From an uncultured Eubacteriales bacterium (GTDB lineage: Bacteria > Bacillota > Clostridia > Christensenellales > Aristaeellaceae), in NCBI GenBank assembly GCA_902801765.1, contig CADCJO010000012.1:1-50575 (forward strand): 50,575 nt of DNA, in the 5' to 3' direction. A program made the position numbers and the translations under genes. This document shows positions 1-50,575 of the stretch, one piece after another (the first letter of the stretch is position 1; every line of letters begins with the position of its first letter). The notes beneath the pieces were generated by a model. That model saw only the letters and a program-made list of their open reading frames with translations. It did no database searches and was not told the origin of the DNA.

Positions 1-22
1 TCAACAACGTTATTTCGCCAGT

Positions 23-84
23 TGCGGGTCCAGGGTCCTCAGGACCCTGGTTGGGGTCTGGGGCGAACAGCCCCAGCGTTTCCC
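23..84 (+). repeat. Partial copy of hairpin-rich repeat (family B, distal module)
   Basis: This segment reads TGCGGGTCCAGGG, then a hairpin with arms CCAGGGTCC/GGACCCTGG, then a second hairpin CTGGGG/CCCCAG, ending in GTTTCCC. The same two-hairpin module, with changed but still complementary arm sequences, closes the two long copies at 5862-6201 and 14151-14546, where it lies on the minus strand. Here it faces the 3' end of the minus-strand spoIIP gene. It does not look like a simple terminator because no T-run follows. Confidence 0.75.
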
Positions 85-126
85 TTAGTGATTTATAGTG
101 CCCAATGATTCATAAAGCAATTGTTT

Positions 127-1218
127 TTATTTGCCTCCCTCATCGTGCCTGCCACCAAGCACTCCCCCGGTCATTTCCTGGAGAGAGCGTTTCATTTTTG
201 CTCCCGCGATTTTGAGATTTCCCGACGCAGCGAAGGCATAAAGGAACAGCCCGCTCAGGCCGATCACCGCCAGCCAGCCGACGCCCGTCCATCCGCCTTC
301 GTTTTCCTTCGCCGTGCTTTTCGCCTTGCCTGCCGCGCCGGAGACACCGCCGTAAAGCGCGCGGTTCAACACGTCGGCCATGTAGGCGGTGGAGGCCAGC
401 ACTTCGTTTTTGTCGCTCTTGTGGGTGCCGAATTCCAGCAGCACAGACTTGCTCATTAAATCCTGGTTGTAGCTGCCCTTGCCCATGTAGATGTCCTTCA
501 CAAGACCGGGATATAGCTTGTCCGCCACGGCCTTGATCTGAGCGGCGAATTGCTTGTTGGCGTCGGCGTTCTGGTTCTGCCGCCCTACCAGCAGGCGCAC
601 CTTCGTCACGTCCTCGCCCTTCACCTGGCTTTCGTACTGTTTCGCGTCGGGGATGCCGTCCCGGTGCACATCAAAGATGGCGTCCACGCCCTCCTCCGCC
701 AGGGACGCGGCAGTGGCGCGGCTGCGGCGGTAGGCGCCCGCGTCGTGGGGATAATGGTTTTCGGCGCTGTAATACACCGTGATTCCCTTCTTTTCCAGCG
801 CGGTTTTCAGTCGCTCGGCCACATCGTAAATGCCGCCGCGCTTTTCCTTGCTGCTGGCTCCGTCGCCCGGCTCGTAGCTTTCGTCGCTGTGGGTGCAGTA
901 CATCGCCACCGCCTTTTTATTGGTGCTGACGGGCTGGGAATCCTCCTCCAGCCAGCTCACATCGGGCAAAACGAAATCGCCCAAACTCTCCATTCGCGCT
1001 TTTCTACTGTCAGGATCAACTTGTGCAATCCGGTAATGCCGGTTGTTTTCCGCGATGTACTCATCCCCCGCATCGGGCGTTCCCGCGTACAGGGTGACAG
1101 TTTCGCCGTTTTCATCCAGTAATTCATAGACCGTGTTTTCCTCCTCCGCCTCGGCGAACGCCGAAAACGGAGCGGCCAGCAGGATGACCAGACAGAACCA
1201 TGCATAAACTTTCTTCAC
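127..1218 (-). CDS. spoIIP: Stage II sporulation protein P (SpoIIP), engulfment peptidoglycan hydrolase
   Basis: SpoIIP is a peptidoglycan amidase/endopeptidase that works with SpoIID and SpoIIM to degrade septal wall so the mother cell can engulf the forespore. The 363-residue product has a signal peptide (about 1-22), the family motif YCTHSDESY at 107-115 (His110, Glu113), DVHRDG at 183-188 (His185) and LLEFGTH with Glu262, which fit the metal-binding and catalytic residues of this amidase family. A transmembrane helix lies at about 312-332, followed by a short cytoplasmic tail, so the enzyme is probably anchored at its C-terminus. The start is GTG, directly after the TAA of the upstream gene, with GGGGAGG about 10 bases ahead. 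It is translationally coupled to the DUF1614-like gene. Confidence 0.9.
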   Translation of the reverse strand: MKKVYAWFCLVILLAAPFSAFAEAEEENTVYELLDENGETVTLYAGTPDAGDEYIAENNRHYRIAQVDPDSRKARMESLGDFVLPDVSWLEEDSQPVSTNKKAVAMYCTHSDESYEPGDGASSKEKRGGIYDVAERLKTALEKKGITVYYSAENHYPHDAGAYRRSRATAASLAEEGVDAIFDVHRDGIPDAKQYESQVKGEDVTKVRLLVGRQNQNADANKQFAAQIKAVADKLYPGLVKDIYMGKGSYNQDLMSKSVLLEFGTHKSDKNEVLASTAYMADVLNRALYGGVSGAAGKAKSTAKENEGGWTGVGWLAVIGLSGLFLYAFAASGNLKIAGAKMKRSLQEMTGGVLGGRHDEGGK

Positions 1219-1881
1219 TTAATTTCTGCCTCCCCTCCGCACTGGGACGCGCACCGCATCCCGATTTTGATGCTCCTGACCTGCGGGCCGCGCCATGCGT
1301 TCGATCAGTTCGCCCATCAGCTCCGCCAGCAGGACAGCCAGGATGCCGGAAATCACTACCGTGTCCATCATCCCCGTGCTGCCGATGCGCAGGGTGGACG
1401 CGACGCCGTTCTGCCAGTTGATGACCGCCACGGCAACGTCCGCCAAAATCACGCCCAGCGTACCGCAAATGAATGCCGCGCGGCGCGACCGGCCCAGAAC
1501 GTAGGCCACAATACCGCCCGCGATCCCGTAGGTATAATTGGGGTCCAGCACCATGTTTTCCGGTTCAGCTGGCAGCAGCCGCCCCAGGGCATATACCGCC
1601 GTCGCCGTGATGACGCTGCCAACGAGCGCGCGGACAACCTCCTTCCGGGTGTCTGTTTTAAAAAGCAGCCACACGCACACCCCGAAGGGAATCACCGCCC
1701 CGCCCAGATTTACCGCCACACGCCCGAAGCGAATGTCCGGCACGAAGCTGCCAAAGAAAATCAGCGCCGCAATCACCAGCGCCGCCCGGTCGCTCAGCTG
1801 CATCCGGTCCAGCACCCGCTGCGCCGCGCCGAACACCACCAGCACCGACACAATGGACAGCACAATCAATCCAACCGCCAT
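1219..1881 (-). CDS. DUF1614-like multi-pass membrane protein
   Basis: The 220-residue protein is very hydrophobic, with about six predicted transmembrane segments and a basic C-terminal tail. The opening GAAQRVLDRMQLSDRAAL followed by a membrane helix reminds me of the DUF1614 family of clostridial membrane proteins; this is recall, not a search. No catalytic motif is visible, so no reaction is proposed. The start ATG follows a strong GGGAGGAGG site. The gene ends with TAA immediately before the GTG of spoIIP, so it is cotranscribed and coupled with it, which hints at a sporulation or envelope role (inference). Confidence 0.65.
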   Translation of the reverse strand: MAVGLIVLSIVSVLVVFGAAQRVLDRMQLSDRAALVIAALIFFGSFVPDIRFGRVAVNLGGAVIPFGVCVWLLFKTDTRKEVVRALVGSVITATAVYALGRLLPAEPENMVLDPNYTYGIAGGIVAYVLGRSRRAAFICGTLGVILADVAVAVINWQNGVASTLRIGSTGMMDTVVISGILAVLLAELMGELIERMARPAGQEHQNRDAVRVPVRRGGRN

Positions 1882-1995
1882 CTATTTCCTCCTCCCGCGG
1901 CGTTTTTCCGCCGCCGCTGTTGTCTGATTTAGCGTGTCCATGGCTGTCCTGAAATATGCGAATACAAAAAAGAACACGCCCCAGTAAAGAGGCAT
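1882..1995 (-). CDS. Possible small single-pass membrane protein (37 aa)
   Basis: A short frame begins MPLYWGVFFFVFAYF and ends in a basic KRRGRRK tail, with its TAG stop directly abutting the ATG of the DUF1614-like gene. The hydrophobic stretch and positive C-terminus fit a small N-out membrane peptide, and the junction fits translational coupling. The ribosome binding site ahead of ATG (1993-1995) is weak, so this is tentative. Sporulation operons often contain such small membrane proteins, but no family is recognised. Confidence 0.35.
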   Translation of the reverse strand: MPLYWGVFFFVFAYFRTAMDTLNQTTAAAEKRRGRRK

Positions 1996-2051
1996 GCTTC
2001 AAATATAAAAAAGCCAATATGACAGTAGCAAAAACAGATTCCCCTTTTCGC

Positions 2052-2113
2052 TTTTCTCGGAAGGGGGGTCTGGGGGAAACCTCTCTTTGGGCACCAAAGA
2101 GAGGTTTCCCCCA
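2052..2113 (-). repeat. 3'-end hairpin repeat (family A) after purL
   Basis: Read on the minus strand, a perfect hairpin with GGGGGAAACCTCTCTTTGG as one arm begins about 13 bases after the purL stop codon, followed by CCCCCCTTCCGAGAAA. Three more copies occur at 8781-8840, 23727-23786 and 25979-26144, each just downstream of a stop codon and in the sense orientation of that gene. The T-run that defines intrinsic terminators is missing after the stem. Confidence 0.85.
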
Positions 2114-2125
2114 GTAATATCTTCA

Positions 2126-5100
2126 TTAACCAAAATACTTCTTCGCGCTACGGAACAGGCCCATGTCGTAATTGCCGGGCACGTTGCGATACAGCCCGTC
2201 GCCCACGCGCTCGCTGTGGCCCATCTTGCCCAGCACCCGCCCGTCGGGGGACAGAATACCTTCGATGGCGGCCACGGAGCCGTTGGGGTTAAAGAGAATA
2301 TCGTCGGTGGGCTGGCCGTCCAGATCCACGTACTGGGTGGCAACCTGGCCGTTGGCGATCAGCGTTTTCAGCACCTCGTCACTGCACAGGAAACGTCCCT
2401 CTCCGTGGCTGATGGGCACGGTGAACACGTCGCACACATGGGTTTCCAGCAGCCATGGAGAGTTGGCGGACGCGACTCGCGTGCGCACCAGACGGCTCTG
2501 GTGGCGGCCAATGGTGTTGTAGGTCAGAGTCGGGGCGAGGCTGCTTGGCTCGGTGATTTTGCCGTAGGGCACCAGGCCCAGCTTGATTAGCGCCTGGAAG
2601 CCGTTGCAGATGCCCAGCATCAGGCCGTCGCGGTTGTCCAGCAAATCGTGAATACCCTCGGTGACAGCGGCGCTGCGGAAGAAGGCGGTGATGAATTTGC
2701 CGCTGCCGTCGGGCTCGTCGCCGCCGGAGAAGCCGCCGGGGATGAACACGATCTGCGCGTTTTTCAGCGCCTTGCTGAACCGCTCCACGGAGTCGGAAAC
2801 GCCCTGGGCGGTCAGGTTGTTCAGCACCAGGATCTCGCCTTTCAGTCCCGCGCGTTCTACGGCTTTCAGGGAATCATATTCGCAATTGGTGCCGGGGAAC
2901 ACGGGAATCAGCACCCGGGGCACGGCGATGGAAGCCTTGGGCTTTACTGCCGGCCTGCTTTCCGCGCTGATGGTGGGTACCTCTTGCTTGCCCGGCACGG
3001 TGGCGGGATACACGCTTTCCAGCCTGCCTTCATAGAGCCTGGATAATTCATCCAGGGAAACCGCTTCGCCTTGCCAGGTGAAGCGCTTTTCTTCGGTGGT
3101 GCGGCCCAGGGAAACGCCCAGCATTTCTTCGCCCGCCAGTTCCAGAATGAATGCGCCGTACTGCTTGCGCGACAGCAGTTCCAGAGAAACGTCACCGTCA
3201 AAGGCGAAACCGAAGCCGTTGCCCAGCGTCATTTTCAGGATGCCTTCGGCGACGCCGCCCTGGTCGATCGTCCAGGCGGACAGTGCTTTTCCGCTTTGCA
3301 GCAATTCATGCACCTGCGTCAAAAGCGCCTTGAAGCTGTCCTTTTGGGGCAGACCATTTTTGTCATATTCAGGAGCCAAAAGAACCACTTTGTGCCCTGC
3401 GCCTTTGAATTCGGGGGAGCGCACTTCGTTGATTTTGTCGGTTGTCACGGCGAAGGACACCAGGGTGGGCGGCACGTCCAGCTGTTCAAAGGTGCCGCTC
3501 ATGGAGTCCTTGCCGCCAATGGCGCCGCAGCCCACATCCCACTGGGCCTGCAAAGCGCCCAGCAGCGCGGCCAGGGGTTTCCCCCACCGGTCCGCTTTGC
3601 CCTGGGGTTTTTCAAAATATTCCTGGAAGGTCAGGTAGGTATCGTCCAGGGACGCGCCGGTGGCAATCAGCTTGGCAATGGATTGGATTACCGCCAGATA
3701 CGCGCCCCGGTACGGGCTGGCTTGGGTCACATAAGGATCACAGCCCCAGGCCATGAGGGACACGGTATCGGTGTCGCCCGCTTCCCGGGAAATTTTATGG
3801 GCCATGGCCTGAATGGGGGTCAACTGATTCTTGCCGCCAAAGGGCATGAGCACCGTGCCCGCGCCGATGGTGGAGTCAAACCGTTCGGACAGGCCGCGCT
3901 GGGAGCAGGTGTTCAGATTGCCCGCCGTTTCCTTCATGCAGGCCGCAAAGGAAGCGGGGATTTTCCGGCTGTCGCAGACAGGAGCCAGCACGTGAGCCGC
4001 GGTCTGCTTGGGCGCGCCGTTGGAATTGAGGAATGCCCGGGAGATATTCACGATGGTTTCCCCGCGCCATTTCATGGTGAGGCGCGGTTCAGCCTGCACC
4101 GTCGCCACGATGGTGGCTTCCAGGTTTTCCGCGTCGGCCAGGGCAATGAACTTTTCGGCGTCCTGAGGCGCGACCACCACGGCCATGCGCTCCTGGGATT
4201 CGGAGATCGCCAGCTCGGTGCCGTCCAGTCCCTCGTACTTCTTGGGCACCTTGTCCAGGTCGATGGCGATACCGTCAGCCAGCTCGCCGATGGCCACGGA
4301 AACGCCGCCCGCGCCAAAGTCGTTGCAGCGCTTGATGAGCAGGGAGGCTTCCTTATTCCGGAACAGCCGCTGCAGCTTGCGTTCCTCCGGTGCGTTGCCC
4401 TTCTGCACCTCCGCGCCGCAGGTATCAATGGATTGCAGCGTATGGGCTTTCGACGAGCCCGTGGCTCCGCCGCAGCCGTCGCGGCCCGTGCGCCCGCCGA
4501 GCAAAATGATCACGTCGCCGGGTTCGGGGCATTCCCGCCGCACGTTTTCCGCGGGGGCGGCGGCGATCACCGCGCCGATTTCCATACGCTTGGCGGCGTA
4601 GCCGGGATGATAGATTTCATGCACTTCGCCGGTGGCCAGGCCGATCTGGTTGCCATAGGAGGAATAGCCCGCCGCGGCGGTGGTGACGATCTTGCGCTGG
4701 GGCAGCTTGCCGGGCAGGGTTTCGGACAGCGCTACGGTGGGGTCGGCGGCCCCGGTCACGCGCATGGCGGCGTACACATAGGCGCGTCCGGACAGGGGAT
4801 CGCGGATGGCCCCGCCGATGCAGGTGGCCGCGCCGCCGAAGGGCTCGATTTCGGTGGGGTGGTTGTGGGTTTCGTTCTTAAAGAGCAGCAGCCAGTCCTC
4901 CGGGCCCCTTTCCGTGTTCACCTGGATTTTCACCGTGCAGGCGTTGATTTCCTCGGACTCGTCCAGCTTGGAAAGCAAGCCCTGCTTTTTCAGATATTTG
5001 GCCCCGATGGTGGCGATGTCCATGAGGCAGACGGGCTTTTTAACGCCCAGTTTTTCCCGGACGTTCAGGTATTCCTCATAGGTTTTTTGAGCGGCGAGGT

Positions 5101-5815
5101 CGTCAAACCGCACGTCGGTCAGGTGGGTCAGGAAGGTGGTGTGGCGGCAATGGTCGCTCCAATAGGTGTCCAGCATCCGGATCTCGGTGAGGGTAGGCTC
5201 CCGGTTTTCCCGTTTGAAATACTCCCGGCAGAACTTTAAATCATCGTCGTCCATGGCCAGGCCGTACTTTTTCACAAACGCGTCCAGGCCCGCTTCGTCC
5301 AGATCCAGGAAGCCGTGCAGGGTTTCCACCATGGGCGGCTGGTCGTAATCCATTTTCAAAGTGGAGAAGGGGGCCAGGCCCGCTTCCCGGCTTTCCACAG
5401 GGTTGATGACATATTTTTTGACGGCGGCCAGGTCGCTGTCCGTCAATTCGCCGTACAGGTAATACACCCGTGCGGTACGCACCAGAGGACGGTCGCCCTT
5501 AGAAATCAGCTGAATGCACTGGCTGGCGCTGTCCGCCCGCTGGTCGAACTGGCCGGGCAGGTATTCCGCGGCAAACACGATAGCGCCCTCGGCGTCCGGC
5601 ATCTCTTCCGTCACATTGTCCAGCTGCGGCTCGCCAAACACGGTGGTTTTCAGGTGCTCGAACAAATCCGCGTCAATGTTTTCCACGTCGTAGCGGTTCA
5701 GCAGGCGCACGTTCTTCAGGCGTTCGATGCCCAGCAGGTGCTTTAAATCATTTTTCAGGCTCTGAGCCTCGTGGGCCAGGCCGGGTTTTTTCTCCACGTA
5801 TACGCGATATACCAT
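2126..5815 (-). CDS. purL: Phosphoribosylformylglycinamidine synthase, single-chain form (PurL)
   Basis: Converts FGAR, glutamine and ATP to FGAM, the fourth step of IMP synthesis, in the cytosol. At 1229 residues it is the long, self-contained type that joins the PurL synthetase halves and the glutaminase (PurQ-like) domain in one chain, so no purS or purQ is required. The glutaminase domain starts near residue 966 (PRVLIPVFPGTNCEYDS) and has the nucleophile Cys1070 in GICNGFQ and the pair His1200/Glu1202 in GHSER. The substrate-binding segment includes TYWSDHCRHTTF near residue 215. The start ATG has GGAGGGG 5 bases upstream. It is the last pur gene of the operon, 390 bp after purD. Confidence 0.97.
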   Translation of the reverse strand: MVYRVYVEKKPGLAHEAQSLKNDLKHLLGIERLKNVRLLNRYDVENIDADLFEHLKTTVFGEPQLDNVTEEMPDAEGAIVFAAEYLPGQFDQRADSASQCIQLISKGDRPLVRTARVYYLYGELTDSDLAAVKKYVINPVESREAGLAPFSTLKMDYDQPPMVETLHGFLDLDEAGLDAFVKKYGLAMDDDDLKFCREYFKRENREPTLTEIRMLDTYWSDHCRHTTFLTHLTDVRFDDLAAQKTYEEYLNVREKLGVKKPVCLMDIATIGAKYLKKQGLLSKLDESEEINACTVKIQVNTERGPEDWLLLFKNETHNHPTEIEPFGGAATCIGGAIRDPLSGRAYVYAAMRVTGAADPTVALSETLPGKLPQRKIVTTAAAGYSSYGNQIGLATGEVHEIYHPGYAAKRMEIGAVIAAAPAENVRRECPEPGDVIILLGGRTGRDGCGGATGSSKAHTLQSIDTCGAEVQKGNAPEERKLQRLFRNKEASLLIKRCNDFGAGGVSVAIGELADGIAIDLDKVPKKYEGLDGTELAISESQERMAVVVAPQDAEKFIALADAENLEATIVATVQAEPRLTMKWRGETIVNISRAFLNSNGAPKQTAAHVLAPVCDSRKIPASFAACMKETAGNLNTCSQRGLSERFDSTIGAGTVLMPFGGKNQLTPIQAMAHKISREAGDTDTVSLMAWGCDPYVTQASPYRGAYLAVIQSIAKLIATGASLDDTYLTFQEYFEKPQGKADRWGKPLAALLGALQAQWDVGCGAIGGKDSMSGTFEQLDVPPTLVSFAVTTDKINEVRSPEFKGAGHKVVLLAPEYDKNGLPQKDSFKALLTQVHELLQSGKALSAWTIDQGGVAEGILKMTLGNGFGFAFDGDVSLELLSRKQYGAFILELAGEEMLGVSLGRTTEEKRFTWQGEAVSLDELSRLYEGRLESVYPATVPGKQEVPTISAESRPAVKPKASIAVPRVLIPVFPGTNCEYDSLKAVERAGLKGEILVLNNLTAQGVSDSVERFSKALKNAQIVFIPGGFSGGDEPDGSGKFITAFFRSAAVTEGIHDLLDNRDGLMLGICNGFQALIKLGLVPYGKITEPSSLAPTLTYNTIGRHQSRLVRTRVASANSPWLLETHVCDVFTVPISHGEGRFLCSDEVLKTLIANGQVATQYVDLDGQPTDDILFNPNGSVAAIEGILSPDGRVLGKMGHSERVGDGLYRNVPGNYDMGLFRSAKKYFG

Positions 5816-5861
5816 GTTACCCCTCCGCTTTCATTACTTGCAGTTTGCAGATTGCAAACAA

Positions 5862-6201
5862 GGGAAACGGCGGGGCTTTGCCCCGCACCCCACCAGGGCA
5901 CTGAGTACCCTGGACCCGCAAAAAAAGTATGGCTTAACGCTGTAAGGCTTCTGGCCCGGCGGCTGAAAGCCGCCAGCCTGGATGCTTTGCATCCAGGGAA
6001 AGCTGAGGAATCATCCGCGAGGGAAAGTTCACTTTCCCCCACGATTTTTCCCGGCTTTCTTGGGCCAGAAGCACGCAAACATATCGTAATCCCAGCGTAA
6101 CAGGCGAAACTTGTTTTCTATACCGTACCTATTCAATCGCTAGCTGGGATGCAAGGGATGAAATCCCTTGCCGCAGGTCTGGGGGCGCGCAGCCCCCAGC
6201 G
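5862..6201 (-). repeat. Long mosaic hairpin repeat (family B, full copy 1) between purD and purL
   Basis: The 390 bp between purD and purL is filled by a chain of hairpins. In minus-strand order they are CTGGGGGC/GCCCCCAG, GCAAGGGAT/ATCCCTTGC, a block CGCCTGTTACGCTGGG, a GCTTCTGGCCCAAGAAAGCC block, GGGAAAGT/ACTTTCCC, CTGGATGC/GCATCCAG, GGCGGCT/AGCCGCC, CCAGGG/CCCTGG and GGGGC/GCCCC. The same modules in the same order and orientation occur at 14151-14546, with arm bases changed in a compensating way. No ORF of note lies inside. Confidence 0.88.
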
Positions 6202-6205
6202 TATT

Positions 6206-7477
6206 CTACCTGTCTGCTTTCAGCGCCCGCTGGCCGATGTCCCGGCGATAGAAAGCGTTGTCAAATTGCGTTTTCTCCACGGCGGCATAGGCATTGGCGA
6301 TGGCGTCTTTCAGGCTGTCCGCCGTGGCGGTCACGCCCAGCACCCGGCCCCCGTTGGTGAGCAGTTCGCCGCTCTCCCCCAGCTTCGCCCCGGCGATATA
6401 CGTCGTGATTTCGTCCGTGTCGGGCGTCAGGGTGATGGGGAAGCCCTTTTCATATTTCTGCGGATAGCCCCGGCTGGCCATGATGACGCAGCAGGCGGAG
6501 CCGTCGGAGAATTCCACCGGACACTCAGCCAGCGTCCCGTTGCGGGTAGCCTGCATGACGGCGAGCAAATCGCTCTTTAAAAGCGGCAGCACCACCTGCG
6601 TTTCCGGATCGCCGAATCGGCAGTTGTATTCGATCACCTTGGGTCCGTCCTTCGTGACCATCAGGCCGAAATACAGGCAGCCCTGGAAGGGGCAGCCCTC
6701 CTTTTCCATGGCGTGGATGGTGGGCAGGAAGATTTCCTTCATGCAGCGCTCGGCTACATCGTTTGTGTAATAGGGGTTCGGCGCGATGGTGCCCATGCCG
6801 CCGGTGTTCAGGCCCTGGTCGCCGTCCAGGGCGCGCTTGTGATCCATGGAGGACACCATGGGCTTGATGGTTTTTCCATCCGTGAACGCAAGCACGGAAA
6901 CCTCGGGGCCCTCCAAAAACTCCTCAATGACCACCCGGCTGCCGCTGTCGCCGAACACTTTGTTTTCCATCATGTCGTGGATGGCGGCGTCGGCTTCCTC
7001 ATGGGTCTGGGCAATGATGACGCCCTTGCCCAATGCCAGGCCGTCAGCCTTGATAACGGCGGGAAGCGGCGCGGTTTTGAGGTATGCCCGGGCGCTGTCG
7101 GCGTCTGTGAACACCCGGCATTTGGCTGTCGGGATGCCGTACTTCTGCATCAGCTCCTTGGCAAACACCTTGCTGGCCTCAATGCGGGCGGCGTTCTTTC
7201 TGGGGCCGAAGGAGGGCACACCCGCCGCCTCCAGCGCGTCCACCGCGCCCAGGGCCAGCGGGTCGTCCGGGGCCACTACGGCGAAGTCGACCTTATTTTC
7301 AACGGCAAACTTCACGATGCCGTCAATGTCCTTCGCCCCGATGGGTACGCAAACCGCGTCCCTGGCAATCCCGCCGTTCCCCGGCAGGGCGTAAATGGTT
7401 TCCGCTTCCGGGCTCTTTTTCAGCGCCTTGATGATGGCATGCTCCCGCCCGCCGGAACCGACGACAAGTATTTTCAT
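6206..7477 (-). CDS. purD: Phosphoribosylamine--glycine ligase (PurD)
   Basis: An ATP-grasp ligase that joins glycine to phosphoribosylamine to give GAR, the second step of purine synthesis. The 423-residue length and the opening MKILVVGSGGREHAI are typical; the ATP-grasp core includes the LPAVIKADGLALGKGV segment and the metal-binding FGDPETQ motif. I chose the ATG at 7477 rather than upstream ATGs because it gives the conserved N-terminus and has AGGAGG 7 bases ahead. It follows the 2H phosphoesterase by 62 bp and precedes purL, separated from it by the long repeat. Confidence 0.97.
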   Translation of the reverse strand: MKILVVGSGGREHAIIKALKKSPEAETIYALPGNGGIARDAVCVPIGAKDIDGIVKFAVENKVDFAVVAPDDPLALGAVDALEAAGVPSFGPRKNAARIEASKVFAKELMQKYGIPTAKCRVFTDADSARAYLKTAPLPAVIKADGLALGKGVIIAQTHEEADAAIHDMMENKVFGDSGSRVVIEEFLEGPEVSVLAFTDGKTIKPMVSSMDHKRALDGDQGLNTGGMGTIAPNPYYTNDVAERCMKEIFLPTIHAMEKEGCPFQGCLYFGLMVTKDGPKVIEYNCRFGDPETQVVLPLLKSDLLAVMQATRNGTLAECPVEFSDGSACCVIMASRGYPQKYEKGFPITLTPDTDEITTYIAGAKLGESGELLTNGGRVLGVTATADSLKDAIANAYAAVEKTQFDNAFYRRDIGQRALKADR

Positions 7478-7539
7478 GGAGGGGCCTCCTTGTATGGATT
7501 CAATACGAAACAAAAGACCTGGCTGAAACGACGGTTGAT

Positions 7540-8046
7540 TTATTGACCGCCCGTCAATGGCATCGCCGCGATTTCCCGCGTCGGCCAGAAGGCGCATAAA
7601 TGCAGCCTGGTTATTTTGCCAATAAAGGGTGTGAAGGAACGCACCAGCACAGGCACCGCCGCGCAAACCGTTTCCGGCGTGTCGATCAGGATGGTGACGT
7701 GTGGCGTCCAGGGGTAAGGCTGGGGCGCGCCTGAATCACAGACGTCGTGAAGCGCGGTCAGTTCAGCGCTTCTTTCCGGCGCGCCAAACAGAACCTGGCC
7801 GCCGGGGAAAATGCCGATATGACTGATGTGTACCGGAATCGGAGGAAAAGCCGCCGCGGCTTTTTTCATCCGTTCCACCGCTTCCCGCTCCTTTTCCAGC
7901 GGAAACGTGGACAGGCTGATATGGTAAGGAAGCGGGGTCTGCGTCCCGGTAAAACCCGCTTCCTTTAAGGACTGATACCATTCGCCCATGCGCCTTTGGG
8001 AAGCATCGTCCAAATCCGCCATTAGCGTGAGAAACTGTTCTTCCAT
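7540..8046 (-). CDS. 2H phosphoesterase superfamily protein (2'-5' RNA ligase-like)
   Basis: The 168-residue protein has the two HxS/T motifs of the 2H phosphoesterase fold: HISLSTF near residue 42 and HVTILID near residue 116. Proteins of this family ligate or hydrolyse 2'-5' RNA linkages or cyclic phosphates; the actual substrate here cannot be told from sequence. It starts with ATG after AAAGGG and lies 15 bp behind the toxin gene, so it is probably cotranscribed with the toxin-antitoxin pair. It sits inside the purine operon without an evident purine role. Confidence 0.82.
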   Translation of the reverse strand: MEEQFLTLMADLDDASQRRMGEWYQSLKEAGFTGTQTPLPYHISLSTFPLEKEREAVERMKKAAAAFPPIPVHISHIGIFPGGQVLFGAPERSAELTALHDVCDSGAPQPYPWTPHVTILIDTPETVCAAVPVLVRSFTPFIGKITRLHLCAFWPTREIAAMPLTGGQ

Positions 8047-8061
8047 GTATTTCCCTTTCGG

Positions 8062-8385
8062 TCAAATCCGCTTCCGCATATAGTGGAAATAGTCCTGCTT
8101 CTCATTGAAGAAAGTGTGGAGATAGACCTTGTGTTCAGAGTCATCCATCAGGTAGAAAGTCAGATAATGCTTATATACCAGATACCGATAGCCCAATGCT
8201 TTGAGCACATAATCCTTAGGAACAGCACCTCTTTCCGGATAGGATTCCAGCGCAAGGGATTGCTCCTGAAGGGCAGTGACAAAGGAAACTGCGGTATCCA
8301 AATTTACTGACTGTTCGTAAAGATTCAGGGTGATTTCCCGAAAGTCCTGTTTGGCGGTATCAGTCATGAGGACATTCCACTTCAT
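8062..8385 (-). CDS. RelE/ParE-family toxin of a type II toxin-antitoxin system
   Basis: The 107-residue protein has the RelE/ParE layout: an N-terminal TDTAKQDFREI helix, ALESYPERGAVP, the strand YRYLVYKHYLTFYLMD and a C-terminal tail with several aromatic and basic residues. RelE members cleave mRNA on ribosomes and ParE members poison gyrase; sequence alone does not decide which. Its ATG overlaps the TGA of the antitoxin gene (ATGA), typical of coupled toxin-antitoxin genes. Confidence 0.85.
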   Translation of the reverse strand: MKWNVLMTDTAKQDFREITLNLYEQSVNLDTAVSFVTALQEQSLALESYPERGAVPKDYVLKALGYRYLVYKHYLTFYLMDDSEHKVYLHTFFNEKQDYFHYMRKRI

Positions 8386-8678
8386 TTTGCGTCAGCCCTC
8401 AATTCCCGGAGGATGTCCTCAAAGGCTTCGTTTGCGGGCTGCACTCTGCCGAGCTTCACATCGTCGGCGGCTTGAGCCAGATGAGCGTAAACAGCCAGCC
8501 GGCTTTCCATTTCTTCCATTTTCCGTTGCTGCTCCATGTATTGCTCATGGGCAAGCAGAACAGTGTCCTCCCTGCCGTTTACGGTGATCGCTATGGGATT
8601 CTGCTTTGCTTCCGCCGAGAGCTGGGCATAATGGGTTCTCAGGTCACGGGAAGGGCGAATCGAAATCCTCTGGGTCAT
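8382..8678 (-). CDS. Phd/YefM-like antitoxin
   Basis: The 98-residue product begins MTQRISIRPSRDLRTHYAQL and contains the pattern NPIAITVNGREDTVLLAHEQY characteristic of the Phd/YefM DNA-binding fold, followed by a helical C-terminus likely to bind the toxin. The ATG at 8678 is preferred over the GTG three codons upstream because GGAAG is 8 bases ahead of it. The operator-like palindrome in its promoter fits autoregulation, as known for this family. Confidence 0.82.
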   Translation of the reverse strand: MTQRISIRPSRDLRTHYAQLSAEAKQNPIAITVNGREDTVLLAHEQYMEQQRKMEEMESRLAVYAHLAQAADDVKLGRVQPANEAFEDILRELRADAK

Positions 8679-8702
8679 ACGCAGCACTTCCTTTCCTTAT
8701 TG

Positions 8703-8738
8703 TAGTCACATTGTAATGCAATATGACTATTTTGTCAA
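8703..8738 (-). promoter_or_regulatory. Promoter and palindromic operator of the toxin-antitoxin pair
   Basis: On the minus strand TTGACA (8733-8738) and TACAAT (8710-8715) are 17 bp apart. The spacer and -10 lie inside an inverted repeat with arms TAGTCATATTG and CAATGTGACTA (8719-8729 and 8703-8713; 10 of 11 positions pair). Such overlap fits repression by the antitoxin or the toxin-antitoxin complex (inference from the family). Confidence 0.78.
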
Positions 8739-8780
8739 CGCATAGGGAAGGAAAGGAAAGTAGCTTTCATCTTTTACAGC

Positions 8781-8840
8781 TTTCTCGGAAGGGGGTTTGG
8801 GGGGAACCGCTCTTTGGCTTCCAAAGAGCGGTTCCCCCCC
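8781..8840 (-). repeat. 3'-end hairpin repeat (family A) after the AICAR transformylase gene
   Basis: On the minus strand a hairpin with arm GGGGGGAACCGCTCTTTGG follows the stop codon by about 17 bases and is itself followed by ACCCCCTTCCGAGAAAGC. Compared with the copy after purL, bases in both arms differ but remain paired. The rest of the gap up to the toxin-antitoxin promoter holds no gene. Confidence 0.85.
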
Positions 8841-8857
8841 AGAAAACTTTTTCGTCC

Positions 8858-10042
8858 TTAATGATGGAACAGGCGCATGCCGGTGAAGGCCATGACCATG
8901 CCGAATTTATCGCAGGTTTCGATGACCTGGTCGTCGCGGATGGAGCCGCCGGGCTGGGCCACATAGGAAACGCCGGAGCGGCGGGCGCGCTCAATGTTGT
9001 CGCCGAAGGGGAAGAAGGCGTCGCTGCCCAGGGACACGCCGGTGATGGCGTCCAGGAAGGCGCGCTTTTCGGCGCGGGTAAAGGGCGCGGGGCATTCGGT
9101 AAAGAACTTCTGCCAGTTGCCGTCGGCCAGCACGTCCTCGTCCTGGTCGGACAGGTATACGTCGATCACGTTGTCCCGGTCAGCGCGGCCCAGGGTGGGC
9201 AGGAAGGGCAGGGAAAGCACCTTGTCGCTCTGGCGCAGATGCCACTTATCAGCCTTGTCGCCGGCCAGACGGGTGCAGTGGATGCGGCTTTGCTGGCCCG
9301 CGCCCACGCCGATGGCCTGGCCGTCGTAAGCGTAGCAGACGGAATTGGACTGGGTGTATTTGAGGGTAATGAGGGAAATGATCAGATCCCGCTTGGCTTC
9401 GGCGGGCAGGTCCTTCTTCGCGGTGGGGATGTTTTGCAGCAGCGTTTCGTTGATTTCAAAGTTGTTGCGGCCCTGCTGGAAGGTGACGCCAAACACGTCC
9501 TTGGTTTCCACGGGATTGGGCACATAATCGGGGTCGATCTTCACGATGTTGTAATTGCCCTTGCGTTTGGACTGGAGAATTTCCAGGGCTTCGTCGGTAT
9601 AGCCGGGGGCGATGATGCCGTCGCTGACTTCACGCTTGATGATGAGGGCGGTGGTCTTGTCGCACACGTCGGACAGGGCGATCCAGTCGCCAAAGGAACT
9701 CATGCGGTCCGTACCGCGGGCGCGGGCGTAAGCGCAGGCCAGGGGGGATTCGTTGAGACCCGGAATGTCATCCACAAAGCAGGCTTTCATGAGCTTATCG
9801 CTGAGGGGCAGGCCCACGGCGGCGCAGGTGGGCGATACGTGCTTGAAGGACGCGGCGGTGGGCATGTTCAACGCCGCTTTCAGCTCCTTCACCAGCTGCC
9901 AGGAGTTGAGCGCGTCCAGGAAATTGATGTAGCCGGGACGGCCGCAGAGGATTTCAAAGGGCAGGTCTCCCCCATCCTTCATGTAGACTTTCGCGGGCTT
10001 CTGGTTGGGGTTGCAGCCGTATTTCAATTCAAATTCTTTCAT
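8858..10042 (-). CDS. purH: AICAR transformylase, stand-alone domain of PurH
   Basis: Formylates AICAR with 10-formyltetrahydrofolate to FAICAR, the ninth step of IMP synthesis. The 394-residue protein covers only the transformylase half of bifunctional PurH: it opens with KYGCNPNQKPAKVY, carries the catalytic Lys-His pair in ASFKHVSP and ends in the FGMVMAFTGMRLFHH tail typical of the family C-terminus. There is no MGS-like cyclohydrolase domain. ATG has AAGGAGA upstream. It follows the purO gene by 18 bp, so the two catalysts of the missing bifunctional enzyme are neighbours. Confidence 0.93.
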   Translation of the reverse strand: MKEFELKYGCNPNQKPAKVYMKDGGDLPFEILCGRPGYINFLDALNSWQLVKELKAALNMPTAASFKHVSPTCAAVGLPLSDKLMKACFVDDIPGLNESPLACAYARARGTDRMSSFGDWIALSDVCDKTTALIIKREVSDGIIAPGYTDEALEILQSKRKGNYNIVKIDPDYVPNPVETKDVFGVTFQQGRNNFEINETLLQNIPTAKKDLPAEAKRDLIISLITLKYTQSNSVCYAYDGQAIGVGAGQQSRIHCTRLAGDKADKWHLRQSDKVLSLPFLPTLGRADRDNVIDVYLSDQDEDVLADGNWQKFFTECPAPFTRAEKRAFLDAITGVSLGSDAFFPFGDNIERARRSGVSYVAQPGGSIRDDQVIETCDKFGMVMAFTGMRLFHH

Positions 10043-10060
10043 GACGCGGACTCTCCTTTT

Positions 10061-10768
10061 TTACTGATATTTATTGACAATGCGGGTTTCCGCGTCGCCA
10101 TTTTTCAGGGTGATATAGCGCACGAACAGGGAAATCTTGTTGGCTTCGTTCAGGTTTTCCCAGATGGCGTTGGTAAATTCGTCGATATCGTTCATGGTTT
10201 CGATCTGTTCGGGTTCCCCTTCAAAGGAGGGCAGGGGCTTGCCGTCGCCCTGGTAAGTGTGGATGAAGTGGCCCAGGCCGGGAACGGAAGCCAGGTCGAA
10301 GGTATAGCGGTTGCACTTCTTGCCTTCGCCGTCGGCGCACTTGAGGATGCTCATCTGATACCAATAGCTGGCGTTGAAGTGCAGCAGGGCGCTGATGCGG
10401 GGGGTGTAATTGGGCTTGTCCGGCTCGAAGCCCCGGGTGCGCAGGGCGTTTTCAAAGGAGTCGTGCTTGTTCAGGAAATCACGGATGGTGTCGGTCTGGT
10501 CGCCATTGGTGACGATCAGCTTGTTTTTCAGCGCCCGGGCAGGGGCGTAAATGATGAGGGACGGGTCTTCCACCTTGGATTCGTCATAGGGGTAGATCAT
10601 CACGTCGTTGCCCTCGGCGCGGAACACGCGGTTGCGGCTGTTCTCGCTGCGGCCCATGATGAAATAAGCGGTCACGGCCTTTGTTCCATCGGGGGTGGTG
10701 CCCACGATAATGCCGCGGCCGGGATAGACGTTGGAGGAGAGGAGGGAGGCGATGGATACTTTCTGCAT
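10061..10768 (-). CDS. purO: IMP cyclohydrolase, archaeal PurO type
   Basis: Closes FAICAR to IMP, the last step of the pathway. The 235-residue sequence (SSNVYPGRGIIVGTTPDG near the start, AYFIMGRSENSRNRVF, PALLHF-like ISALLHFNASYWYQMSILK) resembles the PurO family first known from archaea (about 200 residues there) and shares no likeness with the PurH cyclohydrolase domain. Position directly before the stand-alone transformylase supports this call. The start ATG has a weak AAAGGGG site about 10 bases ahead. The extra length compared with archaeal forms is unexplained. Confidence 0.88.
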   Translation of the reverse strand: MQKVSIASLLSSNVYPGRGIIVGTTPDGTKAVTAYFIMGRSENSRNRVFRAEGNDVMIYPYDESKVEDPSLIIYAPARALKNKLIVTNGDQTDTIRDFLNKHDSFENALRTRGFEPDKPNYTPRISALLHFNASYWYQMSILKCADGEGKKCNRYTFDLASVPGLGHFIHTYQGDGKPLPSFEGEPEQIETMNDIDEFTNAIWENLNEANKISLFVRYITLKNGDAETRIVNKYQ

Positions 10769-10790
10769 GATAGGTCGGCCCCTTTCTGAA

Positions 10791-10842
10791 AGTGTGGAGT
10801 TTGGAAAGCGGAGTGTGGAGTTTGGAGAGTGGAGTGTGGAGT
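10791..10842 (-). repeat. Short tandem repeat of about 21 bp
   Basis: The plus strand reads AGTGTGGAGTTTGGAAAGCGG, then nearly the same again (GAGTGTGGAGTTTGGAGAG), then a third partial unit before a T-run. It lies directly upstream of the purO ribosome binding site on the minus strand. No function is evident. Confidence 0.75.
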
Positions 10843-10880
10843 TTTTTTGAAACCATACCAGTACAAATAAGCAACATACT

Positions 10881-11021
10881 TGTCATCCCGAGCGAAGCCG
10901 AGCAAGAGGCGAGGCGCAGTCGAGGGATCTGAGAGCGATGAGGTAAACCAAACAATGTGACAAGGAACTCCCAGGTCCCTCCACTACGCTTCGCTCTCGC
11001 TCCGCTTCGGTCGGGATGACA
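10881..11021. repeat. Inverted-end repeat starting TGTCATCCCGA between purN and purO
   Basis: The segment begins TGTCATCCCGAGCGAAGC and ends GCTTCGGTCGGGATGACA, so its ends are inverted repeats, with internal arms such as GAGGGATCT and GTCCCTC. Elements starting TGTCATCC(C/T)GAGC are frequent in many bacterial genomes. It has no coding capacity and occupies most of the 297 bp gap between purN and purO. Confidence 0.7.
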
Positions 11022-11065
11022 AAGCAACAATCACGATTGATGTTTATTGATTGATCGATCACATT

Positions 11066-11668
11066 TTAAACACGGAGAATTGTTTGCGCCGCCAATTCCG
11101 CCGCTTGGGGCAGGATGATCCATTCAGCCTGCTCCATGACCCGGCGCTGGAGGATTTCGGGGGTGTCGCCCGGCTCCACGTTCACGGCTTTCTGGAGGAT
11201 GATCTCTCCCCCGTCGGCGATCTCGTTCACATAATGCACCGTGGCGCCGGTGACCTTGACGCCTCTTGCCAGCGCGGCTTCATGGACGTGGAGCCCATAA
11301 TAGCCCTTGCCGCCGAAGGCGGGCAGCAGGGCGGGATGCACGTTCAGGATGCGGCGGGGATAACGCTTCACGAAATCTTCGGACAGGATGCTCATGAACC
11401 CGGCCAGGATGATCAATTGCACCTGCTTTTTTTGCAGTTCAGCTAAAATCTCCGCTTCAAAGGCTTCCTGGGTTGTGCCCTTGCGCTGGGCCACATAGGT
11501 GGGGATGCCCGCCTTTTCCGCGCGGGTCAGGGCGTAGGCGTCGGGCCGGGAGGCGATCACGGAAACGAATTCCACGTGGGGCAGCTTGCCCGCTGCTTTC
11601 GCGTCGATCAGCGCCTGCAGGTTGGTGCCGCCGCCGGACACCAGCACGGCGGTTTTGACCGTGCTCAT
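11066..11668 (-). CDS. purN: Phosphoribosylglycinamide formyltransferase (PurN)
   Basis: Transfers a formyl group from 10-formyltetrahydrofolate to GAR, giving FGAR. The 200-residue length is normal. The N-terminal VLVSGGGTNLQALI binds the phosphate of GAR; the catalytic Asn and His are in LNVHPALLPAF, and the conserved Asp lies in EIADGGEII. Its ATG overlaps the TGA of purM (ATGA), so the two are translationally coupled. The PurT alternative is excluded because there is no ATP-grasp fold. Confidence 0.97.
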   Translation of the reverse strand: MSTVKTAVLVSGGGTNLQALIDAKAAGKLPHVEFVSVIASRPDAYALTRAEKAGIPTYVAQRKGTTQEAFEAEILAELQKKQVQLIILAGFMSILSEDFVKRYPRRILNVHPALLPAFGGKGYYGLHVHEAALARGVKVTGATVHYVNEIADGGEIILQKAVNVEPGDTPEILQRRVMEQAEWIILPQAAELAAQTILRV

Positions 11669-12675
11669 GCCAGGATCACCCCTTCATTGCCTTCCACGAT
11701 TTCGCCCAGCACATAGCTGCCGGGGCACAGGGACAGCACCTTTTCGGCTTTCTCCGGGCTGGCTACCAGCGCCATGCCCACGCCCATGTTGAAGGTGTTG
11801 AACATATCGCGCTCGGGGATGTTTCCTTTTTCCTGGAGGAAGCGGAAGATTTCGGGCGTCCTGACCGCGGCCTTGTTCACTTTAGCGGACACGCCGTCCG
11901 GCAAAGCCCGGGGAATATTTTCAAAGAAGCCGCCGCCGGTAATATGCGCCGCGGACTTGATCAGGCCTTGCTCCACCAGGGGCAGCACGTCCTTCACGTA
12001 AATCTTCGTGGGGGTCAGCAGGGTCTGGCCCAGGGTGGAATCCCCAAAGGGCATGTTCAGATCCAGATCGGCAATGATTTTCCGAACCAGGGAAAAGCCA
12101 TTGGAATGGACACCGGTGGAGGGCAGGGCGATCAGAACATCGCCGGGCCGGACAGCGGTTTTGTCCAGAATTTTTTTCTTGTCCACCACGCCGACGCAGA
12201 AGCCCGCCAGGTCGTATTCGTCCTCGGGATAGAAGCCGGGCATTTCGGCGGTCTCCCCGCCGATGAGCGCCGCGCCGCTCTGCACGCAGCCTTCGCACAC
12301 GCCCGCCACGATGGAGGCGATCTTCTCCGGCACGTTCTTGCCGCAGGCGATATAGTCCAGGAAGAACAGGGGCTTGGCCCCGCAGACGATCACGTCGTTG
12401 ACGCACATGGCCACGCAGTCGATGCCCACTGTGTCGTGCTTGTTCTGGTCAAACGCCAGCTTGAGTTTGGTGCCCACGCCGTCGGTGCCGCTGACCAGCA
12501 CAGGCTGCTCCATGCCCTTCACGTCCAGCTCGAACAGCCCGCCAAAGCCGCCCACGCCGCCGAGGGCTCCCGCTGTCAGGGTGCGGGCGATATGGCTTTT
12601 CATCAGCTCCACGGCCTTGTAGCCCGCGGTGATGTCCACGCCGGAGGCTTTATAGGATTCGGAATAGCTCTTCAT
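11665..12675 (-). CDS. purM: Phosphoribosylformylglycinamidine cyclo-ligase (PurM)
   Basis: Uses ATP to close FGAM to AIR, the fifth step. The 336-residue protein starts MKSYSESYKASGVDI and shows the family landmarks VSGTDGVGTKLKLAF, CVNDVIVCGAKPLFFLDY, LIGGETAEMPGFY and HITGGGFFENIPR. The upstream in-frame ATG at 12783 would add 36 residues that are a shadow of purF, so I use the ATG at 12675, whose ATGA overlaps the purF stop. Confidence 0.97.
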   Translation of the reverse strand: MKSYSESYKASGVDITAGYKAVELMKSHIARTLTAGALGGVGGFGGLFELDVKGMEQPVLVSGTDGVGTKLKLAFDQNKHDTVGIDCVAMCVNDVIVCGAKPLFFLDYIACGKNVPEKIASIVAGVCEGCVQSGAALIGGETAEMPGFYPEDEYDLAGFCVGVVDKKKILDKTAVRPGDVLIALPSTGVHSNGFSLVRKIIADLDLNMPFGDSTLGQTLLTPTKIYVKDVLPLVEQGLIKSAAHITGGGFFENIPRALPDGVSAKVNKAAVRTPEIFRFLQEKGNIPERDMFNTFNMGVGMALVASPEKAEKVLSLCPGSYVLGEIVEGNEGVILA

Positions 12676-14111
12676 TCTTCGGGCCGCCTTTCGCTCTTCT
12701 TGTACTCGAACCGGGACTTGGCGCGGTTGGTGGGGATTTCTGTGGTGTAGTTGCCGGAGAAGCAGGCGTCGCAGTAGCCGCACAGGGTACCGCCGTCCGC
12801 CAGGCAGTGCACGTCGTTCATATCCAGATAACCCAGGGAATCCACGCCGATGATCTCCGCGATTTCGGGGATGGAATGGCGGCAGGCGATCAGATGGTCG
12901 CGGGAATCGATGTCCGTGCCGTAGTAGCAGGGATTCAGGAAGGGCGGTGCGGTGACGCGGAAATGCACTTCCGTCGCGCCCGCTTCCCGCAGCAGGTTCA
13001 CGATGCGCTTGCTGGTGGTGCCGCGCACGATGGAATCGTCGATCAGTACCACGCGTTTGCCCCGCACCACGGAAGCGATGGGGTTCAGCTTAATGCGCAC
13101 TTTGTCCTCGCGGCTCTTTTGCCCCGGAGAAATGAAGGTGCGGCCGATATAGCGGTTCTTGATAAAGCCCATGCCGTAGGGAATGCCGCTTTCCTGGCTG
13201 TAGCCGATGGCGGCGTCCAGGCCGGAATCCGGCACGCCGACAACGATGTCCGCATCCACGGGATGGGTCTTCGCCAGGCACGCGCCAGCCCGCACGCGGG
13301 CTTCATGAACGCTGGCCCCGTCGATCACAGAATCGGGCCGGGCGAAATAAATGTACTCAAACACGCACAGAGAGGGCTTGCAAATGCCGCAGTGCTCCCG
13401 GATGGAACGCATGCCGCTCTTTTCAAATACGATGATTTCGCCGGGCTCCACGTCCCGCACCATTGTCGCGCCTACCGCGTCCAAGGCGCAGGATTCGCTG
13501 GCCACCACGAAGCTGCCGTCCGGCAGGGTGCCAAAGCACAAGGGGCGGAAGCCGTGAGGGTCACGGGCGGCAATCAGCTTGCTGGGCGACATGACCACAA
13601 GAGAAAACGCGCCATGAATCCTGCGCATGGCGCGGCAAAGAGCCTCCTCAATGGAGGGGGCCGTCAGGCGTTCCTTGGTAATAATATAAGAAATGACTTC
13701 GGTGTCAGAGGTGGTATGGAAAATAGAGCCGCCCAGCTCCAGCTGCTCCCGCAGCTCGGCGGAGTTCACCAGGTTGCCGTTATGGCACAGCGCCATGGGG
13801 CCCTTCACATGGTTGACCACGATGGGCTGGGCGTTCATCCGGGAGGAGGAGCCGGTGGTGCCGTAACGCACGTGGCCCACCGCCATATCGCCCAGGCCCA
13901 GCTTCGTCATTTCGTCGGGGGTGAACACGTCGTTCACCAGGCCGTTGTCCTTATGGGCGGTGAACAGGCCGTCGTCGTTCACCACGATGCCGCAGCTTTC
14001 CTGGCCCCGGTGCTGCAGGGCGAACAGCCCGTAATACACCGTGGAGGCCACGTCCCTGCGTTCCTTGCTCAGGATACCGAATACGCCGCATTCTTCGTGT
14101 AATTGACTCAT
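12672..14111 (-). CDS. purF: Amidophosphoribosyltransferase (PurF), iron-sulfur type
   Basis: Makes phosphoribosylamine from PRPP and glutamine, the committed and feedback-inhibited first step. The 479-residue protein begins MSQLHEECGVFGI: removal of seven residues would expose the N-terminal nucleophile Cys8. The PRPP loop is VVLIDDSIVRGTTSKRIV. Cysteines in CVFEYIYF, NPCYYG and CGYCDACF correspond to the [4Fe-4S] ligands of the Bacillus-type enzyme, which makes it oxygen-sensitive. The ATG at 14111 is chosen because upstream in-frame ATGs lie in the repeat; its ribosome binding site (AAAGGG, about 12 bases away) is weak. Confidence 0.97.
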   Translation of the reverse strand: MSQLHEECGVFGILSKERRDVASTVYYGLFALQHRGQESCGIVVNDDGLFTAHKDNGLVNDVFTPDEMTKLGLGDMAVGHVRYGTTGSSSRMNAQPIVVNHVKGPMALCHNGNLVNSAELREQLELGGSIFHTTSDTEVISYIITKERLTAPSIEEALCRAMRRIHGAFSLVVMSPSKLIAARDPHGFRPLCFGTLPDGSFVVASESCALDAVGATMVRDVEPGEIIVFEKSGMRSIREHCGICKPSLCVFEYIYFARPDSVIDGASVHEARVRAGACLAKTHPVDADIVVGVPDSGLDAAIGYSQESGIPYGMGFIKNRYIGRTFISPGQKSREDKVRIKLNPIASVVRGKRVVLIDDSIVRGTTSKRIVNLLREAGATEVHFRVTAPPFLNPCYYGTDIDSRDHLIACRHSIPEIAEIIGVDSLGYLDMNDVHCLADGGTLCGYCDACFSGNYTTEIPTNRAKSRFEYKKSERRPEE

Positions 14112-14150
14112 ATATCGTATAAACCCTTTCTTGTGTGGGATGTCAAACCG

Positions 14151-14546
14151 AGAGAACGGCGGGGCTTTGCCCCGCACCCTACCAGGGGGATGATCCCCCT
14201 GGACCCGCAATAGTGGAATCATCTTGAATCGTCGATCCAATTTGATTCCCATTGTTACATGAGAGAACGCGGAAGTCTGACTTACTGACATGACGCTTCT
14301 GGCCCGGCGTCCTTTGGACGCCAACCGGATGCAAAGCATCCGGGAAAGCCAGGAAATCATCCGATGGAAAAGTTTACTTTTCCATCGGATCTTTCCGGGC
14401 TTTCTTGGGCCAGAAGCCCGCCAACTTTCCGTAACCCCAGCGTAGCAGGCGGAATATATTTTCGCTTCCATGCCTGTAAAATCGCCTATTGGGATGCAAG
14501 GGATATATCCCTTGCCGCAGGGTTTGGGGCCGCGGAGGCCCCAACG
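14151..14546 (-). repeat. Long mosaic hairpin repeat (family B, full copy 2) between purC and purF
   Basis: This second copy has the same hairpin modules, order and orientation as 5862-6201. Arms differ in a paired way, for example GATGGAAAAGT/ACTTTTCCATC here against the GGGAAAGT/ACTTTCCC stem there, GGCGTCC/GGACGCC against GGCGGCT/AGCCGCC, and CCAGGGGGA/TCCCCCTGG against CCAGGG/CCCTGG. It fills the 456 bp between purC and purF. An extra unshared stretch of about 60 bp near 14215-14290 separates two of the modules. Confidence 0.88.
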
Positions 14547-14567
14547 TTTCCTGATATGTTAGACTGA

Positions 14568-15278
14568 TTAATCTCCCAGCAGCCGACGCATAATTTCCTG
14601 ATACGCGTCCTCGACGCCGCCCAGGTCGCGGCGGAAGCGGTCCTTGTCCAATTTTTCGTGGGTGGTGGAATCCCAGAAGCGGCAGGTGTCAGGGGAGATT
14701 TCATCCGCCAGCACGATCTGGCCTTCCTTGGTCTTGCCGAATTCCAGCTTGAAGTCGATCAGCTCAATGTTGGCTTCCTTGAGATATTCGGACAGCACCT
14801 GATTGATCTTGAAGGAATAGGAAGCGATCAGGTCGATTTCTTCCTTGGTGGCCCAGCCCATCGCCAGGATGTGGTATTCGTTCACCATGGGATCGCCCAG
14901 ATCGTCGTTCTTGTAGCAGTATTCCAGTACGGTGCTGCCCATCTTCACGCCCTCGGGCAGGCCCAGCCGCTTGGCGAGGGAGCCCGCCGCGATGTTGCGC
15001 ACGATCACTTCCAGGGGCACGATGGAAACCTTCTTCACCAGCGTTTCCCGGTCGTTCAGTTCTTCCACATAGTGGGTGGGCACGCCGTTCTTTTCCAGCA
15101 GCCGCATCAGATGGTTGGTGACCCGGTTGTTGATGACGCCCTTGCCCATAATGGTGCCCTTTTTCAGACCGTTAAAGGCGGTGGCATCGTCCTTGTAGGA
15201 TACGATGCAGTAATCGGGATTGTCGGTGGCGAATACTTTCTTGGCTTTCCCTTCGTACATCTGGATGGTCTTTTCCAT
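14568..15278 (-). CDS. purC: SAICAR synthetase (PurC)
   Basis: Condenses CAIR with aspartate using ATP to form SAICAR. The 236-residue length and the sequence [51 protein letters not shown] and [14 protein letters not shown] match the family closely. The ATG has a GGGGAAGAGGAG site. It lies 37 bp downstream of purE. The purB lyase for the next step is not in this window. Confidence 0.97.
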
Positions 15279-15315
15279 GGTGGCTTTCTCCTCTTCCCCT
15301 TAATTTCGTATATGT

Positions 15316-15807
15316 TTATTTGAGTTGCTCAGCGATCGCTTTGTCCTTTTCCAGCACCTTGGCGCTGGCTTCCCACCGCATCGCCTTCAGCTTATCGGAC
15401 AATGCTTTGTCCTCTACGGCGATGATCTGGGCGGCCAGCAGCGCGGCGTTCTGCGCGCCGTCGATGGCGACGGTCGCCACCGGAATGCCGGAGGGCATCT
15501 GCACGGTGGACAGCAGCGCGTCCAGGCCGTCCAGGGTGGAGCTCTTGATCGGAATGCCGATCACGGGCAAAACAGTATTGGCCGCAATCGCTCCGGCCAG
15601 ATGCGCGGCTTTACCCGCCGCGGCGATCAAAACGCCGAATCCGTCGTCCGCGGCGTTCATGGCGAACGCCCGGGCTTCTTCCGGCGTGCGGTGAGCGGAG
15701 TAAACGTGCGCCTCAAAGGGCACGCCCAGGGAGCGCAGCGTATCCGCCGCTTTCTGCACCACGGGCAAATCGCTGTCGCTGCCCATGATGATGCCGACCT
15801 TTTTCAT
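15316..15807 (-). CDS. purE: N5-carboxyaminoimidazole ribonucleotide mutase (PurE class I)
   Basis: Moves the carboxyl group of N5-CAIR to give CAIR. The 163-residue protein has the GSDSDLPV phosphate-binding loop, [10 protein letters not shown] with the catalytic His, and the [13 protein letters not shown] segment of class I enzymes. Class I PurE normally needs PurK to supply N5-CAIR, and no purK is present here, so it must lie elsewhere or the class assignment is imperfect. It is the first gene of the operon, with AAAGGAG upstream. Confidence 0.95.
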
Positions 15808-15882
15808 GGTTCATGGCTCCTTTGTTCGTTTTGCCAAAGCGGCGAAACGCAAAATCAATCACGGCAGGGCCGCGCGGAATTT

Positions 15883-15911
15883 ATTATAGCATGCCCCCTT
15901 CTATTGTGCAA
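15883..15911 (-). promoter_or_regulatory. Promoter of the purine operon
   Basis: On the minus strand TTGCAC (15906-15911) is followed after exactly 17 bp by TATAAT (15883-15888). It is about 75 bp upstream of purE and is the only strong promoter seen ahead of the operon. Confidence 0.82.
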
Positions 15912-15940
15912 GATAAATTCTGAATTATTTTTTTATTTTA

Positions 15941-15954
15941 AATCCGAACGTTCG
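15941..15954. promoter_or_regulatory. PurBox-like site 1 upstream of purE
   Basis: AAT followed by CCGAACGTTCG matches the Bacillus PurR PurBox consensus AWWWCCGAACWWT at all but one position. It lies about 30 bp upstream of the purE -35 box, where PurBoxes sit in B. subtilis. The core CGAACGTTCG is itself a perfect palindrome. Confidence 0.6.
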
Positions 15955-16021
15955 TGTTTTTATCATTGAAAGCGGTGCCAATTAAACCACATTTTCCATT
16001 CATGGATAAATTGGCAGAAAT

Positions 16022-16034
16022 ATACGAACGTTAG
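16022..16034. promoter_or_regulatory. PurBox-like site 2 between purE and spoIVB
   Basis: ATACGAACGTTAG repeats the core of site 1 with one mismatch to the CCGAAC consensus, about 80 bp further upstream of purE. In B. subtilis the two boxes are about 16 bp apart and inverted, so this wider spacing is unusual and the site is less certain. Confidence 0.4.
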
Positions 16035-16102
16035 ACAATGCTATATTCATTTCATCTTTTCCCCGATTCGCCATGCGGACGAAAACCACCGCATCTTTTC
16101 CA

Positions 16103-16131
16103 GCATAATTGCGGAAAAAGCAGCCATATTG
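16103..16131 (+). promoter_or_regulatory. Possible sigma-G-type promoter of spoIVB
   Basis: GCATA (16103-16107) and CATATTG (16125-16131) are 17 bp apart and resemble the -35 and -10 of forespore sigma factors. spoIVB is controlled by sigma-G in Bacillus, which makes the match meaningful, but the elements are short and the -10 is not perfect. Confidence 0.35.
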
Positions 16132-16162
16132 AAAGAAGAAACTTGCAAAGTGAGGGAACACC

Positions 16163-17404
16163 ATGAGAAAGAACATCGGTTGGGTTCGGAAAACGTGCGG
16201 AGTGCTGCTGTCGCTGCTGACGGCGTGGATGATTTTTTCCCCCACCTCTCAAGCGCTGCGCGAATTACCGGAAATCTACCGCCTGAATGTAGGGGATTCT
16301 TACGCCTTCAAAGTGGGAACAGCGGTGCTCAGCAGCACGGACGAACGCCTGAATCTGAGCAACAACACGCTCACCGTCAAAGAAAAAGGAGAAGCGGACA
16401 TAGCCATCAACCTGTTCGGCCTCTTCCCCATCGGGCGGATGCGCGTACAGGCGGGAGACGAACGCCGCCTGATGCCCGGCGGTGCGGCGGTGGGCGTAGC
16501 GCTGGCTACCCGGGGCGTGCTGGTAATCGGGGTGTCAGATGTATCCGGAAAAAGTCCCGCCCAGAGCGCCGGACTCCGGGCGGGGGATATCATCCAATCC
16601 GTCAATGGCCAGGCAGTCAACAGCAGCCAGCATTTAGTGGAGCTGGTTTCCGCATCCAAAGGGGTGCCGCTGTCCCTGACCTTTGAAAGAAACGGCAGCA
16701 AGCGCACCGTCACCCTCCAGCCCACGCTGGATGCTTCCTCCGGCCTGTACCGCATGGGCGCGTGGGTGCGCGACAGCACGGCGGGCGTGGGTACGCTTTC
16801 CTATTATGACAGCGAAAACGGCTCCTACGGCGCCCTGGGCCACGCCATCAACGACAGCGACACCGGCAAGCTGCTGCCCGTGCGGGAAGGCTCTTTGCTG
16901 AAAGCGGATATCGTGGACGTGAAGAAGGGTCAGAAAGGCAATCCCGGCGAGCTGCGCGGCAGCTTTCTGCGGGATCAGGTGGTGCTGGGCAGTATCGAAG
17001 AAAACACCAGCCTGGGCATCTTCGGCGAACTGGACGCGCCGTATGTGAATCCCCTCTACCCCGACGGCCTGCCCATCGGTTTCCAGGAATCTGTCAGGAC
17101 CGGCCCTGCCACCATTCTGTCCACCGTTGGCGGCGAGGGCATCCAGGAATACAGCGTGGAAATCGTCCAGGCCAGCCGTCAGATGGCCCCATCCCAGAAA
17201 AGCATGATCCTGAAAGTCACCGACCCCCGCCTGCTGGAAACCACCGGCGGCATCGTGCAGGGCATGTCGGGCAGTCCGATCCTTCAAAACGGCCATATCG
17301 TGGGAGCAGTGACCCACGTGTTTGTGGATGACCCCACCCACGGATACGGGCTGTATATCGAATGGATGCTGGACGTGTCGGAAGCGCTGGATCACGCAGC
17401 GTAG
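16163..17404 (+). CDS. spoIVB: SpoIVB peptidase, sigma-K checkpoint signalling protease
   Basis: SpoIVB is a secreted serine protease of the forespore that starts activation of sigma-K in the mother cell. The 413-residue protein has an N-terminal membrane anchor (about 10-30), a PDZ domain (about 108-190, with QSAGLRAGDIIQSVNGQ) and a chymotrypsin-like domain. The triad can be assigned as His227 (GALGHAIND), Asp354 (KVTDPR) and Ser369 (GMSGSPI); the spacing equals that of the B. subtilis triad (127 and 15 residues). The start ATG has GAGGGAA upstream. Its presence in intact form supports a sporulating host. Confidence 0.95.
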   Translation: MRKNIGWVRKTCGVLLSLLTAWMIFSPTSQALRELPEIYRLNVGDSYAFKVGTAVLSSTDERLNLSNNTLTVKEKGEADIAINLFGLFPIGRMRVQAGDERRLMPGGAAVGVALATRGVLVIGVSDVSGKSPAQSAGLRAGDIIQSVNGQAVNSSQHLVELVSASKGVPLSLTFERNGSKRTVTLQPTLDASSGLYRMGAWVRDSTAGVGTLSYYDSENGSYGALGHAINDSDTGKLLPVREGSLLKADIVDVKKGQKGNPGELRGSFLRDQVVLGSIEENTSLGIFGELDAPYVNPLYPDGLPIGFQESVRTGPATILSTVGGEGIQEYSVEIVQASRQMAPSQKSMILKVTDPRLLETTGGIVQGMSGSPILQNGHIVGAVTHVFVDDPTHGYGLYIEWMLDVSEALDHAA

Positions 17405-17410
17405 CTAAAA

Positions 17411-17439
17411 AGGAACCGCTGCTTTTTCAGACGGTTCCT
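17411..17439 (+). other. Small hairpin after spoIVB
   Basis: AGGAACCG (17411-17418) pairs with CGGTTCCT (17432-17439), directly after the spoIVB stop. The loop carries the T-run, and no T-run follows the stem, so it is a weak terminator candidate. Confidence 0.4.
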
Positions 17440-17548
17440 CCAGAATGTCGGTAAAAGCCACGTATCAATGGGCCGCACTTTGAATCGCCGGGAGCCGGAG
17501 CACTCGGAAACCGGCACGCTGTTCCGTTTTCAGCGCAGGACAAACTGG

Positions 17549-17585
17549 CCCCCTGACAGAAGCGTCTGCCAGGGGGTCTTTTCTT
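17549..17585 (+). terminator. Intrinsic terminator between spoIVB and the AraC gene
   Basis: CCCCCTGACAGA (17549-17560) pairs with TCTGCCAGGGGG (17565-17576), followed by TCTTTTCTT on the plus strand. It separates the convergent ends of spoIVB and the AraC-type gene. Confidence 0.75.
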
Positions 17586-18507
17586 AGAAAATGGACTTAT
17601 CAGGCTGTGTCGCCAGCGTCATGCTGTAAATCGCGCGGTACTGGGAGGGCGTGCAGTTCTTGTGCTGCCGAAAAATGCGGTTGAAGGTCGCCATGCTGCC
17701 AAACCCCGAGGATTGGGCAATCTCGCGGATGGATTGATCGGTGCGCACCAGCAGATCCGACGCCACGTTCAGCCGTCTTCGGGTGAGGTATTCCGAAAAG
17801 GAGATGCCCGAAAACTGCTTGAACATCCGGGAGAAATAGTACTTGGAAAAGCCCGCGAACAGCGCCGCGTCCTCCAGGGACATTTCATCCATGTAATGCT
17901 CGTTGATGTAGGTGATGGCGCTGTTCATGATCGCCGGGTCGATGCTGTGCTGGGACATGTGCTGGGGCCCGGCGGTTTCCAGATAGTGACGCCCCAGAAG
18001 CGCGTACATTTGCAGCAGGTAGGAATAGCATTCGGTGTTCCACAGCAAATCCTTGCGGAAATAGCACGCCACCACCTCTTCCAGCAGTTTCACGACCTGG
18101 CCGCAGAGCGCATGATCGGCGTGCAGATAAATCGGCTGCTGCATCATGGCGCTGACGCTTGGAATATCCCGCAGGCTGAGCAGCGGGTTGGGCTCAAACA
18201 GCAGCAGATACCGCTGCGTATCCGGCGGCTCCGTCAGGGCGTGCATACATCCGGAGGGCAGAATCAGAACCTCGCCCGGCTGCACACGGAACACCTCGTC
18301 CTGCAGCTGATACACCACCAGGCCGCGGTGCGGCATAATGATTTCAACGGCGGAATGGCTGTGGTTGTCGTAATGGCTGGATACGTCGGACGCCCAGATG
18401 CGGATGGAAGAATGCTCCAGGTAGGTGATATACTCCTGGCGTCCCTGCAGGATGCGGAATCCATCCGGGAAACGGCTTTTGGCTTCGTTGGGATGCAGTT
18501 CGGACAT
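17584..18507 (-). CDS. AraC-family transcriptional regulator with cupin sensor domain
   Basis: The 307-residue protein has an N-terminal cupin-like sensory half (NHSHSAVEIIMPHRGLV, FRVQPGEVLILPSGCMHAL) and a C-terminal AraC DNA-binding domain with both helix-turn-helix units (SLEDAALFAGFSKYYFSRMF and SIREIAQSSGFGSMATFNRI). Such proteins usually activate nearby sugar genes when a sugar binds the cupin half. The ATG at 18507 is used because the upstream in-frame ATG at 18531 overlaps the AAAGGAGG site. It is the last gene of the importer operon, 42 bp after the permease, so it probably controls that importer. Confidence 0.92.
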   Translation of the reverse strand: MSELHPNEAKSRFPDGFRILQGRQEYITYLEHSSIRIWASDVSSHYDNHSHSAVEIIMPHRGLVVYQLQDEVFRVQPGEVLILPSGCMHALTEPPDTQRYLLLFEPNPLLSLRDIPSVSAMMQQPIYLHADHALCGQVVKLLEEVVACYFRKDLLWNTECYSYLLQMYALLGRHYLETAGPQHMSQHSIDPAIMNSAITYINEHYMDEMSLEDAALFAGFSKYYFSRMFKQFSGISFSEYLTRRRLNVASDLLVRTDQSIREIAQSSGFGSMATFNRIFRQHKNCTPSQYRAIYSMTLATQPDKSIF

Positions 18508-18549
18508 AGGCGGCCTTCTTCCTCCTTTCATCAGTGGGGATGGGCAGCA

Positions 18550-19470
18550 TCAGCCCTTCACGCTGCCCAGCGCCATACCGGTGACGAAATACTTTTGCAG
18601 GAAGGGATACACCACCAGGATGGGCACGGTGGAAATGACGGTGATGGCGCAGCGGATGGTGACCGGCGTGGTCAGGGTGGTGGATTTCAGGGCGTCGGCG
18701 CTGGTCTTGGCGGCATTGGCGCTGGCCTGGGTGGTGGCCAGCTTCATCTTCAGCAGGTACTGAAGGCTGTGCAGGTACTTCTGCCCGGCGCAGTACAGAT
18801 GGGTGTCGAACCAGCTGTTCCAGCTGCCCACGGCTACGAACAGGGCCACCGTCGCCAGCACGGGCGTGCACAGCGGGAAAATGATCTGCCAGTACACCCG
18901 GATGTCCCCCGCGCCGTCGATGCGGGCGGATTCCACCAGCGCGTCCGGAAGCCCGGCGATGTAGGTGCGGATGACGATCATGTTGAAGCAGGAGAACATG
19001 GTGGGGATGATATACACCCAGTAGCTCTTGGCCAGCCCCAGCGTTTTGGAAATCAGCAAGTAATTGGGAATCAGGCCGGCGTTGACGTACATGGTGAGCA
19101 CCATCACGACGGTGATGAACTTGCGCAGTACGTATTCTTTGCGTGACAGGGCGAAGGACAGCATTCCCGTCCAGAACAGGTTGAGCAGCGTGATGATCAC
19201 CGTTTTGGAGGCGGAGATCCACGCGGCCTGATAGACGGAGTTGTCCGCCATGATGGCTTCATAGCTCTTGAGGCTGAACACCCGGGGCCACAGGCCGATG
19301 CCGCCGCGCACGGCGTCAGTGCCCTCATTGAAGGAATAAGCCACCGTATTGATAACAGGATACAGCGTGATGAACATCAGCAGGCACAGCACGATGGTAT
19401 TCACGATGGGGAACGCGATATCCTGGCGCTTTCTTTTTCTGGGTTTCTGGTTCAATTCGATCGCGGACAT
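18550..19470 (-). CDS. ABC sugar importer permease, LplC/YtcP type
   Basis: The 306-residue integral membrane protein has six predicted helices and the EAA loop ALVESARIDGAGDIRVYWQI that docks on the ATPase. Length and sequence (NTIVLCLLMFITLYPV, LGLAKSYWVYIIPTMFSCFN) match the LplC/YtcP branch of carbohydrate permeases. The second ATG (19470) is preferred because AAAGGAGGGG lies 8 bases ahead. No ATPase gene is nearby; this branch commonly borrows a shared MsmX-type ATPase (established for Bacillus). Confidence 0.92.
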   Translation of the reverse strand: MSAIELNQKPRKRKRQDIAFPIVNTIVLCLLMFITLYPVINTVAYSFNEGTDAVRGGIGLWPRVFSLKSYEAIMADNSVYQAAWISASKTVIITLLNLFWTGMLSFALSRKEYVLRKFITVVMVLTMYVNAGLIPNYLLISKTLGLAKSYWVYIIPTMFSCFNMIVIRTYIAGLPDALVESARIDGAGDIRVYWQIIFPLCTPVLATVALFVAVGSWNSWFDTHLYCAGQKYLHSLQYLLKMKLATTQASANAAKTSADALKSTTLTTPVTIRCAITVISTVPILVVYPFLQKYFVTGMALGSVKG

Positions 19471-19484
19471 GCTCATCCCCTCCT

Positions 19485-20447
19485 TTAAATCAGCGTGTCT
19501 TCGCCCAGCCGCTTGGCCACAAAGTTAGCCCCGACAAGGAGAATGATGGCGATGACGCTCTTGAACATACCGGCGGCGGTAGCCACGCCGATATTGAGCT
19601 TCTCGGTGCCGTACTCCAGCACGAAAATATCGATGGTGGTGGAGAAGTCCCGGGTCAGGCCGCTGCCCAGCAGGTACTGGATTTCAAACCCGGCTTCCAG
19701 CAGATGGCCGATGTTCATGATCAGCAGGATCACGAAGGTGCTCTTGATGCCAGGAAGGGTGACGTGCAGGATGCGCTGGAAGCGGCCAGCGCCGTCGATG
19801 GAAGCCGCCTCGTACAGGCAGGGGTCGATGGCGGTCATGGCGGAGATGTAGATGATGGTGCCCCAGCCGACTTCCTTCCATACGTTGATCACGCCAACCA
19901 GCCACCAGAAGTATTTGCCCTCGCCCAGCCAGAATACAGGCTCCTTGATGATGCCCAGGCTGATGAGCAGCTCGTTCACGGGCCCGTTGCTGACGAAGAT
20001 ATTCTGCGCCATGCTGACCACGATAACCATAGACAGGAAGTGGGGCAGGTAGGTGACGGTCTGGACGGTGCGCTTGAAGCTGCGGTTGCGCACCTCGTTG
20101 AGCAGCACGGCCAGCAGGATGGCGGATACCGTGCCGAACACCAGGTTGATCACGCTCATCGCCAGGGTGTTGCGCATGCTCTGCCAGAAGTCCGCCCGGC
20201 CGAACAGCCATTTGAAGTTTTCCAGCCCGATATAAGGCGTGATGCCCTTGGCGATGTTTTTCTTGTTCGTGTAGTCGAGGAAAGCGTTGATCCAGCCCCA
20301 CATGGGCGCGTAGTTGAACAAAAGCACATACAGCAGCATCGGCACGGACATCAGCGCCAGCTGCCACTGCTTGCCCAGCGTACGGAAAAAGCCGTGCTTA
20401 TGCTCCGGTGCCAGCGCGCCTTGGGCCTTCTTAGAGATGTCGGTCAT
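19485..20447 (-). CDS. ABC sugar importer permease, LplB/YteP type
   Basis: The 320-residue partner permease has an N-terminal cytoplasmic stretch and then six predicted helices with the EAA loop LYEAASIDGAGRFQRILHVTL. YNAPMWGWINAF-like opening (FNYAPMWGWINAFLDY) is typical of the LplB/YteP group, whose members take up oligosaccharides such as oligogalacturonides or mannooligosaccharides. It lies 14 bp ahead of the second permease and behind a terminator-like hairpin that follows the binding-protein gene. The sugar cannot be named because no glycosidase is linked. Confidence 0.92.
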   Translation of the reverse strand: MTDISKKAQGALAPEHKHGFFRTLGKQWQLALMSVPMLLYVLLFNYAPMWGWINAFLDYTNKKNIAKGITPYIGLENFKWLFGRADFWQSMRNTLAMSVINLVFGTVSAILLAVLLNEVRNRSFKRTVQTVTYLPHFLSMVIVVSMAQNIFVSNGPVNELLISLGIIKEPVFWLGEGKYFWWLVGVINVWKEVGWGTIIYISAMTAIDPCLYEAASIDGAGRFQRILHVTLPGIKSTFVILLIMNIGHLLEAGFEIQYLLGSGLTRDFSTTIDIFVLEYGTEKLNIGVATAAGMFKSVIAIILLVGANFVAKRLGEDTLI

Positions 20448-20460
20448 GGCTGACAGCCCC

Positions 20461-20504
20461 TTTCTGAAAAAACCCGGGGGGAGAGATCAGGTCTCTCCCC
20501 CCGG
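20461..20504 (-). terminator. Terminator-like hairpin between binding protein and permeases
   Basis: On the minus strand a perfect 13-bp stem (CCGGGGGGAGAGA and its complement, loop of 5) is followed at once by GTTTTTTC. It lies after the solute-binding-protein stop and before the LplB ribosome binding site. Partial read-through would give more binding protein than permease, as known for other ABC operons. Confidence 0.85.
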
Positions 20505-20519
20505 CTGAACATCAGGCGA

Positions 20520-22199
20520 TTATTCGCCGAGCACCTTGGCTACTTCGTCCAGCACAGCCTGCTGCATGAAATTGCCGAAAGCGGTGGCGCTGGGGGTGAT
20601 TTCTTCAACGAAAGCATCCCACTTGGCGTCGAATTCAGCAGGATCGCACATGATCAGTTCGGGCAGGCGCTGATCCTGGATCTTGAGGAAGTCAGTGTGT
20701 TCGGTGTCCACGGGATCATAGTTGATCTGCCAGGCTTCGCCGTAGGGAGCCAGCTCGATGGGCGGATTCACGAAATCGGCCCACTTGGAATAGCCGTAGT
20801 GGCTGAGGAATTCTTTGTCATAATCGTTCATCATGCCAAAGACGATTTCGTTCTGGTTGCCGGGTTCCCAGCAGTTGCCGGCAGTGACGACCTTGTCGCC
20901 CACCTGGATGTCGTTCATGATCCAGCCCTGCTTCTTGGGGCTGCTCTGAGTGAACGCTTCCGCCTTGTTGGCCAGCTTCCAGGTCGCGTTCTGGGTGTTG
21001 TCATACTGCTCCTGGGTCATCAGCAGGCGGCCGTTTTCGATGTAGTAGTCTTCGCCTTCAATGCCCCAGTTGAAGATCAGCTGCCATTCGTCGGAGAGCA
21101 TTTCTTCCCACATATTCACGATGCGTTCGGGATACTGGCAGTTCACGGAGATGCCGAAGCCGCGGCGCACATTGGGCAGGGAGCCGTTCAGATAATGTTC
21201 TTCGATTTCCTTGCCGTCCACATATTCGGGGTCATACACCAGGCCCAGCGCCACGTAGGTGTTTTCAAACATCTTGGCGTCCAGCAGGGCGGAGGTGGCG
21301 GTGCCGAAGTCCCAAGCCTGGTCGAACATGCCAAGCACGATGCCCTGAGACAACTGGGCGATGTACTGGTCATAGGTCATGGGGAAGGTGTCGCGGCTGA
21401 TGAGGCCCTTGTGGAATTCTTCGTTCAGCTTCTGATAATAAGCCTTAGCATAGGGCTTGTCGATGAAGGTTTCGGTGTGGAAGTCGCTGGTGCTCACGTC
21501 GATCAGCACTTCGCCGTCATTGGGGCGGCCCATCAGGTGCTGCACGGGGTTGATCAGGCAGAAGTGGCGCCAGTCTTCGCACAGGATGTCAAAGCCGATG
21601 TAGGGCGTGCCGTCCGCGTTGGTGGGGTTGGCAGCCAGGAACTTTTCGATGACGTCGAAGTATTCGTTCAGGGTGTGGATCTGGGGATATCCGGCCCAGG
21701 CCATGACCTGCTTCTGGAGGAAGAAGGCGGGGCCGCCCACGCTCAGAGCGATCTGCTCGCCGTCCGCCAGGCCGTAGTTGGGGATGATGTAGAGCACGTC
21801 ATTGCCGTTCTCATCCTTTTCGATCAGGCGGGCTTTCTGGGGCTCAATGTGCGCCCAGAGACGGGGGGTCTTTTCGGGGGAAACATAGTCCAGCAGGTTG
21901 ATCAGCGCGCCGCCGTCGATGATCAGGTCCGCGCTGTTGCCGCCGTCGAACAGGTCCGGATAATCCTGGCCGAAAATCTTCAGGCCCAGGGTTTCATCCA
22001 GGTTGCCGGCAAGGAATTCAAACTCGAATTTCACGCCGAATTTTTCTTCGATCAGCTTGTAGATCTTGTTGTCCGCAGTGGGCTGGTCGCCGGGGTCGCC
22101 GCGGAAAACGGTAATGGTGATGGGTTCTTCCGCCAGCGCCGCGGGCAGCATGGACAGAACCAGCACCAGGGCCAACAGGGCAGCCAGGAACTTCTTCAT
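20520..22199 (-). CDS. Extracellular solute-binding protein of the LipO/YtcQ sugar importer family
   Basis: The 559-residue secreted protein captures the substrate for the LplB/LplC permeases. It has a signal peptide (about 1-23, cleaved after ALA) without a lipobox cysteine, then the family opening ITVFRGDPGDQPTADNKIYK. Its length of about 560 residues fits the large binding proteins of this branch. The missing lipidation site is unusual for a binding protein of a Gram-positive-type cell; it may stay bound in another way. ATG has AAGGAGG 7 bases ahead. It is first in the operon. Confidence 0.9.
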   Translation of the reverse strand: MKKFLAALLALVLVLSMLPAALAEEPITITVFRGDPGDQPTADNKIYKLIEEKFGVKFEFEFLAGNLDETLGLKIFGQDYPDLFDGGNSADLIIDGGALINLLDYVSPEKTPRLWAHIEPQKARLIEKDENGNDVLYIIPNYGLADGEQIALSVGGPAFFLQKQVMAWAGYPQIHTLNEYFDVIEKFLAANPTNADGTPYIGFDILCEDWRHFCLINPVQHLMGRPNDGEVLIDVSTSDFHTETFIDKPYAKAYYQKLNEEFHKGLISRDTFPMTYDQYIAQLSQGIVLGMFDQAWDFGTATSALLDAKMFENTYVALGLVYDPEYVDGKEIEEHYLNGSLPNVRRGFGISVNCQYPERIVNMWEEMLSDEWQLIFNWGIEGEDYYIENGRLLMTQEQYDNTQNATWKLANKAEAFTQSSPKKQGWIMNDIQVGDKVVTAGNCWEPGNQNEIVFGMMNDYDKEFLSHYGYSKWADFVNPPIELAPYGEAWQINYDPVDTEHTDFLKIQDQRLPELIMCDPAEFDAKWDAFVEEITPSATAFGNFMQQAVLDEVAKVLGE

Positions 22200-22246
22200 C
22201 TTTCATTCCTCCTTACGATTTGGGCATTTCTGCGCCCGATGCTATT

Positions 22247-22275
22247 ATTATGCTCAAATCGTGCGCCGCCGGCAA
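22247..22275 (-). promoter_or_regulatory. Promoter of the LplB/LplC importer operon
   Basis: On the minus strand TTGCCG (22270-22275) and CATAAT (22247-22252) are 17 bp apart, about 48 bp before the binding-protein start. The rest of the 670-bp gap between the divergent operons (to 22796) holds AT-rich DNA without a gene I can support. Confidence 0.6.
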
Positions 22276-22796
22276 TTGATAATCAGGTATAGAATGCTCA
22301 ATTGTTGCGATGATTCTATTCATCTCTTGCAATATAAACAAATAAAAAACGATTTGACGCATGTATTATACAGCAATTATTCGACCGTTTCAATATAGAT
22401 CAATAAATTTCTGGCATGTACAATCTGGCATTCCACCATGACTGAAAGCGAAGGCTTGAACCCGGCAAAAAAGGACAATATCCAGTATAAAAGGGACATA
22501 AACCGCCGTTATTGCTTGTTTTTTCGGACATTTGGCAGCTGCGCTCTCCGATGCCATTTTGACCAATCTTTTGGGCCATGAATAAAAATGTAAATTTTTA
22601 TGGTCTTTGTGCAAATCTTGCGATTCTCCTTGCCACATTCTGACAACCGAAAAGCTCATCCTGTGCTACCGGACCATCCTTGCCTCAAAGGAACATGATT
22701 TGTCGGAGGCTCAGGAATGATAGAATGAAAGTCGAACAATTTCCCTTGAACGCTTTAAAAAGGTCTATCTACCTTCTTTTCTTTCTGGATTGATCG

Positions 22797-22828
22797 TTGA
22801 CGGCTCCGGGTTTTCATGGTAATATAAT
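22797..22828 (+). promoter_or_regulatory. Promoter of the PotABCD-like importer
   Basis: TTGACG (22797-22802) is followed after 17 bp by TAATAT (22820-22825), which overlaps a perfect TATAAT (22823-22828, 20 bp from the -35). Transcription would start close to the PurBox-like site. Confidence 0.6.
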
Positions 22829-22833
22829 GATGT

Positions 22834-22847
22834 TTTCCGAACGTTCA
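22834..22847. promoter_or_regulatory. PurBox-like site at the importer promoter
   Basis: TTT followed by CCGAACGTTCA repeats the core of the site ahead of purE (CCGAACGTTC, identical over 10 bases). It sits just downstream of the -10 box, near the expected transcription start, where a bound repressor would block initiation. Confidence 0.55.
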
Positions 22848-22870
22848 CTTGAAGTGGGAGGGCGGTCACG

Positions 22871-23710
22871 ATGTTGAGGGACAGAATGGGAAAGCGGGTT
22901 TGGCTGCTGCTGATCCTGCCCGGCGCGCTGTTTGTGGCCGTGTTCATGCTGATCCCTCTGTTCTCCATCGTCATTTCCACCTTTTTCCCCGAAAATACCT
23001 TTACGCTGAATAACTATGGAAAGCTGCTGGAAAGCGTGTATTTTCAGCAGGTGTTCGGCCGCAGCGTGCGCCTGAGCCTGCTGAGCACGCTTTTATGCGC
23101 GCTGCTGGGCTTCCCCTGCGCCTATTACATCAGCCGCTATTCCAGGCATAAGGGCGTGATGATGGCGCTGGCAGTGTTCCCGCTGTTCACCAGCCCGGTC
23201 ATCCGCTCCTTCAGCTGGATGGTCATTCTGGGCCGCAAGGGCATCGTGAACCAGTTTCTGGTGAACGTGGGCCTGTTCTCCCGGCCCCAGTCCCTGCTGT
23301 ACAATGAGTTTTCCATGACCGTGGGCTTTGTGCAGCTGTTCCTGCCCCAGATGATTTTATCGCTCCTGGGCGTGATGGATTCCATCCCGGAGGATTTGAC
23401 CGAAGCGGCGGGAAGTTTAGGCGCGCCGAAGCTGACCGCGTTCCTGCGCATCGTGTTCCCGCTGAGCGTGTCCGGTTTGGTGACCGGCGCCGTGCTGGTC
23501 TTTACCGGCTGCATGACTGCCTACACCACGCCCCAGCTCCTGGGTGCCACCGACACCCAGGTGCTTTCCACCATGGTCTATCAGTACGCCATGAGCCTGC
23601 GCGACTGGGTGCAGGCCTCCGCCGTGGCCATGGTGATGATCGTGGTCACCATGCTGGTGTCCGGGGTTTTCAACCATTTGAGCAAAAAGATCAATCCTTT
23701 AGCGACGTAA
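22871..23710 (+). CDS. potB: ABC importer permease, PotB-like
   Basis: The 279-residue membrane protein has six predicted helices and the EAA loop LTEAAGSLGAPKLTAFLRIV of the spermidine/putrescine (Pot) permease family. It forms the channel with the PotC-like protein encoded 2.7 kb downstream. The ATG follows GGGAGGGCGGTCACG. The Pot family also moves other cations, thiamine and some purine-related or opine compounds, so polyamine specificity is not proven. A family A hairpin follows its stop codon. Confidence 0.88.
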   Translation: MLRDRMGKRVWLLLILPGALFVAVFMLIPLFSIVISTFFPENTFTLNNYGKLLESVYFQQVFGRSVRLSLLSTLLCALLGFPCAYYISRYSRHKGVMMALAVFPLFTSPVIRSFSWMVILGRKGIVNQFLVNVGLFSRPQSLLYNEFSMTVGFVQLFLPQMILSLLGVMDSIPEDLTEAAGSLGAPKLTAFLRIVFPLSVSGLVTGAVLVFTGCMTAYTTPQLLGATDTQVLSTMVYQYAMSLRDWVQASAVAMVMIVVTMLVSGVFNHLSKKINPLAT

Positions 23711-23726
23711 AAGAGACGAAGTTCCT

Positions 23727-23786
23727 GGGGGAAACCGCTCTTTGTAGCCAAAGAGCGGTTTCCCCCAAGCCCCCTTCCGAGAAAGC
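23727..23786 (+). repeat. 3'-end hairpin repeat (family A) after the PotB-like gene
   Basis: The stem with arm GGGGGAAACCGCTCTTTG starts 16 bases after the TAA and is followed by AGCCCCCTTCCGAGAAAGC. It lies inside the importer operon, between permease and ATPase genes, in the sense orientation. Confidence 0.88.
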
Positions 23787-23857
23787 TGTAAAGGGAGATT
23801 ATCCTTAGAGCAATCGGGTACATTTGTTAGAATCGATAAATAGTGGAGGAATGAACC

Positions 23858-24901
23858 ATGCCGCTGCTGGAACTGAAAAACATCACCGCCGGATATGGCA
23901 AAAACATCATCCTGCGGGACTTCAACCTGCAAGTGGAGCGGGGCCAGTTCGTGAGCCTGCTGGGTTCCTCCGGCTGCGGAAAGACCACCACCCTGCGGCT
24001 GATCGCCGGTTTTTCGGAACCGAACGCGGGCAGCATCATTTTCGACGGGCGGGACATTACCCACGTGCCCCTGCACAAGCGAAACTTCGGCTTCGTGTTC
24101 CAAAGCTACGCCCTGTTCCCCCACATGACGGTGTTTGACAACGTGGCCTTCGGCCTGAAAATGCGCAAAGTCTCTAAAGAAGAAACGAAGCGGCGGGTCA
24201 TGGAAATGCTGGCCTTGGTGGATCTGAACGGCTTTGAAAAGCGCTATCCCCGGGAAATGAGCGGCGGGCAGCGTCAGCGCGTAGCCCTGGCCCGGGCCAT
24301 GGTGATCCGGCCCGATCTGATGCTCTTTGACGAGCCCCTTTCCAACCTGGACGCCAAGCTGCGGGTGAAAATGCGGGTGGAGATCCGCCGCATCCAGCAG
24401 GAGCTGGGCTTCACCGCTATTTACGTGACCCACGATCAGGAGGAATGCTTCGCCATTTCCGATCAGGTGGCCATCATGAACCAGGGCGTGATCGAGCAGA
24501 TGGATTCCCCCGCCCACATTTTCAACGGCCCCAAGACCGAATTCATCGCCCATTTCGTGGGCTTTGAAAACTTCTTCGATCTCACCCGTCAGAACGGCTC
24601 TCTCACCACCGCCAGTGGCGCTGTTATGGCCGTCGCCTCCGACCGGCCCGGCGAACGCTTCAAGGCCTGCATCCGGCCGGAGGACGTGCAGATTCATCCC
24701 GCGGAGGCCGACGTACCCAACGCCCTGCCCGGCGAAGTGCTGGTGACCACCTTCCTGGGCCGGAACATCCAGTACAACGTGCGCACGCCCGTCGGCGAAT
24801 TCGCCGTGAAGGCGGAGCAAGGAAACGTTTATTCCATCGGGTCCGGCGTGACGCTGAGCCTGATTGCGAATAAAATCATTCTCATCGATTCCAAGGAATA
24901 A
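23858..24901 (+). CDS. potA: ABC importer ATPase, PotA-like
   Basis: The 347-residue ATPase powers the Pot-like importer. It shows Walker A GSSGCGKTT, the Q-loop FVFQSYALFPHM, the signature MSGGQRQR, Walker B LMLFDEPLSNLD and the switch His in VTHDQEE. A C-terminal TOBE domain (about 275-347, with ACIRPEDVQIH) matches PotA-type proteins, where it often has a regulatory role. ATG has GGAGGA upstream; 14 bp separate it from the binding-protein gene. Confidence 0.93.
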   Translation: MPLLELKNITAGYGKNIILRDFNLQVERGQFVSLLGSSGCGKTTTLRLIAGFSEPNAGSIIFDGRDITHVPLHKRNFGFVFQSYALFPHMTVFDNVAFGLKMRKVSKEETKRRVMEMLALVDLNGFEKRYPREMSGGQRQRVALARAMVIRPDLMLFDEPLSNLDAKLRVKMRVEIRRIQQELGFTAIYVTHDQEECFAISDQVAIMNQGVIEQMDSPAHIFNGPKTEFIAHFVGFENFFDLTRQNGSLTTASGAVMAVASDRPGERFKACIRPEDVQIHPAEADVPNALPGEVLVTTFLGRNIQYNVRTPVGEFAVKAEQGNVYSIGSGVTLSLIANKIILIDSKE

Positions 24902-24915
24902 GGAGGAACAACCCC

Positions 24916-25965
24916 ATGAAAAAGCTCGCTGCCCTGATTCTCGCCGTCGCTCTGCTGGCGTCCGTCGCCTGCTTCGCCGCCGCCGAGGACAAGCCCTTCG
25001 CCGGCCAGACCCTCACCATCAGCACCTTCGCCTTCAACGCCGAACTGCTGCAAAAGAACATCTACGATCCCTTCATGGAAATGACTGGCTGCACCATCGT
25101 GGCGGACGGCGCTTCCAACGCCGTGCGCGTGACCAAGCTGGCTGAAGCCGCCGAGGGCGACTACGACGTGGTCATCATCGGCGACATGTTCGTCAAGCAG
25201 CTCATGGCCGAAGGCAAGATCGACACCCTGGACGCCTCCAAGCTGACCAATCTGAGCGCCGTCTACGACAACGCCAAGGCCCCCATGGGCGAAGGCTACG
25301 GCCCCGCTTACACCTTCAACCGCCTGGGCATCGTGTACGATCCCGACGCCTGCCCCGTGGAAATCAAAAGCTTTGCCGACCTGTGGAACCCTGAACTGAA
25401 GGATTACATCGCCATCCCCGCGATTACGAACACTTCCGGCCCCCTGTTCTACTATGGCGTGGCCGCCGCTTTCGGCCTGGAGCCCGGCAAGGACGACGCC
25501 GCGATCTTTGCCAAACTGGCTGAACTCAAGCCCAACGTGAAAAGCACCTACACCTCCGCCAACAACACCATCACCATGCTGAACCAGGGCGAAATCTGCG
25601 TGGCCGTGCTGCTGGACTACTCCTACACCACCGCCAAGAGCGCCAACCCCGCCTATGTGTGGGTGAACCCCGCCGAAGGAATGTTTGGCGGCTACAACAT
25701 GCTCAACATCATCAAGGGCAGCAAAAACAAGGAACTGGCCGAAGCCTTCATCGACTTCTATCTCAGCTATGACGTGCAGTATGCCGAAGCCATGGACGGC
25801 GTGGACAGCCCCGTGCGCACCGACATCGAGCTGGACGAAGAACACGCCAAGAACTTCACCTACGGCGACATGGTCAGCCAGCTGATCCTGCCCGACTGGG
25901 ACTTCGTGACCGCCAACCTCGCCTCCTGGACCGAGCAGTGGAACGAGACCTTCTCTGTGCAGTAA
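24916..25965 (+). CDS. potD: Periplasmic-type substrate-binding protein, PotD-like
   Basis: The 349-residue secreted protein has a signal peptide (about 1-23, AAAE junction) and the two-lobed type 2 binding fold of the PotD group: LTISTFAFNAELLQKNIYDPF, DYDVVIIGDMFVKQL, GPAYTFNRLGIVYDPD, PAEGMFGGYNMLNIIKGSKN. Acidic residues that grip polyamines in E. coli PotD could not be aligned with confidence, so the ligand may differ. There is no lipobox cysteine at the usual place (Cys20 lies just before the predicted cleavage site). ATG has AAGGAGGA upstream. Confidence 0.88.
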   Translation: MKKLAALILAVALLASVACFAAAEDKPFAGQTLTISTFAFNAELLQKNIYDPFMEMTGCTIVADGASNAVRVTKLAEAAEGDYDVVIIGDMFVKQLMAEGKIDTLDASKLTNLSAVYDNAKAPMGEGYGPAYTFNRLGIVYDPDACPVEIKSFADLWNPELKDYIAIPAITNTSGPLFYYGVAAAFGLEPGKDDAAIFAKLAELKPNVKSTYTSANNTITMLNQGEICVAVLLDYSYTTAKSANPAYVWVNPAEGMFGGYNMLNIIKGSKNKELAEAFIDFYLSYDVQYAEAMDGVDSPVRTDIELDEEHAKNFTYGDMVSQLILPDWDFVTANLASWTEQWNETFSVQ

Positions 25966-25978
25966 GGAAATTTTTTTC

Positions 25979-26144
25979 GGGGGAAACCGCTCTTTGGAGG
26001 CCAAAGAGCGGTTTCCCCCAGGTCCGCAGCCTCAATCGGCGCAAGTCCGCTTCATGCGGACATTGCTTGTTTCGGCTGATCTCACCGTCGATTCGATTTC
26101 CGCCATTGGCGGGAATCGACGGTTCGTCCCCCTTCTGAGAAAGC
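25979..26144 (+). repeat. 3'-end hairpin repeat (family A), copy split by about 100 bp
   Basis: The stem GGGGGAAACCGCTCTTTGG with its complement starts 13 bases after the PotD-like stop. Unlike the other copies, the closing block CCCCCTTCTGAGAAAGC comes only about 105 bases later; the stretch between (26024-26128) holds further hairpins such as GTCCGC/GCGGAC and a GTCGATTC/GAATCGAC stem. It looks like an insertion into the repeat. Confidence 0.82.
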
Positions 26145-26248
26145 CATAAAAGGGCTTGACAATCTGATGAATCATGCGATTCAAAACAAAAACGCAACTG
26201 TTCAGCCGCAAGGGAATGCAGGGCGGTTCATCAATGAAGTATGGATGA

Positions 26249-26389
26249 AACCTCTCAGTCGGCTGCGCCGACAGCTCCCCTGATAGGGGAGCCGATCATG
26301 CCTCCCCTATGAGGGGAGGTGGCGCAAAGCGCCGGAGAGGTTTTGCTTCCCCTATCAGGGGAGGTGCCCCCGCAGGGGGCGGAGAGGTT
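26249..26389. repeat. Intergenic palindromic repeat, CCTCTC...GAGAGG type
   Basis: Starts AACCTCTCAGTCGGCTGCGCC and ends GGCGGAGAGGTT, with internal stems CTCCCCT/AGGGGAG repeated three times and GGCGC/GCGCC. Repeats of this layout are very common in gut Clostridia. Together with the family A copy it fills the 487 bp between the PotD-like and PotC-like genes. No gene is present. Confidence 0.75.
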
Positions 26390-26452
26390 CATGCTCCATG
26401 GTCGACAGAACAGTAACACAAAAACACGATATGAGGAAAGGAGACTTCACCC

Positions 26453-27238
26453 ATGAAAGGAAAGCATCACATCGCTCTGGGGCTGATCACCTTTCTGGTC
26501 TATGTGTTTTTGATCGGGCCGCTGGTGATCATCATGGCGGCGTCCTTCGGGGAGCAGAACGCGCTGGTGTTCCCCAGCCAGGGATTCACGTTCAAATGGT
26601 ATGCCCAGGTGTTCCAGATGAGCTCCTTTATCAAAGCGGCGCTTCTGTCCATCGAGATCGCTTTCGCGGCCACGGCTATCGCTCTGCTGCTGGGGGTGCC
26701 CGCGGCCTACGCCATCAACCGGTATTCCTTTCCGGGCAAGGGCTTCGTGAAAACGCTGTTTCTCTCCCCCGTGCTCATTCCCTGCATTGTGCTGGGCTTT
26801 ATCATGCTCCGGTATGTGGTGAGCCAGTGGAACCTGAGCGTGATCCCAAGCCTGCTCATCGGCCATACGCTGCTTTCGATTCCCTATGTGATGCGGGTGG
26901 TCACCTCCTCTCTGGCGAACTTTGACTTTGCCATGGAGGAAGCTGCGGGCAGCCTGGGCGCGCCCAAGGGCTATGCCTTCTTCCATATCGTGCTGCCCAA
27001 CATCAAAAGCGGCATCGCCTCCGCCTGCGTGATGGCGGTGATCAATTCCTTCAACAATGTATCTCTCTCCACCTTCCTCACCGCGCCGGGCGTGAACATG
27101 CTGCCCATCGAGATCATGGGCTATGTGGAATACCACTTCGATCCAACTATCGCCGCCCTGGCTACCGTCATGATGCTGGTCACGCTGGGCGTGATGCTGC
27201 TGATCGAAAAGACCCTGGGCCTTCAAACGGTGGTTTGA
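26453..27238 (+). CDS. potC: ABC importer permease, PotC-like
   Basis: The 261-residue second permease has six predicted helices and the EAA loop MEEAAGSLGAPKGYAFFHIV, nearly the same as that of the PotB-like partner. The opening with PLVIIMAASFGEQNALVFP and KWYAQVF is typical of PotC proteins. ATG has AAAGGAGA about 8 bases ahead. It closes the importer operon; its separation from the other subunits by 487 bp of repeats suggests later invasion of the operon by repeats rather than a different unit. Confidence 0.88.
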   Translation: MKGKHHIALGLITFLVYVFLIGPLVIIMAASFGEQNALVFPSQGFTFKWYAQVFQMSSFIKAALLSIEIAFAATAIALLLGVPAAYAINRYSFPGKGFVKTLFLSPVLIPCIVLGFIMLRYVVSQWNLSVIPSLLIGHTLLSIPYVMRVVTSSLANFDFAMEEAAGSLGAPKGYAFFHIVLPNIKSGIASACVMAVINSFNNVSLSTFLTAPGVNMLPIEIMGYVEYHFDPTIAALATVMMLVTLGVMLLIEKTLGLQTVV

Positions 27239-27431
27239 TACTGTCCATTTTCCAATACTGTTTTCACTCTGAAATTTTGAATCTTTGGGCAGTGTTTCCA
27301 TGGCGTTGGTTCATCCCGGTCAACGAAGCGCTGCTATGCCTCCCTTCATCCAGCTTGGCCAAAGCAAAGAATCTATCCTAAATCTTTCAATATTACAGAA
27401 TTCTAACAGTCATGTTGTGAAGGGTAAAAGA

Positions 27432-27461
27432 ATTGCTCCACCAATTCGTTGGTGGAGCAAT
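27432..27461. terminator. Bidirectional hairpin terminator
   Basis: A perfect 13-bp stem (ATTGCTCCACCAA and complement) closed by a TTCG tetraloop lies between the convergent PotC-like and 27606-29198 genes. On the minus strand it is followed by TCTTTTA, on the plus strand by AATTTAT. The rest of the gap holds no supportable gene. Confidence 0.75.
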
Positions 27462-27605
27462 AATTTATAGAAGAAGAACGGTATTTCGGCTCATTTCAGC
27501 CAGATATTGTTGAGATGACAACCATACGGGGAATAAGCGATGGTCGGTATGCGTATTCACCGAAAGCGCTGGCAAAGAGCCTGGTATACAGCTATATCTG
27601 GCGGA

Positions 27606-29198
27606 TCATTGCTGCATGAGCATTGTTTGCAGCAAGTCAGGGGTCAGACGAATGACATTTTCCTGTTCCCGGAGGATGGGGTCGATCGGTTCAGTGGGTT
27701 TGCAAATCAGTTCGACCGCCACGGGCTCGGTTTTATCCGGGGCGATCACTTTCCCGTTTACGGTGAAATTTCCCTCCTCGCCAGCGTATTCCAGGCGGAT
27801 AAAGGCAGTGTCCTCTTCGGGGGTCACATATTCGCCCTCGGCGTGCATGGTGATCACATAAGCATGATCGGATTCAAACGCGCCGGTGCAGGTGACCGTC
27901 ACGCCATTTGATTCAATGATGACTTTTTCTCCGTCGTACAGCAGGGTGAACTTGTCCCGGGGATTCTGACTGTATTCCAGATACGCCCGCCGAAGCTGAC
28001 GATGGTCGTCAGCCAGCAGATTCAGGGTGAACAGCTTCTGCCCGGTGTAGTGGTTCACGCTGAGATTGCATTGCTTTTCGTTGATCTGCAAATCAACCAC
28101 AAAGGGCGTCGCCCGGCCCGGGCCGACGTAGGCCATGGCGGTGAACGCATCGTCGTCGATGGCGTAATTCGCGTACAGGGTAAAGCTGTACGTGCGGTTG
28201 TAATAGTTGCTCAGCACGAGATGCACTGTGCCGTTTTTCTCCGTGATGCTGCCGTCGGCGGTCAGCGCGAAGCCCAGGGAGTTGGGTGCCTGAATGGACA
28301 GCTTCCACAGGTTGGCTTCCCCGTCGCCAATCAGGCTGCCGGTCACAGTGATTTCGGAGACAGAGGTTTTTTCACCGTAATCTTTAGTCCGCGCCACGCG
28401 CCCGTCCAGGGTGTATTCGTCGCCTTCCCGGGTAAGCGCCCAGGCGGTTTCGTACAGCTCGCTGCTGTCGCCCACGTGGGCGGATAAGTCGATCCGGTTT
28501 TCGGCGACGGTCAGCTCAAAGGCCGCTTCAAAGTCGGTTTCCACGGCGGCCAATTCTTCCTTGGCAGACGGCCAGGTTGCTTTCAGCTCAGCCACGGAGG
28601 GCATGGTTTGCTGCGTGAGGAGGGCGATGTCCCCGAGCAGCCTCTCCAACAGCGCGTCATATTTTTCGGTGGTCAGCACCGCGTCCCCAAAGGCAGACAG
28701 ACGCTCCAGCAGCACCTTACCGGTGGCGGCGTAGGATACATGCAGCCCAGCGGTCTGGTCGATGGTGAGATCAGGCTGGATGACGGTTTCCAAAAAGAGC
28801 TGGGCCAGCTCCTGCAGAAGCGCCGCGTCCCCCTGGCGCGCGGAAACGGTTTCCATGATCCGGTTCCAGAGCGCTTCCACGTCGGCATATTGCAGGTTCA
28901 CGGTGGTTCCGTTCGCGGCCACGGTGATGTCCGTGTCCGAAATCTGGGCCTGAAGGGGGGTACCCGCCACGGTCAGGGCAAGATCCACCAGCTTGTCCTG
29001 CTGCTTCAGCGAAGCGTCAAACACCGTGTCATTCTGGTAATCCGCCCGCAGGGTCACCATATCCCGCTCCAGGTTGATGTGGCTCAGCAGTCCGGTCAGT
29101 CCATCCAGGAACAGCTTTTCTGTTACAGCTTCCTCCGCGAATGCCGCGCTTCCCAAGAGCATGCAGGCGGTCAGCAGCAGGGCGATGATTCTTTTCAT
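27606..29198 (-). CDS. Large secreted protein of unknown function
   Basis: The 530-residue product has a clear signal peptide (about 1-21, SAAFA-EE) and no membrane anchor. The first part (to about 230) is helical and rich in Leu and Glu; the rest alternates short hydrophobic strands with Asp, Gly and Asn, as in beta-sheet repeats (for example TLDGRVARTKDYG, FALTADGSITEKNGTVHLVLSN, VTVTCTGAFESDHAYV). No catalytic motif or known domain is recognised. It stands alone between the importer and the amidohydrolase operon. A beta-rich envelope or lipid-handling protein is one guess, not a claim. Confidence 0.8.
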   Translation of the reverse strand: MKRIIALLLTACMLLGSAAFAEEAVTEKLFLDGLTGLLSHINLERDMVTLRADYQNDTVFDASLKQQDKLVDLALTVAGTPLQAQISDTDITVAANGTTVNLQYADVEALWNRIMETVSARQGDAALLQELAQLFLETVIQPDLTIDQTAGLHVSYAATGKVLLERLSAFGDAVLTTEKYDALLERLLGDIALLTQQTMPSVAELKATWPSAKEELAAVETDFEAAFELTVAENRIDLSAHVGDSSELYETAWALTREGDEYTLDGRVARTKDYGEKTSVSEITVTGSLIGDGEANLWKLSIQAPNSLGFALTADGSITEKNGTVHLVLSNYYNRTYSFTLYANYAIDDDAFTAMAYVGPGRATPFVVDLQINEKQCNLSVNHYTGQKLFTLNLLADDHRQLRRAYLEYSQNPRDKFTLLYDGEKVIIESNGVTVTCTGAFESDHAYVITMHAEGEYVTPEEDTAFIRLEYAGEEGNFTVNGKVIAPDKTEPVAVELICKPTEPIDPILREQENVIRLTPDLLQTMLMQQ

Positions 29199-29328
29199 GT
29201 TTTTCCTCCTTTGATGTCGTTATGCGTTCCCTTCCTGTTATTTCCATTATAAGTCATAGCGAATTGAAATGCAACAGGGTTTATTGGGTTCCGGCGGATC
29301 TTTCGCTGGGGGGACAGCAGAACGGGGA

Positions 29329-30639
29329 TCAGATCCTGTCCGCGTATTTCTCCGCGGCGCGGCGGAAGGGCGGAAGGGCGGCTTCCAGGTCGTTCCGAAG
29401 AGAAGCGAGATGGACATTCTCCAGTTTTCCGTCCCGAACACGGAGGACGCCGCCGGTCATGACCAGACTGACATCCGCGGCGCAAGCCCCATAAACCAGG
29501 GCAGAATAAGGATTGTAGAGAGGATACAGCGCAGGCCGGTCCACGGAAACAAGAACAAGATCGGCCTGAAAACCGGGACAGAGCGCGCCCGCGTCTTTCA
29601 TGCCCAGGGCTTCCGACCCGCCCCGGGCGGCGGCCCGGACGATTTCCCGGGCGGGGAACAGGCTGCGGTCATGATACGCTGTTTTCTGGCTGACAGCCAG
29701 CAGCCGCATCTGATCAAAGAGGCTCAGGGTGTTTCCGCTGGACGGGCCGTCGGTGCCCAGGCCGTAGGCAATGCCCGCCCGGGCAATATCCCGGATGGGA
29801 GCCACGCCCTTGCCCGCCTTGGTGTTGCTGCCCAGGCAGGCGGCGATCCGCGCGCCTTTGGAAGCCATCAGGGCAATGTCGTCCTGGGTCAGGTGGATGC
29901 AGTGTACGGCCAGCAGATGGGGGCCGCACAAGCCCAGGCTGTCCAGGTAGGCGATGGGCGTCTGTCCCTGAGCGGAAAAATAGCGCATTTCATCGTCCAT
30001 TTCGCAGGCGTGCAGGGTCAGCAGGGTATCGTATTTTTCCGCCAGCGCCTGGCATTTTTGCAGGATGTCGGGCGACACCGTGGTGGTGCCGTGAGGCGCA
30101 AGGACGGGGCGCACCCATTCGTTTCCTTTCCAGGTTTCAAGCAGCGCTTCCGAACGTGCAAGCGCCTCCTCCGGTGTGTCGCTGCCGGGGGCTTTCTGGC
30201 AGATCACCGTTTCCCCCGGGAAGGAGCGCAGGCCCATTTCCAGAAACGCCCGAATCACTTCCTCCTCGTAATAGTACATATCCACAACGGTGGTGATACC
30301 GGACAGCAGCATTTCCGCGGCGGCGTATTTCGCTCCAAGATAGGTCAGCTCCTTCGTCCAGGCTTCCTGCTCCAGGGGGAATAAGAAGCGCCGCAGCCGG
30401 TCGGGACAATCGTCGCCCAGGGTACGGAAGGGCACCATGCTGGCGTGGCAGTGGGTGTTCACAAAGCCGGGCAGCAGCAGCCCGCCCCGGCAGTCGATCA
30501 CCTCGTCCGCGCCTTCCGGCGCCGGGCCGTTCCCCAGAGCGGCGATGCGGCTGTTTTCCGTCAGCAGCCAGCCGTTTGGCAGATCGGTGTACGCGTCGTC
30601 CAGGGTCAGCAGCCAGGCGTTTTTCAGCAGCGTTTTCAT
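29329..30639 (-). CDS. TRZ/ATZ-family amidohydrolase (nucleoside or purine deaminase-like)
   Basis: The 436-residue metal-dependent hydrolase has the deaminase ligand set: His63/His65 in NTHCHASM, His210 in LHACEMDDE, His246 in VHCIHL and Asp297 in GTDGPSSGN. This matches the branch with S-adenosylhomocysteine/methylthioadenosine deaminase, guanine deaminase and SsnA; the exact substrate is open. Its ATG overlaps the upstream AbgA-like gene by 4 bp (ATGA), so both are made together. Purine deamination would suit a window with purine control sites nearby, but this is inference. Confidence 0.85.
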   Translation of the reverse strand: MKTLLKNAWLLTLDDAYTDLPNGWLLTENSRIAALGNGPAPEGADEVIDCRGGLLLPGFVNTHCHASMVPFRTLGDDCPDRLRRFLFPLEQEAWTKELTYLGAKYAAAEMLLSGITTVVDMYYYEEEVIRAFLEMGLRSFPGETVICQKAPGSDTPEEALARSEALLETWKGNEWVRPVLAPHGTTTVSPDILQKCQALAEKYDTLLTLHACEMDDEMRYFSAQGQTPIAYLDSLGLCGPHLLAVHCIHLTQDDIALMASKGARIAACLGSNTKAGKGVAPIRDIARAGIAYGLGTDGPSSGNTLSLFDQMRLLAVSQKTAYHDRSLFPAREIVRAAARGGSEALGMKDAGALCPGFQADLVLVSVDRPALYPLYNPYSALVYGACAADVSLVMTGGVLRVRDGKLENVHLASLRNDLEAALPPFRRAAEKYADRI

Positions 30640-31970
30640 GTGTTTTCTCCCTTCATCAGCTCCAGCGCGGCGGCGCAGAACACCTTGACGCTTTTGCCGA
30701 TCACGCTTTCGTCCATGTCGAAGGACACGGTATGCTGAGCCCCGGCCATGGGCGTCATCACCCGCATATACGCGGCCAGCCCGCCATGGGCCTGCACCCG
30801 GTTCATGAAAATGGAAATATCCTCGCTGCCCCAGTTGCGGGCATTTTGTTCGGAGGAAAGGGTCAACTCAGGCAAATATTCCGTGACAGTTTTTCCGATG
30901 CGGGCGATCAGCGCCGGGTCGCTGTGCTGGCCCTCCGCCTGGCCCGCCAGGGTGATTTCACAGGCGCAGCCCTGCATGGCCGCCGCGCCCTGACAGATGG
31001 CGCGGGCCTGCCGCTCCATGTATTCGTTGATCTCGGTGGTTTCGCCCCGCACCTCCACCTGCATGAACGCCCGGTCGGGCACCACGTTGCGCCCGCCGCC
31101 CGCGCGCAGCGTGCCCACGTTCACCCGGCTTTGACCCCCGGAATGGCGGGGAATGGCGTGCAGCGCCAGCACGGCGGAGGCTGCCGCCAACAAGGCGTTT
31201 TTCCCCTGTTCCGGATATCCTCCCGCGTGGGCCGCTTCGCCCAGGAAGGTCACGTCCAGTTTGGAGGTAGCCAGGGAGCCCCAGGTGCCCGCCGTCACAT
31301 CCCCGTCGTCCAGGGAGCCGGTGGGGGCCACGTGGGAACCGATGAAATAATCCACGTCCTCCACATGCCCCGCGGCGGTGACAGCCCGCGCGCCGCGGGC
31401 GCCTTCCTCCGCCGGTTGGAAAATCAGCTTCACCGTGCCGTGCAGGTGTTCTTTGATTGCCATGATGATTTCCGCTACCCCCAGCCCAATGGCGACGTGG
31501 GCGTCGTGGCCGCAGGCGTGCATCATGCCGGGATTCCGGCTGGCAAAGCCTTCCCGGGCGGGGCGGTGACCGGGGTCGGTGCGTTCCGTCATGGGCAGGG
31601 CGTCGATATCAAACCGCAGAGCCACCACCGGGCCGGGGCCGCAGTCCAGGATGCCGATCACGCCGGTCAGGCCCTGCCGCATCTCAGGAGTCAAATATTC
31701 CAGCGGTGTTCCCGTCTGCCGCTCCACCGCCTTGGCGTGGGCCGACAGCGTTTCTTTGTCCGGCACGCCCATGCGGGCTTCCGGCGCTACGGCCTGGCTG
31801 CCGGTCAGCACGGAATACCCCAGGGCGGACAGCCGTTCATGAATGATGGCGCTGGTGCGCATTTCCAGCCAGCCCGTTTCCGGGTATTGGTGAATGCTCC
31901 GCCTGAGCGCAATCAGCCGGGGCTCCATGTCCTCCATCAGCGCGTTGATCCGCCGGATGATTTCCCGCAT
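30636..31970 (-). CDS. abgA: M20-family metallohydrolase, AbgA-like
   Basis: The 444-residue protein resembles E. coli AbgA, a subunit of p-aminobenzoyl-glutamate hydrolase: RRSIHQYPETGWLEMRT, RMGVPDKETL, the GPVVALRFDIDALPM metal segment, GFASRNPGMMHACGHDAH, QPAEEGARGARA and AHAGGYPEQGKNALL follow it closely. AbgA works with AbgB, which is absent here, so this may be a self-sufficient aminoacylase for a related N-acyl amino acid. It is the first gene of the two-gene operon, with AGGAGGGAAG ahead of the ATG. Confidence 0.85.
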   Translation of the reverse strand: MREIIRRINALMEDMEPRLIALRRSIHQYPETGWLEMRTSAIIHERLSALGYSVLTGSQAVAPEARMGVPDKETLSAHAKAVERQTGTPLEYLTPEMRQGLTGVIGILDCGPGPVVALRFDIDALPMTERTDPGHRPAREGFASRNPGMMHACGHDAHVAIGLGVAEIIMAIKEHLHGTVKLIFQPAEEGARGARAVTAAGHVEDVDYFIGSHVAPTGSLDDGDVTAGTWGSLATSKLDVTFLGEAAHAGGYPEQGKNALLAAASAVLALHAIPRHSGGQSRVNVGTLRAGGGRNVVPDRAFMQVEVRGETTEINEYMERQARAICQGAAAMQGCACEITLAGQAEGQHSDPALIARIGKTVTEYLPELTLSSEQNARNWGSEDISIFMNRVQAHGGLAAYMRVMTPMAGAQHTVSFDMDESVIGKSVKVFCAAALELMKGENT

Positions 31971-31996
31971 ATTCTTCCCTCCTCGCTTTCACATTT

Positions 31997-32025
31997 ATCA
32001 TATCATATTTGACACCGCGCGGCAA
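31997..32025 (-). promoter_or_regulatory. Promoter of the AbgA-like operon
   Basis: TTGCCG (32020-32025) and TATGAT (31997-32002) on the minus strand, spaced 17 bp. It overlaps the divergent kinase promoter, so the two cannot easily be used at once. Confidence 0.7.
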
Positions 32026-32037
32026 GTTTTGTATACT
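32009..32037 (+). promoter_or_regulatory. Promoter of the PfkB-family kinase
   Basis: TTGACA (32009-32014) and TATACT (32032-32037), spaced 17 bp, about 35 bp before the kinase start. It is one of the best matches to consensus in the window. Confidence 0.8.
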
Positions 32038-32076
32038 GGGAAGGAAATGAATCTGAGGGTTGGAGAGGGGAAGCAG

Positions 32077-32988
32077 ATGATGCAAAAGAGCGTGCTGGTG
32101 CTGGGTTCCACCTGCGTGGATGTGATCATCCGGCTGGAGCGGCTGCCGAAAACGGAAGAAAACCTGCGCCCGCTGGGCCAGCGGTTTGCCATGGGCGGCT
32201 GCGCTTATAACGTGGCCAACGTCCTGGGCCGGGCTGGGGCGGACGTAACCTTTGTAACGCCTGTGGGCCTGCGGGGCGTGTATGGGCCGTATGTGCTGCC
32301 TATCCTGAATAAGCAGCCCTGGGTCAAGCCCGTGCTGCTGCCGGAAGCGGAAAACGGCTGCTGCTACTGTCTGGTGGAAGCCAGCGGGGAAAGAACCTTC
32401 CTCTCTGTGCACGGAACGGAGTATTCTTTTATGTCGGACTGGATGGCCCCTTACCGGAACCGACGTTTTGATTACGGTTATGTGTGCGGCCTGGAATTGG
32501 AAGAGCCCACCGGCGGCACGCTGGTAACCTGGCTGGAAAAGGAAACCGTGGACACTGTGCTGTACGCGCCGGGGCCCCGGGGCCTGCGGGTGCCTGCCGA
32601 GCGGACGGAACGCCTCCTGTCGCTGCATCCGATGCTGCATCTGAATGAAGCGGAGACCCGGATGATGAGCGGCAGCACTGACCTGGAAGCCGCCGCCCGC
32701 ACCCTGGCCGCCCGCACGGGCAACAGCGTGGTGGTGACGCTGGGCGCAGACGGCGCGCTAACGTTGGATACGCAGGGACAGCTTTCCCACCTTCCCGGCT
32801 GCCCCGTTCCCCATGTGGCGGACACCATCGGCGCGGGAGACGCCCACGCGGGCGCGCTGCTGCTGGGATTGAGCAGGGGAATGACGCTGCCCGACGCCTG
32901 CGCCTTGGCGAACCGAGTCGCCGCCCAGGTGGTCATGCAGACCGGGGCCACCCTGTCCGACGATGCGCTGCGGCAGGCGCTTGCATAA
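32077..32988 (+). CDS. PfkB-family sugar or nucleoside kinase
   Basis: The 304-residue kinase transfers phosphate from ATP to a sugar or nucleoside hydroxyl. It has the N-terminal VLGSTCVDVIIRLERLP and GGCAYNVANVLGRAG motifs and the C-terminal DTIGAGDAHAGALL motif with the catalytic Asp near residue 255. Ribokinase, adenosine kinase, pseudouridine kinase and 2-keto-3-deoxygluconate kinase share these features, so the substrate is not assigned. I start at ATG 32077, with GGAGAGGGG ahead; a second ATG follows directly. It is divergent from the AbgA-like operon. Confidence 0.88.
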   Translation: MMQKSVLVLGSTCVDVIIRLERLPKTEENLRPLGQRFAMGGCAYNVANVLGRAGADVTFVTPVGLRGVYGPYVLPILNKQPWVKPVLLPEAENGCCYCLVEASGERTFLSVHGTEYSFMSDWMAPYRNRRFDYGYVCGLELEEPTGGTLVTWLEKETVDTVLYAPGPRGLRVPAERTERLLSLHPMLHLNEAETRMMSGSTDLEAAARTLAARTGNSVVVTLGADGALTLDTQGQLSHLPGCPVPHVADTIGAGDAHAGALLLGLSRGMTLPDACALANRVAAQVVMQTGATLSDDALRQALA

Positions 32989-33028
32989 AGCGTCAATGAA
33001 AAAGCCTTTGCGTTCTGAATATTCGGCA

Positions 33029-33057
33029 TTGATCTTTGAGGTGTTTTCTGGTATAAT
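33029..33057 (+). promoter_or_regulatory. Promoter ahead of the leader and GNAT cassette
   Basis: TTGATC (33029-33034) and TATAAT (33052-33057), spaced 17 bp. It precedes the short ORF at 33091 and lies about 270 bp before the first acetyltransferase gene. Confidence 0.7.
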
Positions 33058-33090
33058 AATAGACGAAATCCAGAAAAGGAGCGCAGACCC

Positions 33091-33120
33091 ATGATGAACA
33101 GAAATGCCATCATCGGCTAA
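33091..33120 (+). CDS. Possible 9-residue leader peptide
   Basis: ATG ATG ... TAA encodes MMNRNAIIG, with AAAAGGAGCG about 8 bases ahead. It begins roughly 27 bases after the expected transcription start and is followed by a hairpin (33132-33178). This layout resembles leaders of drug-inducible resistance genes. It could instead be the start of a gene that was lost. Confidence 0.4.
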   Translation: MMNRNAIIG

Positions 33121-33131
33121 CTGAATATCCA

Positions 33132-33178
33132 GGTACAGAACACGAGGGGTGAAATACAGCCCTCTTGTTTGGTGTACC
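33132..33178 (+). promoter_or_regulatory. Leader hairpin before the GNAT cassette
   Basis: GGTACA (33132-33137) pairs with TGTACC (33173-33178), and inside it ACACGAGGG pairs with CCCTCTTGT. A further stem TTTTCAATC/GATTGAAAA (about 33262-33308) ends just before the GGGAGG site of the first acetyltransferase. Together they could mask or expose that site. Confidence 0.5.
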
Positions 33179-33328
33179 GTTCAAGAGTAACTTCTGACAG
33201 TGGGAACCGCAGGACGCAGCCACAGACGGGAGCTGCTTCGCTGCGGTATTATTATGCCTTTTTCAATCGGCAGGACAAGAGAAGCCTGCAAAAACCGTGA
33301 TTGAAAAGTGAAACGGGAGGAAAACACA

Positions 33329-33817
33329 ATGATATATCTGGAGAAGGTAACGTATAAAAACGCGCTGGCGGTCTGCGAGCTGTCGATCTTCGAATCGCAG
33401 TACCCCTTTGTTGCCGACAACGAGGAGAGCCTGGTGGAAGCATATCTTGCCGTCACCTCGGAAGCATCCTACGCTTATCCGTTTGCCATCTATGACGACG
33501 ATACGCTGGTGGGCTTTCTGATGCTGGGATATAACGAGGCCGCCCTGGAAGGCCCTGACGCTCCCGCATCCCTGAGAAACAACTACAGCCTCTGGCGTCT
33601 GATGATCGACAAGCGCTATCAGAAGCAAGGCTTTGGCCGGGAGGCCGTGCGGCTTGCGCTGGAATTCGTCAGGACCTGGCCCCACGGGAAGGCGGAGGCC
33701 TGCGTCACCTCCTACAACCCCGAAAACGAGGTGGCAAAGAAGCTGTACGCTTCCTTCGGGTTCGTGGAAAACGGTGAGATGGATGACGATGAGATTGTAG
33801 CTGTGCTGAAGCTGTAA
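33329..33817 (+). CDS. GNAT N-acetyltransferase (spermidine acetyltransferase-like)
   Basis: The 162-residue protein has the GNAT fold: LVGFLMLGYNE strand, SLWRLMIDKRYQKQGFGREAV with the acetyl-CoA loop QKQGFG, and a C-terminal SYNPENEVAKKLYASFGF motif. The WRLMID signature and CVTSYNPEN fit the diamine/spermidine and streptothricin acetyltransferase-like branch, but the substrate is unknown. I start at ATG 33329, which has GGGAGG 9 bases ahead, rather than the ATG at 33308. It is the first of three linked GNAT genes. Confidence 0.85.
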   Translation: MIYLEKVTYKNALAVCELSIFESQYPFVADNEESLVEAYLAVTSEASYAYPFAIYDDDTLVGFLMLGYNEAALEGPDAPASLRNNYSLWRLMIDKRYQKQGFGREAVRLALEFVRTWPHGKAEACVTSYNPENEVAKKLYASFGFVENGEMDDDEIVAVLKL

Positions 33818-33862
33818 TCATGGCTGGCAGGCCGACGATTCGAGATTTGAGGTGGAAACAGA

Positions 33863-34681
33863 ATGTTATTCGATATGATGCCTTGTTCTGAAGAAGACGC
33901 TGAATATATTGAAGAACAGGCGGACCGGGTGTTCGATACCATCGCTCCGCCCGAAGAGGATACCGGGGAAGAAGAATTCGTGTACAAAGTCACAGATGAT
34001 AAAGGAAGCCTTCTCGGCGGATGTATTCTGGTGGTCGATGGACGGAAAACAGCATCGATTTTCGATCTGTGGGTTGAGGAAGCATACCGCCGTAAGGGAA
34101 TTGCTTCCGCGCTGATCCGGGAGGCCGAGATGAAAGCAAGAGATCTTGGCTGCTATCTTGCCATGGTAGGCACTTTCGATTTTCAGGCAAAACCATTCTA
34201 CGAAAGCCATGGCTATAAGGTGAAAGACACAATGTCGGGTGTTCCGAAGGGACATGAGCACTATTTCATGACGAAAAGGCTCGACCGAACCGTGATTGAA
34301 CACGATCCTTCAAACACTGATCAATTTGAGATTATCCCAGGCGGCGAAGAAGACGCGAAGTTCCTCGCCGACAGGCTGCATAGGCATGATGAAGCATTCG
34401 CGCCTCGTGAGCACGAATATGTTTACATCAGGAAAAAGGTCACGGACGGGAATGGCAGGATCATTGCAGGCCTTGTCGGCGGCGTAGACGGATGGAATGG
34501 CACAGATATCGATGCGCTTTGGGTGGACGATCCGTACCGGAGGCAAGGGATCGGCACCCGGCTGCTCAACGTGGGATTTTTCAGAAAGAACGGCTATGAG
34601 ACAGTGACCGGTGTCCTAGAGGATTACCCGAGAGGTCACACCATGTACTGCATGCAGAGGTCGCTCTCTTCGACACGGTGA
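33863..34681 (+). CDS. Double-domain GNAT acetyltransferase with deleted second-domain segment
   Basis: The 272-residue protein carries two related GNAT units. The first (about 1-145) is complete, with LWVEEAYRRKGIASALI as the acetyl-CoA loop and KPFYESHGYKV near its end. The second (about 150-272) has LWVDDPYRRQGIGTRLLN but then jumps at once to VGFFRKNGYETV, lacking about 24 residues that in the first unit lie between these two motifs. The frame stays open, so the gene may make a protein with one active domain. ATG follows GGTGGAAACAGA (weak site). Confidence 0.8.
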   Translation: MLFDMMPCSEEDAEYIEEQADRVFDTIAPPEEDTGEEEFVYKVTDDKGSLLGGCILVVDGRKTASIFDLWVEEAYRRKGIASALIREAEMKARDLGCYLAMVGTFDFQAKPFYESHGYKVKDTMSGVPKGHEHYFMTKRLDRTVIEHDPSNTDQFEIIPGGEEDAKFLADRLHRHDEAFAPREHEYVYIRKKVTDGNGRIIAGLVGGVDGWNGTDIDALWVDDPYRRQGIGTRLLNVGFFRKNGYETVTGVLEDYPRGHTMYCMQRSLSSTR

Positions 34682-34740
34682 AGGAATTGCGATTCGACAC
34701 ACTGAGATCAACTAACCAGGATTTGCGGAGGGAATGCAAT

Positions 34741-36237
34741 ATGGATATGAAAATAAAATTGGAACCTATCAATGATAAGAATCGCGAGGCTGTGCTTGCG
34801 CTCACCGTGCGCGACGATCAGCCCTTCGTCGCTCCAAACGACGTCTCTCTGCGGCAGGCGGACGAGGCGAACGCGGAGCAGCCCGGCATGGCCCGGCCCT
34901 TTGCCATCTATGCGGATGAGAAGCTGGTGGGCTTCTGCATGTTCGCATTCAATCCTAAAGAAGAGGACGAGGACGACCGCTACTGGCTCTGGCGTTTCAT
35001 GATCGACAAGAATGAGCAGGACAAGGGTTACGGCCAGGCCGCCCTGCAGGAAATCATCCAATACTTCAAGGACAACGGCGCCGACCGGCTCTTCCTGTCC
35101 ACTGAGCCGGAGAACGAGCGAGGCCTGCACATCTATCATAAAGCCGGCTTCCGGGAGACCGGCATCATCGACGGCGATGAGGCTGTGCTGATGCGGATGC
35201 TCAAAGGCCCCAACCGGATCATCAGGAATGTCTACGGCGTCGATGTGGATCAGGCCATGCGCATCAAGGGCAGGAAGGGCTACGGTGTCAGCATTGCCGT
35301 CCAGGCCGGAGACGGGGATTTCCTCACCTACTGCGCCGGCAGCGGACGCTATGGTGAGGACTTCCCGGTGAACCCGGATATGCTGTTCCAGGCGGGTTCT
35401 GTATCGAAGCCCATGTTTACTCTGACGCTGCTCCGCTATGTGGACAAAGGCCTCATCGATCTGGACGCGGACATTTCCGGCATCGTACCGGAATTTGTCA
35501 GGAAGGGTCCGCTGACCTTCCCCGCGCTGCTTTCCCACACGGCGGGCTACAACCTGCACGGCTTCCCCGGCTACCGCGCGGATCACGAGCCGCTCTCGCT
35601 CGAGGACGTGCTGAACGGCAAGGGCAATACGCCGAAGCTCAGGAGAATTCGTCCTTACGGCAAGCAGCACATGTATTCCGGCGGCGGCATCACCCTGGCC
35701 GAGCTTGCGTTTACACGCATGACGGGGACCACGCTCCGCGAGGCCTTTCGGAAGGAGGTTGCCGAACCTCTGGGCCTTCAGCGCACCGGCTTTTTCCAGC
35801 CGCTTGATGAAGACCTTGTCTCCAACGCCGCGTTCGGCTGGAGGCTGGCGCAGAAGGAGGACCCTGCCCACGGGTATCACTATTATCCCGAGCATGCCGC
35901 TGCCGGTTTGTGGACGACGCCCACGGAGCTTGTGAAGATCGGCCTTGCCCTTTCCAGGAGCTATCGCAGGGGCGGCTTCCTCAAAAAGAAGACAGCCCGG
36001 CGCATGATGACGCCTGTCATGGATGACTACGGCCTCTGCCTCGACGTTTGGGAATCGGAAGCGCGCAAAGACAGCGTTGCCGGCCACGGCGGAGAGAACT
36101 GGGGCTTTCTGACCAGCTGGGTCTTTTCCCGCAGGAAAGACATCTGCGTTGCCATCATGTACAACAACGTCACGGAAGCAGCCGACGAAGCGATGAACGA
36201 CATCGCCTGCGAGATTTACAAAAACGCGAAGGACTAA
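34741..36237 (+). CDS. Fusion of GNAT acetyltransferase and serine beta-lactamase-like hydrolase
   Basis: The 498-residue protein joins a GNAT unit (about 1-155; YWLWRFMIDKNEQDKGYGQAA as acetyl-CoA loop) to a class C beta-lactamase/DD-peptidase-like unit (about 170-498). The second has SVSKP as the SxxK motif, YSGGG in the place of YxN and HGGEN in the place of KTG, as in many esterase-like members. No signal peptide is present, so the hydrolase part works in the cytoplasm, unlike a penicillinase. The GNAT part belongs to the same branch as the gene at 33329. Start ATG chosen for GGAGGG 8 bases ahead. Confidence 0.85.
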   Translation: MDMKIKLEPINDKNREAVLALTVRDDQPFVAPNDVSLRQADEANAEQPGMARPFAIYADEKLVGFCMFAFNPKEEDEDDRYWLWRFMIDKNEQDKGYGQAALQEIIQYFKDNGADRLFLSTEPENERGLHIYHKAGFRETGIIDGDEAVLMRMLKGPNRIIRNVYGVDVDQAMRIKGRKGYGVSIAVQAGDGDFLTYCAGSGRYGEDFPVNPDMLFQAGSVSKPMFTLTLLRYVDKGLIDLDADISGIVPEFVRKGPLTFPALLSHTAGYNLHGFPGYRADHEPLSLEDVLNGKGNTPKLRRIRPYGKQHMYSGGGITLAELAFTRMTGTTLREAFRKEVAEPLGLQRTGFFQPLDEDLVSNAAFGWRLAQKEDPAHGYHYYPEHAAAGLWTTPTELVKIGLALSRSYRRGGFLKKKTARRMMTPVMDDYGLCLDVWESEARKDSVAGHGGENWGFLTSWVFSRRKDICVAIMYNNVTEAADEAMNDIACEIYKNAKD

Positions 36238-36277
36238 AGGAGAAATCCAAGCATAGATATGCAAAACTATAAATGAA

Positions 36278-36326
36278 TTGACAAGTGACCTTCCGTTCAC
36301 TATAAAATGTGAACGAAAGGTCACTT
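36278..36326 (+). promoter_or_regulatory. Consensus promoter embedded in an 18-bp-arm palindrome, no gene downstream
   Basis: TTGACA (36278-36283) and TATAAA (36301-36306) are 17 bp apart. Arms AAGTGACCTTCCGTTCAC (36283-36300) and its complement at 36309-36326 pair at 17 of 18 positions and enclose the -10. This is the layout of a TetR/MarR-type operator. The next gene on this strand is far away (about 8 kb), and the facing gene is on the other strand. The rest of the 220-bp gap has only a GGGGCT/AGCCCC stem at 36379-36397. Confidence 0.65.
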
Positions 36327-36458
36327 AGCTTTCACGAAGGTGCGTAAGATCACCTTATTATTGCTAAGTAAGGGCTGTCGGGGCTGAATAAGCCCCGATG
36401 CTTATCTTTACTTTCATCCTTTATAACATGAATGCTAAGTTTTTAAAGCGGTAAAGTA

Positions 36459-38384
36459 TTAATGCCTGCTGCATCCGCCATCAGTTTTTCCTTCCTTCAG
36501 CACCACCACCGCGTTCGCGTCATACTTGCGGGCAATAGTGTGCGCGGCTTTCCGGTTGGCCACGGTATCGAAAATAATGGAGAAATCGTAATCCGGCGGA
36601 TACAGCTCCGCCGCGGGCACCAGCAGCTTCAACCGGTTGTGCCGCACGGTCATTTTCTTTCCCTGCATTTGAATGATTACATTCCCGTCATCGTCAGCAC
36701 TGCGGTACACGATGGCGGTCTTTTTTTCGGGCAGCAGCTGCACGCTGTCGCCCATGGCAAAGCGCTCGAAGCTGCCTTCCTTTTTCACTTCCTGGCGCGT
36801 CAGGCGGCTGACAGGCAAGCGCATGGGCCGATGCCGCCCGGTTTCAGCCTTCGCGTCTGGGCCATGCTCCGCCACCTGGCGCGCCCGGGCCAGCAAGCCT
36901 TCGTCCATGCCCAGGCGGCGGGCGATTTCAATAGCGCAGCTCTCGCCGCTCATGCCCAGCTCCAGCCGGTACAGGGGCATCAGCGATTCCCGGTCAAAGG
37001 CCATCCGCGCGGAAACGACGTCCTGGGTCTGCTCCGCCCACTGCTTGATCTGGGGATCGTGGGTGGTGACAAGGAAGAAACACCCGCGCCGCACCAATTC
37101 TTCCAGGATCGCCGCCGCCAGACCGGAGCCCTCGAGTGGATCGGTGCCGCTGCCCAGCTCATCCAGCAGCACCAGGCTATCCCGGCTGCACGATTGCAGG
37201 ATGCGGATCACATTGGTCATGTGGCCGGAAAAGGTGGACAGATTCTGGCTGATGCTCTGGCTGTCGCCGATGTCGCACAATACGCTGTCCATCATCCCGA
37301 TCACGGTTCCCTCCCCGCAGGGAATATGCAGCCCGCTCTGCGCCATCAGGGTCAGCAAGCCCACCGTTTTCAGGCACACCGTTTTGCCGCCGGTATTCGG
37401 CCCGGTCACGGCAATGCCCGTATCCGGCAGAGCCATTTCCAGATCCAGCGGCACGCAGGCCGTCGGGTTCAGCAGCGGATGCCGGGCCTGCACCAGGCGG
37501 ATGCGCCTTTCCCCGGTGATTTCCACAGGCCGGGCGTCCATCTCCGCGCTCAGCTTCGCCCGGGCAAACAGCGCGTCCAAATCCGTCATCACGCGGATGG
37601 ATTTGCGCAGCGCCGGTTCCTCTCCCGCCACCCGGTCGGTGAGGGTCCAGAGGACGCGCCGCTCCTCGGTGTCAATCTCCACCAAAAGCCCTTCCAGCGT
37701 CTGGCATAAAGCCTGCACCGCCGTGGGCTCCATGAACACGGTGTTGCCTTTGGCGGATGCGTCCACCGCGCGTCCGGGGAATGCGCTCTGAAAGCGCTTC
37801 TGCACCGGCACCACATAAGCTCCGTTCCGCTGGGTGATATAGCTGTCCGCCAGCTTTTCCCTATGATGCAGCAGCACCTGGTTCAGCTTTTCCCGAATCT
37901 CCTGCTCGGCGCGTTCCCGCTGTCTGCGCAGGCTGCGCAGCGTGGGCGAAGCGTCATCCAGAACGGTATCCTCACGGACGCTGCCGTCGATTTCTTCTTC
38001 CAGCGTATGTACATCGGGAAGCTCTGTCTGCCAGGAGGCAATGCCGGCGCTGAACATTTCCGCGCTTTGCAGATACCGCCGCATCCGCCGCACCGTCACG
38101 CAAAACCGCGCGACGCCGCTCAGCTGTTCTGACAGCAGCATCCCGCCCTGGGCCGCTTCGCTCAGGCTCTTTTCCATTTCCTCCATTTCCGCCAACGGCG
38201 GGGAACCCGCGTTTTTCATCACATGCAGGGCGGCGGTGGTTTCCTCCATGCGGGCTTTGCACAGCCCTTCGTTCATGATCGGCGCGGTTTCCGCCAGCTT
38301 TTTCCGCGCCAGGGGTGAAACGGCGTGGGCCTGCAGGCGTTCAATGATCTTGTTAAAATCTAATGTCAGCATATCCTGTGTCAT
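36459..38384 (-). CDS. MutS2-like ATPase lacking the Smr domain
   Basis: The 641-residue protein has the clamp and ATPase parts of the MutS family: GPNTGGKTVCLKTVGLL (Walker A), LVLLDELGSGTDPLEGSGLA (Walker B) and TTHDPQIKQWA. It lacks the mismatch-recognition domain of MutS and also the C-terminal Smr nuclease domain of MutS2, being about 140 residues shorter than B. subtilis MutS2. MutS2 acts on collided ribosomes or suppresses recombination, and without Smr it could only bind and move. ATG 38384 is chosen for AGAGGGA 6 bases ahead. Confidence 0.88.
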   Translation of the reverse strand: MTQDMLTLDFNKIIERLQAHAVSPLARKKLAETAPIMNEGLCKARMEETTAALHVMKNAGSPPLAEMEEMEKSLSEAAQGGMLLSEQLSGVARFCVTVRRMRRYLQSAEMFSAGIASWQTELPDVHTLEEEIDGSVREDTVLDDASPTLRSLRRQRERAEQEIREKLNQVLLHHREKLADSYITQRNGAYVVPVQKRFQSAFPGRAVDASAKGNTVFMEPTAVQALCQTLEGLLVEIDTEERRVLWTLTDRVAGEEPALRKSIRVMTDLDALFARAKLSAEMDARPVEITGERRIRLVQARHPLLNPTACVPLDLEMALPDTGIAVTGPNTGGKTVCLKTVGLLTLMAQSGLHIPCGEGTVIGMMDSVLCDIGDSQSISQNLSTFSGHMTNVIRILQSCSRDSLVLLDELGSGTDPLEGSGLAAAILEELVRRGCFFLVTTHDPQIKQWAEQTQDVVSARMAFDRESLMPLYRLELGMSGESCAIEIARRLGMDEGLLARARQVAEHGPDAKAETGRHRPMRLPVSRLTRQEVKKEGSFERFAMGDSVQLLPEKKTAIVYRSADDDGNVIIQMQGKKMTVRHNRLKLLVPAAELYPPDYDFSIIFDTVANRKAAHTIARKYDANAVVVLKEGKTDGGCSRH

Positions 38385-38641
38385 GTTGATCCCTCTTTTA
38401 TTTTTTATATCGACATGAACAAGGATCGGGGAATGCGGGTGAAAAGGGCATACAAAAAAGTGCCCGGTATCGTTCAGCACCGCGCCATGGCATCAGCAAA
38501 CAAGCGGTCATGTCACCGCGTTTTTCGATCTGCCATGTTCCCCGTTACTGAACCGATTCCAAACACTACCTCCACAGGATTGCCCGCTCTTGGCAGGATC
38601 TCTGCACGCAACATTGTACCATCTCTGGAGGAGACTGTCAA
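38385..38641 (-). promoter_or_regulatory. Promoter and 220-nt leader of the MutS2-like gene
   Basis: TTGACA (38636-38641) and TACAAT (38613-38618) are spaced 17 bp on the minus strand, so the transcript has an untranslated leader of about 220 nt. It contains GCGGT/ACCGC and GGGCA/TGCCC stems, the latter followed by TTTTC, and a block GTGCTGAACG...TTTTTTGT that is also found in the amt leader. No known riboswitch class was recognised. Confidence 0.55.
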
Positions 38642-38729
38642 TCCTGAATTCATTTCCGTATTTGTCATTTGGCTTAACTTGTTATCTCCCATTCGCAACG
38701 CTTGCTGAAACCATTTTGTCTACGATCTG

Positions 38730-38760
38730 ATAGGAGCGGGAGGATGTCTCCCGCCCCTAT
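38730..38760 (-). terminator. Hairpin after the amt gene
   Basis: A 13-bp stem with arms ATAGGAGCGGGAG and CTCCCGCCCCTAT (one mismatch) lies 15 bp after the amt stop. No T-run follows, so it may stabilise the 3' end rather than terminate by itself. Confidence 0.5.
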
Positions 38761-38775
38761 TAAATCATGAGACGA

Positions 38776-40476
38776 TCATTCTGACTGCAAAGCGTCGTAT
38801 CCTTCCTCGCCGGTGCGGACGCGCACCACGTTTTCCACATCCTGGACAAAGATTTTTCCATCGCCGATATGGCCGGTGTGGAGCACGCTGCGGGCGGTGT
38901 CGATCACCTGGCGAACCGGCACTTTGCTGACCACAATATCCACCTGCACTTTGGGCAGCAGCGTCACTTCCACAGGTGTGCCGCGGTAGTATTCCGGCTT
39001 GCCCTTCTGCATCCCGTAGCCCATTACGTTGGTAACGGTCATGCCGGTGATACCGATTTTGTTCATGGCTGTTTTCAGGCTCTCCAGGCTGGCGGGGCGG
39101 CAGATGATCTGCACCCGGGTATAGACAGGTGCGTCAGGCGCTTTTTCTTTTGCCTTGCGAGGCGCTTCCACAGCTTCATCAGCAACGGGCGCGGGCACAA
39201 TTTCCGTTTCGGCCAGGCTGCCGTCCGGCAGGATGGAGAAGCCGGAATAGGCGGTGACCAGGCCATGCTCGCTTCGATCCAGACCCATCGCTTCATCCGC
39301 CGCGTCAGCCCGGAGGCCCATCGTCTTTTTAATGAGGGTGAACACCAGGGTAATCACCACAGCTGTCCAGACAATGGTGCTGCCCACGCCCAGCAGCTGG
39401 ATGCCTAAGAATTTGAACCCGCCGCCATAAAATACGCCCTTCGGGGTGGATATGCCGGTGGCGAAAAAGCCGGTCAGGATGGTGCCCAGCGCGCCGCATA
39501 CCCCATGCACCGAAATCGCGCCGACCGGGTCGTCGATCTTGACCACCTTATCGAAAAACTCCACCGACAGTACCACGGCAAAGCCACAGACAATTCCGAT
39601 GACAGCCGCGCCGAAGGGATTCACCGCGTCGCAGCCCGCCGTGATGCCCACCAGCCCCGCCAAGGCGGCGTTGAAGGTCATGGAAACATCGGGTTTCCCA
39701 TAGCGCAGCCAGGTGAACAGCATGGTCACCAGCGTCGCCAGAGCCGCGGCCAGGTTGGTGTTGAAAAACACGAGGCCAGCGGCGGTGATCAATTCATCGC
39801 TGTCCATGCCCACGGTGGAGGCGCCGTTGAAGCCGAACCAGCAGAACCACAGAATGAACACGCCCAGGGCCGCAATGGACAGGTTGTGGCCCAGGATCGC
39901 TTTCGGCTTGCCGTCCTTGCCGTACTTTCCGATGCGGGGCCCCAGCATTTTCGCGCCGATCAAAGCGCACACACCGCCCACCATATGCACGGCAGTGGAC
40001 CCGGCGAAATCATGGAAGCCCATCTCCGCCAGCCATCCGCCACCCCAGATCCAATGGCCGGACACGGGATAGATAAAAAGGGAAATCGCCGCTGAATAAA
40101 TGCAATAGGCGGAGAATTTGGTGCGCTCCGCCATAGCGCCTGAAACGATGGTGGCAGAGGTGGCACAGAATACCGTCTGGAAAATGGCGTAGGCCCAAAG
40201 GGGCACCCCGGCGGGAAGAACGTGGCTGTAATCCCCCAGGATAAAGGGGTCGATCCAGCCAAAGGCCGCCGTGCCCGCGCCGAACATAATGCCAAAGCCG
40301 AACAGCCAGTACAGGGGCGTGCCGATACAGAAATCCATCAGGTTTTTCATCAGAATGTTGCCGGTGTTCTTGGCCCGGGTAAACCCAGCCTCGCACATGG
40401 CAAAGCCCGCCTGCATGAAGAAAACCAGGGCCGCGCCCAGCAGGACCCAGATAGTGTTTGCGGGAGAATACGTCAT
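38776..40476 (-). CDS. amt: Ammonium channel fused to a PII (GlnK) domain
   Basis: The 566-residue protein imports ammonium. Residues 1 to about 400 are an Amt channel with the DFAGSTAVHMVGG and ISVHGVCGALGTI segments that bring the twin histidines and the conserved Asp. After a linker rich in Ala and Pro, the last ~110 residues form a PII domain: VYTRVQIICRPASLESLKTAM, the T-loop GMQKGKPEYYRG (Tyr of the uridylylation site kept) and TGHIGDGKIFV. PII normally is a separate protein that plugs the channel when glutamine is high; here it is tethered. ATG 40476 is used because upstream residues are encoded by the leader hairpin. Confidence 0.92.
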   Translation of the reverse strand: MTYSPANTIWVLLGAALVFFMQAGFAMCEAGFTRAKNTGNILMKNLMDFCIGTPLYWLFGFGIMFGAGTAAFGWIDPFILGDYSHVLPAGVPLWAYAIFQTVFCATSATIVSGAMAERTKFSAYCIYSAAISLFIYPVSGHWIWGGGWLAEMGFHDFAGSTAVHMVGGVCALIGAKMLGPRIGKYGKDGKPKAILGHNLSIAALGVFILWFCWFGFNGASTVGMDSDELITAAGLVFFNTNLAAALATLVTMLFTWLRYGKPDVSMTFNAALAGLVGITAGCDAVNPFGAAVIGIVCGFAVVLSVEFFDKVVKIDDPVGAISVHGVCGALGTILTGFFATGISTPKGVFYGGGFKFLGIQLLGVGSTIVWTAVVITLVFTLIKKTMGLRADAADEAMGLDRSEHGLVTAYSGFSILPDGSLAETEIVPAPVADEAVEAPRKAKEKAPDAPVYTRVQIICRPASLESLKTAMNKIGITGMTVTNVMGYGMQKGKPEYYRGTPVEVTLLPKVQVDIVVSKVPVRQVIDTARSVLHTGHIGDGKIFVQDVENVVRVRTGEEGYDALQSE

Positions 40477-40506
40477 ACCTCTCACTTCCGTTTCCGTAAA
40501 ATTCCC

Positions 40507-40553
40507 AACAAAAAAGGCGCCGGGTGCGTTCAGCACACCCTTGCGCCTTGTTG
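40507..40553 (-). terminator. Terminator-like hairpin in the amt leader
   Basis: On the minus strand CCAACAAGGCGC, GGGTG, a TGCTGAACG loop, CACCC and GCGCC are followed by TTTTTTG, and the outer CCAACA/TGTTGG can pair across it. It starts only about 10 nt after the expected transcription start and ends 30 nt before the amt start, so most transcripts may stop unless an unknown factor opens the stem. Confidence 0.75.
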
Positions 40554-40563
40554 GAATGATGGA

Positions 40564-40592
40564 ATTTTAAGCCGAATAAAGCCGTTTGTCAA
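40564..40592 (-). promoter_or_regulatory. Promoter of amt
   Basis: TTGACA (40587-40592) and TAAAAT (40564-40569) on the minus strand, spaced 17 bp. The region further left (40593-40798) is AT-rich and holds no gene I can support. Confidence 0.78.
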
Positions 40593-40798
40593 GGGGGAAA
40601 ACAGTCAAAATACAATCTCTGCTCCCGCTCTATACTATCTAACGTTTTTAGCTTAATTCTTGTTTCTCCTGTTCGTTTTCGTGATTCTGATTCTACAGAT
40701 TATCTGTATTCTCCATGCTCTACAGCCTCAGTTTATCATTTCTTTATCAGCGTGATAAAGAGGCTGTTTTGCTGTGGCCGATGCTCAAGCAAGCATTT

Positions 40799-40993
40799 TC
40801 AATCATCTCGTCTATTTGTTATGACATACATCCCGTCGCTGTCATCGTCGTTCCGGGCGTAATCCTCCGGCCAAGCGCTGATAAAGGCCAGATTTTCCCG
40901 CCGGGGCAGGTTTTCCCGAAACACCAGCGCGATGGCATCGGGAAAATGATGCGTCGGAAAGCCGCTGAACAGGCCCAGCAAACTCGCGTTCAT
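40799..40993 (-). pseudogene. Head of an S51-type peptidase/glutamine amidotransferase-like protein, truncated
   Basis: The 64-residue frame starts MNASLLGLFSGFPTHHFP and runs through AFISAWPEDYARNDDDSDGMY, which I recognise as the start of clostridial type 1 glutamine amidotransferase-like (S51 family) proteins. After DSDGMY it turns into unrelated sequence and stops; the nucleophile region is gone. A good ribosome binding site (GGAGCGGAG) and the 2-bp gap to the upstream kinase-like gene show it was once a working operon member. Confidence 0.7.
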
Positions 40994-40995
40994 GT

Positions 40996-42117
40996 TTATT
41001 CTCCGCTCCGTTGCGTTTCTCTTGTATAGACCGTTCCCGTTTCCGACCATTGGGGAATGATCTGCTGCCCGCAAAGCTTCACAGATTCATCTTCTTCAAA
41101 GCACAGGATCTCCGGCAGGCCTTCCATAAAGAATTCTGTCTTCGATTTTGGAGAAAGCTTTCGTTTTGCTCCTTCCGGGTCTGTCAGAATACCGTCTTTG
41201 ATGGTTAAGGAAGCGCCTAACGCGGCATTCACGTACGTTCCGTCCTTTGCTTTGCAGGAAGGCGCATTCTGATGCGCAATCCCCAGGAAGCGGAGCATCT
41301 CCGCCTCGTAAACATCCCATGCCTGCGCGGTAATCTCGATTCGGAGCTTATCGCATTCCGATTCATTGTAGAGCCTGGCGGCGCAGTCTGCATAATCCAT
41401 TAAAAAGTCAAAAAATGCCGTCACATCCTGCTGTTTGTTCCGATAGTAAGGCCGCTCTTTGTCCCGCTCCCAGGCAGATTCCAGGTCTTTCATACCGCGC
41501 TGCTTTTCCATAAACGCGATGGAATCACGCGTCTTCTCTCGGTACAAATAAATCAAGGCGGGCCGCAAAGGACTTAGCATATCCATGATGCTGCGTACAA
41601 ATCTGGCCAGTCTCCGGTAATCCGCCCCATTCAAAAGAAAAGTAAAAATCTGATATTGGAAAATGCTGCTGTCCAGGATGTAAATCGTATCGTTCCGCAA
41701 GGCCGTATTCACGAAGGTTTCCCATTTTTCAAGCGCTGCCGGTTCATAGCGTTCCAGTGGGAAATCCATCGCATCATATTGCAAAAGCTCCTGATACCAT
41801 TCGGCTTTTTCCTGTCCAGGCATCCTTCTTGCCGCGGTCAGATAATCGATCCCCACGGTGGTTGCCCTGACCTCCGCGATGCTGCTCAGCATGTTGACGG
41901 CTTCCGGATACTTCTCCGTGAAAAGGCGGTACTCATCTTTTGTCAGACAGGATTCGGAAAAGAACAGCGTGGGATGCGGCTGCGAGACCTCGTGCAGCCA
42001 GCGGACATTCCGTCCGTTCCGGATCAACTGCTCAAAAAGCCTGTATGAATTGGTAGTCTTTCCCGTTCCAGGAAGACCCTCCAGCAGAATCACTCTGTTC
42101 ATACGCAGATCCTTCAT
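40996..42117 (-). CDS. P-loop kinase-like protein of unknown function
   Basis: The 373-residue protein has a Walker A motif right at the start (VILLEGLPGTGKTT), a YILDSSIFQYQIF segment that may carry the Walker B/lid residues, and LIYLYREKTRDSI, together resembling thymidylate- or gluconate-kinase-like P-loop proteins. The C-terminal third (from about 270) is unlike known kinases. Substrate unknown. The ATG at 42117 has GGAGGG 5 bases ahead and lies inside the 3' end of the esterase gene; a second ATG at 42102 is possible. Confidence 0.75.
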   Translation of the reverse strand: MKDLRMNRVILLEGLPGTGKTTNSYRLFEQLIRNGRNVRWLHEVSQPHPTLFFSESCLTKDEYRLFTEKYPEAVNMLSSIAEVRATTVGIDYLTAARRMPGQEKAEWYQELLQYDAMDFPLERYEPAALEKWETFVNTALRNDTIYILDSSIFQYQIFTFLLNGADYRRLARFVRSIMDMLSPLRPALIYLYREKTRDSIAFMEKQRGMKDLESAWERDKERPYYRNKQQDVTAFFDFLMDYADCAARLYNESECDKLRIEITAQAWDVYEAEMLRFLGIAHQNAPSCKAKDGTYVNAALGASLTIKDGILTDPEGAKRKLSPKSKTEFFMEGLPEILCFEEDESVKLCGQQIIPQWSETGTVYTRETQRSGE

Positions 42118-43135
42118 GCTTTCCCTCCATACCGCTCATTTCCGCATACCACCTGACAGCCCGTTCAGTCCATCCGGCGATGCATGTGCCGGTCCCGTCA
42201 GCGAAGCCGTGCCCACCTTCCGGGCCGATCTCCAGTCTGCAGGGGATATGCAGTTTTTCCAGCGAGTCGGCAAGGAGCTTTGAATGTCCCAGCAGTTCGT
42301 CGCCCGCCATAACAAATATTGCGCAAGGAGGGAATCCTTCCGCATGCTCAGGGCTCTCAAACGGTTTTTCCATCGCTTCCGTGAATGGGCAACCATACAG
42401 GCGGATATCCTCCCGCTCGTCTTCTTCCGTCTCCTCCTGCGCGTCCTCTTCCGGGGCATCCTCGGCGGCCAGTTTCAGGCTGACAAACGGGTAAATCGGG
42501 AACGACGCCTGCGGTTTCGCCAGATGAAAGGCCGGATATCCCATCTCCGTATTCCACAGGCAAACCAGCATCCCGCCTGCGGAGAAGCCGCAGGTGATAT
42601 ACCGATCCGCCTGCAGGTGGAAATGCTTTTCCTTCTCCCTGATCAGCCTAAGCGCCCGGGCCATGTCTCCCAGGTCCTTTTCCAGCAGCCTTTCTTCGCC
42701 ATCTGTCTGGTAGGTCAGAATGAACACATGGTATCCCTCGCTGTTGAACTGCGCCGCTACCGGCCAGCCTTCCGTCAGGTTCCATACATTGACAAACCCG
42801 CCGCCGGGAACCAGCAGGATAAACGGTCTTTCATCCGCTTGCGGATCGTCCGACGGAAACCACACCATATTGACATTCCTGCGGGCTGCATCCTCTGCGC
42901 ATTCCGCTTCGCTGTACAGCGGATAGTACCAGTCCCCTGTGTCCGCCGCGTCGAACAGGCGCCGGAAGCCCCTGCCGATGTCGCCGAAAAAGAAATGCTC
43001 GTCCCTCAATTGTGCCGGTGTCTTGTTCCACACCTCTTCCTTGCTCAGGTCTCTGTTCCGGATCGCATCCGCAGCAATCTTCCCGATCCGCGGGTCAGAC
43101 AGCAGTTCCCCTAATGTCTTTTTATCATCAATCAT
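42032..43135 (-). CDS. Alpha/beta hydrolase (esterase/lipase-like)
   Basis: The 367-residue protein has the esterase fold: VPGGGF oxyanion motif, GFSAGG with the nucleophilic Ser, AGDELL with the acidic residue and GGHGFAD with the His. A strongly acidic insert (AAEDAPEEDAQEETEEDERED) lies near the middle. No signal peptide is seen, so it is cytoplasmic. The last 28 residues overlap the kinase-like gene by 86 bp and look like run-on sequence, so the ancestral stop may have been lost. ATG 43135 is chosen over GTG because GGAGGAG is 9 bases ahead. Confidence 0.85.
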   Translation of the reverse strand: MIDDKKTLGELLSDPRIGKIAADAIRNRDLSKEEVWNKTPAQLRDEHFFFGDIGRGFRRLFDAADTGDWYYPLYSEAECAEDAARRNVNMVWFPSDDPQADERPFILLVPGGGFVNVWNLTEGWPVAAQFNSEGYHVFILTYQTDGEERLLEKDLGDMARALRLIREKEKHFHLQADRYITCGFSAGGMLVCLWNTEMGYPAFHLAKPQASFPIYPFVSLKLAAEDAPEEDAQEETEEDEREDIRLYGCPFTEAMEKPFESPEHAEGFPPCAIFVMAGDELLGHSKLLADSLEKLHIPCRLEIGPEGGHGFADGTGTCIAGWTERAVRWYAEMSGMEGKHEGSAYEQSDSAGGSSWNGKDYQFIQAF

Positions 43136-43311
43136 TTCAATATCTCCTCCCACTGTCCGTTGCGTTCGATCAAGGCAAACACCTCATCGTCGATGTCCCC
43201 TCCGATATCGGCTCGCGTCAAACCCCACTCGGCAAAGCCCAGGATGGCGTCATACTTCGCCCAGGGCTTGTCTGTCCTGAGCTTCTTCAGTCCGCGCTCG
43301 TATACCTTGCT
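43132..43311 (-). pseudogene. C-terminal remnant of an unknown gene
   Basis: Read on the minus strand, an open stretch encodes KVYERGLKKLRTDKPWAKY followed by DAILGFAEWGLTRADIGGD and a tail ending EEILK, closed by TGA that overlaps the esterase ATG (ATGA). The smooth codon pattern and coupling show it was the end of a real gene in this operon. Its 5' part is missing; a TAA and then the low-GC acetyltransferase gene replace it. Confidence 0.6.
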
Positions 43312-43889
43312 TTACAGCAGCAGTTTTTTATCTTTGTATAATCTTCTCTAAGCATACCGTAAATGTTATAGTCACAATAGACCGAAACCATTTTTCCTTG
43401 TCGGATTGTCCCCTCTTTTATGAAACCACACCGCTCAAGGACCTTATTTGAAGCAATATTCCTAACATCAGCACGCCCATTCAGCCGCTCTATTTCTGTA
43501 TTTTCAAATATGAACCGTACCACTTCCTTCAGTGCTTCTGTAGTAATTCCCATATTCCAATATTCAGGATGAATACGATACCCAATATCACCCATCCTTA
43601 AATTCTGTATATCAAATACTGCAATCATTCCAATAACAGTATTTGTTTCTTTCAAGATAATCCCCCAGTCAAAATCCAGTGAAGGCTTCCTTTTCACCCA
43701 GGGACGGGCGTCAACAAACAACAACTCCGGATTTTTCTCACCTTTGCTGGCTTTTCGTCCCCAATAGGTATAAATTTCATCTCTCCCCAACCATTCTTTC
43801 AAATCCGGTACATCTGCTTCGTTAAGAGTTCTGATAATCAGCCTATCAGTTTCAAGGACAGGTTTATCGATCTCGTAATCTTTTAACAT
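43287..43889 (-). CDS. GNAT N-acetyltransferase, RimJ/RimL-like, low GC
   Basis: The 200-residue protein begins with ETDRLIIRTLNEADVPDL, contains GDIGYRIHPEYWNMGITTEAL (acetyl-CoA region) and VRNIASNKVLERCGFIKEG, as in RimJ/RimL-type protein or drug acetyltransferases. Its DNA is clearly richer in A and T than the neighbours, which suggests recent transfer. The C-terminal KIKNCCCKARYTSAD overlaps the unknown remnant and is probably run-on. ATG has GGAGGA 5 bases ahead. Confidence 0.85.
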   Translation of the reverse strand: MLKDYEIDKPVLETDRLIIRTLNEADVPDLKEWLGRDEIYTYWGRKASKGEKNPELLFVDARPWVKRKPSLDFDWGIILKETNTVIGMIAVFDIQNLRMGDIGYRIHPEYWNMGITTEALKEVVRFIFENTEIERLNGRADVRNIASNKVLERCGFIKEGTIRQGKMVSVYCDYNIYGMLREDYTKIKNCCCKARYTSAD

Positions 43890-43904
43890 GGTTCCTCCAT
43901 CATA

Positions 43905-44271
43905 TCATTGTAGATTGTATGTATTGTGTTCTGCGAATATCCAGCCTGAAACAGCTTTGTAAAGGTCAAGTTGGGAAGCGGAACTGCTAAGAAGCCCGTC
44001 TATCATTTCGGCTAATCTTGCAGCATATTGATTGACGACGATTCGCAGTAAAATCAACACTTCCGGGGCAAAAAAGATCAAATAATCATCATTCCCACTC
44101 TCAGGCTTAACACATTTTGTATAATTAATGTGTGTCTGATTCCAGGTAGTGACTCTGATTCTCTGTGGTATTCCTATTCTTATGCCTATACAGCATTTGG
44201 TGATCAAAATGTTATCACGTTGATAACCTGGACCGAATCGCTGGGGAGAATGAATGGTTTCCACATATATA
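43905..44271 (-). other. Low-GC stretch with one doubtful open frame
   Basis: A 119-codon frame (43905-44264, GTG start, no ribosome binding site) reads through part of this AT-rich DNA, with FFAPEVLILLRIVVNQYAA as a hydrophobic core. I recognise no family and do not call it a gene. The stretch lies between the low-GC acetyltransferase and the TetR remnant and seems to have come with the same insertion. Confidence 0.4.
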
Positions 44272-44373
44272 TTATACTATAAGACACGTCTGTTTTGTGT
44301 AGTTTTCTTCCTTCAAAAGCTCCGTAAAGGCCCGGAAGATGGCCTGCCTGCTTTTTCTCTGCCTGCGGTCCAT
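44272..44373 (-). pseudogene. N-terminal remnant of a TetR-family regulator
   Basis: ATG at 44371-44373, behind GGGGAGG, opens MDRRQRKSRQAIFRAFTELL followed by KEENYTK, the usual first helix of TetR/AcrR regulators. The expected helix-turn-helix (ITVQDIIDEA-like) does not follow; the sequence turns into AT-rich DNA and stops after 33 codons. The break lies near 44293. Confidence 0.7.
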
Positions 44374-44437
44374 GGTATCCTCCCCGAACAATTTTATGTG
44401 ATTTGTTCCGTATCGAATGAATCTGAATATATGATTA

Positions 44438-44466
44438 TTGCAGACGGATCAATGAGAATATATAAT
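44438..44466 (+). promoter_or_regulatory. Promoter divergent to the TetR remnant
   Basis: TTGCAG (44438-44443) and TATAAT (44461-44466) spaced 17 bp. It would serve the short frame at 44537 and the EamA gene, and may once have been repressed by the now broken TetR protein. Confidence 0.65.
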
Positions 44467-44536
44467 AGTCACGCACATAATATTCGGTAACATATTGATT
44501 GTACATTTATTCAAAGCGGATGTCAAGGAGGAGAAC

Positions 44537-44602
44537 ATGCAGAACCCCTGGCTGGAAACTGAAACGAAGGAAACACTGATCCCTGCGGGATACCGTCCGT
44601 GA
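44537..44602 (+). pseudogene. Short broken frame with strong ribosome binding site
   Basis: AGGAGG precedes an ATG by 5 bases; the frame reads MQNPWLETETKETLIPAG and ends at TGA after 21 codons. A shift of one base would extend it to a TGA near 44662 (DTVREDAKNPLESCGHHID and on). It looks like the head of a gene broken by a frameshift or deletion; the family is not recognised. Confidence 0.4.
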
Positions 44603-44697
44603 GGATGCAAAGAATCCCCTGGAAAGCTGCGGGCATCACATCGATGCTGGCTGCTACGGCGCTTGAAGGATACGGATCAGGAAATAGAGGGAATGAC

Positions 44698-45555
44698 ATG
44701 AATAAAGCAATTTTCTATGCGATCCTGGCCGCGGCGCTGTATGCGCTGAACGCGCCAGTCTCCAAGCTGCTGCTGCAAAACGCTCCGCCCACCATGATGG
44801 CCGGCTTTCTTTATCTGGGCGCGGGGCTCGGCATGGCGCTGATGGGACTGGCGCGCAGTAAAACAGGCCATGGCAAAAAGGAAGCCCACCTGACAAAAAA
44901 AGCCCTGCCGTACACGCTGGGCATGGTGGCACTGGATATCGCCGCGCCCATCTTCCTGATGATCGGGCTGACCCGCACTACAGCGGCGAACGCCTCCCTG
45001 CTGAACAATTTTGAAATCGTCGCAACCTCCCTGATCGCGCTGCTGATCTTCAAAGAAAAGATCAGCAAGCGGCTGTGGATTGCCATTGAACTCATTACCA
45101 TTTCCAGCATCCTGCTGTCCGTGGAGGATGCCGGCAGCTTTCAGTTTTCCATCGGCTCGCTGTTTGTGCTGTTGGCCTGTGTTTGCTGGGGCCTGGAAAA
45201 CAACTGCACAAGAAGCCTGTCCCATAGCGATCCGCTGGAAATCGTGGTCATTAAGGGCTTTGGTTCCGGCATCGGGTCGGTACTGATCGGCCTTGCGGTG
45301 GGTAAAGCGGTGCCCATCTGGAGCGATATACTGAAAATCCTCCTGCTGGGCTTTGTGGCCTATGGCTTGAGCATATATTTTTACGTGTATGCTCAGCGGG
45401 ATCTGGGAACTGCGAAAACCAGCGCGTATTACGCCGTTGCGCCATTCATCGGTGTGCTGTTGTCCTTTGTCATTTTTCGGGAGATTCCTGGCGCTCTGTT
45501 CTTCATCGCTTTGGCGATCATGATCGCAGGCACCTGGATGGCCAACAAAGAATAG
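44698..45555 (+). CDS. EamA/DMT-family transporter
   Basis: The 285-residue integral membrane protein has ten predicted helices in two EamA repeats (LNAPVSKLLLQNAPP in the first, GLENNCTRSLSHSDP and KTSAYYAVAPFIGVLLSF in the second). Members export amino acids, metabolites or drugs by exchange or proton coupling; the substrate is unknown. I start at ATG 44698 with AGAGGGA ahead, since upstream residues are unlike the family. It ends 50 bp before the convergent LysR gene. Confidence 0.9.
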   Translation: MNKAIFYAILAAALYALNAPVSKLLLQNAPPTMMAGFLYLGAGLGMALMGLARSKTGHGKKEAHLTKKALPYTLGMVALDIAAPIFLMIGLTRTTAANASLLNNFEIVATSLIALLIFKEKISKRLWIAIELITISSILLSVEDAGSFQFSIGSLFVLLACVCWGLENNCTRSLSHSDPLEIVVIKGFGSGIGSVLIGLAVGKAVPIWSDILKILLLGFVAYGLSIYFYVYAQRDLGTAKTSAYYAVAPFIGVLLSFVIFREIPGALFFIALAIMIAGTWMANKE

Positions 45556-45604
45556 ATTCTGCAATCACATAAAGACGGCACAGCCCGACATGATTCAACA
45601 TTGT

Positions 45605-46498
45605 TCACTTGCAAAAGCAGTTCTGTTGCAGGAAACTCTCCTGCATTTTTCTCAGGAATCTCTCAGCTATTGGCGAGAAGATCTGGTACTTTTTCCAGAT
45701 CAGATACAGCTTTGTCTCCAGCCTCGGGGACAATGGGCGAAATACCAGTCCTGATTCGGCTGACGTATCGATCAGATGATCAAACGTCAGCAGATACCCA
45801 AGACCTTCCTTGGCAAACATGGAACCGTTATAGGACAGCCGAAAGGAGCCTTCCAGCCGCAGCTCCGGCATCCTCTCGCCGCACCAGGCCGGCAAATCGT
45901 TTTCCCAGCTTTGCTCTGAGCAGAACAAAGGCAGACCAATGAGATCATCCACCGTGATGCTCTCTTTTTGTGAAAGCGGATCCGACGCCGGGAACACCAG
46001 GCCCCACACATCGGCCTCCGGAAAGGCCAGCGCTTCATATTTGGCAGCATTTGGCTCTTCGGCCAGCACAGCGAAGTCCAGCAGGCCCTTGTCCAGCTTT
46101 TCCGTCACCTGTTCCGTGTCACCGCTGGTAATGTGGTATCGAAGATCAGGATACTGTAAACGGAATTCCCGGATCTCCCGGGCCAGATACTGGATCAGAT
46201 GGGATTCCGCCAGCCCAAAGTAAATATCGCCCGTGATATCATCCAGGGTTATGAATTCCTGAGCGATCCGGTCTGCCATGCTCACGAGATCTTCCGCCCG
46301 GTTGCGCAGCAGGACGCCTTCCTCCGTAAGCCGAATCGAAAAGCTATGCCGGGTGAACAGCTTTTTACCCAGTTCATCTTCCAGCGCTTTCAGCGTCTTC
46401 GACAGTGTAGGCTGGGTTACGTGCAGCTGTTCCGCTGCCCGGGTCATGTTTTCTTCTCTGGCCACCGCCAGGAAATAGCGCAGCGTTCTGATTTCCAT
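45605..46498 (-). CDS. LysR-family transcriptional regulator
   Basis: The 297-residue regulator has the N-terminal winged helix (MEIRTLRYFLAVAREENMTR, AAEQLHVTQPTLSKTLKALE) and a periplasmic-binding-like effector domain from about residue 90. LysR proteins usually control the divergent genes; here these are the small ORF, the hydrolase and the reductases from 46620 on. A perfect palindrome in its own promoter is a likely binding site. Effector unknown. Confidence 0.93.
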   Translation of the reverse strand: MEIRTLRYFLAVAREENMTRAAEQLHVTQPTLSKTLKALEDELGKKLFTRHSFSIRLTEEGVLLRNRAEDLVSMADRIAQEFITLDDITGDIYFGLAESHLIQYLAREIREFRLQYPDLRYHITSGDTEQVTEKLDKGLLDFAVLAEEPNAAKYEALAFPEADVWGLVFPASDPLSQKESITVDDLIGLPLFCSEQSWENDLPAWCGERMPELRLEGSFRLSYNGSMFAKEGLGYLLTFDHLIDTSAESGLVFRPLSPRLETKLYLIWKKYQIFSPIAERFLRKMQESFLQQNCFCK

Positions 46499-46524
46499 TC
46501 TTTCCTCCGTGAAATGCCAAACAA

Positions 46525-46569
46525 GAATATCATGATATTCATTATAACCATTAGCAAAGAATCCTGCAA
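46525..46569 (-). promoter_or_regulatory. LysR gene promoter with perfect 16-bp palindrome
   Basis: TTGCAG (46564-46569) and TATAAT (46541-46546), spaced 17 bp, direct the LysR gene. GAATATCATGATATTC (46525-46540) is a perfect palindrome just after the -10 and has the AT-rich, T-N11-A character of LysR boxes. A less perfect promoter for the divergent genes (TATGAT at 46575-46580) lies beside it. Confidence 0.7.
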
Positions 46570-46619
46570 GATGCTATGATATAAATGTCCTCAGAAAATG
46601 ATATGCTCAGGAGGAAACG

Positions 46620-46859
46620 ATGATCGCGGAAAATGCAAGGCAATGCCTTACAGACATTGGATGTGGGCCGGAAAGGATCAAGTATCTGGCAGAGCTTATG
46701 GAAGCAGGCAGACTGACGGAAGCAAAGCAGCAGCTTCGCTGCCTGCGCTGTGACCTGATGGAAGAGCTTCATGTCTGCCAGCGCCGTGTGGATCAGCTGG
46801 ACTGGCTGATCCGGGAAACCGAAAGAGCCAATACCGAAAAGACAGCAAGAAGGATCTGA
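46620..46859 (+). CDS. Small conserved protein, unknown function
   Basis: The 79-residue protein is probably all helical and charged, with IKYLAELMEAGRLTEAKQQL and CLRCDLMEELHVCQRRVDQL as two amphipathic helices and four cysteines. Short proteins of this layout are common beside LysR/MerR-type genes in Clostridia, in my recollection. The strong AGGAGGAA site before the ATG supports expression. Function unknown; it begins the LysR-linked operon. Confidence 0.75.
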   Translation: MIAENARQCLTDIGCGPERIKYLAELMEAGRLTEAKQQLRCLRCDLMEELHVCQRRVDQLDWLIRETERANTEKTARRI

Positions 46860-46886
46860 AATGAGCAATGTGAAGGGAGACAGGAC

Positions 46887-48119
46887 ATGAAAAAGAGGGC
46901 TCTATTTTTCTTCGTTACAATTCTTGCATTGATCCTGACCTGCGCAGGCTTTGCAGAAGGAGCTGGAGAAACGGCAATAGATTACAGAACGGAAGAAATC
47001 TGGTGCCAGAACGGCACAGACAGCATCTATGGCATCGCCTATATTCCAGACACGAATGCGAAAGTTCCCCTGGTGATCTTCTCTCACGAGCTGGGCAATA
47101 ACCATGAATCCGGCATCCGCTACGCGGAGAGGCTGGCGCGGAACGGGTACGCGGCCTATATCTTTGATTTCCGCGGCGGAAGCGCTCCGGGAATACAGAA
47201 CAGAAGCAGCGGCACAAGCCATGAGATGTCTGTTCTGACAGAAGCCTCCGACCTAGAAGCTGTATTGGAAGCAGCAAAGGGCTGGAGTTTTGTGGACAGC
47301 GGCAGGATCTTCCTGCTGGGCGGCAGCCAGGGCGGTCTGGTCACGATCATTGCCGGGAGCCGCCATCAGGACGAGATTGACGGGATGATGCTGATGTACC
47401 CGGCCCTGTCCACAAAGGAAGATCACAGCGTCAACCGCTACCACTCCAAGGATGAAGTTCCCGAGGATGTCGGACTGTTCGGCGGATGGATGCACGTGGG
47501 CAGGAATTACATCACCGATCTGTGGGATATCGATTTCAACGCGATGCTTGCCTCTTATTCCGGAAAAGTACTGCTGCTCCACGGCGACCGGGACGGCACC
47601 GTTCCGCTTCGCTGGTCGGAAGACGCGGCCCAAATCATTCCTGACTGCGAGTTCCATGTGATCAGCGGCGGCGGGCATGAATTCTTCGAGCAGCCTTTTG
47701 AAGAGGCCATTGCCTATATCCTGTCTTACCTGGACAGTCGGATCGAAAACCAGAAGAAGGAAGTGCAGACCCAAATGAAGATGAGAATCGGCGATACGCC
47801 CGTGGAAGTAGCCTGGGAAAGCAATGAATCCGTGGAAGCGCTGAAAGAGCTGGCGCAGAACGGCCTGACGATCCAGATGTCCATGTACGGCGGTTTTGAA
47901 CAGGTGGGTTCCATCGGCCGGCGCCTGCCCAGCCAGGACGTGCAGACCAATACCTCTTCCGGCGACATCGTACTCTATTCCAGCAGCCAGCTGGTGGTGT
48001 TTTACGGCAGCAATTCCTGGGCCTATACCCGGCTTGGAAGGATCACTGATCAATCCGCCGGGGAAATGCGGGAACTGCTCAGCCGCGGTGATGTGACCAT
48101 CACCATCTCTGTTGAATAA
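46887..48119 (+). CDS. Secreted alpha/beta hydrolase fused to a cyclophilin-like domain
   Basis: The 410-residue protein has a signal peptide (about 1-23), an alpha/beta hydrolase (about 35-290) with Ser147 in GGSQGG, Asp236 in GDRDGTVP and His264 in GGGHEFF as a plausible triad, and a C-terminal cyclophilin-like domain (about 296-410: MKMRIGDTPVEV, GDIVLYSSSQLVVFYG, YTRLGRI). The small cyclophilin-like domain is often a stand-alone protein beside flavodoxin or reductase genes in Clostridia; fusion to a hydrolase is less usual. ATG has GAAGGGAGA ahead. It is cotranscribed with the reductase genes. Confidence 0.85.
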   Translation: MKKRALFFFVTILALILTCAGFAEGAGETAIDYRTEEIWCQNGTDSIYGIAYIPDTNAKVPLVIFSHELGNNHESGIRYAERLARNGYAAYIFDFRGGSAPGIQNRSSGTSHEMSVLTEASDLEAVLEAAKGWSFVDSGRIFLLGGSQGGLVTIIAGSRHQDEIDGMMLMYPALSTKEDHSVNRYHSKDEVPEDVGLFGGWMHVGRNYITDLWDIDFNAMLASYSGKVLLLHGDRDGTVPLRWSEDAAQIIPDCEFHVISGGGHEFFEQPFEEAIAYILSYLDSRIENQKKEVQTQMKMRIGDTPVEVAWESNESVEALKELAQNGLTIQMSMYGGFEQVGSIGRRLPSQDVQTNTSSGDIVLYSSSQLVVFYGSNSWAYTRLGRITDQSAGEMRELLSRGDVTITISVE

Positions 48120-48167
48120 GGCGGTATGGAACGCCTGAACCATAATAAACAAGAGGAGGACGGAATC

Positions 48168-49301
48168 ATGATTTACAGAGACTTTCAGGGCCTGAAGCTT
48201 TCCGCGCTGGGGTTCGGCGCGATGCGTCTGCCGGTGCTTGATGGAGATGACAGCCGGATCGACGAAGCGGCCGCCCTGCGCATGGTGGACACAGCCATGC
48301 AAAACGGCATCAACTATTATGACACCGCCTGGGGCTATCACGGGGAGAACTCCGAAACCGTAATGGGCAAAGCGCTGGCCCGTTATCCGCGAGACAGCTT
48401 CTATGTTGCCACAAAGTTCCCCGGCTACGACGCTTCCAACTGGAGCAAGGTCAGGGAGATCTTCCCCCGCCAGATGGAAAAGCTGGGGGTGGACTATTTC
48501 GACTTCTACCTCTTCCACAACGTGTGCGAAATGAACATCGACGCTTATCTGGACGATGAGAAGTACGGCATCTACAGCTACCTGATGGCGCAGAAGCGCC
48601 AGGGCCGCATCAGGCATCTGGGTTTTTCCTGCCACGGGGAGCTGGATGTATTGAAGCGTTTCCTGGACGCGTACGGCAAGGACATGGAATTTTGTCAGCT
48701 GCAGCTGAACTATCTGGACTGGACCTTCCAGCACGGCAAGGAGAAGGTGGAGCTGCTCCGGCAGTGGGGCATTCCGGTCTGGGTGATGGAGCCCCTGCGC
48801 GGCGGCAAGCTGGCAAAGCTGCAGCCGGAGCATGAGGCGGCATTGACAGCGCTCCGCCCGGATGAGGAAATCCCCGCCTGGGCCTTCCGCTTCCTGCAGA
48901 GCATCCCGTCTGTGACCGTAATCCTCTCCGGCATGTCCAACCAGGAGCAGCTGGAAAAGAACCTTGCGACCTTTGCGGAAGACAAGCCCCTGAGCGAAGC
49001 GGAAATGAAAACGCTGATGGATATCGCCGCCCGGATGCTCTCCCGCGGCACCGTGCCCTGCACGGCCTGCCATTACTGCGTCAGCCATTGCCCCATGAGT
49101 CTGGATATTCCGCGTTTGCTTTCCCTGTACAACGAGCACGCCTACACCGGCGGAGGCTTTATCGCCCCCATGGCCCTGAGCGCGCTGCCCGCCGATAAAC
49201 TGCCTTCCGCCTGTCTGCAGTGCCGAAGCTGTGAGCAGGTCTGCCCGCAGCAGATCAAAATCTCTGAGGTACTGGCGGATTTTTCCCGGAAGCTGGGCTG
49301 A
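48168..49301 (+). CDS. Aldo/keto reductase with C-terminal ferredoxin-type iron-sulfur domain
   Basis: The 377-residue protein has an AKR barrel with LSALGFGAMRLP, the DTAWGYHGENSE segment carrying the catalytic Asp/Tyr and VMEPLRGG, then two cysteine clusters, CTACHYCVSHCP and CLQCRSCEQVCP, that bind one or two [4Fe-4S] centres. Such fused reductases occur in anaerobes and probably pass electrons between the clusters and NAD(P)H-dependent carbonyl reduction. I start at ATG 48168 (AAGAGGAGG ahead). It lies 48 bp after the hydrolase gene. Confidence 0.92.
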   Translation: MIYRDFQGLKLSALGFGAMRLPVLDGDDSRIDEAAALRMVDTAMQNGINYYDTAWGYHGENSETVMGKALARYPRDSFYVATKFPGYDASNWSKVREIFPRQMEKLGVDYFDFYLFHNVCEMNIDAYLDDEKYGIYSYLMAQKRQGRIRHLGFSCHGELDVLKRFLDAYGKDMEFCQLQLNYLDWTFQHGKEKVELLRQWGIPVWVMEPLRGGKLAKLQPEHEAALTALRPDEEIPAWAFRFLQSIPSVTVILSGMSNQEQLEKNLATFAEDKPLSEAEMKTLMDIAARMLSRGTVPCTACHYCVSHCPMSLDIPRLLSLYNEHAYTGGGFIAPMALSALPADKLPSACLQCRSCEQVCPQQIKISEVLADFSRKLG

Positions 49302-49320
49302 ACCGCAGGAGAGCTTTCCC

Positions 49321-49962
49321 ATGAAAAAAGCAATCACATGTATTCTGATGCTTTGTGTTCTTCTGGCGCATGTGCCTTGCCTGGGGGAAAAAATGACCGG
49401 CGTATTCGATTTTGACAGCAAAACAGTGCTGCTGAACAGCGGTTACACCATGCCCATCATGGGCCTTGGCACCTATGCGCTGAATCACGGCACCTGCGTG
49501 AGCTCTGTGATGGCGCTGATCGAAAACGGCGGCAGGCTCATTGATACGGCCTACATGTACGGCAACAAGGAAGCCGTCGGTGAAGGCATGGCGGATGCGC
49601 TGGATATATTTCCCAAGGCGATTGCTGTTCCGGATATTGACAGCATGGATGGATTGATGCACACCTTTTTCACGTTGGAAGATCGGAAATTGATCCGCAT
49701 TTTGGATGCCGATGGTCTGATCTGCCTTCGTGCTGAAATTTTCGACGGCGGCACCAAAGCCGCTGATTTTGAGCAGTGGCTCCGTGCCTGGCAGGAACAA
49801 TTTACCAAACTCAAGGCTGGCGAAATCACGAAAGAAGACTACGACCGTTGGCGGTATCACTATCCTGATTTCGATAATACCCGTATCCATGCTGCCGTCC
49901 CAACGGAAGAACCGGTCAAGAGCAAACGGGGGAGGAAGCCTCGCGCCCACAGTGTGGGATGA
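49321..49962 (+). pseudogene. Chimeric remnant: secreted aldo/keto reductase head joined to an unrelated tail
   Basis: The 213-residue frame begins with a signal peptide (about 1-21) and the start of an aldo/keto reductase (NSGYTMPIMGLGTYAL, RLIDTAYMYGNKEAVGEG). Near residue 93 (about 49600) this homology stops and an unrelated, charged tail follows (EQWLRAWQEQFTKLKAGEI, DRWRYHYPDFDNT), ending in a basic KSKRGRKPR stretch. The tail reminds me of C-termini of mobile-element proteins, without certainty. A barrel cut at one third cannot work as reductase. Confidence 0.65.
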
Positions 49963-50069
49963 AGCGAGGCGGAACTCCAATGAGCCACAGAGCTCAGCAA
50001 GCGGAGCGCTGCTGAGCGACAATGGCGAATTGCGGACCGAAAACCCAAGACGAAAGAATGACATGAAGA

Positions 50070-50114
50070 AAGCCCTCCGCTTGTGGAAGATTTCCTCCAC
50101 AGCGAAGGGCTTTT
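50070..50114 (+). terminator. Intrinsic terminator before the IS element
   Basis: AAGCCCTccGCTtGTGGA pairs with TCCACAGCGaAGGGCTT, followed by TTC. It is downstream of the chimeric reductase frame and ahead of the IS end. Confidence 0.7.
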
Positions 50115-50200
50115 CAAATAGGTTTTATCACAGAGATTGATAACATGTTGCTTATCAGAGCCATCTTTCCGAGCCCGCAAACCCTTGTAAAATAAGGTCA

Positions 50201-50238
50201 CTGAAAAAGTCAGTTCAGCAAAGGACTGGCTTTTTCAG
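50201..50238 (+). repeat. Inverted repeat at the left end of an IS1182-like element
   Basis: CTGAAAAAGTCAGT (50201-50214) and ACTGGCTTTTTCAG (50225-50238) are complementary at 13 of 14 positions and lie about 45 bp before the transposase start. The outer end of the element is probably near 50195 (GGTCACTGAAAAAG). The right end lies outside the window, so the boundary is not proven. Confidence 0.55.
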
Positions 50239-50281
50239 TTATATAAAAGTATAATAAGAGGGAAAGAGAGGCGGGATAAAA

Positions 50282-50575
50282 GTGCTGAAAGCGATAGTTC
50301 AAACAGAAATGTGTTTATCGCCATACGAAGGGCTGTATGAAAAAATTATCCCGCCGGGACATATTTTACGGAGGCTGAAAGAGAACATTGATTTCAGCTT
50401 TGTAAACCCTATGCTCAGGAAGCAGTACTGCGAAACATTTGGGAGACCGGCAAAAGAACCGGAAATGATGTTCAAACTGCTGTTTTTGAAGAAGCTGTAT
50501 GATTTATCGGATGAAAGAGTGATATCGAGCGCGCAGACGGATATGGCGTATAAATATTTTCTTGGATTGTCGCCG
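50282..50575 (+). mobile_element. IS1182-family transposase, N-terminal part (runs off the window)
   Basis: From GTG 50282 (GAGGCGGG upstream) the frame is open to the window edge, 98 codons. It encodes the N-terminal domain of IS1182-type transposases: FVNPMLRKQYCETFGRPAKE, MMFKLLFLKKLYDLSDERVI and MAYKYFLGLSP. The DDE catalytic part lies beyond the edge. Its AT-rich codon use differs from neighbouring genes. Confidence 0.88.

Follow-up and report, generated by a model that had tools for sequence, protein, structure and literature searches.

BOX elements lie between genes and have no transposase of their own. Those of Streptococcus pneumoniae are described as modular, folded and 67–637 bp long, with 125 copies and a range of little more than a single species plus a close relative, and were judged parasitic by the authors of that account (PMC3049150). 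The element described here is likewise modular, folded and taxonomically narrow, a likeness of description; BOX elements have terminal repeats and target duplications, whereas here we found an inverted duplication of modules, seven hairpins and no target duplication. Prokaryotic MITEs, as reviewed in PMC10969869, resemble it in being short, non-coding and intergenic, with terminal inverted repeats and folded transcripts. MITEs are described there as typically AT-rich and IS-derived, with direct repeats that fade with time, whereas our element has a GC content of 0.587 against 0.569 in the window, and it yielded neither direct repeats nor an IS source. REP, BIME and REPIN sequences are similar as high-copy extragenic palindromes, some of them lying close by in opposite orientation (PMC3733652; see also PMC3116915 and PMC2817692). 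However, REP units are given as 20–40 bp, some thought to be moved by RAYT (PMC3733652), and the present element is about 400 bp long. Furthermore, template switching is described as homogenising hairpin arms and inverting the spacers between them (PMC8604942, PMC8794818), and the multi-base compensatory changes and loop inversions attributed to it in RNA hairpins resemble those reported below; in rRNA data, cases that combined compensatory change and loop inversion were extremely rare (6), with 69 of loop inversion alone (PMC8794818). No description of the present element family was found in the open-licence literature searched.

The window analysed, a whole contig of 50,575 nucleotides, has two long spacers in its pur operon (Table 1). 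Each is probably an insertion of one MITE- or BOX-like mobile element, about 400 bp long, non-coding and non-autonomous, which would be moved in trans and whose palindromes would be kept near-perfect at least partly by template switching. A sequence-only reading had described two multi-hairpin elements of roughly 340–400 bp in this operon, and both collinear alignment (same orientation, mean column identity 80%) and folding bear this out. It had also counted about nine modules in shared order; the order holds, though nine is slightly generous, as copy 1 is without about 59 columns of copy 2 after its second hairpin (nhmmer hit 5774-6202, model positions 6–407). The partial third copy that it placed at 23-84 is real, being a copy truncated at the contig start, with a type-2 terminal-repeat match at 88-103. 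The body of the element is an imperfect inverted duplication, in which the left arm (hp1-hp2) is homologous to the reverse-complemented right arm (hp6-hp7; alignment score 136, 200 shuffles with mean 64.9, sd 7.9, max 89) and a three-hairpin core sits between them. In copy 1 the closing stem GCTTCTGGCCC/GGGCCAGAAGC encloses this core.

Table 1. Element copies, hairpins (hp), terminal-repeat-like matches and flanking genes in the window.
Feature	Position	Strand	Remarks
Element copy 1	5862-6201	+	purD/purL spacer
hp1 of copy 1, outer hairpin on the left	5870-5886	+	sequence
hp2 of copy 1	5893-5913	+	sequence
Central core of copy 1	5947-6072	+	hp3, hp4, long hp5 arm
hp6 of copy 1, homologous to hp2 in inverse orientation	6151-6171	+	sequence
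hp7 of copy 1, homologous to hp1 in inverse orientation	6179-6199	+	sequence
Element copy 2	14151-14546	+	purC/purF spacer
hp1 of copy 2	14159-14175	+	sequence and fold
hp2 of copy 2	14182-14202	+	sequence and fold
Central core of copy 2	14295-14417	+	fold
hp6 of copy 2	14496-14515	+	sequence and fold
hp7 of copy 2	14524-14544	+	sequence and fold
Third copy, cut by contig start	1-103	+	hp6 30-50, hp7 58-76
Solo type-1 terminal-repeat-like match	27403-27423	+	2 mismatches
Solo type-1 terminal-repeat-like match	36418-36438	-	3 mismatches
purL	2126-5815	-	flanks copy 1
purD	6206-7558	-	flanks copy 1
purF	12672-14111	-	flanks copy 2
purC	14568-15278	-	flanks copy 2

The repeat is dispersed and extends well beyond the window, with 40 copies in its own genome (the 40 scored among 135 candidates) and 173 distinct copies gathered in all. 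It occurs almost only in one genus: 25 of 28 same-genus relatives gave matches, 14 of them below E 1e-20, against a single one among the 31 genomes from beyond the genus, which had 11 matches (best E 9.8e-9). The relatives in the 80 of 90 rows covered are MAGs whose titles give Clostridia, Clostridiales, Christensenellaceae or Oscillospiraceae, many of them with goat, deer, buffalo or RUG (rumen) as well. The element, about 400 bp long, is intergenic and has no gene of its own (neighbours from a crude ORF caller), and is apparently a mobile passenger of a gut bacterium and its close relatives. One full copy was present on a phage contig from IMG/VR (L266) bearing a gene that matches a major head protein, and no element match was returned from plasmids or GenBank phages. 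Two Chloroflexi matches (L091, L092) were rejected, as the model matched over 21 bases only.

Many copies have a terminal inverted repeat at their ends, in one of two types. Type 1 was matched 82 times in the own genome (≤3 mismatches) and type 2 100 times (≤2 mismatches), with no matches for the backwards-pattern control in either case; by eye, neither repeat was seen on the two full copies of the window or on about nine other own copies. The bounded units differ from each other by module loss. Together with high copy number, an intergenic, gene-less position and empty sites, these ends are as in MITEs, whereas target-site duplications showed no clear excess over mismatched pairs (12 type-2 and 26 type-1 flank pairs, offsets -8 to +15, lengths 2–9); old duplications may have decayed.

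A putative enzyme acting in trans would move the element. RAYT transposases are of the Y1 type, and a RAYT/REP identity was rejected since PF01797 (Y1_Tnp) had no match in the own genome (completeness 81%; control matches in 5 of 14). An IS630-like TA target for the type-1 ends was rejected by eye, because the TA lies within a longer inverted repeat. No transposase-sized gap between paired repeats was apparent by eye in match tables limited to 2–3 mismatches. Of 20 stretches at type-1 ends examined for an autonomous copy, 15 hold the element body; ten ORFs from the other five, a subset of those listed, were scanned against Pfam and gave no transposase family, with eight matching other families and two matching nothing. 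The eight include DUF4368 (in L265), a domain of serine recombinases. No autonomous relative sharing the ends was found among the repeat ends of a genome that is 81% complete and broken at the copies.

The sequence-only reading had suggested that the spacers might set the relative levels of PurF and PurL, an idea which fared poorly. Of 28 relatives searched, the purL/purD site could be located in 20 and is empty in 18 of these (spacer ≤8 bp); the purF/purC site could be located in 13 and is empty in 11 (spacer ≤4 bp). A copy at the purF/purC site of one relative (G013) is an independent insertion in the opposite orientation. Presence and absence between species recur at orthologous sites elsewhere: both flanks of other own copies fell on one fetched locus for 9 of 12, and at such flanked sites the element was present in 3 of 5 in G019 and in 0 of 6 in G007. 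Furthermore, copies occur in all orientations to their neighbours (-- 13, ++ 5, -+ 8, +- 8 for the 34 own copies that had a gene called on either side by the crude ORF caller), and the two spacers have about as many promoter-like (0 and 1) and terminator-like (1 and 1) matches as shuffled sequence. A conserved regulator specific to the pur operon, for which the presence of two copies in one operon might speak, is contradicted by the empty sites and by the scatter of the family over the genome; it was rejected and is highly improbable. The spacer is long and structured but shows nothing that points to dedicated regulation, and any influence on pur expression would be a side effect.

On both strands of both copies the predicted fold beats 100 of 100 dinucleotide shuffles (z -8.2, -9.3, -9.6, -12.8). 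The compensatory arm changes quoted in the sequence-only reading (for example GGCGGCT/AGCCGCC versus GGCGTCC/GGACGCC) are present, and the covariation search of the genome and its relatives that it had proposed was positive, with many copies and covarying pairs. Paired changes affect 41 of 94 pairs in 126 aligned copies and 18 of 47 pairs in a 58-copy core, a count reached by none of 500 shuffles. Such covariation could reflect a structured RNA acting in processing, stability or attenuation in many operons, with selection on the transcript keeping the pairing. The strong folds are in line with this, as are the larger number of consensus pairs on the minus strand, which is the pur operon strand (117 vs 104), its slight wobble excess, and one minus-strand terminator-like match (copy 1) and one promoter-like match (copy 2), both near shuffle expectation. 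However, there is no clear orientation preference among the 34 own copies, sister species have empty sites, core loops are found in both orientations, and wobble pairs make up only about 1–3% of cells on either strand; we regard a structured RNA as improbable. It also lacks an Rfam match: no family reached the gathering score in the window, and when copy 1 was scanned with relaxed settings the lowest E-value, for Clostridiales-2, came with 20 bits against a cut-off of 58.6. Membership of an Rfam family was rejected.

Pairing is almost strand-symmetric, with a Watson-Crick share of 92–96% and small strand bias. Wobble on shared pairs was G-T 122 vs A-C 142, and on the union of pairs A-C 416 vs G-T 317, a slight minus-strand tilt; among near-fixed or majority wobble columns four were A-C and one G-T. 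The tilt and these A-C columns would allow for some selection acting on the fold of the minus strand. A second explanation is that the DNA fold itself is selected, a mobilising enzyme or host protein recognising hairpins or cruciforms, and that purifying selection rather than template switching pairs the arms. The strand symmetry agrees with this, and so do the lower variability of paired columns (6.6% vs 20.8% in unpaired columns, nearest copies, 0.16–0.30 distance class) and a core stem GCTTCTGGCCC/GGGCCAGAAGC carried unaltered by 108 copies. Reverse-complement loops are not predicted by it alone, however, and two core-less units (L233, 110 bp; L254, 96 bp) remain bounded by terminal repeats; we think it rather unlikely.

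The loops also show reverse-complement variants. Of 75 distinct asymmetric loops in the seven hairpins, 18 were also seen as their reverse complement, compared with 2 as the plain reverse and none as the complement; this was most frequent in hp3-hp5 (14 of 34), less so in hp2 and hp6 (4 of 23) and absent from the outermost hp1 and hp7 (0 of 18). Equal-length loop pairs within one arm haplotype included 10 reverse complements among 124 (AAA/TTT scored as such), one reverse and no plain complement. When loop states were placed on a rough tree of repeats that are possibly recombining, 24 exact reverse-complement changes were inferred beside 41 single substitutions (five hairpins), which differs from the rRNA set. 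Where both arms had changed between nearest copies (n = 32), the loop was unchanged in 15, the exact reverse complement in 2, the reverse complement with one further change in 7 and altered by substitutions in 8.

The reverse-complement core loops suggest a footprint of template switching during replication. The hairpins would form in single-stranded DNA, where a template switch could correct one arm from its partner and invert the loop, at least partly keeping the palindromes near-perfect. Since template switching predicts both rare, near-symmetric wobble and reverse-complement core loops without selection on a folded RNA, covariation alone is no proof of RNA selection here. The earlier statement that covariation means the fold is selected or needed for spread is thus weakened in its first part, while the folded form may be needed for spread, and the paired changes look at least partly like DNA copying rather than purine control. 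A stronger form, in which a selfish multi-palindrome element has self-perfecting core hairpins whose arms are rewritten in concert and loops flipped, giving RNA-like covariation without RNA function, is a tentative possibility, made less likely by the lack of loop inversion in the outermost hairpins. Recombination could also swap whole hairpins between copies with no change within a hairpin. Arms do come as a few discrete haplotypes (GGCGGC, GGCCGC, GGCGTC), the pairs hp1/hp7 and hp2/hp6 are homologous in inverse orientation, blocks from the left end turn up at the opposite end in other copies, and outer hairpins change arms while keeping loop orientation. Yet swapping leaves a loop and its reverse complement on one arm haplotype unexplained, barring inverted-register exchange across short arms, and so we doubt that it accounts for the pattern.

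Covariation is widely taken as evidence of a functional RNA fold, and a family of 173 distinct copies with covariation and inverted loops could tell stepwise compensation apart from template switching in a single event, and could record how “compensatory” changes arise. If the self-perfecting reading is true, the family would be a natural recorder of bacterial template-switch mutations. The family is also a caution for pipelines that search for new RNAs, in that mobile palindromes can look like structured RNAs. The element also helps to explain the break points of this assembly: of the 53 type-2 matches on the reverse strand, 36 (hand count) are no more than 300 bases away from where a contig begins, as expected where near-identical copies break assembly.

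The element is a mobile, MITE/BOX-like, multi-hairpin family, its architecture new as far as the literature searched shows. The two full copies between the pur genes (copies 1 and 2) are collinear, in one orientation, with a mean column identity of 80% in the alignment. The sequence-only reading, which gave them the same order and orientation, thus stands, except that copy 1 lacks about 59 columns relative to copy 2; its partial third copy is indeed an element copy, but one cut by the contig start, the window spanning the entire contig. In the 2.4 Mb genome carrying the window (93 contigs, 81% complete), scoring 40 of 135 candidates yielded at least 40 long matches on both strands and at least 15 short ones besides. 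With at most ten candidates scored per genome, the element was matched in 27 of 60 genomes: its own, 25 of the 28 relatives from the same genus, and a single one (G042, at least 11 matches, best E 9.8e-9) of the 31 from beyond that genus. E-values fell below 1e-20 in 14 of the 28 relatives, the other 14 giving weak or no match.

Features located in the window
Feature	Position (nt)	Remark
Element, contig-start copy	23-84	partial
Terminal-repeat match	88-103	beside contig-start copy
Element, copy 1	5862-6201	purD|purL spacer
Element, copy 2	14151-14546	purC|purF spacer
GGGGGAAACC-type hairpin	2072-2114	second palindromic family
GGGGGAAACC-type hairpin	8799-8841	second palindromic family
GGGGGAAACC-type hairpin	23726-23768	second palindromic family
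GGGGGAAACC-type hairpin	25979-26021	second palindromic family
Large imperfect inverted repeat	10880-11022
Large imperfect inverted repeat	26249-26389

GTDB genomes scanned for a conserved 20-mer gave at least 90 stretches; the 80 matches listed comprised Clostridia-type MAGs, many ruminant by title, and two Chloroflexi, rejected as element copies since the model matched over 21 bases only. Among IMG/VR contigs, one (L266) held a full element copy and also encodes a match to a major head protein; no match was found in GenBank phages or plasmids. By eye, the element in this phage contig and in an own-genome locus (L017) adjoins one shared short sequence, which lies upstream of similar genes in the two; the element itself is oppositely oriented there.

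Mobility is well supported. The purL|purD spacer, located in 20 of 28 relatives, measured at most 8 bp in 18, the exceptions being 97 bp in relative G023 and 372 bp, with no match to the element HMM, in the closest relative, G019. This G019 junction (locus L162) holds a different, hairpin-rich insert. The purF|purC spacer, located in 13 of 28, was at most 4 bp in 11; of the remaining two, one contig ends at the site and relative G013 carries an insertion in opposite orientation with different flanks. Twelve further own copies were checked, and for nine of them the two flanks lay together on a single fetched locus from G019 or from another genome, G007; the element occupied three of five such sites in G019, leaving out two known by coordinates alone, and none of six in G007. 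Around element copies no target-site duplication stood out; no Y1 transposase was found in the own genome, and no autonomous copy among the repeat ends examined. Neighbouring ORFs of 34 own copies with both neighbours called (crude ORF caller) were oriented -- 13, -+ 8, +- 8 and ++ 5 times.

An element HMM built from 36 own copies gave 379 raw hits in the loci gathered by then, reduced to 186 non-overlapping and, with window and identical rows dropped, 173 unique copies, 126 of which (39 from the own genome) cover at least 300 model positions. When the 160 consensus columns on the left were aligned with the 143 on the right in reverse complement, the score was 136, against a mean of 64.9 (sd 7.9, maximum 89) for 200 shuffles; the element's body is therefore an inverted duplication, though an imperfect one. 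Numbering the hairpins left to right, hp1/hp7 and hp2/hp6 are mirror pairs, with mirror-image loops as well, and in several copies the left-end block sits reversed at the opposite end. Many copies are flanked, outside the hairpins, by one of two terminal inverted repeats (type 1, 82 own-genome matches; type 2, 100; control 0 for each), and module losses occur in repeat-bounded units, the smallest 110 and 96 bp. By eye, terminal repeats were not recognisable on copies 1 and 2 or on about nine other own copies.

Covariation of the arms had been ascribed to a folded form under selection or needed for spread; template switching during replication, which reportedly homogenises arms and inverts spacers (PMC8604942), would also make arms change together. 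Among 94 pairs common to the consensus folds of both strands, the 126 copies gave 10469 Watson-Crick, 122 G-T, 142 A-C and 156 other cells, a Watson-Crick share of 96.1% versus 86.0% with shuffled partners, and 41 pairs were doubly changed in at least two copies, which bears out the paired changes first noticed. Because a count restricted to shared pairs disfavours wobble that is specific to one strand, the both-strand union was also scored: at least half of cells were Watson-Crick in 122 of 127 pairs (13049 Watson-Crick, 416 A-C, 317 G-T and 358 other cells); of the other five, four were A-C, either near-fixed or in the majority, and one was near-fixed for G-T. Wobble thus leans slightly towards the minus strand, a point against the template-switch reading. 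The core (hp3-hp5) was aligned for 58 copies, 57 of them distinct, out of 118 available; here 97.9% of cells were paired and 18 of 47 pairs doubly changed, a count reached by none of 500 shuffles. Between disjoint nearest copies, two-sided changes that kept Watson-Crick pairing versus one-sided changes numbered 3/6, 25/41, 91/98 and 120/134 over four distance classes, raw counts that we read as few intermediates.

The main clue to the cause lies in the loops. Those of hp4 included TTT (57), AAA (24), TTC (15) and GAA (10), and those of hp5 TTCA (10), TGAA (9), TTTA (14) and TAAA (4). For 75 distinct asymmetric loops over the seven hairpins, the set contained the reverse complement of 18, the reverse of two and the complement of none; the signal is uneven (hp3-hp5 14/34, hp2 and hp6 4/23, hp1 and hp7 0/18). 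Equal-length loop pairs within one arm haplotype (n = 124, AAA/TTT scored as reverse complements) included 10 reverse complements, one reverse and no plain complement. Parsimony over five hairpins on a rough tree counted 24 exact reverse-complement changes (14 in hp4) and 28 with one further substitution, besides 41 single substitutions, 30 changes in length and 25 of other kinds. Finally, 59 disjoint nearest pairs across five hairpins gave 295 cells, 110 being dropped where one hairpin was absent or imperfect. Among the 185 kept, 127 had unchanged arms (loop same 88, exact reverse complement 13, reverse complement plus one 7, substitutions 19), 32 had both arms changed (15, 2, 7 and 8, respectively) and 26 altered arm length; "plus one" in three-base loops is weak evidence.

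Compensatory change with loop inversion is called the strongest possible support for template switching, and extremely rare in rRNA, in PMC8794818. Covariation in the element probably arises at least partly from DNA replication, and template switching, by which arms would change together and loops be inverted, currently accounts best for the core hairpins, on the basis of pattern rather than experiment.

NCBIfam confirmed minus-strand purL, purD, purN, purM, purF, purC and purE in the window. On either strand, copies 1 and 2 fold better than every one of 100 dinucleotide-shuffled controls, with z between -8.2 and -12.8. Rfam gave nothing at gathering score in the window, and a relaxed scan of copy 1 sub-threshold matches only. 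Promoter-like matches (0 in copy 1, 1 in copy 2) and terminator-like matches (one in each) were near shuffle means of 0.3-0.8, copy 1's terminator-like and copy 2's promoter-like match lying on the operon strand.

Other palindromic repeats accompany the element. The GGGGGAAACC-type family has at least 78 own-genome matches (40 of 72 candidates scored), a figure in which each palindrome counts once per strand, and an 87-nt hairpin repeat has at least 43 (40 of 59 scored). By eye, the latter or a relative is nested in element hairpins in L012, L017 and L018 (right hairpin) and at the left end in L018 and L026, and another short palindrome lies inside hp2 in loci L026, L242 and L244.
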